Shown piece by piece: positions 1-49,648 of a stretch of DNA of 49,648 bases. The stretch spans positions 1 to 49,648 of the forward strand of contig NZ_WJSQ01000002.1 of assembly GCF_009720245.1 (NCBI RefSeq), written 5' to 3'. A model generated the notes under the pieces. That model was not told the origin of the DNA and did not search any database. It worked only from the letters and a program-made list of their open reading frames with translations. Each line of letters opens with the position of its first letter. The first letter of the stretch is position 1. The position numbers and the translations under genes were made by a program. The DNA comes from Sphingomonas segetis. Its GTDB lineage: Bacteria; Pseudomonadota; Alphaproteobacteria; Sphingomonadales; Sphingomonadaceae.

Positions 1-150
1 GGCGGCGCGCGGCGGTGCTGCCATGGGCGGGCGCGGCGGCGGCGGCATCGGGGCAGGCGGCATTGGCGCCGGCGGATACCAATATTGCGCCGAAGCGCCG
101 GCGGAGAGGCCAAGTGCGCTGAGCGCGAGTAGCGAATGGCGAAGGTTCAT
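1..150 (-). CDS. Partial exported Pro-rich protein (N-terminus only)
   Basis: The reverse strand reads from an ATG at 148-150 off the left edge of the window, giving 50 residues. They begin with a typical Sec signal peptide (MNLRHSLLALSALGLSAGA, likely cut after Ala-Ser-Ala), followed by QYWYPP and a run of Pro/Met/Ala-rich repeats (PAPMPPAPMPPPP). The protein is therefore inferred to be periplasmic or envelope-associated. No catalytic domain is visible in the part present, so no function is proposed. The start is supported by the signal peptide beginning exactly there; I see no strong Shine-Dalgarno. It lies 62 bases downstream of a small acidic protein gene on the same strand. Confidence 0.65.
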   Translation of the reverse strand, partial: MNLRHSLLALSALGLSAGASAQYWYPPAPMPPAPMPPPPRPPMAAPPRAA

Positions 151-185
151 ATCGCCACTGTAGTCGTTGAAACTGAACGATTACA

Positions 186-214
186 GAATCGCCGCCTTCC
201 AACAGGCGCGATTC
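186..214 (-). terminator. Weak hairpin after the small acidic protein gene
   Basis: GAATCG (186-191) pairs with CGATTC, and CGCC pairs with GGCG inside it with one bulged C, giving about 10 base pairs. On the minus strand it falls at the stop of the 71-residue protein gene. The sequence that follows (TGTAATCG) is poor in U, so this could be a weak terminator or an mRNA 3' stabiliser. The structure is seen; the role is inferred. Confidence 0.3.
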
Positions 215-428
215 ATTCACCTTCCAGCGGAAGTGTGTCCTTTTCCGCTGTCGGCGCGCCCATTTCTTCGGCCGTTTCCTCGACCTGCTCGTCGTTAGGC
301 GCGTCAGGGATTTCGGTTTCGCCAGGCGCGAGGCTGTCGTCGGCGATACCTGGGCCGGTGCCCGCAATCGTCTCGTTAATGGGCCTGTCGTTCGGCCCGG
401 TGCTGATCTTTTCCCTGTCCTCGGCCAT
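213..428 (-). CDS. Small acidic hypothetical protein (71 aa)
   Basis: This is a 71-residue, very acidic, Pro/Thr-rich protein starting MAEDREKISTGPNDRPINET and ending TLPLEGE. It has no signal peptide, membrane segment or cysteine and looks intrinsically disordered. The start is well supported by an AAGGAGG Shine-Dalgarno eight bases upstream. The same reading frame stays open far upstream into lon, but that part is a shadow. The gene is divergent from lon with a gap of about 95 bases. I do not recognise a family. Its composition resembles short disordered proteins often left as hypothetical in sphingomonads; that comparison is an impression, not a search result. Confidence 0.6.
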   Translation of the reverse strand: MAEDREKISTGPNDRPINETIAGTGPGIADDSLAPGETEIPDAPNDEQVEETAEEMGAPTAEKDTLPLEGE

Positions 429-522
429 TGCCGCCTCCTTGCGCGGCATAGAGCGTTTGTTGGGGGACCGATGTTCCGGACCTTTGTTGCGCCGGTGAGC
501 GGGGCCGCCCATATACTCGCCC

Positions 523-2922
523 ATGACTCGCTTTCTCCCGATCCTTCCGCTTCGCGATATCGTCGTCTTCCCGCATCGAATCGTCCCTCTGTTCGTCGGC
601 CGCGAAAAGTCGGTCGCGGCGCTCGAGGCGGCAATGGCCGCCGACAAGGAGCTATTCCTCGTCGCCCAGCTCGATCCGGGCGAGGACGACCCCGATCGCG
701 ACGCGATGTACGACCTCGGTGTGATCGCGACGGCGATGCAGCTGCTCAAGCTGCCGGACGGCACGGTGCGCGTTCTCGTCGAAGGCGTGAAACGGGCGCG
801 TCTCGTCGATCTCGTGGAGCGCGACGGCTACATGGCCGCGGAGATCGAGGAGGTCGACGAGGATGCCGCCGACGGGCCCGAAGCCCAGGCGCTGATGCGC
901 TCGGTCATCGACCAGTTCGAGAATTACGCCAAGCTCAACAAACGGCTACCGCCGGAAACCGGCATCCAGCTGTCGGAGATCGAGGATCCCTCGGTGCTCG
1001 CCGACGCAGTGGCGTCGAATCTGTCGATCAAGGTCGCAGACAAGCAGGCGCTTCTCGGGGAGCTCAATCCGTCGCGTCGTCTCGAGATGGTTTTCGCCTT
1101 CATGGAAGGCGAGCTCGGCGTGCTCCAGGTCGAGAAGAAGATCCGCAGCCGCGTCAAGCGCCAGATGGAAAAGACGCAGCGCGAATATTATCTCAACGAG
1201 CAGCTGAAGGCGATCCAGCGCGAGCTCGGCAACGAAGGCGAGGAGGGCGGCGACGAGCTCGCCGAACTCGCCGAGAAAATCCGCAAGACGCGTCTGTCCA
1301 AGGAGGCGAAAACTCGCGCCACCGCGGAGCTCAAGAAGCTTCGCGCGATGGCGCCGATGTCGGCCGAAGCGACGGTCGCGCGCAACTACCTCGACGTGCT
1401 CCTGGCACTGCCATGGGGCAAGAAATCGAAGCTCAAGAAGGACATCGCCGAGGCTCAAAGCGTCCTCGATGAAGACCATTATGGGCTGGAGAAGGTCAAG
1501 GACCGGATCGTCGAATATCTCGCGGTCCAGGCGCGTACCAACAAGCTCAAGGGGCCGATCCTGTGCCTCGTCGGGCCCCCGGGCGTCGGCAAGACCTCGC
1601 TCGGGCGGTCGATCGCGCGGGCGACCGGCCGCGAGTTCGTGCGCCAGTCACTGGGCGGCGTGCGCGACGAAGCGGAAATCCGCGGCCACCGGCGAACCTA
1701 CATCGGCTCGCTCCCCGGCAAGATCATCTCGAACATCAAGAAGGCGGGCACGTCGAACCCGTTGTTCCTGCTCGACGAGATCGACAAGCTCGGCCAGGAC
1801 TTCCGCGGCGACCCGAGCTCGGCGCTTCTCGAAGTGCTGGACCCGGAGCAGAACAGCCGTTTTCAGGACCATTATCTCGAGCTCGACTACGACCTCAGCG
1901 ATGTGATGTTCGTGACCACCGCGAACTCGCTCGACATGCCGCAGCCCTTGCTCGACCGGATGGAGATCATCCGCCTGGAGGGCTACACCGAGGACGAGAA
2001 GGTGCAGATCGCCAAGCGCCACCTGATCCCCAAGCAGATGGAAGCCCACGGCCTCAAGGCGGAGGAACTGGTCTTCACCGACGAGGCGCTGCGCAAGATC
2101 ATCCAGCATTACACGCGCGAAGCGGGCGTGCGCACGCTCGAGCGCGAGCTGGCCAAGGTCGCGCGCAAGTCGCTTCGCCAAATCCTCGAGAAAAAGGCCG
2201 AAAAGATCGAGCTTACGCCCGAAAACCTCGGCGATTTCCTGGGGGTCCGGAAGTTCCGCTACGGCATGGGCGAGGAGGAGGACCAGATCGGCGCCGTCAC
2301 CGGCCTCGCCTGGACCGAGGTCGGCGGCGAGCTGCTGACGATCGAAGCGGTCACAGTGCCGGGCAAGGGCCAGATCAAGACGACCGGCAAGCTCGGCGAA
2401 GTGATGCAGGAATCGATCCAGGCGGCGATGAGCTTCGTCAAAGCGCGCGCCCCCGCCTTTGGCGTCAAGCCATCGATTTTCGCACGCAAGGACATCCACG
2501 TCCATTTGCCCGAAGGGGCGGTGCCCAAGGACGGGCCGTCAGCGGGCATCGGCATGGTGACGGCGATGATCTCGACGCTGAGCGGCATTGCGGTTCGCCG
2601 CGACGTGGCGATGACGGGCGAGGTGACGCTGCGCGGCAGGGTGCTTCCGATCGGCGGCCTCAAGGAGAAGCTGCTTGCGGCGATTCGCGGCGGGATCACG
2701 ACCGTGCTGATCCCGGCAGAGAACGAAAAGGACCTGGTCGAGCTGCCGTCGACGGTGACGGAGGCGCTCGAAATTGTGCCGGTCGATCATGTCGACCAGG
2801 TGCTTGCGCGCGCGCTGGTCGAGCCGCTGCAGCCTATCGAATGGACCGACGCCGACGAGCATGCTGCCGAACCGCCGGTGCACCCGCCGATTGGGGACGC
2901 CGGTGCTCCTGTTCGCCACTAG
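523..2922 (+). CDS. lon: ATP-dependent protease Lon
   Basis: This is the 799-residue cytosolic AAA+ serine protease that degrades misfolded and regulatory proteins. The N-terminal substrate-binding domain starts [20 protein letters not shown]. The ATPase has Walker A GPPGVGKT at residues 351-358 and Walker B LFLLDEID with D418 and E419. The C-terminal peptidase has catalytic Ser673 in PKDGPSAG and Lys716 in GGLKEK; the 43-residue spacing matches the E. coli S679/K722 dyad. Length is normal for LonA. It is followed by an HU gene, the common proteobacterial lon-hup order. I see no clear HrcA or sigma-32 site in the 95-base upstream gap. Confidence 0.98.
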
Positions 2923-2949
2923 GGTTCAGACAGCTACTGGACAGGAGCG

Positions 2950-2993
2950 GAGACTCTTGCCTTAAAGGCAGGTGCGCCTCGTGCGCGAGTCTC
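2950..2993 (+). other. Three-way-junction-like RNA fold between lon and HU
   Basis: An outer 7-bp stem pairs GAGACTC (2950-2956) with GAGTCTC (2987-2993). It encloses two adjacent hairpins: TGCCT/AGGCA (2958-2970) and GCGC/GCGC with loop CTCGT (2974-2986). All three helices are perfect, and together they use nearly every base between lon and the HU gene. There is no U-tract after it, so a simple Rho-independent terminator is unlikely. It may act as an HU leader element or as an RNA-processing or stability element. The pairing is seen; the role is inferred. Confidence 0.4.
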
Positions 2994-3018
2994 GCGGGCC
3001 GTGAGGGAGAGCCGGGGC

Positions 3019-3291
3019 ATGAACAAGCAGGAACTCATCGGCCATGTCGCGGACCGCGCGGGGCTCAACCGCAACGAGGCCGCGCGTGCCGTCGAGACGA
3101 TGCTGGAAGTCATCACGTCAACGCTCAAGCGCGGCGACGAAGTCCGCCTGGTCGGGTTCGGCAATTTCTCGGTCACTCGCCGCAAGGCATCCACGGGCCG
3201 CAATCCCCGGACCGGCGAGCCGATGCAGATCGCGGCAAGCTCCCAGCCCAAGTTCAGGCCCGGCAAGGTCCTCAAGGACGCAGTTCAATAG
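3019..3291 (+). CDS. hup: DNA-binding protein HU
   Basis: This 90-residue nucleoid protein bends and compacts DNA as a dimer. It starts MNKQELIGHVADRAGLNRNE and keeps the HU core: GDEVRLVGFGNFSV, then the DNA-clasping arm with the signature GRNPRTGEPMQI, and the C-terminal KPGK-like FRPGK. A start at 3001 would add MRESRG, which HU proteins lack, so the ATG at 3019 was chosen. It lies 96 bases after lon, across a structured spacer, and 56 bases before tRNA-Val. Which HU paralogue (alpha or beta) it is cannot be told from the window. Confidence 0.95.
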   Translation: MNKQELIGHVADRAGLNRNEAARAVETMLEVITSTLKRGDEVRLVGFGNFSVTRRKASTGRNPRTGEPMQIAASSQPKFRPGKVLKDAVQ

Positions 3292-3347
3292 CCTGGGTGG
3301 ACAGGCGAAATCCGGGCATTATATCCGCCGCACTTCAGCCAGGGCGT

Positions 3348-3422
3348 GGGCGCGTAGCTCAGCGGTAGAGCACACCCTTCACACGGGTGGGGTCGCAAGT
3401 TCAATCCTTGCCGCGCCCACCA
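3348..3422 (+). tRNA. tRNA-Val (anticodon CAC)
   Basis: This is a complete cloverleaf of 75 nt with CCA encoded. The acceptor GGGCGCG pairs with CGCGCCC and the discriminator is A. The D-arm GCTC...GAGC, the anticodon stem CACCC/GGGTG with loop TTCACAC (anticodon CAC, reads GUG), and the T-arm GCAAG-TTCAATC-CTTGC are all intact. otsB starts 27 bases after it. Confidence 0.97.
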
Positions 3423-3449
3423 TGCCCCGCTACCTGACCCCCTCAAACC

Positions 3450-4208
3450 ATGACTGTGGACCCAACCACCGCTCCGGGGGAGCGGCCGCCGCGCGACCTG
3501 TTGCGCGGCGCAGGCCTGTTCCTCGATTTCGACGGCACGCTCGTGGAGATCGCGCCGACTCCTGACGAAATTGTCGTCAGCAGCGAGCTACGCAGGCTCC
3601 TTGAACGCCTGTCCGACCGGCTAGATGGCAGGGTCGCAATATTGACCGGGCGCCATTCGGCGGAGGTCGAGAATCTGATCGGGTCCGTTCGCCTGACGAT
3701 TGGCGGCCATCATGGCCTCGAAACGCGTACCGGCGGACGGGTGACGAGCGAGGGCGAACGCCCCGAGGCTCTCGACGCGGTCATTCAACGCCTGCGGACG
3801 CTGGAGCGAAAGCACCCGGGTGTGCTGGTCGAAGCGAAGCCGCTCGGCGTGGCGCTTCACTTCCGCGGGGCACCGTCTGCGGAAGAGGCATGCCGCACTG
3901 CAATTGCGGAGGCCGCGCGCGTGTCGGGACTCGTAATCCAGCCGGGGAAGATGGTGTTCGAGCTGCGGCCCGGCGGCTCCGACAAGGGCGACGCCTTACG
4001 CAGGATCGCGAGCGAGCCGCCGTTCCTCGGGTCGCGGCCGCTGTTCCTCGGCGACGACCTGACGGACGAGCCGGCTTTCGTCGCTGCGCGGGCTTTGGGT
4101 GGCGCCGGGGTCCTCGTCGGCGATCCGCGCCCGACTTCGGCAACTTATCGCATAGGGTCTGTCGCCGAGACACTCGCGTGGCTCGATGAGGCACGCGAGA
4201 GCGCATGA
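3450..4208 (+). CDS. otsB: Trehalose-6-phosphate phosphatase OtsB
   Basis: This 252-residue HAD-superfamily enzyme releases phosphate from trehalose 6-phosphate, the last step of OtsAB trehalose synthesis, in the cytoplasm. Motif I is LDFDGTL with nucleophile Asp26 and Asp28. Motif II is in AILTGRH, and the acidic motif IV is GDDLTDEPAF near residue 200. The size fits the family. The start ATG has no strong ribosome site. The stop overlaps the next gene by 4 bases (ATGA), indicating translational coupling with the GH15 gene and then otsA. Trehalose synthesis here is presumably for stress or desiccation tolerance. Confidence 0.95.
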   Translation: MTVDPTTAPGERPPRDLLRGAGLFLDFDGTLVEIAPTPDEIVVSSELRRLLERLSDRLDGRVAILTGRHSAEVENLIGSVRLTIGGHHGLETRTGGRVTSEGERPEALDAVIQRLRTLERKHPGVLVEAKPLGVALHFRGAPSAEEACRTAIAEAARVSGLVIQPGKMVFELRPGGSDKGDALRRIASEPPFLGSRPLFLGDDLTDEPAFVAARALGGAGVLVGDPRPTSATYRIGSVAETLAWLDEARESA

Positions 4209-5986
4209 CCTCGCTCGACCTCTGGCCGATCGGCAATTGCCAGGTGAGCGCGCTTGTCGATCGCTCCGGGCGCTTCGTCTGGGCGTGCGTGCCGCGGGTC
4301 GACGGCGATCCAATCTTCTCGTCCTTGCTTGGCGGCGGCAATGCGGAGCGTGGCTGCTGGTCGATCGAGCTGCAGGACTGCGCGGAGATCGAGCAGGCCT
4401 ATTTGCGCAATACCCCGGTGCTTCGGACGGTCCAACGCGACAGCGCCGGCAACGCCGTCGAAATCATCGACTTCTGTCCGCGCTTCTGCCGCAACGGGCG
4501 GCCGTACCGGCCGGTGGCATTCGTCAGGATCGTGCGTCCGCTTGCCGGCAGCCCGCGCGTTGCAGTGACACTGAATGCGACTTCAGACTGGGGCTCCCCG
4601 ACCCGGCCCGTGCCCGGCGGATCGAACCACCTTCGGTTCGAGTTCACGGCGCTGCCGATGCGCCTCACGACCAACGCGCCGGTCAGCTATGTAAGCGAAG
4701 CGCGCGAATTCCGGGTCGAGCAGCCGCTCTATTTCTTCCTGGGCCCCGACGAGAGCTTCGAGGGCGACCTTCACGAGTCGGTCGAGAACATGCTGCAGCG
4801 GACCATCTCCGAATGGCGCGAATGGGTCCGCGGCCTCGCCATTCCACTCGAATGGCAGGAGGCGGTCATCCGCTCCGCCATCACGCTCAAGCTGTGCCAG
4901 CATGAAGAGACGGGCGCGATCGTCGCGGCGCTGACCACCTCGATCCCCGAGCATGACGGTTCCGAACGCAATTGGGACTACCGCTTCTGCTGGATTCGCG
5001 ACGCTTATTACACAGTTCAGGCACTGAATCGCCTCGGCGCGCTCGACGTCCTCGAATCCTATCTCGGCTTCCTCGGCAACATCGTCGATGGCGCGAGGGG
5101 AGGGCGGGTCCAGCCCCTCTACGGCGTTGCCGGCGAGGCGCGGCTCGAGGAGCGTATCGCGCCGCTGCTTCCAGGCTATCGCGGACTCGGACCCGTGCGG
5201 GTCGGCAACCAGGCTTATGAGCAGGTCCAGCACGATGCCTACGGCCAGATCGTGCTGTCGAGCGTGCAGGCGTTCTTCGATCAGCGGCTGCTGCGTCCGT
5301 CGGGCATCGAGGACTTCAAATCGCTCGAAAGGGTCGGGGAGCTCGCATGGCAGGTCCATGACAAGCCCGACGCCGGCTTGTGGGAGCTGCGGACGAGACA
5401 GGCGGTGCATACATATTCGGCGGCCATGTGCTGGGCCGCCTGCGATCGTCTAGGCAATGCCGCTGACTCCCTCGGCGTGACGGATCGTGCGCAATTCTGG
5501 AACGAGCGCGCCGCCAAAATCCGTGCGAACATCGAGCAAGCGGCGTGGCGAAGCGAGGCAGGGACGCTGTCCGCGACCTTCGAAGGGGACGTGCTCGACG
5601 CCAGCTTGCTGCAGCTGCTCGACCTGCGCTTCCTCAGGCCGGATGACGAGCGCTTCCAAGGCACGCTGCGCGAGCTGGAACGGAGCCTTCGGCGTGGGTC
5701 GCACATGCTCAGATACGCGACCGAGGATGACTTCGGGATGCCACAAACCGCGTTCAACGTGTGCACGTTCTGGCTGATCGAGGCTCTGCAGGCGGTCGGG
5801 CGCACTGCGGACGCGCGTTCCCTCTTCGAAGAGATGCTCGATCGCCGCACCGCTTCGGGGTTGCTTTCGGAAGACATTGACCCGGTCACGGGAGAACTGT
5901 GGGGAAACTATCCGCAAACCTATTCGCTTGTCGGAATGATTAATTGTGCCGCCCTGCTGAGCAGACCGTGGAGCTCGATCCGGTGA
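4205..5986 (+). CDS. Glycoside hydrolase family 15 protein (glucoamylase/trehalase-like)
   Basis: This 593-residue protein has the GH15 layout: an N-terminal beta-sandwich domain (about residues 1-230) and a C-terminal alpha/alpha barrel beginning around NWDYRFCWIRD (256-266). The late motif LLSEDIDPVTGELWG contains Glu556, a candidate general base, followed by NYPQTYSLVGM. GH15 includes glucoamylases, glucodextranases and actinobacterial trehalases. The position between otsB and otsA makes a trehalose- or glucan-related substrate likely, but specificity cannot be read from the sequence. There is no signal peptide, so it is inferred to be cytoplasmic. It overlaps otsB by 4 bases and otsA by the GTGA at 5983. 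Confidence 0.88.
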   Translation: MTSLDLWPIGNCQVSALVDRSGRFVWACVPRVDGDPIFSSLLGGGNAERGCWSIELQDCAEIEQAYLRNTPVLRTVQRDSAGNAVEIIDFCPRFCRNGRPYRPVAFVRIVRPLAGSPRVAVTLNATSDWGSPTRPVPGGSNHLRFEFTALPMRLTTNAPVSYVSEAREFRVEQPLYFFLGPDESFEGDLHESVENMLQRTISEWREWVRGLAIPLEWQEAVIRSAITLKLCQHEETGAIVAALTTSIPEHDGSERNWDYRFCWIRDAYYTVQALNRLGALDVLESYLGFLGNIVDGARGGRVQPLYGVAGEARLEERIAPLLPGYRGLGPVRVGNQAYEQVQHDAYGQIVLSSVQAFFDQRLLRPSGIEDFKSLERVGELAWQVHDKPDAGLWELRTRQAVHTYSAAMCWAACDRLGNAADSLGVTDRAQFWNERAAKIRANIEQAAWRSEAGTLSATFEGDVLDASLLQLLDLRFLRPDDERFQGTLRELERSLRRGSHMLRYATEDDFGMPQTAFNVCTFWLIEALQAVGRTADARSLFEEMLDRRTASGLLSEDIDPVTGELWGNYPQTYSLVGMINCAALLSRPWSSIR

Positions 5987-7392
5987 GTCGTCTGATCGCC
6001 ATTTCGAACCGGGTGTCCGTCGCCAGCGGCGAGCTGTCGAAGGCCAGCGGCGGGCTCGCCATGGCCCTTACCGCGGCCCTGCGCGAATCCGGCGGACTAT
6101 GGTTCGGCTGGTCGGGCAAGCGGACCGACCGCTTTTCGGGACACATCGATTTCAACCGTGTCGACGGCGTTACGACGGGCACGGTCGATCTCGAAGACCA
6201 GGACATCGATGAATATTATAACGGCTACGCGAATCGCACTTTGTGGCCGCTATTTCACTACCGGATCGATCTTGCGGAATTCGAGCGTGACTTTGCCGGG
6301 GGCTACCAACGCGCTAACGTCCGCTTCGCGGAAACGGTGCGTCCGCTGATCGAGCCCGACGACGCGATCTGGGTTCAGGATTATCATATGATCCCGCTGG
6401 GTCGCGAGTTGCGCCGCAGGGGCTGCCGCAATCGGATCGGCTTCTTCCTTCACATTCCGTGGCCGCCCCCCCGTCTGCTTGCGACGCTTCCGGAGGCGCA
6501 GGAGCTGGTCCGATCGATGTTTGCGTACGACGTCATCGGGTTCCAGACCGAGGAATGGCTGAAATCCTTTTGCACCTATGCCGAGGAGGAGCTCGGAATC
6601 CAGCTCGTGGACGGCGTCGCTCACGCCGATGGAGCCGAGGTCCGGCTGATCAGCTGCCCGATCGGGATCGACGCCGCACACTTCGAAGCGCTCGCCGATG
6701 GACCGGTCGCGATCGAAACCGCGGCGCGCATGCGCGAAAGCGCGGACAAGCGGGTGATGATCGTCGGCGTCGACAGGCTCGACTACAGCAAGGGCGTGGA
6801 AGAGCGCTTTCGCGGCTACGAGCGCTTTCTGACCGAGAGCCCCGAGGAGCGGAAGCTCGTCTTCCTGCTGCAGATTGCGCCGACGTCGCGTGGCACTGTC
6901 GAATCGTACCGGCGCATCCGGGAGACTCTCGAGGGATTGTCGGGCCGCATCAACGGCGAGCATGCCGATCTCGACTGGGTGCCGATCCGCTACGTCAACC
7001 GGAACTACCGGCGGGAAGAGCTCGCGGGCGTATTCCGCGCGGCGAAGATCGCGCTCGTGACCCCCCTTCGCGATGGCATGAACCTTGTCGCCAAGGAGTT
7101 CGTGGCGGCGCAGGAACCGGGCGATCCCGGCGTGCTGATCCTCTCGCGCTTCGCGGGCGCCGCCGAGCAGCTGACCGACGCCCTGCTGGTCAACCCCCAC
7201 AGCGCCGAGGAAATCGCCGACGCGATCCGCGCAGCACTGAGGATGCCGAAGGAGGAGCGTATTTCGCGCTGGCGAACAATGAAGGCGAATGTCGATCGCG
7301 AGGACGTGCACTGGTGGCGCACGCGCTTCACCGATGCGCTGATGGCGCCGCCGCTGCGCACCGCCGAGCAAGTCTCGAGCGAAAGCGCCTAA
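5983..7392 (+). CDS. otsA: Trehalose-6-phosphate synthase OtsA
   Basis: This GT20 glycosyltransferase (469 aa from GTG) joins UDP-glucose and glucose 6-phosphate to trehalose 6-phosphate. It starts MSRLIAISNRVS, with the N-terminal glycine loop KASGGLAMAL. It carries VQDYHMIPLG, DRLDYSKGV with Arg265 and Lys270 (the E. coli R262/K267 pair that binds UDP-glucose phosphates), and LRDGMNLVAKEF. The GTG at 5983 overlaps the GH15 stop and has GGAG about 8 bases upstream. An in-frame ATG at 5944 would add 13 unconserved residues. Its stop overlaps the stop of the convergent Crp/Fnr gene. Confidence 0.96.
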   Translation: MSRLIAISNRVSVASGELSKASGGLAMALTAALRESGGLWFGWSGKRTDRFSGHIDFNRVDGVTTGTVDLEDQDIDEYYNGYANRTLWPLFHYRIDLAEFERDFAGGYQRANVRFAETVRPLIEPDDAIWVQDYHMIPLGRELRRRGCRNRIGFFLHIPWPPPRLLATLPEAQELVRSMFAYDVIGFQTEEWLKSFCTYAEEELGIQLVDGVAHADGAEVRLISCPIGIDAAHFEALADGPVAIETAARMRESADKRVMIVGVDRLDYSKGVEERFRGYERFLTESPEERKLVFLLQIAPTSRGTVESYRRIRETLEGLSGRINGEHADLDWVPIRYVNRNYRREELAGVFRAAKIALVTPLRDGMNLVAKEFVAAQEPGDPGVLILSRFAGAAEQLTDALLVNPHSAEEIADAIRAALRMPKEERISRWRTMKANVDREDVHWWRTRFTDALMAPPLRTAEQVSSESA

Positions 7393-8099
7393 ATCGCCAG
7401 ATAATCGGGCTGGAAGCTCGCGACGCGACGGATTTCGGTCCAGTCGCTGAATTCGATCTCGCGGCCTTTCCGCCTGATCAGCCCCTGGCGCTCCATGTCG
7501 GCAAGCACGCGATTGACGTTGACCGAGGTCTGACCGGTGATGTCGGCGATCTGCTGCTGTGTGAAGGGGTTGAGCATGTGCGCATCCTTGACGTGCATCC
7601 GCACCGCGGTCTCGCACAGCAGATGGGCGACGCGCGCGGTCGAGTCCCGCCTTCCGCAATTGACCAGCCATTCGTAGCCGATAGCTTCGTTGCGCTGGAT
7701 GAGGCGCCGGAAGAAGCGATGCAGCTCCGGATGCGCGTCAACGATGGGGTCGAAGTCTTCGGCCCGTCCGACCATCACTTCGCTTCGGACGATGGCCTGG
7801 ATGCCATATTCGGCGATGCCGCCGCTCGGAAGGATTCCCTCGCCGGGGAAGCGCAACGCGACGATCTGCCGGCGGCCGGAGGAATCGCTTTTGAACTTGG
7901 AGAGGATCCCGGAGCGGACGAACATGACTTCGTCGCGCGCGGCGCCCGGTTCGCGAAACGGCCGGCGAGGCTCAACCTGCAGGACACGATGCGACATCTC
8001 GTCGAGAAGATCGGCGAGATAGGGCTCGAGGCCCGCTGAGATCAGCGTCTCGCGCAGGGACACCCCCTGCGTTGCCGACTTGAATCGCCGACTCGCCAT
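7389..8099 (-). CDS. Crp/Fnr-family transcriptional regulator
   Basis: This 236-residue regulator has an N-terminal cyclic-nucleotide-like beta-roll (GILSKFKSDSSGRRQIVALRFPGE, described by segment) and a C-terminal winged helix whose recognition helix lies in QQQIADITGQTSVNVNRVL. The N-terminus has no cysteine cluster, so it is not an oxygen-sensing Fnr. The cAMP-binding residues of Crp are not clearly kept either, so the effector is unknown. The start is set at the ATG at 8099, preceded by GGGAGAGG; the frame stays open further upstream but has no ribosome site there. It is convergent with otsA and overlaps it by 4 bases. Autoregulation is possible through the palindrome at 8171-8195. Confidence 0.9.
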   Translation of the reverse strand: MASRRFKSATQGVSLRETLISAGLEPYLADLLDEMSHRVLQVEPRRPFREPGAARDEVMFVRSGILSKFKSDSSGRRQIVALRFPGEGILPSGGIAEYGIQAIVRSEVMVGRAEDFDPIVDAHPELHRFFRRLIQRNEAIGYEWLVNCGRRDSTARVAHLLCETAVRMHVKDAHMLNPFTQQQIADITGQTSVNVNRVLADMERQGLIRRKGREIEFSDWTEIRRVASFQPDYLAI

Positions 8100-8161
8100 A
8101 GCGGCCTCTCCCCGTGCAACGATGCGCCTGGTTAGAGGGAGACGCAAGGCATACATGAAGA

Positions 8162-8195
8162 ATTATATAACATGCATTTATCAAAAGTTTGCATG
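8162..8195 (-). promoter_or_regulatory. Candidate promoter and operator of the Crp/Fnr gene
   Basis: In a local AT-rich patch the minus strand has a perfect -10 box TATAAT (8167-8162) about 60 bases before the regulator's start codon. No good -35 lies at 16-18 bases. Instead an inverted repeat CATGCA (8171-8176) / TGCATG (8190-8195) with a 13-base spacer covers the -35 region. This is compatible with a regulator binding site, perhaps for the gene's own product. Confidence 0.4.
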
Positions 8196-8288
8196 GAACT
8201 GCGGCGCGCGTGCGCGCCTTGCGTTCCTTCGCCCCGCCTCCTAAGTGCCCCGCGCGGGGCAAGGGAGCCGCTCCCGATACGCACCGTG

Positions 8289-8365
8289 GCGATCGTAGCT
8301 CAGCTGGTTAGAGCACTGGTTTGTGGTACCAGGGGTCGGGGGTTCAAGTCCCCTCGATCGCCCCA
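8289..8365 (+). tRNA. tRNA-His (anticodon GTG)
   Basis: This is a full cloverleaf. The acceptor GCGATCG pairs with CGATCGC, with the extra G(-1) encoded at 8288 facing C73, a tRNA-His hallmark. The D-arm is GCTC...GAGC, the anticodon loop TTGTGGT is in stem CTGGT/ACCAG, the T-arm is GGGGG-TTCAAGT-CCCC, and CCA is encoded. The Leu/Glu dehydrogenase gene begins 30 bases later. Confidence 0.97.
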
Positions 8366-8395
8366 TTCCTCGCAATGCAGAGTTAGCGCATTCCA

Positions 8396-9445
8396 ATGAC
8401 CACGCCATGGGGCCTGCCGGACTTCGACGACCACGAAGCGGTTCACTTCTTCACCGACCACAAGTCCGGTTTGAAGGCGATCATCGCCGTCCATTCGACC
8501 CATCTCGGCCCGGCCGCGGGCGGGGCGCGCTTCTGGCACTATGCCAAGGACGAGGAAGCGCTGGTCGATGCGCTGAGGCTGTCGCGCGGGATGAGCTACA
8601 AGAATGCGATGGCCGGACTGCCGCTCGGCGGCGGCAAGTCGGTGATCTTGGCGGACGAAGAGCGGACCAAGTCACCCGAGCTGCTCCACGCATTCGGCAA
8701 GGAAGTGGACAAGCTCGGCGGGCGCTACATCACGGCTGAAGACGTCGGCATGAGCGTGACCGACATGATCGAGGTCGCGCGTTCGACCGGGTTCGTGGCG
8801 GGACTGCCGAATTCCGCGGGAGACGTCGGTGGCGACCCGGGCCCGCACACCGCGCTCGGCGTGTTCCTCGGCATCAAGGCCGCGGTCAAATGGGCACTCG
8901 GCAAAGACAGTCTGAACGGCCTCCATATCGCGCTGCAGGGCGCCGGAAGCGTCGCGACGGGAGTCGCGCTGCACGCCTGCGCGGAGGGCGCGAGGCTGTC
9001 GATCGCCGACATCGATCACGCCAAGGCGAAGAAGCTCGCTGACAGGGCAGGGGGCAAGGTGGTGTCGCCCGAGGAAATCCTTAGCATCGAGGCCGACGTC
9101 CTCAGCCCGTGCGCGCTCGGCGCGATCCTCGACGAAAGCACGATCCCCGATCTGAAGGTTCCCGTGGTCGCGGGCGCGGCGAACAACCAGCTCGCTACCC
9201 CCGAAGACGGCGAGCGGCTGCTCGCGCGCCAGATCCTCTATGCACCGGATTATGTCATCAATGCCGGCGGCATCATCAACGTCTGCACGGAGTATCTCGG
9301 CGACGGCGATGCCAGCCTCGTGCGTCACCGCATCGAAGGCATCCCGCGGCGGCTCGAGCAGATCTGGGCCGAAGGCTCGGAAACGGGCACGGATCCGGCC
9401 TCGGTTGCCGACGCTATGGCGCAAAGGCTGATCGGAAGGGCATAA
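8396..9445 (+). CDS. Leucine/valine/phenylalanine dehydrogenase family protein
   Basis: This 349-residue NAD-dependent amino-acid dehydrogenase belongs to the Glu/Leu/Phe/Val family and would oxidatively deaminate a branched or aromatic amino acid to the 2-oxo acid. The catalytic domain shows GPAAGGARFWHY, RLSRGMSYKNA and the lysine motif LPLGGGKSVI, plus AEDVGMSVTDM. The Rossmann domain has QGAGSVATGVALHA, and the late motif is ANNQLATPEDGERL. Length matches leucine dehydrogenase (about 350). Substrate preference cannot be decided. It sits between tRNA-His and ccmC on the same strand, with only 11 bases to the ccmC start, so it may be co-transcribed with the ccm genes. Confidence 0.92.
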   Translation: MTTPWGLPDFDDHEAVHFFTDHKSGLKAIIAVHSTHLGPAAGGARFWHYAKDEEALVDALRLSRGMSYKNAMAGLPLGGGKSVILADEERTKSPELLHAFGKEVDKLGGRYITAEDVGMSVTDMIEVARSTGFVAGLPNSAGDVGGDPGPHTALGVFLGIKAAVKWALGKDSLNGLHIALQGAGSVATGVALHACAEGARLSIADIDHAKAKKLADRAGGKVVSPEEILSIEADVLSPCALGAILDESTIPDLKVPVVAGAANNQLATPEDGERLLARQILYAPDYVINAGGIINVCTEYLGDGDASLVRHRIEGIPRRLEQIWAEGSETGTDPASVADAMAQRLIGRA

Positions 9446-9456
9446 GCCGCACCGAC

Positions 9457-10173
9457 GTGCACGCTCTGGCAAATCCCGCTCGCTTCCTGCGCATCGCCCG
9501 ACCGGCGACCAGCTGGCTGCTGCTCGTCGGCCTCGCGCTGGCGATTGGCGGCATGGTCGCGGGCCTGACGCTCACGCCGCCCGATTATCTCCAGGGCGAG
9601 ACCGTGCGCATCCTCTACATCCACGTCCCATCGGCATGGCTCGGTATGGCCGGATGGGCGGGTATTGCCGCGGCGTCGGTCAGCCAGCTCGTGTGGCGCC
9701 ATCCGCTTGCGGCTGTCGCGGGAAGAGCCGCCGCGCCCGCCGGCGCAACCTTCGCCGCCATCTGCCTGGTCACCGGCTCGATCTGGGGCCGCCCGACCTG
9801 GGGAACCTGGTGGGAATGGGACGGCCGCCTGACTTCGATGCTTGTGCTGTTCTTCCTCTACCTCGGCTATATCGCGCTTGGCTCGGCCGAGCGCGAGCGC
9901 GGCGGTGAGGGGCGCATTGCCGCAATCTATGGCCTCGTCGGCGCGATCAACCTGCCGATCATCCACTATTCGGTGCTGTGGTGGCGTACGCTTCATCAAG
10001 GGCAGAGCATCGGCCTGAGCGGCTCGAGCATCGATAACAGCATCCTGTGGCCGCTGCCGTTGACGATGGTCGGCTTCACCTGCCTGTTCGGCGCGGCAGT
10101 GCTGATGCGGATGCGCGCCGAGCTTGCCGAAACCAAGGTCGAGGCGCGGATGCGGCGGATGGGCACCGCATGA
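9457..10173 (+). CDS. ccmC: Heme exporter/handling protein CcmC
   Basis: This 238-residue inner-membrane protein has six predicted helices and presents heme to CcmE during cytochrome c maturation (System I). The tryptophan-rich WWD segment is at 110-122 (WGRPTWGTWWEWD). Flanking periplasmic histidines lie in YIHVPSAW and IIHYSVLWW. The GTG at 9457 gives the usual family length, and an open frame upstream inside the previous gene is ignored. The stop overlaps the ccmD ATG. The partners ccmA and ccmB, which usually precede ccmC, are absent from this locus. Confidence 0.95.
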   Translation: MHALANPARFLRIARPATSWLLLVGLALAIGGMVAGLTLTPPDYLQGETVRILYIHVPSAWLGMAGWAGIAAASVSQLVWRHPLAAVAGRAAAPAGATFAAICLVTGSIWGRPTWGTWWEWDGRLTSMLVLFFLYLGYIALGSAERERGGEGRIAAIYGLVGAINLPIIHYSVLWWRTLHQGQSIGLSGSSIDNSILWPLPLTMVGFTCLFGAAVLMRMRAELAETKVEARMRRMGTA

Positions 10174-10298
10174 ACCCGTGGCCCTTCGTCGTTGCGGCTT
10201 ATGCGGTGGCAATCCTCCTGACGGCCGCCTTGCTGCTATGGTCGTTCGCATCCATGCGGCGGGCGGAAGCGGCCGCCGACGCGATCACCCGCAAATGA
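10170..10298 (+). CDS. ccmD: Heme exporter protein CcmD
   Basis: This is a 42-residue single-span membrane protein: MNPWPFVVAAYAVAILLTAA, then a short basic tail (SMRRAEAAADAITRK). CcmD helps release holo-CcmE from CcmABC. It is recognised by size, the aromatic start before one helix, the charged cytoplasmic tail, and its place between ccmC and ccmE. It overlaps both neighbours by 4 bases (ATGA). Confidence 0.9.
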   Translation: MNPWPFVVAAYAVAILLTAALLLWSFASMRRAEAAADAITRK

Positions 10299-10735
10299 AG
10301 CCGAAGAACCAGCGCCTCGTGCTCGTGGCGGCAGCGATCGCGGCGGTGCTTGCCGCGGTGCTGCTCGCCATGTGGGGACTACGCGACCGTGCTTCCTATT
10401 TCTACACGCCGGCGGACATCGCGGGCGGTCAGGCGCCGGCCGGACAGGCGATGCGGCTCGGTGGAATGGTCGAGGAGGGCTCCATCAAACACCTACCGGA
10501 TGGCGTCACGATCCGCTTCGTCGTCACCGACGGCAAGGCGCGGACGCCGGTCGTCTATCGCGGGATCGTCCCGGACCTGTTCCGCGAGGGCACGGGAGCC
10601 GTCGCGGAAGGGCGGCTCGAGAATGGCACGTTCGTCGCCGACACGATCCTCGCTAAGCACGACGAGCGCTACATGCCGCCCCAGCTCGGCAATCTCGCCG
10701 CCGAGCACAAGGCCGGCCAGACGCTCGAGAAATGA
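10295..10735 (+). CDS. ccmE: Cytochrome c maturation heme chaperone CcmE
   Basis: This 146-residue periplasmic heme chaperone is anchored by one N-terminal helix (about residues 8-27). The OB-fold follows (MRLGGMVEEGS, VTIRFVVTDG, VVYRGIVPDLFREG). The covalent heme ligand is His122 in LAKHDERYMPP, equivalent to the E. coli LAKHDENY histidine. The ATG at 10295 overlaps the ccmD stop. It hands heme to CcmF, encoded next. Confidence 0.96.
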   Translation: MKPKNQRLVLVAAAIAAVLAAVLLAMWGLRDRASYFYTPADIAGGQAPAGQAMRLGGMVEEGSIKHLPDGVTIRFVVTDGKARTPVVYRGIVPDLFREGTGAVAEGRLENGTFVADTILAKHDERYMPPQLGNLAAEHKAGQTLEK

Positions 10736-12666
10736 TCGCCGAGACGGGCCTTGCGGCGCTGTGGCTCGCCGCCGGTCTCGCGGCGCTTCAGTTCCTGCTG
10801 ATGATCCTTGCACTGCGCAGCGGCGCCGAGGTCGCGCGCGCGATGCGCTCGATCGCCCTCGTCCAGGGCGTGCTGACGCTCGTTGCCTTCGTCATGCTGC
10901 TGGTCGTGTTCGCGCGCAGCGACATGTCGGTCGCGCTGGTGTTCGAGAACAGCAGCGTCGTCAAACCCTTCATCTACAAGGTCGCCGGCGCATGGGGAAA
11001 CCACGAAGGCTCGATGCTGATGTGGGTGACGATCCTCGCCGTCGCCGGCGCGTTCCTCGCAGTCCTCGCGCATCGGACGGGGGAGCGCACGCTTCTCGCC
11101 GCCCTCGGCGCGCAGGCTCTCCTGGCGCTCGGCTTCTATGCATTCCTGCTGTTCGCCTCGAACCCGTTCGCCCGGCTGTGGCCTCCGCCGCCGGACGGGC
11201 AAGGGCTCAACCCCTTGCTCCAGGACCCCGGCCTCGCGTTCCACCCGCCGACGCTTTACCTCGGCTATGTCGGCCTATCGGTTGCCTTCAGCCTCGCCGT
11301 CGGCGCATTGCTCACCGGCGAGGTGGATTCCCGCCTTGGGCGGGCGATGCGCCCGTGGGTGCTCGGCGCATGGCTGCTGCTGACGCTCGGCATCACCGCC
11401 GGAAGCTACTGGGCCTATTACGAGCTCGGCTGGGGCGGCTACTGGTTCTGGGATCCGGTCGAAAATGCGTCGTTGATGCCGTGGCTCGCGGCGACCGCGC
11501 TGCTTCACTCGATCAACGTGCTCGCGGCGCGAGGCGCACTCAAGGCGTGGACGATGATGCTCGCCGTCATCGCCTTCTCCATGTCGATGGTCGGAACCTT
11601 CCTCGTCCGCTCGGGCATCCTGACCTCGGTTCACGCTTTCGCCATCGACCCGGAGCGCGGGACCTTCCTGCTGGCATTGCTTGCCATCTACGTCGGAGCG
11701 GCGTTCGTTCTTTTCGCGGTGCGCGGGGCAAACCTCAAGGAAGGCGCGCCGTTCGAGCTGGTGAGCCGCGAGAGCGGATTGGTGATCAACAACCTTTTCC
11801 TGACGGTCATCCTCGGCGTCGTGTTCGTCGGCACGCTTTACCCCTTGTTCGCCGAGGCGGTCAGCGGCGAGAAAATGTCCGTCGGGACGCCCTATTTCAA
11901 CGCCGTCGCGGGGCCGCTCGCGCTACTCCTTGCGGCGCTGGTCGGCGTTGGCCCACTGCTCGCCTGGCGCCGCGAGCGGCGGCCGGTGCTCAAAAAGCTG
12001 ACCGTGCCGGCGCTGCTCGGCGCCACCGCGCTCGCGATCACGATCATCCTTGCGCCGCAAATCCATATTCTGCCGCGCCTCGGGTTCGCGGTCGCAGCAT
12101 ATCTCGCCGCCGCGAGCATCCTCCCGCTGATCGGCCGCAACCCGTTGCGCGCGCCGCTTGCGACGTGGGGGATGGTTGTCGCGCATTTCGGAATTGCAGT
12201 GGCGCTGACCGGCATGGCCGCCAATTCCGCCTTCACGACCGAGAGGCTTGCGATCGCGAACCCCGGTGACGTGCTGTCTGTCGGCCCGTGGCAGGTGCAG
12301 CTCGAAAGTGTCACGCCGGCCGCTGGGAAGAACTGGACAGCGATCCAGGCGCAACTGCGCGCGACGCGCGGCTCCGGCATTGTCACGCTGGCGCCGCAGA
12401 TGCGCTATTTCTCCGACCCGCCAATGGAAACCAATGAATCCGCGATCGCGAGCTTCTGGAACGGCCAGCTCTACACCGTGGTGGGCAGGCAGGACGTTTC
12501 CGGCGCGTGGCAGCTGCGGCTGTGGTGGAAACCGTTCGTAACCCTGATATGGGCCGGCGGTGGGCTGATCGCTCTGGGCGGGGCGCTCGCGCTTTTCGGC
12601 CGGATTTGGATGCTGTTCCGGCGCCGGTCGAGGGCGGCCGAATGGCGAACGGAACGCTACGCATGA
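10732..12666 (+). CDS. ccmF: Cytochrome c heme lyase subunit CcmF
   Basis: This 644-residue polytopic membrane protein is the core of the holocytochrome c synthase with CcmH and CcmI. The WWD heme-handling motif is at 234-242 (WGGYWFWDP), followed by VENASLMPW. Conserved segments GNHEGSMLMWV and DPGLAFHPPTLYLGYVG are present, with a large periplasmic loop near the C-terminus before the last helix. Length is typical. It starts in the ccmE stop and ends in the ccmG start (ATGA), so translation is probably coupled throughout. Confidence 0.97.
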   Translation: MIAETGLAALWLAAGLAALQFLLMILALRSGAEVARAMRSIALVQGVLTLVAFVMLLVVFARSDMSVALVFENSSVVKPFIYKVAGAWGNHEGSMLMWVTILAVAGAFLAVLAHRTGERTLLAALGAQALLALGFYAFLLFASNPFARLWPPPPDGQGLNPLLQDPGLAFHPPTLYLGYVGLSVAFSLAVGALLTGEVDSRLGRAMRPWVLGAWLLLTLGITAGSYWAYYELGWGGYWFWDPVENASLMPWLAATALLHSINVLAARGALKAWTMMLAVIAFSMSMVGTFLVRSGILTSVHAFAIDPERGTFLLALLAIYVGAAFVLFAVRGANLKEGAPFELVSRESGLVINNLFLTVILGVVFVGTLYPLFAEAVSGEKMSVGTPYFNAVAGPLALLLAALVGVGPLLAWRRERRPVLKKLTVPALLGATALAITIILAPQIHILPRLGFAVAAYLAAASILPLIGRNPLRAPLATWGMVVAHFGIAVALTGMAANSAFTTERLAIANPGDVLSVGPWQVQLESVTPAAGKNWTAIQAQLRATRGSGIVTLAPQMRYFSDPPMETNESAIASFWNGQLYTVVGRQDVSGAWQLRLWWKPFVTLIWAGGGLIALGGALALFGRIWMLFRRRSRAAEWRTERYA

Positions 12667-13190
12667 CCCGCGCCGTCCGCTTCGCGCCTTTGGCGCTTCT
12701 GCTCCTCATCATCGCCGCGCTGGTGTGGCGGCTCGCGACCCCGGCGGACACCAACGTCCATTCGACGCTCGAAGGCAAGGCAGTGCCCGGTTTCGACCTC
12801 GGCGAAGCACTGCCCGGCAAGCCGGCGCTGTCGTCGGCAGATCTTGCGTCCGGGCAACCGCACCTCGTCAACATCTTCGCGAGCTGGTGCGTGCCGTGCG
12901 TCACCGAGGTGAAGGTGCTCGAGGCGCTCAGGGAAAGGGGCGTCCGGATCGACGGCATTGCAGTGCGCGACCGGCCGGAAGATCTCGCCGAATTTCTCGC
13001 GCTGAACGGCGACCCTTATGAGCGGATCGGAAGTGACGAGCGGAGCCAGGTCCAGATTTCGCTGGGCTCGTCCGGAGTTCCCGAAAGCTTCGTGGTCGAT
13101 GGCAAAGGCGTGATCCGCTACCAGCACATCGGTGCGATCGAACACAGCGACGTACCGATGATCCTGGCGAAGCTGGAGCAGGCGCGGTGA
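12663..13190 (+). CDS. ccmG: Thiol:disulfide interchange protein CcmG/DsbE
   Basis: This 175-residue membrane-anchored periplasmic thioredoxin-like protein reduces the CXXCH cysteines of apocytochrome c. The N-terminal anchor is APLALLLLIIAALVW. The active site is WCVPC with Cys76 and Cys79. The family helix-strand segment GSSGVPESFVVDGKG carries the cis-proline after Val. The ATG at 12663 was chosen because it overlaps the ccmF stop and gives the usual length; an earlier ATG seven codons upstream is possible. Confidence 0.95.
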   Translation: MTRAVRFAPLALLLLIIAALVWRLATPADTNVHSTLEGKAVPGFDLGEALPGKPALSSADLASGQPHLVNIFASWCVPCVTEVKVLEALRERGVRIDGIAVRDRPEDLAEFLALNGDPYERIGSDERSQVQISLGSSGVPESFVVDGKGVIRYQHIGAIEHSDVPMILAKLEQAR

Positions 13191-13648
13191 GCGTTCATTC
13201 GTCATCCCCGCGAAAGCGGGGACCCAGCAAAATGAAAAGATGGGTTCCCGCTTTCGCGGGAATGACGATGATCTTGTGTTCGCCAGTACTCGCCGACAGC
13301 AATCTGCCGCCATCCTACTGGTCGAACCGCCAACTGCCCGACGCGAGGCAGGAAGCGCAGGCGCAGGCGCTGATGGAGCAGATCCGGTGCCTCGTCTGCC
13401 AGGGCCAGTCGATTGCCGACTCCGACGCGGAGCTTGCCGGCGACATGCGCGATCTCGTGCGGCGGCGCATCGCGGCTGGCGAAAAGCCGAGCGCGATCCG
13501 CGCCTGGCTGATCGACCGCTACGGAAGCTGGATCAGTTACAAGCCGACCGCGGAGCCAGCGGCCTGGCCGCTGTGGCTGGCGCCCATTGCGCTGCTGCTC
13601 GCGGGAGCGTGGCTGATCCGCCGGCGCATTCGGTTGAAGGGCCGCTGA
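13187..13648 (+). CDS. ccmH: Cytochrome c-type biogenesis protein CcmH (CycL), repeat-derived N-terminus
   Basis: This is a 153-residue protein if started at the GTG that overlaps the ccmG stop. The mature part is normal CcmH: the RCLVCQGQS redox motif (Cys68, Cys71), LAGDMRDLVRRRI, LIDRYGSWISYKP, then a C-terminal helix. It reduces apocytochrome c or the CcmG-apocytochrome mixed disulfide at CcmF. The odd part is the N-terminus: codons about 5-28 are made by a REP-like palindrome (13200-13267) that reads SSPRKRGPSK...WVPAFAGMT. An internal ATG at 13232 gives MKRWVPAFAGMTMILCSPVLA, which could act as a signal peptide cut before DSN. Either start is plausible. Confidence 0.9.
   Translation: MSVHSSSPRKRGPSKMKRWVPAFAGMTMILCSPVLADSNLPPSYWSNRQLPDARQEAQAQALMEQIRCLVCQGQSIADSDAELAGDMRDLVRRRIAAGEKPSAIRAWLIDRYGSWISYKPTAEPAAWPLWLAPIALLLAGAWLIRRRIRLKGR
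13200..13267. repeat. REP-like palindromic element inside ccmH (type CGTCATCCCCGCG)
   Basis: The left arm at 13200-13226 (CGTCATCCCCGCGAAAGCGG continuing GGACCCA) and the right arm at 13241-13267 are inverted copies of 27 bases with two differences. Each arm is itself a hairpin (CCCCGC-GAAA-GCGGGG on the left, TCCCGC.../...GCGGGA on the right). The two differences are a compensating pair that keeps the hairpin in each arm. This resembles the widespread alphaproteobacterial palindromes that read VPAFAGMT when translated. It lies within the coding sequence. Confidence 0.85.
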
Positions 13649-14298
13649 TGGGCTGGCTCATCCTCCTTGTGCTGATTGGCGCAAGTATTGGTGGCATCCG
13701 GCTGCTCGGCGTTCGGGGACCGGGGCTCACTGCAAGCGCGGCGGCGTTGCTGCTTGGCGGCGCCGGCTACGCGCTCCAGGGCAGCCCCGACCTGCCGGGC
13801 GCACCCGCCGAGACAAGCGAGGGGCGCAACTTCCTGCCGCTCACCGAGGCGCGCCACGCATTCTTCGGGAGCTTCACTGCGGCCGAATCATGGCTGCGCA
13901 TGTCGGAGGCACTGGCACGCGCCGGAAACAGCGCGGATTCGGTCGGAATCCTCGAGAATGCGGTCAAACGCTATCCCGGCGATCCGGAGCTGTGGATCGG
14001 CCTCGGCAACGCGCTGGTGGATCATGCGCGCGGGCTGACTCCTGCCGCGGAGCTCGCCTTTCGCCGCGCCGAACAGGCGGCGCCCGGCCATCCCGCTGCT
14101 CCGTTCTTCTACGGCCTTGCGCTCGCCCGCTCCGGGGATCGCGAAGGCGCAGTCAGGCAATGGAAAGAGATTCTCGCAAAGGCACCGCCCGAAGCAGCCT
14201 GGCGACCGCTGGTGGAGCAAGGCGTCGCGGCGCTCAGCGCGCCTGCGCCTGGAGCGCGCGAGCGTGCGCAATCGCCTCCGGAAGCTTCTCCGCGATAA
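13648..14298 (+). CDS. ccmI: c-type cytochrome biogenesis protein CcmI (CycH)
   Basis: This 216-residue protein has two N-terminal membrane helices (MGWLILLVLIGASIGGIRLL and LTASAAALLLGGAGYAL) and a periplasmic TPR region. The TPR units are seen in SWLRMSEALARAGNSADSVG, YPGDPELWIGLGNALVDHA and HPAAPFFYGLALARSGDREG. CcmI delivers apocytochrome c to CcmFH. The start overlaps the ccmH stop by one base. It is shorter than many CcmI proteins. The last 20 or so codons (APAPGARERAQSPPEASPR) are antisense to the end of the S41 peptidase gene and look low-complexity, so the original C-terminus may have ended near ALSA. Confidence 0.88.
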   Translation: MGWLILLVLIGASIGGIRLLGVRGPGLTASAAALLLGGAGYALQGSPDLPGAPAETSEGRNFLPLTEARHAFFGSFTAAESWLRMSEALARAGNSADSVGILENAVKRYPGDPELWIGLGNALVDHARGLTPAAELAFRRAEQAAPGHPAAPFFYGLALARSGDREGAVRQWKEILAKAPPEAAWRPLVEQGVAALSAPAPGARERAQSPPEASPR

Positions 14299-15682
14299 GC
14301 CGCGCCCGCAACGCGAGTCCGTCGTCGGCGCGAAGGGGGACCGGAACGTCGGGCAGGATTCCGCGTACCTCATTCGAACCGTCGGCCCGGAAGCGGACGC
14401 AGTCGGGCAGTTTCAGAACGGCGCCGCTGTTCTTCAGCGTCGTCGGCGTGCCGCCCCAGGTGTAGCCGCAGCCCGCGCCGCCGGTGCGGGCACCCATGAC
14501 GACTGCCGCGCGATTGTCTTGGAGCACGGCCGCGAATTCTTCCGCCGCCGACCATGTCTCCTGGTCGGTCAGGACGATCAGAGGTCCATTCCACACTCCG
14601 TCGTGGTAGGGGAATTGAGCGGGGTTGAAGACGAGCACGCCCCATTCCTTCCCGTCGAACGCACCCGCCGGGGCGGAACCCACGAGCCCCACGGAGAAAC
14701 CCGCAGTGGCGGTCCGCGGGCAGGCCGGCGAGGTCGCAGGGCAGGGCGCTTGCGCCTGTCTCAGCGCCGCATCGGCTTCGGCGGCCCACCGCAGCAGCCG
14801 CTGCTTGTCGGCGGCTGGTGCGTCCTTGGCGAATTCACGGAGCTGCCCGCCGAGATCACGCCACTGCTTCGCCCAATGCTCGCCGCGAACGAAGCCCCGG
14901 CGCTCGGAGACGAGCTTCCGCGACGAGAACATCCGCGCCGCCGCTTCCGCCCATTCGGACCCGCCACCATTGTTCGTGAGGTCGACTAGCAGGGTGGTTG
15001 CGCCAGCTGCCGCGAGCTCCTGCAGCCGCTGCTCGAGCGTCACGGTCAGATCCCGGTAGGCGAAGGTGACGATCCTGTTCTGGCACTCGTCATCGCAAGG
15101 TTTGTCGGCCGGAATCGCCAGTTCGTGAACGGCCGCGCGGCACAGCTCGGGATAGCCCTGCGGCTGGAAGATGCCGATGCGGACGACCCCGACCCTGATG
15201 TCCCCGACGGTCAATGTGCCTGCGTGGAACGGGCTGCCGGTGGATGCGAGTTCGGCGTACCCGGGCAACGCCTGCGCTGTGCCCGGCTCATTCTGGCGCT
15301 GGTCGTAGCCGATGCTGCCGCACAGGTCGAAACTCGCCGACGGCGCTCCGCCACTCGAAGTCGTCGCTGCGGCCGTCGGTTCCGGCCACTCGATCACGAC
15401 GTGACCGTCACCGGTTTTGCGGGCGAGCCGGTTGAACACCGCCATGGCCTGCGCATCGTTCTGCGCGCGGCCCATCCGTTTGGCCAGATCGGCGAAAAGC
15501 TTGTCGACGCCGACCTCGCGCTCGCCCTCGAGCCAATCGAGGTTGGCATATTTCTCGTGGAACGCCTGCCGCGCCTGCTCGAGGTCGGCGAGCCATGCCG
15601 CCCGGTCGAAAGGCTCGGCGCATGCCGGCCCAGCGAAAGACATGGCCGCCGCAACCGCAGCCAGAGCCCCCCACAGCCTCAT
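14234..15682 (-). CDS. Secreted S41-family peptidase
   Basis: This 482-residue protein has a Sec signal peptide (MRLWGALAAVAAAMSFAGPACA, cut near residue 22). The C-terminal S41 (tail-specific protease-like) core shows LVDLTNNGGGSEWAEAA, then VLTDQETWSAAEEFA with candidate nucleophile Ser378, then MGARTGGAGCG and the PDVPV segment typical of this group. No PDZ domain is obvious; about 200 residues lie before the core. It is inferred to be periplasmic with unknown substrates. It starts three bases from the ald stop on the same strand, so it is probably in an operon behind alanine dehydrogenase. Its 3' end overlaps ccmI by 65 bases, tail to tail. Confidence 0.85.
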   Translation of the reverse strand: MRLWGALAAVAAAMSFAGPACAEPFDRAAWLADLEQARQAFHEKYANLDWLEGEREVGVDKLFADLAKRMGRAQNDAQAMAVFNRLARKTGDGHVVIEWPEPTAAATTSSGGAPSASFDLCGSIGYDQRQNEPGTAQALPGYAELASTGSPFHAGTLTVGDIRVGVVRIGIFQPQGYPELCRAAVHELAIPADKPCDDECQNRIVTFAYRDLTVTLEQRLQELAAAGATTLLVDLTNNGGGSEWAEAAARMFSSRKLVSERRGFVRGEHWAKQWRDLGGQLREFAKDAPAADKQRLLRWAAEADAALRQAQAPCPATSPACPRTATAGFSVGLVGSAPAGAFDGKEWGVLVFNPAQFPYHDGVWNGPLIVLTDQETWSAAEEFAAVLQDNRAAVVMGARTGGAGCGYTWGGTPTTLKNSGAVLKLPDCVRFRADGSNEVRGILPDVPVPLRADDGLALRARLIAEKLPEAIAHARALQAQAR

Positions 15683-15685
15683 CGA

Positions 15686-16792
15686 TCAGGCGGCAACCGG
15701 CTCGAAGGAGAGGTCGAGCGCCTCGGCGACGGCCAAGTGGCGGATTTTACCGTCCGACACGTTGAGGCCGTTTGCCAGATGGGGATCCTGCCGCATCGCT
15801 TCCTCTGCGCCGAGGCTGGCGATCTTCAGCGCGAACGGAAGGGTCGCATTGTTGAGCGCGAAGGCGCTGGTGCGCGCGACCGCTCCGGGCATGTTTGCCA
15901 CGCAATAATGGATGATGCCGTCGACCTCGTAGACTGGGTCGGCGTGGGTCGTCGCGTGGCTGGTCTCGAAGCAACCGCCTTGGTCGATCGCAATGTCGAC
16001 GAGCACGCTTCCCCGCTTCATCGTCTTCAGCATCTCGCGGGTGACGAGCTTGGGCGCAGCGGCGCCGGGAACGAGCACGGCGCCGATCACCAGCTCGGCT
16101 TCTTTGACCGCGCTGGCGATCGCCGCACGTGACGCGTAGGCCGTCTTGATCTGGCTCGAGAAGAACATGTCGAGCTCGGCAAGGCGGTCGTTGTTGATGT
16201 CGTAGATCGTCACGTCGGCGCGCATGCCGGTCGCCATCTGCGCCGCATTGACCCCAGACACGCCGCCGCCGAGGATCGCGACCTTGGCCGGCGCGACTCC
16301 AGGAACGCCGCCGAGCAGCACGCCGCGACCGCCTTGCTCCTTCTCGAGATAATGGGCGCCGACCTGGACCGACATCCGGCCCGCCACCTCGCTCATCGGT
16401 TTGAGCAGCGGAAGCGAGCCGGTCTTCGAGGTCACGGTTTCATAAGCGATGCAGATCGCGCCGGACTTCAAGAGGCCGAGCGCCTGCTCCTTGTCCGCTG
16501 CAAGGTGGAGGTAAGTAAACAGGATCTGGCCGGGCCGGAGCATCGCGATTTCCTGCGGCTGCGGCTCCTTGACCTTCACGATCATGTCGGCGGAGTCGAA
16601 CACAGACTTCGCATCCGGCAGGATGGTCGCGCCGGCCTTTTCATAAGCCTTGTCCGGGCAGTCGATTCCTTGACCCGCGCCAGCCTCCACGAACAACTCG
16701 TGCCCGTGGGCGACGAGCTCGGCGACCGAAGCCGGCGTCAGCCCAACGCGATACTCGTGAACCTTGATCTCCTTTGGCACCCCGATGCGCAT
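15686..16792 (-). CDS. ald: Alanine dehydrogenase
   Basis: This 368-residue NAD-dependent enzyme interconverts L-alanine and pyruvate plus ammonia. It starts MRIGVPKEIKVHEYRVGLTP, followed by MIVKVKEPQPQE, LFTYLHLAADKEQ with the catalytic histidine, and the glycine-rich nucleotide fold VAILGGGVSGVNAAQMATGM. The late motif DIAIDQGGCFETSHATTHADP is diagnostic (given in pieces: DIAIDQGGC and ETSHATTH). Length is the family norm. It is divergent from kup with a 176-base gap in which I see no clear promoter. The S41 peptidase gene follows directly. Confidence 0.97.
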   Translation of the reverse strand: MRIGVPKEIKVHEYRVGLTPASVAELVAHGHELFVEAGAGQGIDCPDKAYEKAGATILPDAKSVFDSADMIVKVKEPQPQEIAMLRPGQILFTYLHLAADKEQALGLLKSGAICIAYETVTSKTGSLPLLKPMSEVAGRMSVQVGAHYLEKEQGGRGVLLGGVPGVAPAKVAILGGGVSGVNAAQMATGMRADVTIYDINNDRLAELDMFFSSQIKTAYASRAAIASAVKEAELVIGAVLVPGAAAPKLVTREMLKTMKRGSVLVDIAIDQGGCFETSHATTHADPVYEVDGIIHYCVANMPGAVARTSAFALNNATLPFALKIASLGAEEAMRQDPHLANGLNVSDGKIRHLAVAEALDLSFEPVAA

Positions 16793-16968
16793 TTATTCGT
16801 TCGCTCCAGCTAGATGGTTGCGCGGGCCTATAGACCGGCTTTTCGCCTCTGTCCCCTGCGATTGCGGGGCCGGAACGGCAGTGCTAGTGGGGCGCCTCCG
16901 CGAGAGATGATCTCGCTCGCGGCCGCCGGGATGCGAAGCCTCAGACAGTCGAGTCCGAACCCTAAAGC

Positions 16969-18909
16969 ATGAGCATCACCGCCACTGGAGCCGCCGAAGC
17001 CGAGGCGCCACACGATCCCGCGCACGGGCACGCCCAGGGGCCGCTCTACAAGCTCGCGATCGGAGCGGTCGGGATCGTCTTCGGCGATATCGGCACTTCG
17101 CCGATCTATTCGTTCCGCGAAACCTTCGCGGGCCACCACCCGCTGGTGCCCGACGAGTTCCATATACACGCGGTCCTCTCGATGATCTTCTGGTCGATGA
17201 TGATCGTCGTGACTCTGAAATATGTGTTCATCATCATGCGCGCGGACAACAAGGGTGAAGGCGGCAGCCTGGCCCTCCTGGCGCTGATCAACCGCACCAT
17301 CAGCGGCAAGAAAAGATGGACCAGCGGGATCGTCATGCTCGGCGTGTTCGCTACCGCGCTGTTCTACGGCGACAGCATGATCACGCCGGCCGTGACGGTG
17401 CTTTCCGCGGTCGAAGGCTTGACGACGGTGCAGCAGGCGTTCGCCCCGTTCGTCATCCCCGCGGCGGTCGTGATCCTCGTCGGGCTGTTTGCCATACAGG
17501 CGAGAGGCACGGCGCGCGTCGGCATGATGTTCGGCCCGATCATGCTCGTTTACTTCGCCGCGCTGGCAGTGCTGGGGGTGATTCACATCGTCGACCGCCC
17601 AACGGTCATGCTGGCGATGATAAACCCGCTCAATGCCGCGTCCTTCTTTGCAACCGAGCCGATGCGCGCGTTCCTTGCGATGGGGTCGGTCGTACTCGCC
17701 CTGACCGGCGCGGAGGCGCTTTACGCGGATATGGGCCATTTCGGTCGAAAACCGATCAAGGCGGCATGGCTGTATTTCGTCCTGCCGGCGCTGCTGCTCA
17801 ACTATATGGGGCAGGGTGCGATGCTGCTCTCGCTTCCGCCGAATGTCGTGCTGACCGCGGTCAGGGACCCCTTCTTCTACCTCGCTTCGGAAGCGTGGCG
17901 ACTGCCGCTGGTGATCCTCGCGACGCTGGCCTCGATCATCGCCAGCCAGGCGGTCATCTCCGGCGCCTTTTCGGTTACGCATCAGGCGATTCAGCTCGGC
18001 TTCGTGCCGCGCCTCAGAATTACCCATACGAGCGAAAGCGCCGCCGGGCAGATCTACATCCCCGTCGTCAACTGGGCCCTGATGATCATGGTGCTGCTGC
18101 TCGTCCTCACCTTCCAGACTTCGTCGAACCTCGCCGCGGCCTATGGGATCGCGGTGACTGGCGCCATGCTCATCGACACGGTGCTGATTGCCGTAGTGCT
18201 GTTCACGATGTGGAAGTGGAACCGCGTCCTCTCGGCTGCGCTGGTGGTGCTCTTCTTCACCGTGGACATCGGCTATTTCAGCTCGAACCTCACCAAAGTG
18301 CCCGCGGGGGGCTGGTTCCCGCTGCTGGTGGGCGCGATCGCTTTCACCTTCCTGACGACCTGGGCCAAGGGCCGGCAGTTAATGATCGCCCGGATGAACG
18401 AGGCCAGCCTGCCGATGGAGATTTTCATCAAGTCGGCCGCGCCGAGCGCAGCGCGGGTCCCCGGGACTGCAGTGTTCATGACCAGCGCGTCGAGCGGCGT
18501 GCCGCATGCGCTGCTGCACAATCTCAAGCACAACAAGGTGCTCCACGAGCGCGTGATCCTGCTGACCGTCAAGATCGAGGATGTCCCTTATGTCCCCGAC
18601 GAGAAGAGGCTCGAGCCGAGGGATTACGGCGCCGGCTTCTTCCGCGTCGTGCTGCGCTACGGCTTCATGGAGGAAATCAACGTCCCCGCGGCGCTCGCGC
18701 AGCTCAAGGGCATCGGTCCGCAGTGCAAGATGATGGACACCAGCTTCTTCCTCGCGAGGCAGACCTTGCTGCCCTCGTCGCGACCGGGAATGGCGATCTG
18801 GCGCGAGAAGCTGTTCGCCTGGATGCTGCGCAACGCCGAAAGCGCGATGGAATTTTTCAAGCTTCCGACGAACCGCGTCGTCGAGCTCGGGAGCCAAGTG
18901 GAAATCTGA
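16969..18909 (+). CDS. kup: Low-affinity potassium transporter Kup
   Basis: This 646-residue inner-membrane K+ uptake protein (KUP/HAK/KT family, probably K+/H+ symport) has the N-terminal signature [20 protein letters not shown]. About twelve helices follow, with [31 protein letters not shown] and [17 protein letters not shown]. The C-terminal cytoplasmic domain includes [19 protein letters not shown]. The ATG at 16969 gives a His/Ala-rich leader before the conserved part. A single gene with no neighbours of obvious potassium function, although a CPA2 antiporter lies at 36-38 kb. Confidence 0.97.
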
Positions 18910-19004
18910 TTTTATGCTCCCGTCAAAGCAGTAGCCCAATCTTTCCAGGGCGGGGTCGGTGCGTTGGCAGGGATACATGTTGCAGGCACACGCATTGCCG
19001 CCAA

Positions 19005-19568
19005 ATGGCTGACACTATTTCCTGGGCCGCGACCGTCGCGACCATTATCGGCGCGTTCATGACCGCATCGAACCTCGGCTCGCGCATCACTGGATACGGT
19101 TTCGCGGTCTTCACGATCGGCGCCCTGTGCTGGATTGCCGTCGGCGCGCTGTCGGATCAGCCCGCGCTCATGTGGACCAATGTCGTTCTGCTTGCCCTGA
19201 ACACATTCGGCGTGTGGCGCTGGCTCGGGCGTCAGGCAGGCGTGGAGGAAGGTGCCCGTTCGGCCTCGGAAGCAAGCGAGCGCAGTCCCGGGGAAGCGCT
19301 ATTCCCCGTGTCGCTGCTCAGCAGAGCCCCGGTGCGATGCGGCCAGGCGGAAGTGGGCCATTGCATCGATGCGATGGCCGGCTGCCGCAGCGGCCGCCTG
19401 GATTATCTCGTCGTGTCGGAAGGAGGGGTGGCCGGCGTCGGCGAAAAGCTGCGCCGACTCTCATGGAACGACGCACATGTTGAAGGCGAACTTGTCGTCA
19501 CGGACCTGGCTGCGGATCGCTTCGAACACCTTGATGAGCTGCGAAGGGACGAATGGCCGGGGCACTGA
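19005..19568 (+). CDS. Membrane protein with C-terminal PRC-barrel-like domain
   Basis: This is a 187-residue protein. Three membrane helices occupy roughly residues 5-75 (SWAATVATIIGAFMTASNLG, GYGFAVFTIGALCWIAVGAL, LMWTNVVLLALNTFGVWRWL). A soluble domain after residue 110 (GRLDYLVVSEGGVAGVGEKL, then HVEGELVVTDLA) resembles PRC-barrel proteins. The start is the only ATG that opens directly into the first helix; an open frame upstream is a shadow of kup. The end overlaps the 2'-5' ligase-like gene by 16 bases. The function is unknown. Confidence 0.75.
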   Translation: MADTISWAATVATIIGAFMTASNLGSRITGYGFAVFTIGALCWIAVGALSDQPALMWTNVVLLALNTFGVWRWLGRQAGVEEGARSASEASERSPGEALFPVSLLSRAPVRCGQAEVGHCIDAMAGCRSGRLDYLVVSEGGVAGVGEKLRRLSWNDAHVEGELVVTDLAADRFEHLDELRRDEWPGH

Positions 19569-20053
19569 TAGTCACCGCGGAAATCGCACTCGGCGACTTT
19601 TCGTGGCTTGAGGCGCTTCGGCGCGCGCATTATCCTTCCGAGCGCAATCGGGTGGCGGCGCACCTCACCATGTTCCGTACGCTTCCTCCGTCGGCCGAGA
19701 CCGCGCTTCGATCGAGACTAGGCGGCACTGTTCGAGGCCGGACGACCAAGGCGACGATTGCCGGCCTCATGGACCTCGGTGGTGGGGTTGCCTTTCGGGT
19801 CGTCTCGCCCGACCTGGACGCCGTTCGCGACGAACTCGCCGACGCTCTGCACGGTCTCTTGGGCGCTCAGGATAGCGGCGGGTGGCGGCCGCACATTACC
19901 ATTCAGAACAAGGTGGCGCCGAAAGTCGCGCGTGCGCTGAAAGCCAGTCTCGAGGAAAGTTTTCAGCCACGCCCGCTATCCATCGCCGGCTTGGCCATCC
20001 ACCGCTACCTCGACGGTCCGTGGGAGCGGATCGCGACCTACCCGTTCAGGTGA
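19553..20053 (+). CDS. 2'-5' RNA ligase / LigT-like phosphoesterase
   Basis: This 166-residue protein of the 2H phosphoesterase fold carries two HxT-type motifs, AAHLTMFRTLP near residue 37 and RPHITIQNKV near residue 119. They are the two catalytic histidine tetrads of LigT/ThpR-like enzymes. Members act on 2',3'-cyclic phosphates or 2'-5' linkages; the natural substrate is usually unknown. It is shorter than ThpR of E. coli by about ten residues. It overlaps the preceding membrane-protein gene by 16 bases and the convergent DUF3775 gene by 8 bases. Confidence 0.88.
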   Translation: MAGALIVTAEIALGDFSWLEALRRAHYPSERNRVAAHLTMFRTLPPSAETALRSRLGGTVRGRTTKATIAGLMDLGGGVAFRVVSPDLDAVRDELADALHGLLGAQDSGGWRPHITIQNKVAPKVARALKASLEESFQPRPLSIAGLAIHRYLDGPWERIATYPFR

Positions 20054-20468
20054 CGTCGCCGATGCCGTCGCAGCTGAGATCGAACGCCGCGAGGCCTGAG
20101 TCCAGCACCGAGGCGAGCATCGGCTGGTCCATCAGCTCGTTGATGGCCTCGTCGACGCTTTCGCCGACGAGACTCTGCGCCTCATCCATCGCCTCGTCCC
20201 AATCGGCCGCCTCGTAGGTGCCCTGGCCGACCCAGCAAAAGGCGATCACCTCGGCGAGCTGATCCTCGCCGAGATCCTCGAAAACGGCGCGAAGCTCTTC
20301 CTCGACGCTGTCGTTGATGTCGTCCTCGAGCACGCTGAGCGCGCCTTCCTGTTCATCGTCGACGTCGTCCGCGTCCTGGTCGTCGGCATAGTCGACCGTC
20401 TGCGCCTCATATTCCCGCGCGCGCAGGATAATCCGGCAAAGTGTTTCGAGCGGCGTGAGCGGGTCCAT
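20046..20468 (-). CDS. DUF3775 domain protein
   Basis: This 140-residue acidic soluble protein begins MDPLTPLETLCRIILRAREY. Its middle is highly acidic (DDQDADDVDDEQEGA), then ELRAVFEDLGEDQLAEVIAF and CWVGQGTYEAADWDEA. The pattern matches the uncharacterised DUF3775 family of alphaproteobacteria, for which no role is known. The start at 20468 is chosen for the GAAGAGG ribosome site and the conserved opening; the frame is open for 24 more codons upstream without one. Its stop overlaps the LigT-like gene. Confidence 0.8.
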   Translation of the reverse strand: MDPLTPLETLCRIILRAREYEAQTVDYADDQDADDVDDEQEGALSVLEDDINDSVEEELRAVFEDLGEDQLAEVIAFCWVGQGTYEAADWDEAMDEAQSLVGESVDEAINELMDQPMLASVLDSGLAAFDLSCDGIGDVT

Positions 20469-20593
20469 CGAAGCCTCTTCTCCTGCGCGCTCAACGACAG
20501 CAGCATTAAGCGGTTCCTCGCGTTGACCGGCCCGATGCACGCTCTTATATGCCGCGCCTCCAGCGCCCCGGGCGGGCGCCTTTCAGGCTTTGG

Positions 20594-20670
20594 GGCGGAG
20601 TAGCTCAGCTGGTTAGAGCAGCGGAATCATAATCCGCGTGTCGGGGGTTCAAGTCCCTCCTCCGCTACCA
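20594..20670 (+). tRNA. tRNA-Met (anticodon CAT, elongator type)
   Basis: This 77-nt cloverleaf has acceptor GGCGGAG pairing with CTCCGCT (G1-U72 wobble), D-arm GCTC...GAGC, anticodon stem GCGGA/TCCGC with loop ATCATAA (anticodon CAT), T-arm GGGGG-TTCAAGT-CCCTC and encoded CCA. A 1-72 pair (rather than the C1-A72 mismatch of initiators) and the stem sequence fit elongator tRNA-Met. A lysidine-modified tRNA-Ile2 cannot be fully excluded from sequence alone. Confidence 0.95.
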
Positions 20671-20818
20671 TCCACTTTCCGGGCGCGCGCCCCCTCACTA
20701 AAGCACACTTAATTCCCACCCAGTTTCGGCTTAAGAACGATTTTGCCCTCGCTTCGCGCTCCTGAGGGCCGACGGGATTCCGTCCGGTGGTCGCTTTCTC
20801 GATCTGGAGGGTGCGTCC

Positions 20819-21130
20819 ATGATAGCCGATGACACGCTTGCGTACGCCGATGCCGAATGCACGGAAGCGGCACCTGAATGCTTTTCGCCGGCGTGGTGGC
20901 ACGCGCGCAGCCACCAGGAGCTGCGCGAGTTCCTCGATCGCGGGTTTGGAAGCGCAGGGTTCGATGGGGCTACCGCGGAAGCCGAGCGGCGGGCTCGCGA
21001 GCAGCGCAAGGCCGAAGACGAATCCGCCCGGCGCAAAGCAGCGCGCAAGAAATCGCTGCGCCTGGGGATTTTGGAGGCCCTGTTGCTGGGCTGCCTTGTC
21101 GCGGTGATCGCGATCCTGCTGCTTCGCTAG
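20819..21130 (+). CDS. Small tail-anchored hypothetical protein
   Basis: This 103-residue protein starts MIADDTLAYADAECTEAAPE. It has an aromatic middle (SPAWWHARSHQELREFLDRG), a charged coiled-coil-like stretch (AEAERRAREQRKAEDESARR), and one hydrophobic C-terminal helix (ILEALLLGCLVAVIAILLLR) at the very end. That arrangement suggests a tail-anchored cytoplasmic-face protein. The start is backed by GGAGGG seven bases upstream. It lies alone between tRNA-Met and the convergent PLP enzyme gene. I recognise no family. Confidence 0.7.
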   Translation: MIADDTLAYADAECTEAAPECFSPAWWHARSHQELREFLDRGFGSAGFDGATAEAERRAREQRKAEDESARRKAARKKSLRLGILEALLLGCLVAVIAILLLR

Positions 21131-21135
21131 CGCGT

Positions 21136-22299
21136 TCAGCGCTCGAGGGCTGCGAGGGACTCGCCCAGGTCGGCGATTAGATCGTCGGGATCCTCGAGGC
21201 CGATGTGCAGGCGGACGAGATTGGGTGCGGGCGCGGTGCTTGTCGTTCGATACGGACTGATCGGAAGCGCCAGGCTCTCGTACCCGCCCCAGCTGTAGCC
21301 GATGCCGAACAATTCGAGGCCGTCGATGAACGCGGCGCGCGCGCCCTTGAGCTCGAACGAGAACAGGCCCGACGAGCCGTGGAAATCGCGCTTCCACTGC
21401 TCATGGCCGGGGCAGTCGGAGAAAGCGGGGTGGAGGACGCGGCCGACCTGCGGCTGTGACTTCAGCCAGTCTGCGACCTTGAGAGCGCTCTCCTCGTGCT
21501 GCTTCAGGCGGACGGCCATGGTCCTCAGCCCGCGCGAGCCGAGCCACGCATCGTCGGGCGAGACGCAGTGGCCGAGGTCCCAGCTGATCTCCTGCAGGCG
21601 GTCGTAATGGTCCGGAGTTGCCGTGGCGGCCCCGAGCATCACATCGGCGTGGCCGCCGACATATTTGGTGGCGGCAAGGACCGTGATGTCGACGCCGGCG
21701 GCGATTGCCGGAAAGAGCAGGGGCGTCGCCCAGGTGTTGTCGAGCAAAGTAACGATGCCGCGCTTGCGCGCGATCGCGCAAATGCCCGGGACGTCCTGCA
21801 CTTCCATGGTCAGCGATCCAGGGCTCTCGAGCAGGATTGCGCGCGTGCGGTTGCCGATCAGGTCGGCGATGCCGGAGCCGACCAGCGGGTCGTAGTAGCG
21901 GGTGGCAACGCCGTAGCGGCTGAGGAAGCTGTCGCAGAATCGGCGTGTGGGCCCGTAAACACTGTCCGTTGCCAGCAGCTCGTCGCCCGGTTCGAGGACG
22001 GCAAGCAGGGGAGTCGTGATCGCAGCAAGCCCCGAGGAGTACAACGCGGTCCCGGCGGCGCCGGGCTCGAGCTCCGTCAGCGCCTCGGCAAGCGCCCACT
22101 GTGTCGCAGTTCCCTGCAAGCCATATCGATATGTGCCGAGTGCCGGTCGGCTGGCGTGGAGATCGGCGACGCTGTCGAACAGGATCGTCGATGCGCGCTC
22201 CACGGGCGGATTGACCAACCGGCGGCGCCACTCCTTGCGCCGCCCGCCTTCGACCAGCCGGGTTGCCTTGCCTTTGTCACGATCGGTCATGGGATGCAT
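21136..22299 (-). CDS. metC: Cystathionine beta-lyase (Cys/Met metabolism PLP enzyme)
   Basis: This is a 387-residue fold-type I PLP enzyme. Motifs are TYRYGLQGTATQWALAEALT, LYSSGLAAITTPLLA, LLDNTWATPLLFPA with the PLP aspartate, and AATKYVGGHADVMLG with the Schiff-base Lys212. The tail includes GYSWGGYESLALP, the signature of MetC-type beta-lyases, which cleave cystathionine to homocysteine, pyruvate and ammonia. Gamma-lyases and synthases of the family are alternatives. An ATG four codons in (22290) is an equally possible start. It follows the DUF2892 gene on the same strand. Confidence 0.88.
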   Translation of the reverse strand: MHPMTDRDKGKATRLVEGGRRKEWRRRLVNPPVERASTILFDSVADLHASRPALGTYRYGLQGTATQWALAEALTELEPGAAGTALYSSGLAAITTPLLAVLEPGDELLATDSVYGPTRRFCDSFLSRYGVATRYYDPLVGSGIADLIGNRTRAILLESPGSLTMEVQDVPGICAIARKRGIVTLLDNTWATPLLFPAIAAGVDITVLAATKYVGGHADVMLGAATATPDHYDRLQEISWDLGHCVSPDDAWLGSRGLRTMAVRLKQHEESALKVADWLKSQPQVGRVLHPAFSDCPGHEQWKRDFHGSSGLFSFELKGARAAFIDGLELFGIGYSWGGYESLALPISPYRTTSTAPAPNLVRLHIGLEDPDDLIADLGESLAALER

Positions 22300-22365
22300 T
22301 CATACGGCCGCAGCTCAAGAGAAGCCGGCCAAGACGGCGGAGAGGTGTCGCGCGTCGTTCCGAGC

Positions 22366-22605
22366 TTAGAGTCCTGCCCGGTCGTCCGTCGTCGAGTAGG
22401 GTTGCTCCTGGATGCTCGTATCGACGTCGATCACCTTGTAGAAGATGCAGCGCGCGAGAAGGCCGCTGATGAGCAGGTAGGCGGCGAGGACCACCATGAT
22501 GATCGTCGCCACGGGCGGAAGCACGCCGAGATAGGCGAGGACCGCGAGCCCAATTGCGAGAACGATTCGAACGACCCGGTCTTCCGGTCCGACATTCCTG
22601 GCCAT
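22366..22605 (-). CDS. DUF2892 small membrane protein
   Basis: This 79-residue protein starts MARNVGPEDRVVRIVLAIGL. It has two hydrophobic helices (VVRIVLAIGLAVLAYLGVL and ATIIMVVLAAYLLISGLL) followed by ARCIFYKVIDVDTS with a single cysteine. This is the DUF2892 (YgaP transmembrane-domain-like) pattern, where the domain often sits beside rhodanese or sulfur genes. Here it lies 66 bases upstream of the metC-like gene on the same strand, so the two may be co-transcribed. The function is unknown. Confidence 0.82.
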   Translation of the reverse strand: MARNVGPEDRVVRIVLAIGLAVLAYLGVLPPVATIIMVVLAAYLLISGLLARCIFYKVIDVDTSIQEQPYSTTDDRAGL

Positions 22606-22745
22606 GTCGTCTATCCCCTTGTGATCACCGTGGTCCCGTGTGGTTCATGATACGCCTGAACCGCGAGGACACAACGGCCGAGTTTGCGCCTTGCTTGGCT
22701 TGACGGGCTGATCCCTTAACTGCGGCGTGACGTCAATATGATTGC

Positions 22746-22783
22746 TCAAAAGCAAACGCCCGGATCGACCAGCGATCCGGGCG
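22746..22783 (-). terminator. Strong intrinsic terminator on the minus strand
   Basis: An 11-bp perfect stem CGCCCGGATCG (22757-22767) / CGATCCGGGCG (22773-22783) has a 5-base loop. On the minus strand it is followed at once by GTTTGCTTTTG. No annotated gene ends here: the genes on both sides read away from the gap. It must therefore stop a transcript that begins inside the gap. Confidence 0.75.
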
Positions 22784-22926
22784 CCGTGCGTGACGATTGC
22801 TCGTCAGCCCCCTTGGATGTGCCGCGGCCAGAATCCCCAGGACGCGATCAGCCCGTTCCCCAGCACGAGCGTTCGCGACATCCCGGCCGCCACCCGAACC
22901 CGGCCCAAGAGCCATGCGTTCGGATG
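22746..22926 (-). ncRNA. Candidate small RNA or attenuator leader upstream of DUF2892
   Basis: The 470-base divergent gap between DUF2892 (start 22605) and proS (start 23077) holds an ordered set of signals on the minus strand. These are a promoter-like GTGACA (22961-22956), a 17-base spacer and TACTCA (22938-22933). Next comes a long-range stem, GGATGT+CGCG at 22883-22874 with CGCG+ACATCC at 22826-22815 (a 2-base bulge). A 6-bp hairpin with a GCAA tetraloop follows at 22806-22791, then the strong terminator. The product would be about 180 nt. It could be a free-standing sRNA, or an attenuated leader of the DUF2892-metC pair 140 bases further on. A 60-codon frame (22915-22733) runs through the terminator and is not believable. 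Confidence 0.5.
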
Positions 22927-23076
22927 GAAATTTGAGTAGGACCCTGCAGAAGCGCTGTCACGCCGGGAAATTGACGCAGGTTGCTTTTTCGTCGCTGCTG
23001 TGTCGGTGGGGACACATGACATGAGCCCGGCAGCTCCGGTTGCACGCCCGGTGCTGTGACCCTACAGCGCGGCGCC

Positions 23077-24399
23077 ATGCGCTGGTCCCGAGCATTCCTC
23101 CCCGTTCTCAAGGAGAGCCCCGCCGACGCGCAGATCGTCAGCCACAAGCTGATGCTCCGCGCAGGGCTGGTGCGCCAGACCGCCGCCGGCATTTATGCGT
23201 GGCTGCCGCTCGGCTTCCGGGTGCTCAAGAAGATCGAGCAGATCGTCCGCGAGGAACAGGACCGCGCGGGTGCGCAGGAAATGCTGATGCCGACGCTCCA
23301 GTCGGCCGACCTGTGGCGCGAGAGCGGCCGGTATGAGGCGTACGGACCCGAGATGCTGCGCATCCGGGACCGGCACGACCGCGAGATGCTCTATGGGCCG
23401 ACCAACGAGGAAATGATCACAGTTCTCTTCCGCGATGAGGTGAAGAGCTACCGCGATCTGCCGCGCACGCTCTACCACATCCAGTGGAAGTTCCGCGACG
23501 AAGTCCGGCCGCGGTTCGGCGTGATGCGCGGGCGCGAGTTCCTGATGAAGGACGCCTACAGCTTCGACCTCGACGAGGCGGCCGCGCGGCAGAGCTATTA
23601 CACGCAGATGCTGGCGTACCTGCGCACCTTCCAGCGGATGGGGATCCGCGCGGTGCCGATGAAGGCCGCGTCGGGGCCTATCGGCGGCGACCTGTCCCAC
23701 GAGTTCATCGTGCTTGCGCCGACCGGCGAGAGCGAGGTGTTCTACGATGCGGCGTACGAGGAATTCGATTGGAACCAGGCCGGCCTCAACTACGGGGACG
23801 AAACAGGGCTGCAGGGCCTCTTCGACCGCGTGAATTCGACCTATGCCGCCACGGACGAGACGCACGACGTCGCGAAGTGGGAAGTGTTGCCCGAAGGCAA
23901 CCGCCGCACAGGGCGCGGGATCGAGGTCGGGCACATCTTCTACTTCGGCGACAAATATTCGAAGGCCATGGGGCTCAAGGTCTCGGGCCGCGACGGCACG
24001 CCCGTCACGCCCATGATGGGCAGCTACGGCGTCGGCGTGTCGCGCCTCGTCGGAGCGATCATCGAAGCCAGCCATGATGACGCAGGGATCGTCTGGCCCG
24101 AGGCGGTTGCGCCGTGGCAGGTCGGGATCGTCACGATGCGCGCTGACGACGGGGCGAGCGTCGCCGCGGCAGACTCGTTGTACACCGAGTTGATCCGCGC
24201 CGGGGTCGAGGTGCTTTACGACGACCGCGACGAACGCGGCGGCGTCAAGCTCGGCTCGATGGACTTGATCGGACTGCCCTGGCAGGTGGTCGTCGGTCCG
24301 CGCGGCATCGCCAGCGGCACTGTCGAGTTAAAGCGCCGTTCAACCGGCGAGCGCGAGGAGCTGAGCCTCGAAAGCGCGCTGGCGAGGCTGACGGAATGA
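23077..24399 (+). CDS. proS: Prolyl-tRNA synthetase (short alphaproteobacterial type)
   Basis: This 440-residue class II synthetase charges tRNA-Pro. It begins [20 protein letters not shown], the usual start of the short ProS2 form. Motif 2 is [22 protein letters not shown], given as RDEVRPRFG and [13 protein letters not shown], and motif 3 is in [16 protein letters not shown]. It lacks the YbaK-like editing insertion of the long bacterial form, as expected for the short type. A GTG at 23056 would add seven residues not seen in the family. It is followed by lolC across a palindromic element. Confidence 0.97.
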
Positions 24400-24407
24400 A
24401 GCACCTG

Positions 24408-24514
24408 TGTACCCCGGCGAAGGCCGGGATCCAGCCCAACAAGAACTTCTGGACCCCGGCCATCGGGGTCCCCGCAAAGTACTACTTTGCGGGGTGCCCC
24501 TGCGCCGGGGTACA
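24408..24514. repeat. REP-like composite palindrome between proS and lolC
   Basis: The outer arms TGTACCCCGGCG (24408-24419) and CGCCGGGGTACA (24503-24514) are perfect 12-base inverted repeats. Inside are GGACCCC/GGGGTCC around 24451-24471 and a perfect 12-bp hairpin CCCCGCAAAGTA-C-TACTTTGCGGGG (24470-24494, one-base centre). The left part (TGTACCCCGGCGAAGGCCGG) matches the left arm of the element between rpsB and tsf, so they belong to one family. The element ends 9 bases before the lolC ATG and fills the intergenic gap. Confidence 0.85.
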
Positions 24515-24523
24515 GGCAGAATC

Positions 24524-25766
24524 ATGATCCTCAACCGCGCGGAGCGGATGCTCACCCGGCGCTACCTCCTTCCCGGCAAGGGCGAGGGGTTCATCTTCCT
24601 CGTCGCGTCGATCAGCCTGATCGCGGTCGCGCTCGGCGTCGCTGCCTTGATCATCGTGATGAGCGTGATGAACGGGTTTCGAGCCGAGCTTTTCGACAAG
24701 ATCGTGGGATTGAACGGCCACGCCGTCGTCCAGGGGTACGGCGGAAGGCTGCCGGATTGGCAGCGGATCGCCGATACCGCGAAGAAGACGCCCGGCGTGA
24801 CATCGGCGCTGCCTCTGATCGAGACGCCGCTGATGGCAACCGCGAACGGCCGCTTCGAAGGCGTGCTGGTGCGCGGCATGCGGGTCGAGGACATCCGCGG
24901 CAACAAGACGATCACCTCGAATGTGCTCGCCGGCGACATCCGTTCGATCGCGCCGGGCAGCAACCGCGTGGCGCTCGGCTCCCGGCTTGCCGATACGCTC
25001 GGCGCTTATCCCGGCAGCCAGATCACCCTGTGGAACCCGGAAGGCCGCTCGACCGTGGTCGGCACCGTCCCGCGCGAAGTAACCTACACGGTCGGCGCCA
25101 TCTTCGAGATCGGCGTCTACGATTACGACAAGGCGTTCGTCATCATGCCGATGCAGGACGCGCAGGAATTGATGCTGATGGGCGATCAGGTCGGGATGAT
25201 CGAAATCCAGACGAGCAATCCCGACAAGGTGCAGGAAATTCTCGCGCCGCTGCGCAAGCTCGTCCAGGGCAAGGGAGTCATCACCGACTGGCGGCAGATG
25301 AACTCGGCCTTGTTCCAGGCGCTCGAGATCGAGCGTGTCGCGATGTTCATCGTGCTCTCGCTGATCGTGCTGGTGGCGGTCTTCAACATTCTGTCGTCGC
25401 TGATCATGCTGGTCCGCGCCAAGACTCGCGACATCGCCATCCTGCGCACCATGGGAGCGAGCCGCAGAGGCATGATGAAGGTGTTCGTGACGGTCGGCGT
25501 GACGATCGGCTCGCTGGGTATCCTGCTCGGCATCGTCCTGGGCGCGATATTCCTGTTCTTCCGGCAGGACGTTGTCGACGCGATCCAGGCGATAACCGGT
25601 CAGAATTTGTGGGACCCGTCGGTGCGATTCCTCACCGATCTCCCTGCCAAGAGTGACCCGTTGGAGATCGCGGCAATCGTGCTGACGGCGCTGATCCTGT
25701 CGTTCCTCGCCACGCTCTATCCCGCCTACAAGGCGGCGAGCACGGACCCTGTGCAGGTGCTGCGCT

Positions 25767-25774
<8 letters not shown>
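24524..25774 (+). CDS. lolC: Lipoprotein-releasing system membrane protein LolC/LolE
   Basis: This 416-residue inner-membrane subunit of LolCDE extracts lipoproteins for transfer to LolA. It starts [20 protein letters not shown], followed by the first helix, a large periplasmic loop, and three C-terminal FtsX-type helices with [17 protein letters not shown] and the coupling segment. Alphaproteobacteria have one LolC/E-like protein, presumably acting as a homodimer. The ATG at 24524 is the family start; the open frame upstream reads through the palindrome. It overlaps lolD by 8 bases. Its ribosome site (AGGCAG) is weak and abuts the hairpins. Confidence 0.95.
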
Positions 25775-26483
<709 letters not shown>

Positions 26484-26541
26484 TTGCATCCTCAAAGGGT
26501 GAACTGCGTTCGTGGCCTGTAATGCAAATGAGGACTCCGCG

Positions 26542-27585
26542 ATGAACGGCCCCGATCGCCCCCCCGAGTGGCCCATCGGCCCCGAACGGCAAGCCGAGGA
26601 AGAGCGGCGGGAGAGCGGGCGCGACGCCGATGTCGTTCGCGAACGCCGAAGCGGGGGGACGGGCCTGAACTGGACCACGATTGCGCTCATCGCCGGGCTG
26701 ATCATCCTCGCGCTTCTGGTCGCTTATTTCGCCACCAGCCGTAACCCGGACCAGGACAAACTGATCGGGAACGAGGCTGCCCAGAACGCAGCTGCGCCCG
26801 CGGATCCGGCGAAACTGTGCACGAGCAAGGCGACCTACGATCTCATCAAGCGCGAGCTGTTCCACCGGGCGGCGCAGGTCCGAGGAAGCGACGAGGCCGC
26901 GTTCAACAACCTGTCCGGCTATGCTGTGCTCCGGGTCGAAAACCCCGTGATGGAAAGCCAGGACAATTCGACTGGAGCGGTCAATTGCTCGGCGTCGCTT
27001 GCGCTCGACCTGCCGCCGGGAGTCGCGATCGTGGGCGGCCGGCGGACGCTCACCTCCGACGTCGATTATACCGTGCAGCCGGCCGCCGACGGAAGCGGCA
27101 ACGTCGTCGCGCTGCGAAGCGCGGACGCGATCGTCACGCCCCTGGCGACGCTGACGCGCGTCGCCCAGCAGGAGGGGCAGCCTGCTAGCGGTGAACCGGG
27201 AGAAATGCCCATGACTGAGGCGCCCGATAGCGGCCAGACGGTGCCGGACGTCTCCGCCTCTGAATCCGCGAACAAGGAGGTCGGTCCGAAGACGAACTCC
27301 GGCGCACGCCCGAGCTTCGACTGCTCGAACGCGAGCACCAAGGGCGAGATCGCGGTCTGCTCCGACAGCGGCCTCGCGGCGCTCGACGTTAACATGGCGA
27401 CGCAATACCGGCGAGCGCTGGCGTCCGCCTCTCCCGAGGAGAAAGCCCTGCTGCAACGGACTCGCGACCGCTTCCTCTCCTATCGGGACCGCTGCCCCAA
27501 CCGCTCGTGCATGGCCGATGCCTATGTCGGCCGCATGCGCGAGATCCGCGACATCATGGAAGGGAATTGGACGCCGCCGCGCTGA
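26542..27585 (+). CDS. Membrane-anchored protein with C-terminal LprI-like domain
   Basis: This is a 347-residue protein: a charged cytoplasmic N-terminus (MNGPDRPPEWPIGPERQAEE), one helix at about 44-64, and a periplasmic part. The C-terminal 85 residues look like the LprI/DUF1311 domain (FDCSNASTKGEIAVC, LDVNMATQYRRAL, RFLSYRDRCPNRSCMADAY), with paired cysteines. Some LprI-like proteins inhibit lysozyme; that role is not shown here. The ATG at 26542 is preceded by GAGGA; an upstream GTG at 26512 lacks a site. It follows lolD by 58 bases and may share its transcript. Confidence 0.78.
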   Translation: MNGPDRPPEWPIGPERQAEEERRESGRDADVVRERRSGGTGLNWTTIALIAGLIILALLVAYFATSRNPDQDKLIGNEAAQNAAAPADPAKLCTSKATYDLIKRELFHRAAQVRGSDEAAFNNLSGYAVLRVENPVMESQDNSTGAVNCSASLALDLPPGVAIVGGRRTLTSDVDYTVQPAADGSGNVVALRSADAIVTPLATLTRVAQQEGQPASGEPGEMPMTEAPDSGQTVPDVSASESANKEVGPKTNSGARPSFDCSNASTKGEIAVCSDSGLAALDVNMATQYRRALASASPEEKALLQRTRDRFLSYRDRCPNRSCMADAYVGRMREIRDIMEGNWTPPR

Positions 27586-27640
27586 GCCTGTTGCCGACGC
27601 TGCGCTGGTGCATCACTATGGTGCGACGAGGAGGCCTCGG

Positions 27641-28192
27641 ATGGTTCGGACTTCGCTTGCCGTAACAGCCGCGCTCGTGGCCGCCGCTGGCCCCACGCTC
27701 GCGCAGCCTGCGCCTGCGGGCCCGGCGGGCTGCGACACGCCCGAATCCCACCAGCTCGATTTCTGGGTCGGCAAGTGGGAGGTGCATCCCAACGGCGCAG
27801 ACAAGATCGTGGCCCATTCGCTGATCGAAAAAAAGTATAGTGGCTGCGCCGTCCGCGAGAATTGGATGCCGCTTGGCAAGGAGCTGACTGGCGGCGGCGG
27901 CAGCCTCAGTTCCTATGATCCTCAATCCAGGCATTGGCGCCAGACCTGGGTCGATTCAAGCGGCACCCGGGCCGACTTCGAGGGCGGCTTCGCGAATGGC
28001 GTGATGTCGATCACCGGCACCTGGCCGGGCTTTGCCGGACCGGGGAAGGATGCGCTGGTACGAATGAACTACCAGAAGCAGCCTGATGGACAGGTGCGGC
28101 AGTGGGGCGAAGCGTCGAGCGACGAGGGGAAGAGTTGGAAGCCGGCATTCGATTTGCTCTACCGGCACGTCCAGGCATTCCCCAAGTTTTAG
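27641..28192 (+). CDS. Secreted hypothetical protein, DUF1579-like
   Basis: This 183-residue protein has a Sec signal peptide (MVRTSLAVTAALVAAAGPTLA, cut near residue 21). The mature domain begins CDTPESHQLDFWVGKWEVHP and is rich in Trp and Gly (RQTWVDSSGTRADFEGGF). This opening is seen in small beta-barrel secreted proteins of the DUF1579-like type, whose role is unknown. The start has GAGGAGG eight bases upstream. It is preceded by the LprI-like gene (55-base gap) and followed by dnaE (60-base gap). Confidence 0.75.
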   Translation: MVRTSLAVTAALVAAAGPTLAQPAPAGPAGCDTPESHQLDFWVGKWEVHPNGADKIVAHSLIEKKYSGCAVRENWMPLGKELTGGGGSLSSYDPQSRHWRQTWVDSSGTRADFEGGFANGVMSITGTWPGFAGPGKDALVRMNYQKQPDGQVRQWGEASSDEGKSWKPAFDLLYRHVQAFPKF

Positions 28193-28252
28193 CTGTGGAA
28201 AATCGTCCCGGCCGCGCTTTCAGATTAGGGCGCTGCGGCTCATAATCGGCGA

Positions 28253-31200
28253 ATGAACGAGCCATATGTTCCGCTCCGCGTCTTCTCGTCCTTCACCATG
28301 CTCGAAGGAGCAATGGAGCCGAAGACGGTCGCGGCGCGGGCGGCGATGCTCGGTTTTCCCGCGATCGCCGTCACCGACCGCAACGGGCTTTACGGCGTCA
28401 TGCCGTTCAGCGACGCGTGCGTCGCCAAGGGCGTGCAGCCGATCGTCGGCGCGATGCTCGCGGTGGCGCGTCCAACGGACCTGGGTGGCGAAGCTGGCAT
28501 CGACTGGCTCGTTCTCCTTGCCAAGGATGACCAGGGCTACGCGAACCTCTGCAAGCTGGTTTCCTCCGCGCATCTCGACCGGCCGCTCGAGCAAGAGCCC
28601 CATGTCGCCTTTGCGAAGCTCGACGGCCTGTCCGACGGCCTGATCGCGCTTACCGCAGGCGCGGAGGGTGCACTGGCGCGGCTGATCGCCGACGGGCAGC
28701 AGGGCAGGGCGGAAGCCTATCTCCAGCGCCTGGAAGGGCTCTTCCCCGGGCGACTGTACATCGAAATCAGCCGACGCCGCGATCCTGTCGAAGAGGTCGC
28801 CGAACCCGGCCTCATCGAGCTCGCCTACGCCCGCGAGTTGCCGCTGGTGGCGACGAACCCGGCTGCGTACGCCGACCTGTCGTTCCATGCCGCGCATGAC
28901 GCGATGCTGTGCATCGCCCATTCGGCCTATGTCGAAAGCGCCGACCGCGTCACTTCGTCGTCCGAGGCCTGGCTGAAGGACGGTAAGGCGATGGCCGATC
29001 TGTTCGTCGATTTGCCTGAAGCGCTCGCAAACACGGCGGTGATCGCCCGGCGCTGCGCAGTCGCAGCGCCGAAGCGCCGGCCGATCCTGCCGCGGCTCGG
29101 CGAGAACGAGGACGAGCAGCTTCGCGGCGACGCGAAAGCGGGCCTCGACCGGCGGCTCGCCGGTCGCCCAGAGGAAGAGACAGCGGCCTACCGCGAGCGG
29201 CTCGACTACGAGCTCGAGATCATTACGAGCATGGGTTTCGCCGGTTATTTCCTGATCGTCGCAGACTTCATCAAATGGGCCAAGGCGAACGATATTCCGG
29301 TGGGTCCCGGGCGCGGCTCCGGCGCGGGATCAGTGGTCGCCTGGGCGCTGACCATCACGGATCTCGACCCCATCGGCCTCGGGCTGCTGTTCGAGCGCTT
29401 CCTCAACCCGGAGCGCGTGTCGATGCCCGACTTCGACATCGACTTCTGCGAAACCCATCGCGACAAGGTGATCGCCTACGTCCAGGGCAAGTACGGCCGT
29501 GACAAGGTCGCGCAAATCATCACGTTCGGGCGATTGAAGGCGCGCGCAGTGCTCAAGGACACCGGCCGGGTGCTGCAAATGCCCTATGGCCAGGTCGACC
29601 GTCTCGCCAAGCTGATCCCGAACCATCCGACTGATCCGTGGACCCTCGAGCGGTCGCTGAACGGCGTTTCCGAGGTGGCGGCCGAGTATAAGGACCCCGA
29701 CGTCAAGCGGTTGTTCGACTTGGCGATGAAGCTCGAGGGGCTGCCGCGCCACGCCTCGACCCACGCGGCCGGTGTGGTGATCGGCGACCGGCCGCTCGAC
29801 GAGCTCGTCCCACTCTACCGCGACCCGCGTTCCGACACGCCGGTCACCCAATTCGACATGAAATATGTCGAAGCGGCGGGGCTGGTGAAATTCGACTTCC
29901 TCGGGCTGAAGACGCTGTCAGTGCTGAAGCAGGGCCAGCGCCTGCTCGCCGACCAAGGCGTGGAGATCGATTTCGGCGCGCTGCCGTGGGACGACCCCGC
30001 GGTCTTCGACCTGCTCCAGCGCGGCGACACGGTCGGCGTGTTCCAGGTCGAGTCCGAAGGCATGCGGCGCACGCTTTCGGCAGTCAAGCCGACGGTGTTC
30101 GAGGACATCATCGCGCTCAACGCGCTCTACCGGCCGGGGCCAATGGATAACATTCCGATGTTCGGCCGTCGCAAGAACGGGCAGGAGGCGATCGAATATC
30201 CGCACCCGCTGCTCGAAGGAATCCTCAAAGGGACGTACGGGATCATCGTCTACCAGGAGCAGGTGATGCAGGCGGCGCAGATCCTCGCCGGCTATTCGCT
30301 CGGCGGCGCCGACCTGCTCAGGCGCGCGATGGGCAAGAAAATCCAGTCGGAAATGGATGCGCAGCGCGCGACCTTCGTAAAAGGGTGCGCCGAACACAAC
30401 GGCATTTCCGATGCCAAGGCGAACGAGCTGTTCGACTTGATCGACAAGTTCGCCGGCTATGGCTTCAACAAGAGCCACGCGGCGGCCTACGCGCTGCTTA
30501 CGTACCAGACGGCATGGCTCAAGGCGCATCACCGCGCGGAATTCTACGCGGCGTCGATGAGCTTCGACCTGGCGCTCACCGACAAGCTCGCGATGTTCGT
30601 CGAAGACATGCGCCGCGGCGGGATCGACTGCCTGCCGGCCGACATCAACGCGAGCGGGGCTTCCTTCACAGTCGAGGACGGCGCGGTCCGTTACGCCCTT
30701 GGCGCGCTGAAGGGCGTGGGCGAAAAGGCCATGGAAGCGCTGGTCGAGGACCGGGCAATGAATGGGCCGTTCGCCAGCCTCGAGGATTTCGCGGCGCGGA
30801 TCGACCCGCGGCTGCTCAACCGGCGCCAGCTCGAGAGCCTGGCGGGCGCCGGCGCCTTCGATGCGCTCAAACCCGAGCGGGCGGCGGTGTCCGCGGCCGC
30901 AGAGACGATCCTCGCGCATGCGGCGAGCGCGCACGAACAGCGGGAGACCGGGCAAGCCGGCCTGTTCGGTGTGAATTCTGCCGAGGCTGCCCCGATCCGG
31001 CTGCCGCGCGATGCGTCATGGACGCTGGCACAGCGGATGGCTGCCGAGCGCGAGGCGTTCGGCTTCTACTTCTCCGCCCATCCGGTGGATTCAGCCAAGC
31101 ACCTCCTTGCCGCGCACAAGGTGAAGACCTTCGCGGAGCTCGTCGACGTTCGTATCGCTGAGGGCGAGCGTGTCAGCGCGACCATGGCGGGGCTGGTCGA

Positions 31201-31693
31201 GGACACGCGCTGGCGAACCTCGGCACGCGGCCGGCGCTACATGATGGCGACGCTTAGCGACCCATCGGGCCAATTCGTCGCAACCGCGTTCGAAGATGAC
31301 GCCACGGTCGCGCTCGAAGCCGCTGCGAAGGCAGGGCAGTGCGGGCTCCTCACCGTGGAGCTGGACCGCCGGTCCGGCGACGAAACGCCCCGGGTCACCG
31401 TCAAGCGAGTCCAGCCTCTTTCTGAGCTCGCCAGGCGGACGCGGCTGCAGCTGGTCGTCCATGCGCCGGATCGGGCCGCGATCGAGCGAATCGTCGGCGA
31501 ACTGGCCGGCGCGCGCGGCGGCAACGGCAAGGTGACACTAACCGTTCCGCTCGCGAACGGCGGCGAGGCCGAAATCGTCGCAGGGCGCGACTTCGCACTC
31601 GACGCGGATATGGCTGCGCGCATCGAGCGCATCGCGGGAGAGGGCCGCGTCGAGCTTTCGACCCAGCAACCGAAGCTGGCGCTGGTCGGATAA
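28253..31693 (+). CDS. dnaE: DNA polymerase III subunit alpha
   Basis: This 1146-residue replicative polymerase has an N-terminal PHP domain, a C-family polymerase core with catalytic Asp393 and Asp395 in MPDFDIDF and Asp548 in KFDFLGLKT, then HhH, OB and C-terminal regions. The PHP metal sites are degenerate: LRVFSSF replaces LRVHS, and VTDRNGLYG replaces TDH. It therefore is not expected to have PHP exonuclease activity, and a separate DnaQ should proofread. Length and layout fit DnaE1, not the error-prone DnaE2. The ATG at 28253 is the family start. It is convergent with the hemerythrin-like gene. Confidence 0.97.
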   Translation: MNEPYVPLRVFSSFTMLEGAMEPKTVAARAAMLGFPAIAVTDRNGLYGVMPFSDACVAKGVQPIVGAMLAVARPTDLGGEAGIDWLVLLAKDDQGYANLCKLVSSAHLDRPLEQEPHVAFAKLDGLSDGLIALTAGAEGALARLIADGQQGRAEAYLQRLEGLFPGRLYIEISRRRDPVEEVAEPGLIELAYARELPLVATNPAAYADLSFHAAHDAMLCIAHSAYVESADRVTSSSEAWLKDGKAMADLFVDLPEALANTAVIARRCAVAAPKRRPILPRLGENEDEQLRGDAKAGLDRRLAGRPEEETAAYRERLDYELEIITSMGFAGYFLIVADFIKWAKANDIPVGPGRGSGAGSVVAWALTITDLDPIGLGLLFERFLNPERVSMPDFDIDFCETHRDKVIAYVQGKYGRDKVAQIITFGRLKARAVLKDTGRVLQMPYGQVDRLAKLIPNHPTDPWTLERSLNGVSEVAAEYKDPDVKRLFDLAMKLEGLPRHASTHAAGVVIGDRPLDELVPLYRDPRSDTPVTQFDMKYVEAAGLVKFDFLGLKTLSVLKQGQRLLADQGVEIDFGALPWDDPAVFDLLQRGDTVGVFQVESEGMRRTLSAVKPTVFEDIIALNALYRPGPMDNIPMFGRRKNGQEAIEYPHPLLEGILKGTYGIIVYQEQVMQAAQILAGYSLGGADLLRRAMGKKIQSEMDAQRATFVKGCAEHNGISDAKANELFDLIDKFAGYGFNKSHAAAYALLTYQTAWLKAHHRAEFYAASMSFDLALTDKLAMFVEDMRRGGIDCLPADINASGASFTVEDGAVRYALGALKGVGEKAMEALVEDRAMNGPFASLEDFAARIDPRLLNRRQLESLAGAGAFDALKPERAAVSAAAETILAHAASAHEQRETGQAGLFGVNSAEAAPIRLPRDASWTLAQRMAAEREAFGFYFSAHPVDSAKHLLAAHKVKTFAELVDVRIAEGERVSATMAGLVEDTRWRTSARGRRYMMATLSDPSGQFVATAFEDDATVALEAAAKAGQCGLLTVELDRRSGDETPRVTVKRVQPLSELARRTRLQLVVHAPDRAAIERIVGELAGARGGNGKVTLTVPLANGGEAEIVAGRDFALDADMAARIERIAGEGRVELSTQQPKLALVG

Positions 31694-31716
31694 CCCTCTC
31701 CTGCGAGAGGAGAGGG
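31694..31716. terminator. Hairpin between convergent dnaE and hemerythrin-like gene
   Basis: An 8-bp stem CCCTCTCC (31694-31701) / GGAGAGGG (31709-31716) has a 7-base loop and starts two bases after the dnaE stop. There is no U-tract on either strand, so if it terminates it does so weakly or with Rho. Similar CCCTCTCC/GGAGAGGG hairpins are a common short repeat in proteobacteria. Confidence 0.4.
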
Positions 31717-31721
31717 AAGCG

Positions 31722-32366
31722 TCACGCCGCCCAGAAACCGTCCTTGTTGACGAGGGCGGTGATCTTGGCGTTCTGCTCTTCGTCGAGGTTGCGCTTGAAC
31801 GCGGGGAAGACCTGCCCTTCCTCCATCTTGGCATGTTCGGCCACCAAGACGCGGAATTCCCGAACCTTTTCCAGCCAGTTCGACGCGTCCGGGCCGATCT
31901 TGCCGAGCTCGTAGAGGAAGGTCTTGATATAGCCGTGCTCGGCATTGAGCTGGTCGGCCTCGACCGCCTGGTCTGCCTCGCGCAGCGCCGGGTAAACGAC
32001 CATTTCCTCTTCGTGCGCATGCTTGTCGAGCATGTGCGTAAGCTGCATCAGTAGCATGCTGCGCTTCCATGTCTGGCTGGAATCGGTCGCGAGCATCTTG
32101 TCGAACACCGCCAATGCCAAGTCGTGCTCGGTTGCCAGGACTTCGTCCCAGTCGCCGGAAATGCCGGAAACCGCCTGGGTGATGAACTTGCGGCCGTAGT
32201 TTGCGGCAAAGCCGAGCGCTGCGCCGCCAAGCGCAGCGGCGATGATCGGTCCGCTTTCGCCCCATGAAAAGGCGCTGCGTTCATTGCTGCTGCGGTTGCT
32301 TCCGGCCGAGCTGCTGCGGTTCGAGGACGAGCGATCCGACTGCCGGCTTTTGGTACGCGTGGCCAT
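31722..32366 (-). CDS. Hemerythrin HHE-domain protein with hydrophobic N-terminal region
   Basis: This 214-residue protein has a basic Ser/Arg/Asn-rich N-terminus (residues 1-35), then a Gly/Ala-rich hydrophobic stretch (GPIIAAALGGAALGFAANYG) that may be a membrane helix, then a four-helix hemerythrin-like domain. Candidate diiron ligands lie in ATEHDLALAVF, MLDKHAHEEEMVVYPAL, LNAEHGYIKTFL and VAEHAKMEEGQVFPAF. Such domains bind O2, NO or iron; the role is not known here. The start at 32366 has AGGAGGAAA upstream. Confidence 0.85.
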   Translation of the reverse strand: MATRTKSRQSDRSSSNRSSSAGSNRSSNERSAFSWGESGPIIAAALGGAALGFAANYGRKFITQAVSGISGDWDEVLATEHDLALAVFDKMLATDSSQTWKRSMLLMQLTHMLDKHAHEEEMVVYPALREADQAVEADQLNAEHGYIKTFLYELGKIGPDASNWLEKVREFRVLVAEHAKMEEGQVFPAFKRNLDEEQNAKITALVNKDGFWAA

Positions 32367-32461
32367 AGATTTCCTCCTTGTTGGATTTGTCTGGCACAAC
32401 GGACGGGGGTTGCGCGGCGTTCCTGTTGCGAGGCGCTCTCAAGCCACCGTTCGACGCGTCT

Positions 32462-33421
32462 TCAGAACGAGTTCGAAGGCTCCAGCGGCTGCTCCGGCAA
32501 CATGGCGGCTTCGTTCGTCTCGGCAGGGCTCGCTTGCTGCTCCAGCGGCTCGGCCGAAGTCGGCGGAAGCTCGCTCACCACATTTTCGAGCGGCGGGAGC
32601 GCCCTGGGGCTTTCATATTCCTCGCCCGGCAGCGGACGCTGCTCCCTGGTCACCTTCGGCGGCGCCTTGTTCACCGGTGCGGGCGCACCCTTGTAGACAC
32701 AGCCGTCGAGACCATCGCGGCCGACGACTCCGATCCGCGCGGCGATCGTATTGCCGTAGCGGCCGGTGAAACCCTTTGGCGCAATCGCCCCGCGCTTCTT
32801 GGGCAGCGGAAGGATTGCGGCGATACGCGCCGCCTCGGTCGCGCTCATTGCGCTCGCGTCATGCCCGAAATAACGCTGCGCACCCGCGTTCACGCCGTAG
32901 GTCCCGATGCCGGTCTCGGCGAGGTTGAGATAGACTTCCATGATCCGGCGCTTGTCCCAGAGATGCTCGATCAGGAAGGTGAACCACGCTTCGACGCCCT
33001 TGCGCACATAGCCGCCGCCGTTCCACAGGAAGGCGTTCTTGGCGGTCTGCTGGCTAATCGTCGAGCCGCCGCGGATTCGCCCGCCCGACGCATTGCGTTT
33101 CATCGCGTCTTCAATGGCTTCGACATCGAAGCCGTTATGCGAGCAGAACTTGCTGTCCTCCGCGCCGATCGCCGCGCGGACCATGTCGCGGTCGATCCGG
33201 CTAATCGGCATCCAGTCCTTGTGCACGCCGCGCCCGGCGAAGAAGTCGCCGATCATGTTGAAGGTGACCGGCGGGCTTACGAAGCGGTAGGCGAGCACCC
33301 AGAGGACCGAGATGACGAGGAATGCGAGGATCAGCTTGACGATCCAGCCGATGAGCCTGCCGAGAAATGAGTGCTCGCGGCGGCGCTTGTAATGTGGGAT
33401 CGTGGATTTCCGCTTGGCCAT
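32462..33421 (-). CDS. mtgA: Monofunctional peptidoglycan glycosyltransferase MtgA
   Basis: This 319-residue GT51 enzyme polymerises lipid II into glycan strands at the inner membrane. One helix lies at about 21-45. The catalytic Glu88 is in GAEDSKFCSHNGFD; later motifs are RGGSTISQQTAKN, KRRIMEVYLNLAETG and YFGHDASAM. After the domain there is a Pro/Glu-rich tail of about 90 residues (EQRPLPGEEYESPRALPP), unusually long for MtgA. A GTG directly before the ATG is the other possible start. It is divergent from alaS with a 78-base gap. Confidence 0.95.
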   Translation of the reverse strand: MAKRKSTIPHYKRRREHSFLGRLIGWIVKLILAFLVISVLWVLAYRFVSPPVTFNMIGDFFAGRGVHKDWMPISRIDRDMVRAAIGAEDSKFCSHNGFDVEAIEDAMKRNASGGRIRGGSTISQQTAKNAFLWNGGGYVRKGVEAWFTFLIEHLWDKRRIMEVYLNLAETGIGTYGVNAGAQRYFGHDASAMSATEAARIAAILPLPKKRGAIAPKGFTGRYGNTIAARIGVVGRDGLDGCVYKGAPAPVNKAPPKVTREQRPLPGEEYESPRALPPLENVVSELPPTSAEPLEQQASPAETNEAAMLPEQPLEPSNSF

Positions 33422-33499
33422 CACGGTTGACTAGCGGAATTGCCGGCACTGCCAAGGCCTCGCCTTGCCGCGGTGCAGCAGGGCATTTACATCGCGCTG

Positions 33500-36157
<2,658 letters not shown>

Positions 36158-36176
36158 TCCGCGCCGACTTCACGAC

Positions 36177-37991
36177 TTACGCCGCCGGCGCGCTGCGGTC
36201 CGAAGTTTCGTCCGGCGGCTGACCCGAGTCGCGCAATCGGCGGCGCCAGAAGCGGGGTTCCCGATCCAGCTCGGCTTCGGCCATGATCTGGGCACGCAGC
36301 TCGGCGCGCTTCTCATGAACTGACGCAATCACTGGCCCGACCGCGACTCCCAGGTCGATGAGCGCAGCTTCAGAGAGCAGCAGCGAGGATTCGAGCGTCT
36401 CCGGGACCGCGTCGGTGACGCCGGCCTTGTAAAGCTGGACGGCGTGCGCCGTGTCGCGGGCGCGGGCGATGATCGGCAGCTCCGGGAACGCCTCACGCAG
36501 ACGCCGCGCCAGGCGGTTGACCAGCACCGGCGTATCCATTGTCAGGATGACCGCGCTCGGGCGGCCGAGTTGCAGACGCCCGACGAGGGTTCCGCGAGAC
36601 ACATCGCCGAACAGCACCGGATATCCCTTGCTGCGGCCCCCTCGGACCGCATCCGTGTCTGCGTCGATCGCAACATAGTCGCGATCGTGAGCGGCAAGCA
36701 TGTCCGCGACGACCCGACCGACGCGTCCGAAGCCGACGATGACGACTTTCCCGGGCCCTCCCTCGTGGAGCTCATCTCCGAGCTCGGCGTCGCCGGTTCG
36801 GTCGATTCGGCGGCCGGCGAGACGTCCGATCACGCCGAGCACGGGGGTGATGGTGAGCCCCAGTGCAGTGACAATCTGCCAGAATGCCGCCGTTTCCGGC
36901 CGGATCAGTTGCGCCGCGGTTGCCGAGCCGAGCACGATCAGCGTGGTTTCGGACGGCGAGGCCATAAGGAACCCAGTCTCGGCCGCGACTCCCGTTCGGC
37001 TCCCCGCAGCTCTAAGAAGCGCGGCAGTCACAACCCCCTTGATGACGAGCACGGAGGCGAGCGCGGCGAGGATGCTGGGCCAATTGGCGTAAACCAGTCC
37101 GAGGTCGACGCTCATTCCAACCGTGATCAGGAAAATGCCGAGGCCGAGGCCGCGAAGGGGCGCGGTAACGACCTCGACCTCGCCGCGATATTCAGTTTCG
37201 GCGATGACAATGCCGGCGATCAGTGCGCCGAGCACGGCGGAAAAGCCGATGGCGGAGGTGACCAGGCTGGCGACGATGACCACGAGTAGGCAGGCCGCGA
37301 GGAACACTTCGGGGTTTTTAGTGCGCGCCGCCTGGGCGAACAGGATCGGGAGCAGAAGCCTGCCGCCGAAGAGGAGTCCCAGGGCGACCGCCCCACCGAG
37401 CAGCAAGGTTCCGACCAGCGGACCGAACCCTGCGCTGGCGCTCGGCGCCATCGCGCCTAGCGCGAACACGATCGGGACGAGGGCGACATCCTCGAAGAGG
37501 AGCATGCCGAAGGCGGCACGCCCGACCGCGGAGTGCGTCCCCACCAGCGGGATCACGATCGCCGTCGACGAGAGTGCAAGGGCGAGGCCGAGGCCGATTG
37601 AGCCGGGCAACCCCTGACCGATCCAGTGAAGCCCGGCGCCGATGATCACCGCACAGCCGATGAGCTCGGTCGCGCCGACCCCAAAGACGAGGCGGCGCAT
37701 CGACCACAGGCGGCGAAGCGAGAGCTCGAGCCCGATCGAGAAGAGCAGCAGGACGATTCCCAGCTCGGCGAACGGGGCAACCCGCTCGGCGTTCGAGATG
37801 GTGATGTAATGGAGCCAGGGATCGGCGGCCGCGAGCGATCCGAACCCGGCGGGACCGACGACAATTCCGATCAGGATGAACCCGATGATCGGGCTGATTC
37901 GGAAGCGCGCGAAAACCGGAATGACGAGCCCCGCGGCACCCAGGATAACCAGGGCGTCGCTAAATCCAGATGTTGCAAATTCACCTTCCAT
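36177..37991 (-). CDS. CPA2 family cation:proton antiporter with RCK domain
   Basis: This 604-residue inner-membrane protein has about twelve N-terminal helices (IIGFILIGIVVGPAGFGSLA, FAELGIVLLLFSIGLELSL) and a cytoplasmic TrkA-N/RCK domain from about residue 410 (KVVIVGFGRVGRVVADMLAA, then YVAIDADTDAV). This is the KefB/KefC layout: K+ (or Na+)/H+ exchange gated by NAD(H)-type ligands. Glutathione gating is not shown. The antiporter half keeps the ALSSTAIVIPLV segment. A 48-base gap separates it from the divergent FAD oxidoreductase gene. Confidence 0.92.
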   Translation of the reverse strand: MEGEFATSGFSDALVILGAAGLVIPVFARFRISPIIGFILIGIVVGPAGFGSLAAADPWLHYITISNAERVAPFAELGIVLLLFSIGLELSLRRLWSMRRLVFGVGATELIGCAVIIGAGLHWIGQGLPGSIGLGLALALSSTAIVIPLVGTHSAVGRAAFGMLLFEDVALVPIVFALGAMAPSASAGFGPLVGTLLLGGAVALGLLFGGRLLLPILFAQAARTKNPEVFLAACLLVVIVASLVTSAIGFSAVLGALIAGIVIAETEYRGEVEVVTAPLRGLGLGIFLITVGMSVDLGLVYANWPSILAALASVLVIKGVVTAALLRAAGSRTGVAAETGFLMASPSETTLIVLGSATAAQLIRPETAAFWQIVTALGLTITPVLGVIGRLAGRRIDRTGDAELGDELHEGGPGKVVIVGFGRVGRVVADMLAAHDRDYVAIDADTDAVRGGRSKGYPVLFGDVSRGTLVGRLQLGRPSAVILTMDTPVLVNRLARRLREAFPELPIIARARDTAHAVQLYKAGVTDAVPETLESSLLLSEAALIDLGVAVGPVIASVHEKRAELRAQIMAEAELDREPRFWRRRLRDSGQPPDETSDRSAPAA

Positions 37992-38038
37992 GCTCCGTCT
38001 TTGCCCTTTTCTGCGAAACGGCGGTAGAGCCTGACGCC

Positions 38039-39328
38039 ATGACGTCAGATGAGGATCTGGTGATCGCTGGAGGCGGCCCCGCGGGCATGATGGCGGGACT
38101 CCTCTTCGCCCGGGCCGGCTGCAAGGTGCAGGTGCTCGAGAAACATGCCGATTTCTTCCGCGATTTCCGCGGCGACACGGTTCACCCTTCGACGCTCGAG
38201 CTGCTGCGCGAACTCGGCCTGCTCGAAGAGTTCCTCAAGCGGCCGCACGACGAGGTCCGCACGCTCTCGGTCCGGGTCGCCGACCGCCAGGTCACCATCG
38301 CGGACATGCGCCACCTTCCCGTCGAGAGCCGGTTCGTCGCGCTCATGCCGCAATGGCACTTCCTCGATTTCCTCGCCGACGAGGCGCGACGCTATCCCGG
38401 CTTCCAGCTTCGAATGGAGGCCGAGGTCGTCGACCTCCTTTTCGAGAAGGAGCGCGTTGCGGGCGTTCGCCTTGCCGGCGGAGACGAGGTGAGCGGGCGG
38501 CTCGTGATTGCGGCCGACGGGCGCAGCTCGGCCCTTCGTGAGAAGGCGGGGCTTCCGAAGAAGGACCTCGGAGCGCCGATCGACGTCCTGTGGTTCCGGC
38601 TTCCGAAGACGAAAACGGCCGAGAACCAGACGGGCGGGACGTTCGGCTCGGGAACCCTGGTCGTCGAAATCGACCGCGGCGATTACTGGCAGTGCGCCTA
38701 TGTCGTTCCGAAAGGCGCGGCAGACGAGATCCAGGCAAGAGGCATCGAGGCGTTCCGCACGGACATCGCAAAAGCCGCGCCCGGGCTGGCGTCAGTTGTC
38801 GACACGCTGAAGGACTGGGACCAGGTGAAGCTGCTCTCGGTGTCGCTCGACCGGCTGACGCGCTGGTGGCGGCCCGGACTGCTAGCGATCGGCGATGCGG
38901 CGCACGCCATGTCGCCGGTCGGCGGAGTCGGGATCAATCTTGCGGTTCAGGATGCGGTCGCGGCAGCCAACATCCTAGCCGGGCCGCTGGCGCGCGGCGA
39001 GAACGTCGATGGGTTGCTGGAACAGGTGCAGGATCGGCGGATGCTTCCGACGAAGGTCATCCAGCGCGGCCAGAAGACCGTCCATGATCGCGTGCTGACA
39101 CCGCTGGTCGTCCGCAAGGCCGTTCTCGACAAGGTGCCGCTGGTGCTGCGGCTGTTCGGCCGCTTCCCGGTGCTTCGACGGATTCCCGCGAGGGTCATCG
39201 GTCTCGGCGTCCGGCGCGAGCACATCCGTTCGCCGGACGCGGGGCTCAAGCGGGCTGCGGTTGAGTCGTCTCCGCCATCGCCGCCTCGAGGTTCTTCGCG
39301 ATCGCCTCGAAGAACTGCTCGGTCGTAA
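38039..39328 (+). CDS. FAD-dependent oxidoreductase (PHBH-like monooxygenase family)
   Basis: This is a 429-residue flavoprotein. The N-terminal Rossmann GxGxxG is [20 protein letters not shown]; the middle has [15 protein letters not shown] (the DG motif) and the late FAD motif is [20 protein letters not shown]. These define group A flavin monooxygenases such as hydroxybenzoate or ubiquinone hydroxylases; the substrate is unknown. The last 27 codons (after PDAGLKRAA) are antisense to the end of icd and are Ser/Pro/Arg-rich, so the conserved protein probably ends near 39245. Confidence 0.88.
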
Positions 39329-40481
39329 GCCACGGCTGCTCGGGGCCGACGAGGATCGCCAGGTCTTTGGTCATCTGACCAGCCTCGACCGTTTCCACGC
39401 AAACCCGCTCGAGCGTTTCTGCGAAGCGCACCACGTCGGGCGTATCGTCGAACTTGCCGCGATATTTGAGGCCGCCGGTCCAGGCGAAGATCGACGCGAT
39501 CGGGTTGGTCGAGGTCGCTTTGCCCTGCTGGTGCATGCGGTAGTGGCGGGTGACCGTGCCGTGCGCCGCCTCGGCCTCGACCGTCTTGCCGTCCGGGGTC
39601 ATCAGCACCGAGGTCATCAGCCCGAGCGAGCCGAAGCCCTGCGCGACCTGGTCCGACTGGACGTCGCCGTCGTAATTCTTGCAAGCCCAGACGAACTTGC
39701 CGCTCCACTTGAGCGCGGATGCCACCATGTCGTCGATCAGGCGATGCTGATATTCGATGCCGGCAGCTTCGAATTTCGCCTTGTATTCCTTGTCGTAAAT
39801 ATCCTGGAAGATGTCCTTGAAACGGCCGTCATAGGCCTTGAGGATGGTGTTCTTCGTGGAGAGGTAGAGCGGCCAGCCGCGGTCGAGGCTGTAGTTGAAG
39901 CAGGCATGGGCGAAGTCGCGGATGCTCGCGTCGAGGTTGTACATGCCCATCGCGACGCCGGAGCCGGGGAAGTCGAACACGTCGAAATCGAGCTCCTGCC
40001 CGTCCTCACCTATCCACTTCATCGTCAGCTTACCTGGCCCGGGCACGAGGAAGTCGGTCGCGCGATACTGGTCCCCGAATGCATGGCGCCCCACCACGAT
40101 CGGGTCGGTCCATCCGGGGATCAGCCGCGGCACGTTCGAGATCACGATCGGCTCGCGGAAAATGCAACCACCGAGGATGTTGCGGATCGTGCCGTTGGGC
40201 GATTTCCACATTTTCTTGAGGCCGAACTCCTCGACCCGCGCCTCGTCGGGCGTGATCGTCGCGCATTTGACCCCGACCCCATGCTGCTTGATGGCGTTCG
40301 CCGCGTCGACCGTGACCTGGTCTTCTGTAGCGTCGCGGTTCTCGATCGACAGGTCGAAGCGGATCAGCTCGACGTCGAGATAGGGCTCGACCAGGCGTTC
40401 GCGGATCCACTCCCAGATGATGCGGGTCATTTCGTCGCCGTCGAGTTCGACGACGGGGTTCTTCACCTTGATCTTGGCCAT
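39246..40481 (-). CDS. icd: NADP-dependent isocitrate dehydrogenase (eukaryotic-type)
   Basis: This 411-residue TCA-cycle enzyme decarboxylates isocitrate to 2-oxoglutarate with NADP. It starts [20 protein letters not shown]. Motifs are the substrate loop [50 protein letters not shown] and TVTRHYR. This is the homodimeric type II form shared by alphaproteobacteria and mitochondria. It is divergent from psd (105-base gap), and its 3' end overlaps the FAD oxidoreductase gene by 83 bases. Confidence 0.98.
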
Positions 40482-40586
40482 CGCGCTTTCCTGCGGTCTT
40501 TCGGAGTTGGCGGCGCTCTAGGATGCACGGCACAGCCACGCAACCGCGCCGTTGTGCGGCCGCCAAGCGCCCTTTAAGGAACGCTG

Positions 40587-41327
40587 ATGCCCGCCCTCGA
40601 CAAGCATGACACGCCGCTTCCCGCCACGACGGTCAAGTGGCGCTTCCCGTCGGTCCATCCCGAGGGCCGCAAATATGTTGTGGGCGCTGCGGCGATCACA
40701 TTCTTCGCTTTTCTGCTTCACGTCCACGTCCTTGACTGGGTGCTGGTCGGGATCACGATCTGGATCGCGACTTTCTTTCGCGATCCGGTGCGCACCACCC
40801 CCTTCGGCGACAAGCTGATCATCGCGCCGGCGGACGGGCTCGTGACGATGATCGCCAGAGTGCCGCCGCCACCGGAGCTGCGCGCGGACGATGGCCTCGG
40901 CGAGACAGAGTGCACCCGCGTTTCGATCTTCATGAGCGTGTTCGACGTCCACATTAACCGCTCGCCGATCACCGGCCGCGTCCGGCGCATCGCCTACGTG
41001 CCCGGCAAGTTCGTCAATGCCGACCTCGACAAGGCGAGCGAGGACAATGAGCGGCAGCATTTCCTGATCGAGGGCGCGGACGGGCTCCGGATCGGCATGA
41101 CCCAGATCGCCGGCCTCATCGCGCGGCGCATCCTCGCGTTCGTTCGCGAAGGCGACGACGTCGAGGCGGGGCAGCGAATCGGCCTCATCCGCTTCGGCAG
41201 CCGGGTCGACGTCTACCTTCCTGCGGGCACGGCCCCCAAGGTTCTGCTCGGCCAGCGTGCAATCGCCGGTGAAACTGTGCTCGCTGAAGTCGGCGTCGAT
41301 GCGACTCTGACGGGCGTCAGCCAGTGA
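40587..41327 (+). CDS. psd: Phosphatidylserine decarboxylase proenzyme
   Basis: This 246-residue membrane-associated enzyme makes phosphatidylethanolamine from phosphatidylserine. It self-cleaves to form a pyruvoyl group; the site is Gly204-Ser205 in [12 protein letters not shown]. Other motifs are [17 protein letters not shown] and [16 protein letters not shown]. The short form fits alphaproteobacterial PSD-A. The stop overlaps the pssA GTG by 4 bases (GTGA), so the two consecutive steps of PE synthesis are translationally coupled. Confidence 0.96.
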
Positions 41328-42163
41328 TCGAGGAGCGCGAGGCGCGAGGGATTCCATTTCGCGCCATGGTGCCCAACGCAGTGACTGCACTGGCGCTGTG
41401 CTCGGGCCTCACGGGCGTCCGCTTCGCCGTCGACAGCGAATGGGAGAAGGCGCTCGCCGCAATCATCATTGCCGGCGTTCTCGACGGCATGGACGGCCGA
41501 ATCGCCCGGCTCCTGCGCGCCCAGAGCAAGTTCGGGGCCGAGCTTGACAGCCTCAGTGACAATGTCGCCTTCGGAACCGCGCCCGCGCTGATCCTGTTCC
41601 TGTGGTCGCTGCAACATGCACCCAAGTTCGGCTGGGTGGCGGCACTGGCGCTGGCGGTTTGCTGCGCGCTGCGGCTCGCGAGGTTCAACGCGCGCATCGA
41701 TGCGACTGAGCAGCCCCACAAATCCGCCGGATTTAACACCGGCGTGCCCGCGCCGGCCGGGGCGGGGCTGGCCTTCCTTCCAGTGTTCCTGTGGCTGGTG
41801 ACCGGCAGCGTCTGGTTCCAGGCCTGGTACGTCGTGATGCCGTGGGTGCTGTTCGTCGCGTTGCTGATGATCTCGAGCGTACCGACCTACAGCTGGTCGA
41901 GCGTTCGGATTCGAAGCGGTTGGCGGCTGTTCGCACTTGCCGGAATCGCGTTGCTCGGAGCGGCGCTGCTGACTGCGCCGTGGCACGTGCTTCTCGCGAT
42001 TACCGTAGTTTACCTGGGAATGATCCCGTTCAGCCTTGCGAGCTATGCGCGAGTCAAGCAGCGGCGCGCCACTGCGCTCGGCCGCGGATCGGCTGGCGGA
42101 AACGGGCACGCGAGCGAAGCCCGAGCGGGCCGTGCCGCAACGTCGCCCGAGGCACGCCCTTGA
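41324..42163 (+). CDS. pssA: CDP-diacylglycerol-serine O-phosphatidyltransferase
   Basis: This 279-residue inner-membrane enzyme makes phosphatidylserine from CDP-diacylglycerol and serine. The CDP-alcohol phosphotransferase motif D-G-x2-A-R-x8-G-x3-D-x3-D is visible in [11 protein letters not shown] plus [10 protein letters not shown]. Several helices follow. It starts with GTG in the psd stop. The C-terminal 35 residues ([20 protein letters not shown]) are low-complexity and are antisense to a small membrane-protein gene; the conserved part ends before them. Confidence 0.94.
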
Positions 42164-42269
42164 AGGCAGCCGCGATTTTCGCGCCGCTTTCCTCAAGAAC
42201 CGAAGCGCCCAGAACCACGATCAGCCACAAGGTGACGAGAAAGGCGAGGGTGCCCAGCGCTGCGATCAT
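42054..42269 (-). CDS. Small single-helix membrane protein antisense to pssA tail
   Basis: This 71-residue protein starts MIAALGTLAFLVTLWLIVVL, continues [18 protein letters not shown], then has a strongly basic tail ([20 protein letters not shown]). The N-terminal helix plus amphipathic segment looks like a genuine small membrane protein. AAGAAGG lies eight bases upstream of the ATG at 42269; an ATG three codons earlier would sit on top of that site. The last 110 bases are antisense to pssA and encode only the basic tail. The family is not recognised. Confidence 0.6.
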   Translation of the reverse strand: MIAALGTLAFLVTLWLIVVLGASVLEESGAKIAAAFKGVPRATLRHGPLGLRSRARFRQPIRGRAQWRAAA

Positions 42270-42411
42270 CGTGTCCATCCTTCTTGAGAGCGCCCAACCG
42301 AGCCGGACCTGATTTGTTCCGGTGGAAAGTGGGGCCGCCCGGGGTGAGGACTGCAATGTTCTCTTTTTGTTCTCACTTGTCAAGCGCTCGCTCGGCCCAT
42401 CGGCCAAGCCC

Positions 42412-42440
42412 TTGAAAGCGGCGGCCTGTTCGACTAGGTG
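42412..42440 (+). promoter_or_regulatory. Candidate rpsB promoter
   Basis: TTGAAA (42412-42417), a 17-base spacer and TAGGTG (42435-42440) lie just upstream of the structured rpsB leader. This would give a start near 42447 and an 85-base leader. The match is moderate and other sites in the 260-base gap are possible. Confidence 0.35.
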
Positions 42441-42446
42441 GCCGGC

Positions 42447-42531
42447 ATCCCACAGGCGGAGCTGACATACCGGTGCTGGCCGAAAGGCCGGTGACTGGCT
42501 CCGCCGAGGCAGAACCGGAAGGAGAAGACCA
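42447..42531 (+). promoter_or_regulatory. Structured rpsB leader, candidate S2 autoregulatory site
   Basis: The outer stem GGCGGAG (42455-42461) / CTCCGCC (42499-42505) encloses a hairpin GGCC-GAAA-GGCC (42478-42489) whose stem extends by CTG...CGG pairs. The ribosome site AGGAGAAG follows immediately. S2 is known to repress its own rpsB-tsf mRNA in E. coli through the leader; whether this leader has the same role is inferred. The remainder of the gap (42270-42446) shows nothing else clear. Confidence 0.5.
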
Positions 42532-43287
42532 ATGGCGACCACCGTCGTCACCATGCAGCAATTGCTCGAGGCCGGAGCGCATTTTGGCCACCAGACCCAC
42601 CGCTGGAACCCCAAGATGAAGCCGTACATCTTCGGCGATCGTAACGGGGTGCACATCATCGATCTGTCGCAGAGCGTGCCGCTGTTCGCCCGCGCGCTGG
42701 AATTCGTCCAGCAGGCCGTGGCGCGCGGCGGCAAGGTGCTGTTCGTCGGCACCAAGCGCCAGGCGCAGGACGCGATCGCGGAATCCGCTCAAGCGAGTGG
42801 TCAGCATTTCGTCAATCACCGCTGGCTCGGCGGCATGCTGACCAACTGGAAAACCATTTCCAACTCGATCAAACGGCTCAAGAGCCTCGAGGAGCAACTC
42901 AGCGGCGACACGGCCGGCCTGACCAAGAAGGAAGTTCTCCAACTCACCCGCGAGCGCGACAAGCTCGAGAAGAGCCTCGGCGGTATCCGCGACATGGGCG
43001 GGCTCCCCGACGTCATGTTCGTCGTCGACACCAACAAGGAAGAGCTGGCGATCAAGGAAGCCAACACGCTCGGTATCCCGGTCGTAGCGATCCTCGATTC
43101 GAACAGTGATCCGTCCGGCATCGCCTTCCCGGTCCCCGGCAATGACGATGCGAGCCGCGCGATCCGCCTCTATACCGACGCGGTCGCCCAGGCCGCCAAC
43201 GAGGGCCGAAGCGGCAACGCCGCCGCGCGCGGCGAGGACGTCGGCGCAATGGCCGAGCCGCCGGTCGAAGCCGCGCTGGAGGCTTAA
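42532..43287 (+). CDS. rpsB: 30S ribosomal protein S2
   Basis: This 251-residue small-subunit protein starts [20 protein letters not shown] and contains [47 protein letters not shown] and [19 protein letters not shown]. The C-terminal extension after residue 225 is short. The ribosome site GGAGAAG is clear. It is the first gene of the rpsB-tsf unit, separated from tsf by a REP-like palindrome. Confidence 0.99.
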
Positions 43288-43298
43288 GAGCTGGCCTG

Positions 43299-43364
43299 TA
43301 CCCCGGCGAAGGCCGGAGTCCAGAATCTTCTTGTTTGGGCTGGGCCCCGGCCTTCGCCGGGGAA
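43299..43364. repeat. REP-like palindrome between rpsB and tsf
   Basis: Left arm 43299-43323 (TACCCCGGCGAAGGCCGGAG, then TCCAG) and right arm 43340-43364 are inverted copies of 25 bases with only a few mismatches. Each arm also holds its own CCGGCGAAGGCCGG-type hairpin. The left arm matches the proS-lolC element. It ends 15 bases before the tsf ATG, just ahead of its AAAGGAA ribosome site. Confidence 0.85.
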
Positions 43365-43379
43365 CGAAAGGAATACCAA

Positions 43380-44324
43380 ATGGCTGACATTACGGCCGCA
43401 AGCGTCAAGGAACTTCGCGAGCGCACCGGCGCTGGAATGATGGATTGCAAGAAGGCGCTCGCCGAGAACAATGGCGAGATGGAAGCGGCCATCGACTGGC
43501 TCCGCGCCAAGGGTCTCTCGGCTGCTGCCAAGAAGGCCGGCCGGACGGCGTCCGAGGGCCTGATCGGAGCTGTGGTTGAGGGCAACCGCGGCGCTCTCGT
43601 CGAGGTCAATTCAGAAACCGATTTCGTCGCCAAGAACGATATCTTCCAGGATTTCGTCCGCAACGCGGCCCAGCTCGCGTTGCAGCACGGCAGCGACGTT
43701 GAAGCCCTCGGCGCGGCGCAGTACCCTGGCGGCGGCACGGTCCAGGAGAAGCTGACCGACAATATCGCCAAGATCGGCGAGAACCAGTCGCTCCGCCGGG
43801 CAGCGGTGCTCGAGGTCGGTGAGGGTGCGGTCGTGCCCTACGTCCACAACCAGGTCGCTCCGGGCCTCGGCAAGATCGGCGTCCTCGTCGCGCTCGATAG
43901 CGCCGCGCCTGGTGAGACGCTGAACGAGCTCGGCCGGCAGATCGCCCAGCACGTCGCCGCGGCGCACCCGCTCGCGCTGGCCGCCGACGACCTTCCGTCC
44001 GACCTGATCGAGCGCGAGCGCGGCATCGCCATGGAAAAGGCGAAGGAGAGCGGCAAGCCGCAGAACATCGTCGAGAAGATGGTCGAGGGCGGCCTTGCCA
44101 AGTTCCGCAAGGAGAATGCGCTGCTCACCCAGCTTTTCGTCCGCGACAACAAAACCCCGGTCGCCGAGGTCGTCGCATCCGCCGCGAAGCAGGCCGGGAC
44201 CGGCATCCAGCTGATCGGCTTCGTCCGCTTTCAGCTCGGCGAAGGGATCGAGAAGAAGCAGGAAGACTTCGCTGCGGAAGTCGCGGCTGCCGCCGGCGCG
44301 AGCAAGGCCGAGCCGGTCGCTTAA
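43380..44324 (+). CDS. tsf: Elongation factor Ts
   Basis: This 314-residue guanine-nucleotide exchange factor for EF-Tu starts [20 protein letters not shown]. It has [16 protein letters not shown] (N-terminal domain), [14 protein letters not shown] (the TDFV core motif), and a dimerisation domain with [20 protein letters not shown]. Length is slightly above E. coli (283), as in other alphaproteobacteria. An intrinsic terminator follows at 44356-44387. Confidence 0.99.
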
Positions 44325-44355
44325 GCGACGATTGCTGCTTAGCAGTTGGAAAACG

Positions 44356-44387
44356 GGGCGGGCGCGCTAAAGCGTGTCCGCCCTTTT
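44356..44387 (+). terminator. Rho-independent terminator after tsf
   Basis: A 12-bp stem GGGCGGGCGCGC (44356-44367) / GCGTGTCCGCCC (44372-44383) with two G-U pairs and loop TAAA is followed by TTTT. It separates rpsB-tsf from pyrH, whose start is 26 bases on. pyrH-frr and the rest either read through it or have a promoter within this short space, so it may be a partial terminator. Confidence 0.75.
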
Positions 44388-44412
44388 CGTTGCCGAAGGA
44401 CCAACTCGCCAC

Positions 44413-45135
44413 ATGACCCGCCCGCGCTTCAACCGGATCCTGCTGAAGCTGTCGGGCGAAGCGCTGATGGGGCAGGGGCAGTTCGGGATCGATCCCGACG
44501 CTGCCGCAGGGCTCGCGGGAGAGATCGCCGAAGCCAAGGGGCAGGGGCACGAGCTTTGCCTGGTCGTCGGCGGCGGCAACATCTTCCGCGGCATGGCGGC
44601 GGCAGCCAAGGGCTTCGACCGGGCGAGCGCCGATTATATGGGGATGCTCGCGACGGTCATGAACGCGCTGGCGCTGCAGAACGCACTCGAGCGCCTCGGC
44701 GTTGACACCCGAGTCCAGTCGGCGATCCCGATGGCGAGCGTGTCCGAACCCTACATCCGTCGCCGCGCGCTCAGGCACATCGAAAAAGGGCGCATCGTCC
44801 TGTTCGCCGCCGGCACCGGCAATCCGTACTTCACGACGGACACCGCTGCCGCTTTGCGGGCCGCCGAAATGGGCTGCGATGCACTGTTCAAGGGAACCAG
44901 CGTCGACGGCGTCTACACCGCCGACCCGAAGAAGGTGCCCGATGCCACCCGCTACGAGACGCTGACCTTCGGCAAGGTGCTGAGCGACGACCTCAAGGTG
45001 ATGGACGCCGCCGCCGTGGCATTGTGCCGCGACAACAATATCCCGATCGTCGTCTTCAACGTCCGCCAGCCGGGCAACCTCGCCCGCGTGCTAGCGGGGA
45101 GCGGGACGGCGACGATCGTGCAGAATGGAGAGTAG
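44413..45135 (+). CDS. pyrH: Uridylate kinase
   Basis: This 240-residue hexameric UMP kinase of the amino-acid-kinase fold starts [20 protein letters not shown]. It contains [31 protein letters not shown] and [14 protein letters not shown]. It makes UDP for nucleotide, LPS and peptidoglycan precursor supply. The start ATG at 44413 matches the family; an earlier ATG at 44374 lies inside the terminator. The stop abuts the frr ATG with no gap. Confidence 0.98.
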
Positions 45136-45699
45136 ATGATGACGACTACGATGAGCACCGACGACCTCAGGCGCCGGATGCACGGGGCGGTAGAGGCGCT
45201 GAAGCACGACCTTGGCGGGCTTCGCACCGGCCGTGCCTCGACGGCGCTGCTCGATCCGATCAACGTCGAGGTCTACGGCGCCAATATGCCGCTCAACCAG
45301 CTCGCCACGGTGTCCGTGCCCGAGGCGCGGATGCTGACCGTACAGGTATGGGACCGTTCGAATGTCGGCCCGGTCGAGAAGGCGATCCGCTCGGCCGGTC
45401 TGGGTTTGAACCCGATTACTGACGGCCAGCTCATCCGCCTTCCGATCCCCGAGCTCACCGAAGAGCGCCGCAAGGAGCTCGCCAAGCTCGTCGGTCAATA
45501 TGCCGAGAAGGCGCGCATCGCGGTTCGCAACGTGCGCCGCGACGGGATGGACCACCTCAAGCAGGACGAGAAGAAGCACGAGATCGGCGAGGACGAGCGC
45601 AAGCGGCTCGAGCACGAGGTACAGAAGCTGACCGACGCAACGATCGAGGAGATCGACCAGGCGGCCGAGGCGAAGGAAAAGGAAATCCTCGGCAAGTGA
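45136..45699 (+). CDS. frr: Ribosome recycling factor
   Basis: This 187-residue factor releases ribosomes after termination with EF-G. Motifs are [52 protein letters not shown] and [12 protein letters not shown]. The first five residues (MMTTT) precede the conserved [10 protein letters not shown], so the ATG at 45151 is a possible start. It begins immediately after the pyrH stop and overlaps the uppS GTG by 4 bases. Confidence 0.98.
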
Positions 45700-46442
45700 G
45701 CGCCGCTCCCGCCCCCAAGGGCGCCGCCGGGCTTGCGGGGGGCTCGAGGATTCCGCGCCACGTCGCGATTATCATGGACGGCAACGGCCGCTGGGCCGAA
45801 AAGCGCGGGCTGCCGCGTGTCGCCGGGCACAAGGCCGGCGCGGAAGCGGTGCGGCGGGCGATGCAGTCCGCGGTCGACCATGGCGTCGAGGTGCTGACGC
45901 TGTACGCTTTCTCGTCGGAAAACTGGAAGCGCACCAGTGAGGAAATTGCCGACCTCACCGGCCTCATGCGCTTCTACCTCGAGCGCGAGCTGGCGACGCT
46001 TCACAAGGAGGGCGTAAAGCTCCGGCTGATCGGCGACTATTCGGCGTTCGGGCCGGACCTGGTGGCGAGGCTCGACCGGGCGATCGACCACACGGCGACA
46101 AACCAGCGGCTGACGCTGGTCGTCGCGCTCAACTACGGCTCGCGCGCCGAGATTGTCGCGGCGGCAAGAAATCTGGCCGAAAAGGCGGTCGCGGGCGATG
46201 TCGACGCGCAAATGATCGACGAGGATGCACTCGCGGGCGAACTGCAGACCCGCGGCCTGCCCGAGCTCGACCTTTTGATCCGCACCTCGGGCGAGGTGCG
46301 GCTGTCGAACTTCCTGCTGTGGCAGGCGGCCTATGCCGAGCTGATGTTCGTCGGTACGCTTTGGCCCGATTTCGCCGAGCGCGACTTCGCGGCGGCGCTA
46401 GAGCAGTTCGCGGCGCGCGAGCGGCGCTTCGGTGGTCGGTGA
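45696..46442 (+). CDS. uppS: Isoprenyl transferase (undecaprenyl diphosphate synthase)
   Basis: This 248-residue cis-prenyltransferase makes the C55 carrier for peptidoglycan and O-antigen. The signature [19 protein letters not shown] holds the catalytic Asp; [13 protein letters not shown] and the C-terminal [19 protein letters not shown] are diagnostic. The GTG at 45696 overlaps the frr stop, and the next conserved residues start at residue 17. The stop overlaps the cdsA GTG (GTGA). Confidence 0.97.
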
Positions 46443-47071
46443 CCGAGCTTTTCGTCCGCACCGCCACCGGTCTCCTCCTCGTCGCGGCGGCGCTGCTGAC
46501 GGCGGTGCTCGGCGGGACCGTGTTCGCGGTTTTTGTGGCTGCAGTCGCGACGGCGATGTTCTACGAATGGACCCGGCTCGTCCGCGGCCGGGGCGCGGTG
46601 TGGTACGCGAGCGGTTTCCTCTATGCCTTGATCCCGGCGCTCGCGCTGCTCTGGATCCGTGAGCGCGATGCGCACGGGCTCGAGCTGCTGATCTGGGTGT
46701 TCATCGTAACCTGGTCGACCGACATCGGCGCCTATTTCGCAGGGCGCCGCTTCGGACGGCGCAAGCTCGCGCCGGCGATCAGTCCGGGAAAGACGGTTGA
46801 GGGGCTCTACGGCGGTATCGCGGCGGCAACGCTGCTCGGCGGCGCATGGGCGCTTGCGACCGGCCTTGGCGTTGCGCTCCTGGCGCTCGCTCCGGTGCTG
46901 GCGGTCGCCGCGCAGGCGGGCGATTTGTTCGAGAGCGGCATGAAGAGGCGCGCCGGTGTGAAGGATTCGGGCACCTGGCTGCCGGGGCATGGCGGCGTGC
47001 TCGACCGGCTCGACGGGCTGGTGCCCGTGGCTGTGCTTACGGCCGCGGCGCAGCTACTGGGGCTGACGTGA
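46439..47071 (+). CDS. cdsA: Phosphatidate cytidylyltransferase, compact form
   Basis: This membrane enzyme makes CDP-diacylglycerol, the substrate of PssA. The C-terminal signature [20 protein letters not shown] plus GVLDRLD is complete, and [20 protein letters not shown] is kept. At 210 residues it is much shorter than E. coli CdsA (285): the first helices and some middle helices are missing, while the active-site half is intact. It starts with GTG in the uppS stop and overlaps the dxr GTG. Confidence 0.92.
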
Positions 47072-48228
47072 GGCGAAAGATCTCCATCTTGGGCGCGACT
47101 GGCTCGGTCGGCAAGTCGACGCTCGATCTCATAGAGCGCAACTCCGACCGGTTCGAGGTTGTCGCGGTAACGGCCGCGACCAGTGCCGAGGGACTCGCGA
47201 ACATCGCCCGCCGGATGGACGCGAAGCTCGCTGTCCTCGCTGACGAATCCCGACTGGAACAGCTCCAGGCCCTGCTCGCCGGTACCGGCTGCCGGGCAGC
47301 GGCGGGCGAGGCGGCGCTGATCGACGCCGCATTGGCGGACGCGGAAATCGTGATTGCCGCGATCGTCGGGTGCGCTGGACTCCGCCCGGTGATGGCGGCC
47401 GTCGAGGCCGGCACGACGGTGGCTCTGGCCAACAAGGAAGCCCTCGTCACGGCCGGGCAGCTGATGACCCGCGCGGCGCAGACGAGCGGCGCAACACTGC
47501 TACCGATAGACAGCGAGCATAATGCGATATTCCAATGTCTGGCGGGTTCTCGCGCGGAGGATGTCTCAAGAATCATCCTGACCGCGAGCGGAGGACCGTT
47601 CCGCACGGCGCTGCCCGAGACGATTGCCGGCGCCACGCCCGAACAGGCATGCGCCCATCCCAACTGGTCGATGGGCGCCAAAATCTCGGTCGATTCGGCG
47701 ACGATGATGAACAAGGGCCTCGAGCTGATCGAGGCACGCTATTTGTTCGGGCTTCCGTCCGAGCGGATCGACGTGCTCATCCACCCGCAATCGGTGGTTC
47801 ACTCGCTGGTTGAGTTCGTCGACGGTTCCGTGCTCGCTCAACTGGGATCGCCTGACATGCGTATCCCGATCGCGTTCGCGCTCGCCTGGCCCAAGCGGAT
47901 CGCCACGCCCGCCCAGCGGCTCGATCTTGCGGCAATCAGCAGGCTCGACTTCGAGACGCCCGATCTGAGTCGCTTCCCCGCGCTGCGTCTCGCGCGCGAG
48001 GCGCTCGAAGCCGGGGGCGCAGCCCCGATCGTCCTCAACGCCGCCAACGAGGTCGCCGTCGCCGGCTTCCTCGGCAATCGCCTGCGCTTTCCTGAAATCG
48101 CCGAATTCGTCGAACGGACCCTCGACTCTGCCGATTTCCCTGCGCCCCAAACCATCGACGAGGTGCTGGAAATCGACCGCGCCACGCGGTCGCTTATTGA
48201 ATCGCTGATGACCGAGGATTGCCACTAA
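47068..48228 (+). CDS. dxr: 1-deoxy-D-xylulose-5-phosphate reductoisomerase
   Basis: This 386-residue NADPH enzyme commits carbon to the MEP isoprenoid pathway that feeds UppS. It starts [20 protein letters not shown]; then [26 protein letters not shown] with metal-binding Glu, and [20 protein letters not shown]. The GTG at 47068 overlaps the cdsA stop; the last base is shared with the rseP ATG. Length matches the family. Confidence 0.97.
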
Positions 48229-49355
48229 TGCTCCCGCAGCCGCCGCTGTGGCTGATCCTGATCGCATTCATCTGCGCATTGGGCCCGCTCGTTTTCTTCC
48301 ACGAGCTTGGCCATTATCTGGTGGCGCGGATGTTCGGCATCCCGGCCGAGATCTTCTCGATCGGCTTCGGGCACGAGCTGTTCGGCTGGACCGACCGCCA
48401 GGGGACGCGCTGGAAAGTCGCGTGGCTACCGCTCGGCGGTTATGTGCGCTTTGTCGGCGACATGAGTCCGGCGAGCAATCCCGCCGCGCTCGATGACATC
48501 CCGCCCGAGCTTCGCGACAAGGCTTTCCAGCTGCGCCCCGTCTGGCAGCGTTTCCTCGTCGTCCTCGCCGGGCCAATGGCCAATTTCCTCCTGGCGATCC
48601 TGATTTTCGCGGCTTTCTTCATGACGCTCGGCGCGCCGCGGACGAACGTCGTCGGCGAGGTCGTTCCGGACACCGCTGCGGCAGAGGCAGGGCTCAGGCC
48701 CGGCGACAAGATCCTGTCGGTCGCGGGGCAGGGCACGCCGAATTTCGAGGACATCCGCTCGGTCGTGCTTCTGCGTCCGAACGAGTCGGTCCCGCTGCGC
48801 TTCGAACGCGCCGGCGAGGTGCACGAGATTCGCGTCCGTCTGAAGTCGGACACGGTTACCGACCCCTTCGGCCAGAGCTTCACCCGTGGGTTGCTCGGCG
48901 TCTACCCGACGACCGGTGTGCTTCAGCGCCTGCCAGTCTACGACGCCATCCCGGAGGCAACCACCTACACCTTCCGGATCACCCGGACGATGATCGACGG
49001 GCTGGGCCAGATCGTCACCGGCAGGCGCGGGACCGAGGACGTCGGAGGCCCGATCAAGATCGCTCAGATCGCCGGACAGCAGGCATCGCTCGGCGCATTG
49101 CCGTTCGTTCAGCTGCTGGCGCTGTTCTCAATTAATCTGGGATTCATCAACCTCTTGCCAGTCCCGCTGCTGGATGGAGGACATCTGTTTTTCTACACAG
49201 TGGAAGCGATCAGGCGCCGCCCGCTCAGTGCGCGGGCGCTCGACTGGGCCTTCCGCGGTGGTCTGGCTCTCATCCTTGCGCTCGTGGTCTTCACGACCGT
49301 CAACGATCTCGGCTCCATCGGTCTGTGGGATCGGCTTCAACGCTTGATTGGTTAG
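48228..49355 (+). CDS. rseP: Site-2 protease RseP (RIP metalloprotease)
   Basis: This 375-residue inner-membrane zinc protease cuts anti-sigma factors and signal-peptide remnants within the membrane. The active site is H25-E26-L-G-H29 in VFFHELGHYLVARMFG; the third ligand region is NLLPVPLLDGGHLFF. One central PDZ domain is seen (VVPDTAAAEAGLRPGDKIL); E. coli has two. A TTG three codons earlier is a less likely start. It precedes bamA, as in most proteobacteria. Confidence 0.97.
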   Translation: MLPQPPLWLILIAFICALGPLVFFHELGHYLVARMFGIPAEIFSIGFGHELFGWTDRQGTRWKVAWLPLGGYVRFVGDMSPASNPAALDDIPPELRDKAFQLRPVWQRFLVVLAGPMANFLLAILIFAAFFMTLGAPRTNVVGEVVPDTAAAEAGLRPGDKILSVAGQGTPNFEDIRSVVLLRPNESVPLRFERAGEVHEIRVRLKSDTVTDPFGQSFTRGLLGVYPTTGVLQRLPVYDAIPEATTYTFRITRTMIDGLGQIVTGRRGTEDVGGPIKIAQIAGQQASLGALPFVQLLALFSINLGFINLLPVPLLDGGHLFFYTVEAIRRRPLSARALDWAFRGGLALILALVVFTTVNDLGSIGLWDRLQRLIG

Positions 49356-49435
49356 GAGGCTTGGGGCAGGGGCGACAACCGGAGGCTAATCGGCGAAGGG
49401 CGCCGTAGCACCAACTGCACAAAAGGCGGGGACGG

Positions 49436-49648
49436 GTGATTTCAAGGACGACGACTTTTAGCCGGCGAACCGGCGCGATGCTTTTGATTGGCACCGTGCT
49501 TGGCGGTTCGGCAGCGCCTCTGCTCGCGCAGACGGCCCCCGCCGAGCAGCCCCCCGCAGCGCCGCAGGCGGCCCAGCCCGCGCTCGCCCCCGTACAGGCC
49601 GCGCAAGGGACAATCCGCTCGATCACGGTGCGCGGCAACCAGCGGCTC
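49436..49648 (+). CDS. bamA: Outer-membrane assembly factor BamA (N-terminus, partial)
   Basis: The first 71 codons are present and the gene runs off the window. A signal peptide (RRTGAMLLIGTVLGGSAAPL, cut near LLAQ) is followed by an Ala/Pro/Gln linker of about 27 residues and then IRSITVRGNQRL, the opening strand of POTRA domain 1. BamA inserts beta-barrel proteins into the outer membrane. The GTG at 49436 gives a positively charged n-region; the ATG at 49478 would leave almost none. The position after rseP supports the call. Confidence 0.85.
   Translation, partial: MISRTTTFSRRTGAMLLIGTVLGGSAAPLLAQTAPAEQPPAAPQAAQPALAPVQAAQGTIRSITVRGNQRL

Follow-up and report, generated by a model that had tools for sequence, protein, structure and literature searches.

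The ar families (ar7, RF02342, and ar14, RF02344) are trans-encoded sRNAs of the Alphaproteobacteria that end in Rho-independent terminators. In a sphingomonad, Zymomonas mobilis, the Zms sRNAs have been confirmed by northern blotting (Table 2 of PMC6970203, in the portion consulted), and BLAST hits in sphingomonads are given for the Paracoccus sRNA 'intergenic 60' in the consulted part of PMC5107571. The sponge sRNA CrfA of Caulobacter crescentus, as described in excerpts of PMC12559287, uses a G/A-rich loop to capture the UUUCCUCCCU seeds of the alphaR8 sRNAs SisA-D. Our literature search yielded little on Sphingomonadales sRNAs outside Zymomonas.

The window studied here is the whole stretch of 49,648 nucleotides from Sphingomonas segetis (contig NZ_WJSQ01000002.1). 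Its minus strand, between a YgaP-like/DUF2892 gene and proS, shows the layout of a free-standing sRNA gene, with a promoter, about 180 nt of structured RNA and a Rho-independent terminator. Sequence comparison indicates that a small folded RNA gene of this type is carried by most of the family members searched, often at the same spot. We take the predicted sRNA to represent a novel family within an established class of RNAs, absent from Rfam 15 and unrecognised in the literature searched. An earlier note on this DNA had proposed a covariance-model search of Rfam, and no Rfam 15 family was found at the sRNA either in the window or in four Sphingomonas loci; the sole Rfam 15 hit in the gap was a chance snoRNA on the other strand (16.8 bits against a threshold of 49). 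The RNA is likewise undescribed in the literature searched, which included the consulted portions of PMC7064620, PMC6970203, PMC7566282, PMC8632094, PMC5107571, and PMC12559287.

Predicted structure of the RNA and its 3' core

The sRNA is placed at 22748-22926 on the minus strand (∼180 nt), its ends being predicted from the promoter and the terminator. The minimum-energy fold of 22930-22740 reached −95.2 kcal/mol (z = −3.03), and only 1 of 200 dinucleotide shuffles folded equally well. At the 5' end lies hairpin P1 (22891-22926, minus strand; 22926-22918 paired with 22899-22891), which encloses an inner hairpin, GGCUCUUGGGCC. Its outer stem is kept in 11 near relatives that make up the window's clade, where one of the inner pairs shows changes on either side. 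P1 is followed by the predicted hairpin P2 (22824-22890, minus strand; 22890-22880 with 22834-22824), which carries CUGGGGA elements. A P2-type hairpin is predicted in 11 of 11 near relatives, with z-scores ranging from −0.18 (L004) to −4.47; its stem letters change, and in 6 of the 11 the loop is 8 nt long and holds GGGGA, a motif that is invariant across the 11 sequences of alignment A3. The P1/P2 body outside the core differs from clade to clade. A possible pseudoknot between CUUGG in P1 and CCAAG before P3 was seen by eye in the window's own clade only.

The 3' core, AAGGGGGCUGACGAGCAAUCGUCACGCA (22787-22814, minus strand), consists of an unpaired G-rich stretch and a GCAA-capped hairpin, P3 (22806-22801 with 22796-22791), and it is near-invariant in 53 sequences. 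The terminator that follows (22748-22783, minus strand) has a stem formed by 22783-22773 with 22767-22757 and a tail at 22756-22748; a single-sequence scan reported the hairpin as 22785-22755, followed by TTTGCTTTT. Because that scan returned 2 terminator-like sites in 2 kb where 0.8 would be expected, one sequence taken alone is weak evidence for a terminator. Across 53 aligned relatives, however, 6 of the 11 stem pairs have changed on both sides while 97.4% of cells pair, and none of 500 shuffles matched the covariation score. The figures in 33 more diverse sequences were 8 of 11 pairs and 96.7%.

Three helices had been put forward in the earlier note, and they fared differently in our analysis. 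The strong minus-strand terminator, which it had drawn at 22746-22783, is upheld by the doubly changed pairs just described. The GCAA-tetraloop hairpin that it had drawn at 22806-22791 is also present, but it hardly varies across the genus: in the 53 core-plus-terminator sequences every cell of P3 is paired, with four of the six pairs invariant and the other two varying only from A-U to G-U. Given how little P3 varies there, the evidence that it pairs comes from the diverse set of 33, in which 89.8% of cells are paired, two of the six pairs have changed on both sides, and three depart only through unpaired cells. The third helix, a 10-bp long-range stem between 22883-22874 and 22826-22815, did not hold up; it is absent from the minimum-energy fold, where the pairing is instead that of P2, and the stretch corresponding to its 5' arm is a gap in 8 of the 11 near relatives in alignment A3.

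Two departures from this pattern were seen among the relatives. In the Sphingomicrobium-type loci (L045-L056), the terminator loop reads CACCUCCACUG or CACUCCACUG, which is anti-Shine-Dalgarno-like, and the 5' part has CUCGCUCUUC or UUUGCUCUUUCCUUGG in place of the GUUCGGGG motif; the two changes together may represent a swap of the active element. In another locus (L015:∼1170-1360), at least three further tandem copies of the terminator sequence follow the sRNA.

Sixty-six RNA bodies contained 147 G-runs of at least four, as compared to 88 in shuffles (1.7-fold), and the mean unpaired probability of these runs was 0.38, as compared to 0.27 for all G. C-runs were few in the same bodies but were also above shuffles (11 versus 5.6).

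Distribution, neighbouring genes, and the promoter region

When the entire gap was used as the query of a plain DNA search, 56 of 60 further genomes from the genus gave a match. The remaining four (G027, G028, G037, and G050) are 79, 69, 75, and 67% complete, respectively, so these misses may be assembly gaps. The matching part was centred on query positions 265-300, which correspond to AAGGGGGCUGACGAGCAAUCGUCACGCA and the terminator. Among 39 genomes from the order's other families, the same search gave a single weak match (E = 0.004), and it lay outside the core. Scanning genome contigs with a 24-letter core pattern yielded 60 loci, which belong to Sphingomonas, Sphingomicrobium, Hephaestia, other sphingomonads, and one 'Proteobacteria bacterium'.

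Two covariance models extended these searches. The first (R1, built from 53 sequences) had matches at E≤0.1 in 300 of the 396 order genomes searched, the list ending in an extended run of weak scores; 13 weak matches came from families of the order other than the window's own, and outside the order nothing scored above 35.5 bits. The broader model (R2, built from the 33 more diverse sequences) matched 267 of the 396 genomes, in 44 of 84 genera, at E≤1e-4, a count that is partly circular because some of its training genomes are within that sample. Among the R2 matches listed in the order, all were in the window's own family. The class sample serves as the control for R2, and only 5 of its 285 genomes, all from other alphaproteobacterial families, matched at the same threshold (best 38.1 bits), i.e., there was no strong match outside the family. 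With a covariance model made from alignment A2, the sRNA could be annotated in genomes throughout the family. In one metagenome-type assembly with 6% contamination (G045), two copies of the sRNA with proS (L058 and L016) were found on different contigs, reflecting either mixed strains or a real duplication. At another locus (L193), the sRNA homolog adjoins proS in a genome of 2.1 Mb and 46.6% GC, which is probably Zymomonas, and the northern-confirmed Zms sRNAs of Z. mobilis could include this RNA.

The genes flanking the gap had been read as divergent, and profile matches agree. The YgaP-like/DUF2892 ORF (22366-22605, minus strand, start 22605; PF11127, E = 6e-14) lies downstream of the sRNA and is not part of it, and proS, which encodes proline--tRNA ligase (23077-24399, plus strand, ATG at 23077; NF008979, E = 8.7e-215), is the divergent neighbour; the next two ORFs after proS are lolCE and lolD (TIGR02212 and TIGR02211). 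Of 58 genus loci fetched, L036 and L043 did not match the core pattern and were set aside, and in all 56 that had it the divergent upstream neighbour is proS. In 12 Sphingomonas/Hephaestia loci, the divergent ORF is LolC/E-like in 10 and proS in 2. Because lolCE and lolD follow proS in the window, the sRNA can be said to keep its place at the head of the proS-lol gene group. Twelve of 20 weaker R1 hits (36.5 to 61 bits) are likewise divergent from proS (5) or lolC (7), with the same order of motifs, and the other eight have neither gene alongside.

Upstream of the sRNA, GTGACA (22961-22956) and TACTCA (22938-22933), separated by a 17-nt spacer, form a candidate promoter (22933-22961, minus strand) that was read in the sequence and recurs in relatives. 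The generic sigma-70 scan called no promoter and so missed it. The earlier note had picked out the same pair. We counted it in 100 loci, which are related sequences with at least one locus present twice (L033 and L068 are the same contig place): a looser form of the pattern stood upstream of the core in 59 loci, as compared to 0.9 expected from dinucleotide shuffles of the same interval. With a slightly wider interval the pattern was found in 63 of the 100, the −35 element being GTGACA in 47 and ATGACA in 16. For proS, the likely promoter is TTGCAC-17-TACAGC (23040-23068, plus strand), also read in the sequence; transcripts from it would be nearly leaderless, starting within a few bases of the ATG. 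TTGCC/TAG elements resembling this promoter were noticed, though not counted, in relatives.

Between the two promoters lies a palindrome, TGTGTC-N6-GACACA (22999-23016), which is kept in relatives and is likely a regulator site. The 18-bp consensus TGTKKC-N6-GMMACA was found between the divergent promoters as an exact match in 53 of the same 100 related loci (0.0 expected) and with at most one mismatch in 87 (0.5 expected). The window's own genome has four exact sites, as compared to about three from base counting, itself a rough estimate; because this is close to chance, we claim no regulon. Another of these exact sites lies 36 nt before a ClpB-like ORF (L199), and others are near ORFs that we take to resemble exported or outer-membrane proteins (L198 and L201).

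Proposed function of the sRNA and rival explanations

The comparison shows, at the level of sequence, a unit kept family-wide while the downstream gene changes, comprising a conserved promoter, a folded body, a near-invariant core that includes a hairpin of the GNRA type, and a terminator with covarying stem pairs; the same comparison presents it as a transcription unit of its own, with selection acting on the 3' core and the terminator. The earlier note had favoured an RNA of about 180 nt that is transcribed separately and ends at its own terminator, and the conserved core, promoter, terminator, and position all speak for that view. We consider it probable that this is an independent sRNA gene whose product acts in trans, probably with Hfq, through its G-rich unpaired elements. 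RNA polymerase would make an RNA of about 140-180 nt, and its U-rich terminator tail would be expected to bind Hfq. The best candidates for pairing are the unpaired G-rich motifs, namely GGGGA in the loop of P2 and AAGGGGGC ahead of P3; their partners in trans would be C-rich segments of mRNAs or of other sRNAs. The palindrome that separates the sRNA and proS promoters is probably bound by a regulator that sets sRNA output in step with, or in opposition to, that of proS-lolCE. As for the core, its reverse complement, CAGCCCCCTT, has one site in the own genome besides the gene itself, which is below the control count (2), so no obvious target of long complementarity emerges.

Several other explanations for the locus were weighed. 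As an alternative to a free sRNA, the earlier note had named an attenuated leader acting in cis on DUF2892-metC, and in the window the sRNA is indeed on the same strand as both genes. However, among 71 loci for which 1 kb or more of downstream sequence was available, DUF2892 is downstream in only 3, which refutes this as the function of the family, and metC lies no more than about 1.5 kb away in 9, the locus in the window being one of them; the core, promoter, and terminator persist without DUF2892. We thus regard a leader as very unlikely. A small-protein mRNA is hardly more credible and is just as improbable in our estimate: a 60-codon ORF does run from 22915 to 22733 on the minus strand, but its start is not conserved, the ATG being absent at that column from the other ten sequences of alignment A3, and lengths differ freely among relatives. 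A divergent 6S RNA might be suspected because the own genome (a 97% complete draft) has no RF00013 match at E≤10, in the gap or elsewhere. Among relatives, however, 63 of 100 genomes match this family at E≤1, 32 of them above the cut-off, and where both RNAs occur they coexist at separate places, e.g., in G057 (6S at C1:1725184 and the sRNA at C1:1607709), G022, and G007. The predicted fold, moreover, is a row of separate hairpins and not one long rod, and 6S identity is rejected as extremely unlikely. The repeated GGA-containing loops would suit an RNA that titrates CsrA in the manner of CsrB/RsmZ, but CsrA (PF02599) is absent from 21 of 21 genomes, the own genome included, in a search that found it in Escherichia coli, Bacillus subtilis, and Thermotoga maritima; this decoy is rejected, and we put its probability close to nil.

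A sponge or decoy RNA is a further possibility that we judge unlikely. Its Shine-Dalgarno-like G-rich elements would catch sRNAs with anti-Shine-Dalgarno (CU-rich) seeds, for which CrfA, in the consulted part of its description, is a precedent (PMC12559287). Consistent with this, G-runs are enriched, at least two runs of four G occur in 59 of the 66 RNA bodies, and in the 11 near relatives the invariant GGGGA sits in a loop whose stem letters change. However, the mean duplex energy with the alphaR8 core UUUCCUCCCU was −10.3; shuffled bodies gave −10.0 and permuted seeds −9.1, so a sponge for alphaR8 sRNAs shows no specific fit. A bolder extension, which we hold to be quite improbable, is a hub RNA of the whole Sphingomonadaceae: a near-universal Shine-Dalgarno mimic with multiple elements that would soak up anti-Shine-Dalgarno sRNAs, or bind a novel protein specific for G-rich RNA, and that the shared operator would link to the charging of proline tRNA and the export of lipoproteins. 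If true, translation and envelope assembly would be tuned together. Our preferred reading remains the independent, trans-acting sRNA, and a lineage-wide sRNA with a hardly changing core of about 28 nt, a candidate promoter, and an operator that is also conserved makes a convenient starting point for experiments.

Comparison with known systems

The sRNA resembles the ar families in general kind, being predicted to be trans-encoded and to end in a Rho-independent terminator, but no ar family matches it; in 100 relatives, ar7 (RF02342) had no match over the cut-off and weak matches in 30 genomes. Like 6S RNA (RF00013), it is a small non-coding RNA that is retained throughout a bacterial family, and it differs from 6S in fold and in genomic place. 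As for CrfA, we found no link in sequence or position and no specific fit to the alphaR8 seeds; as far as the consulted part of its description goes (PMC12559287), however, CrfA and the sRNA described here are both free-standing alphaproteobacterial sRNAs with a G-rich hairpin loop.
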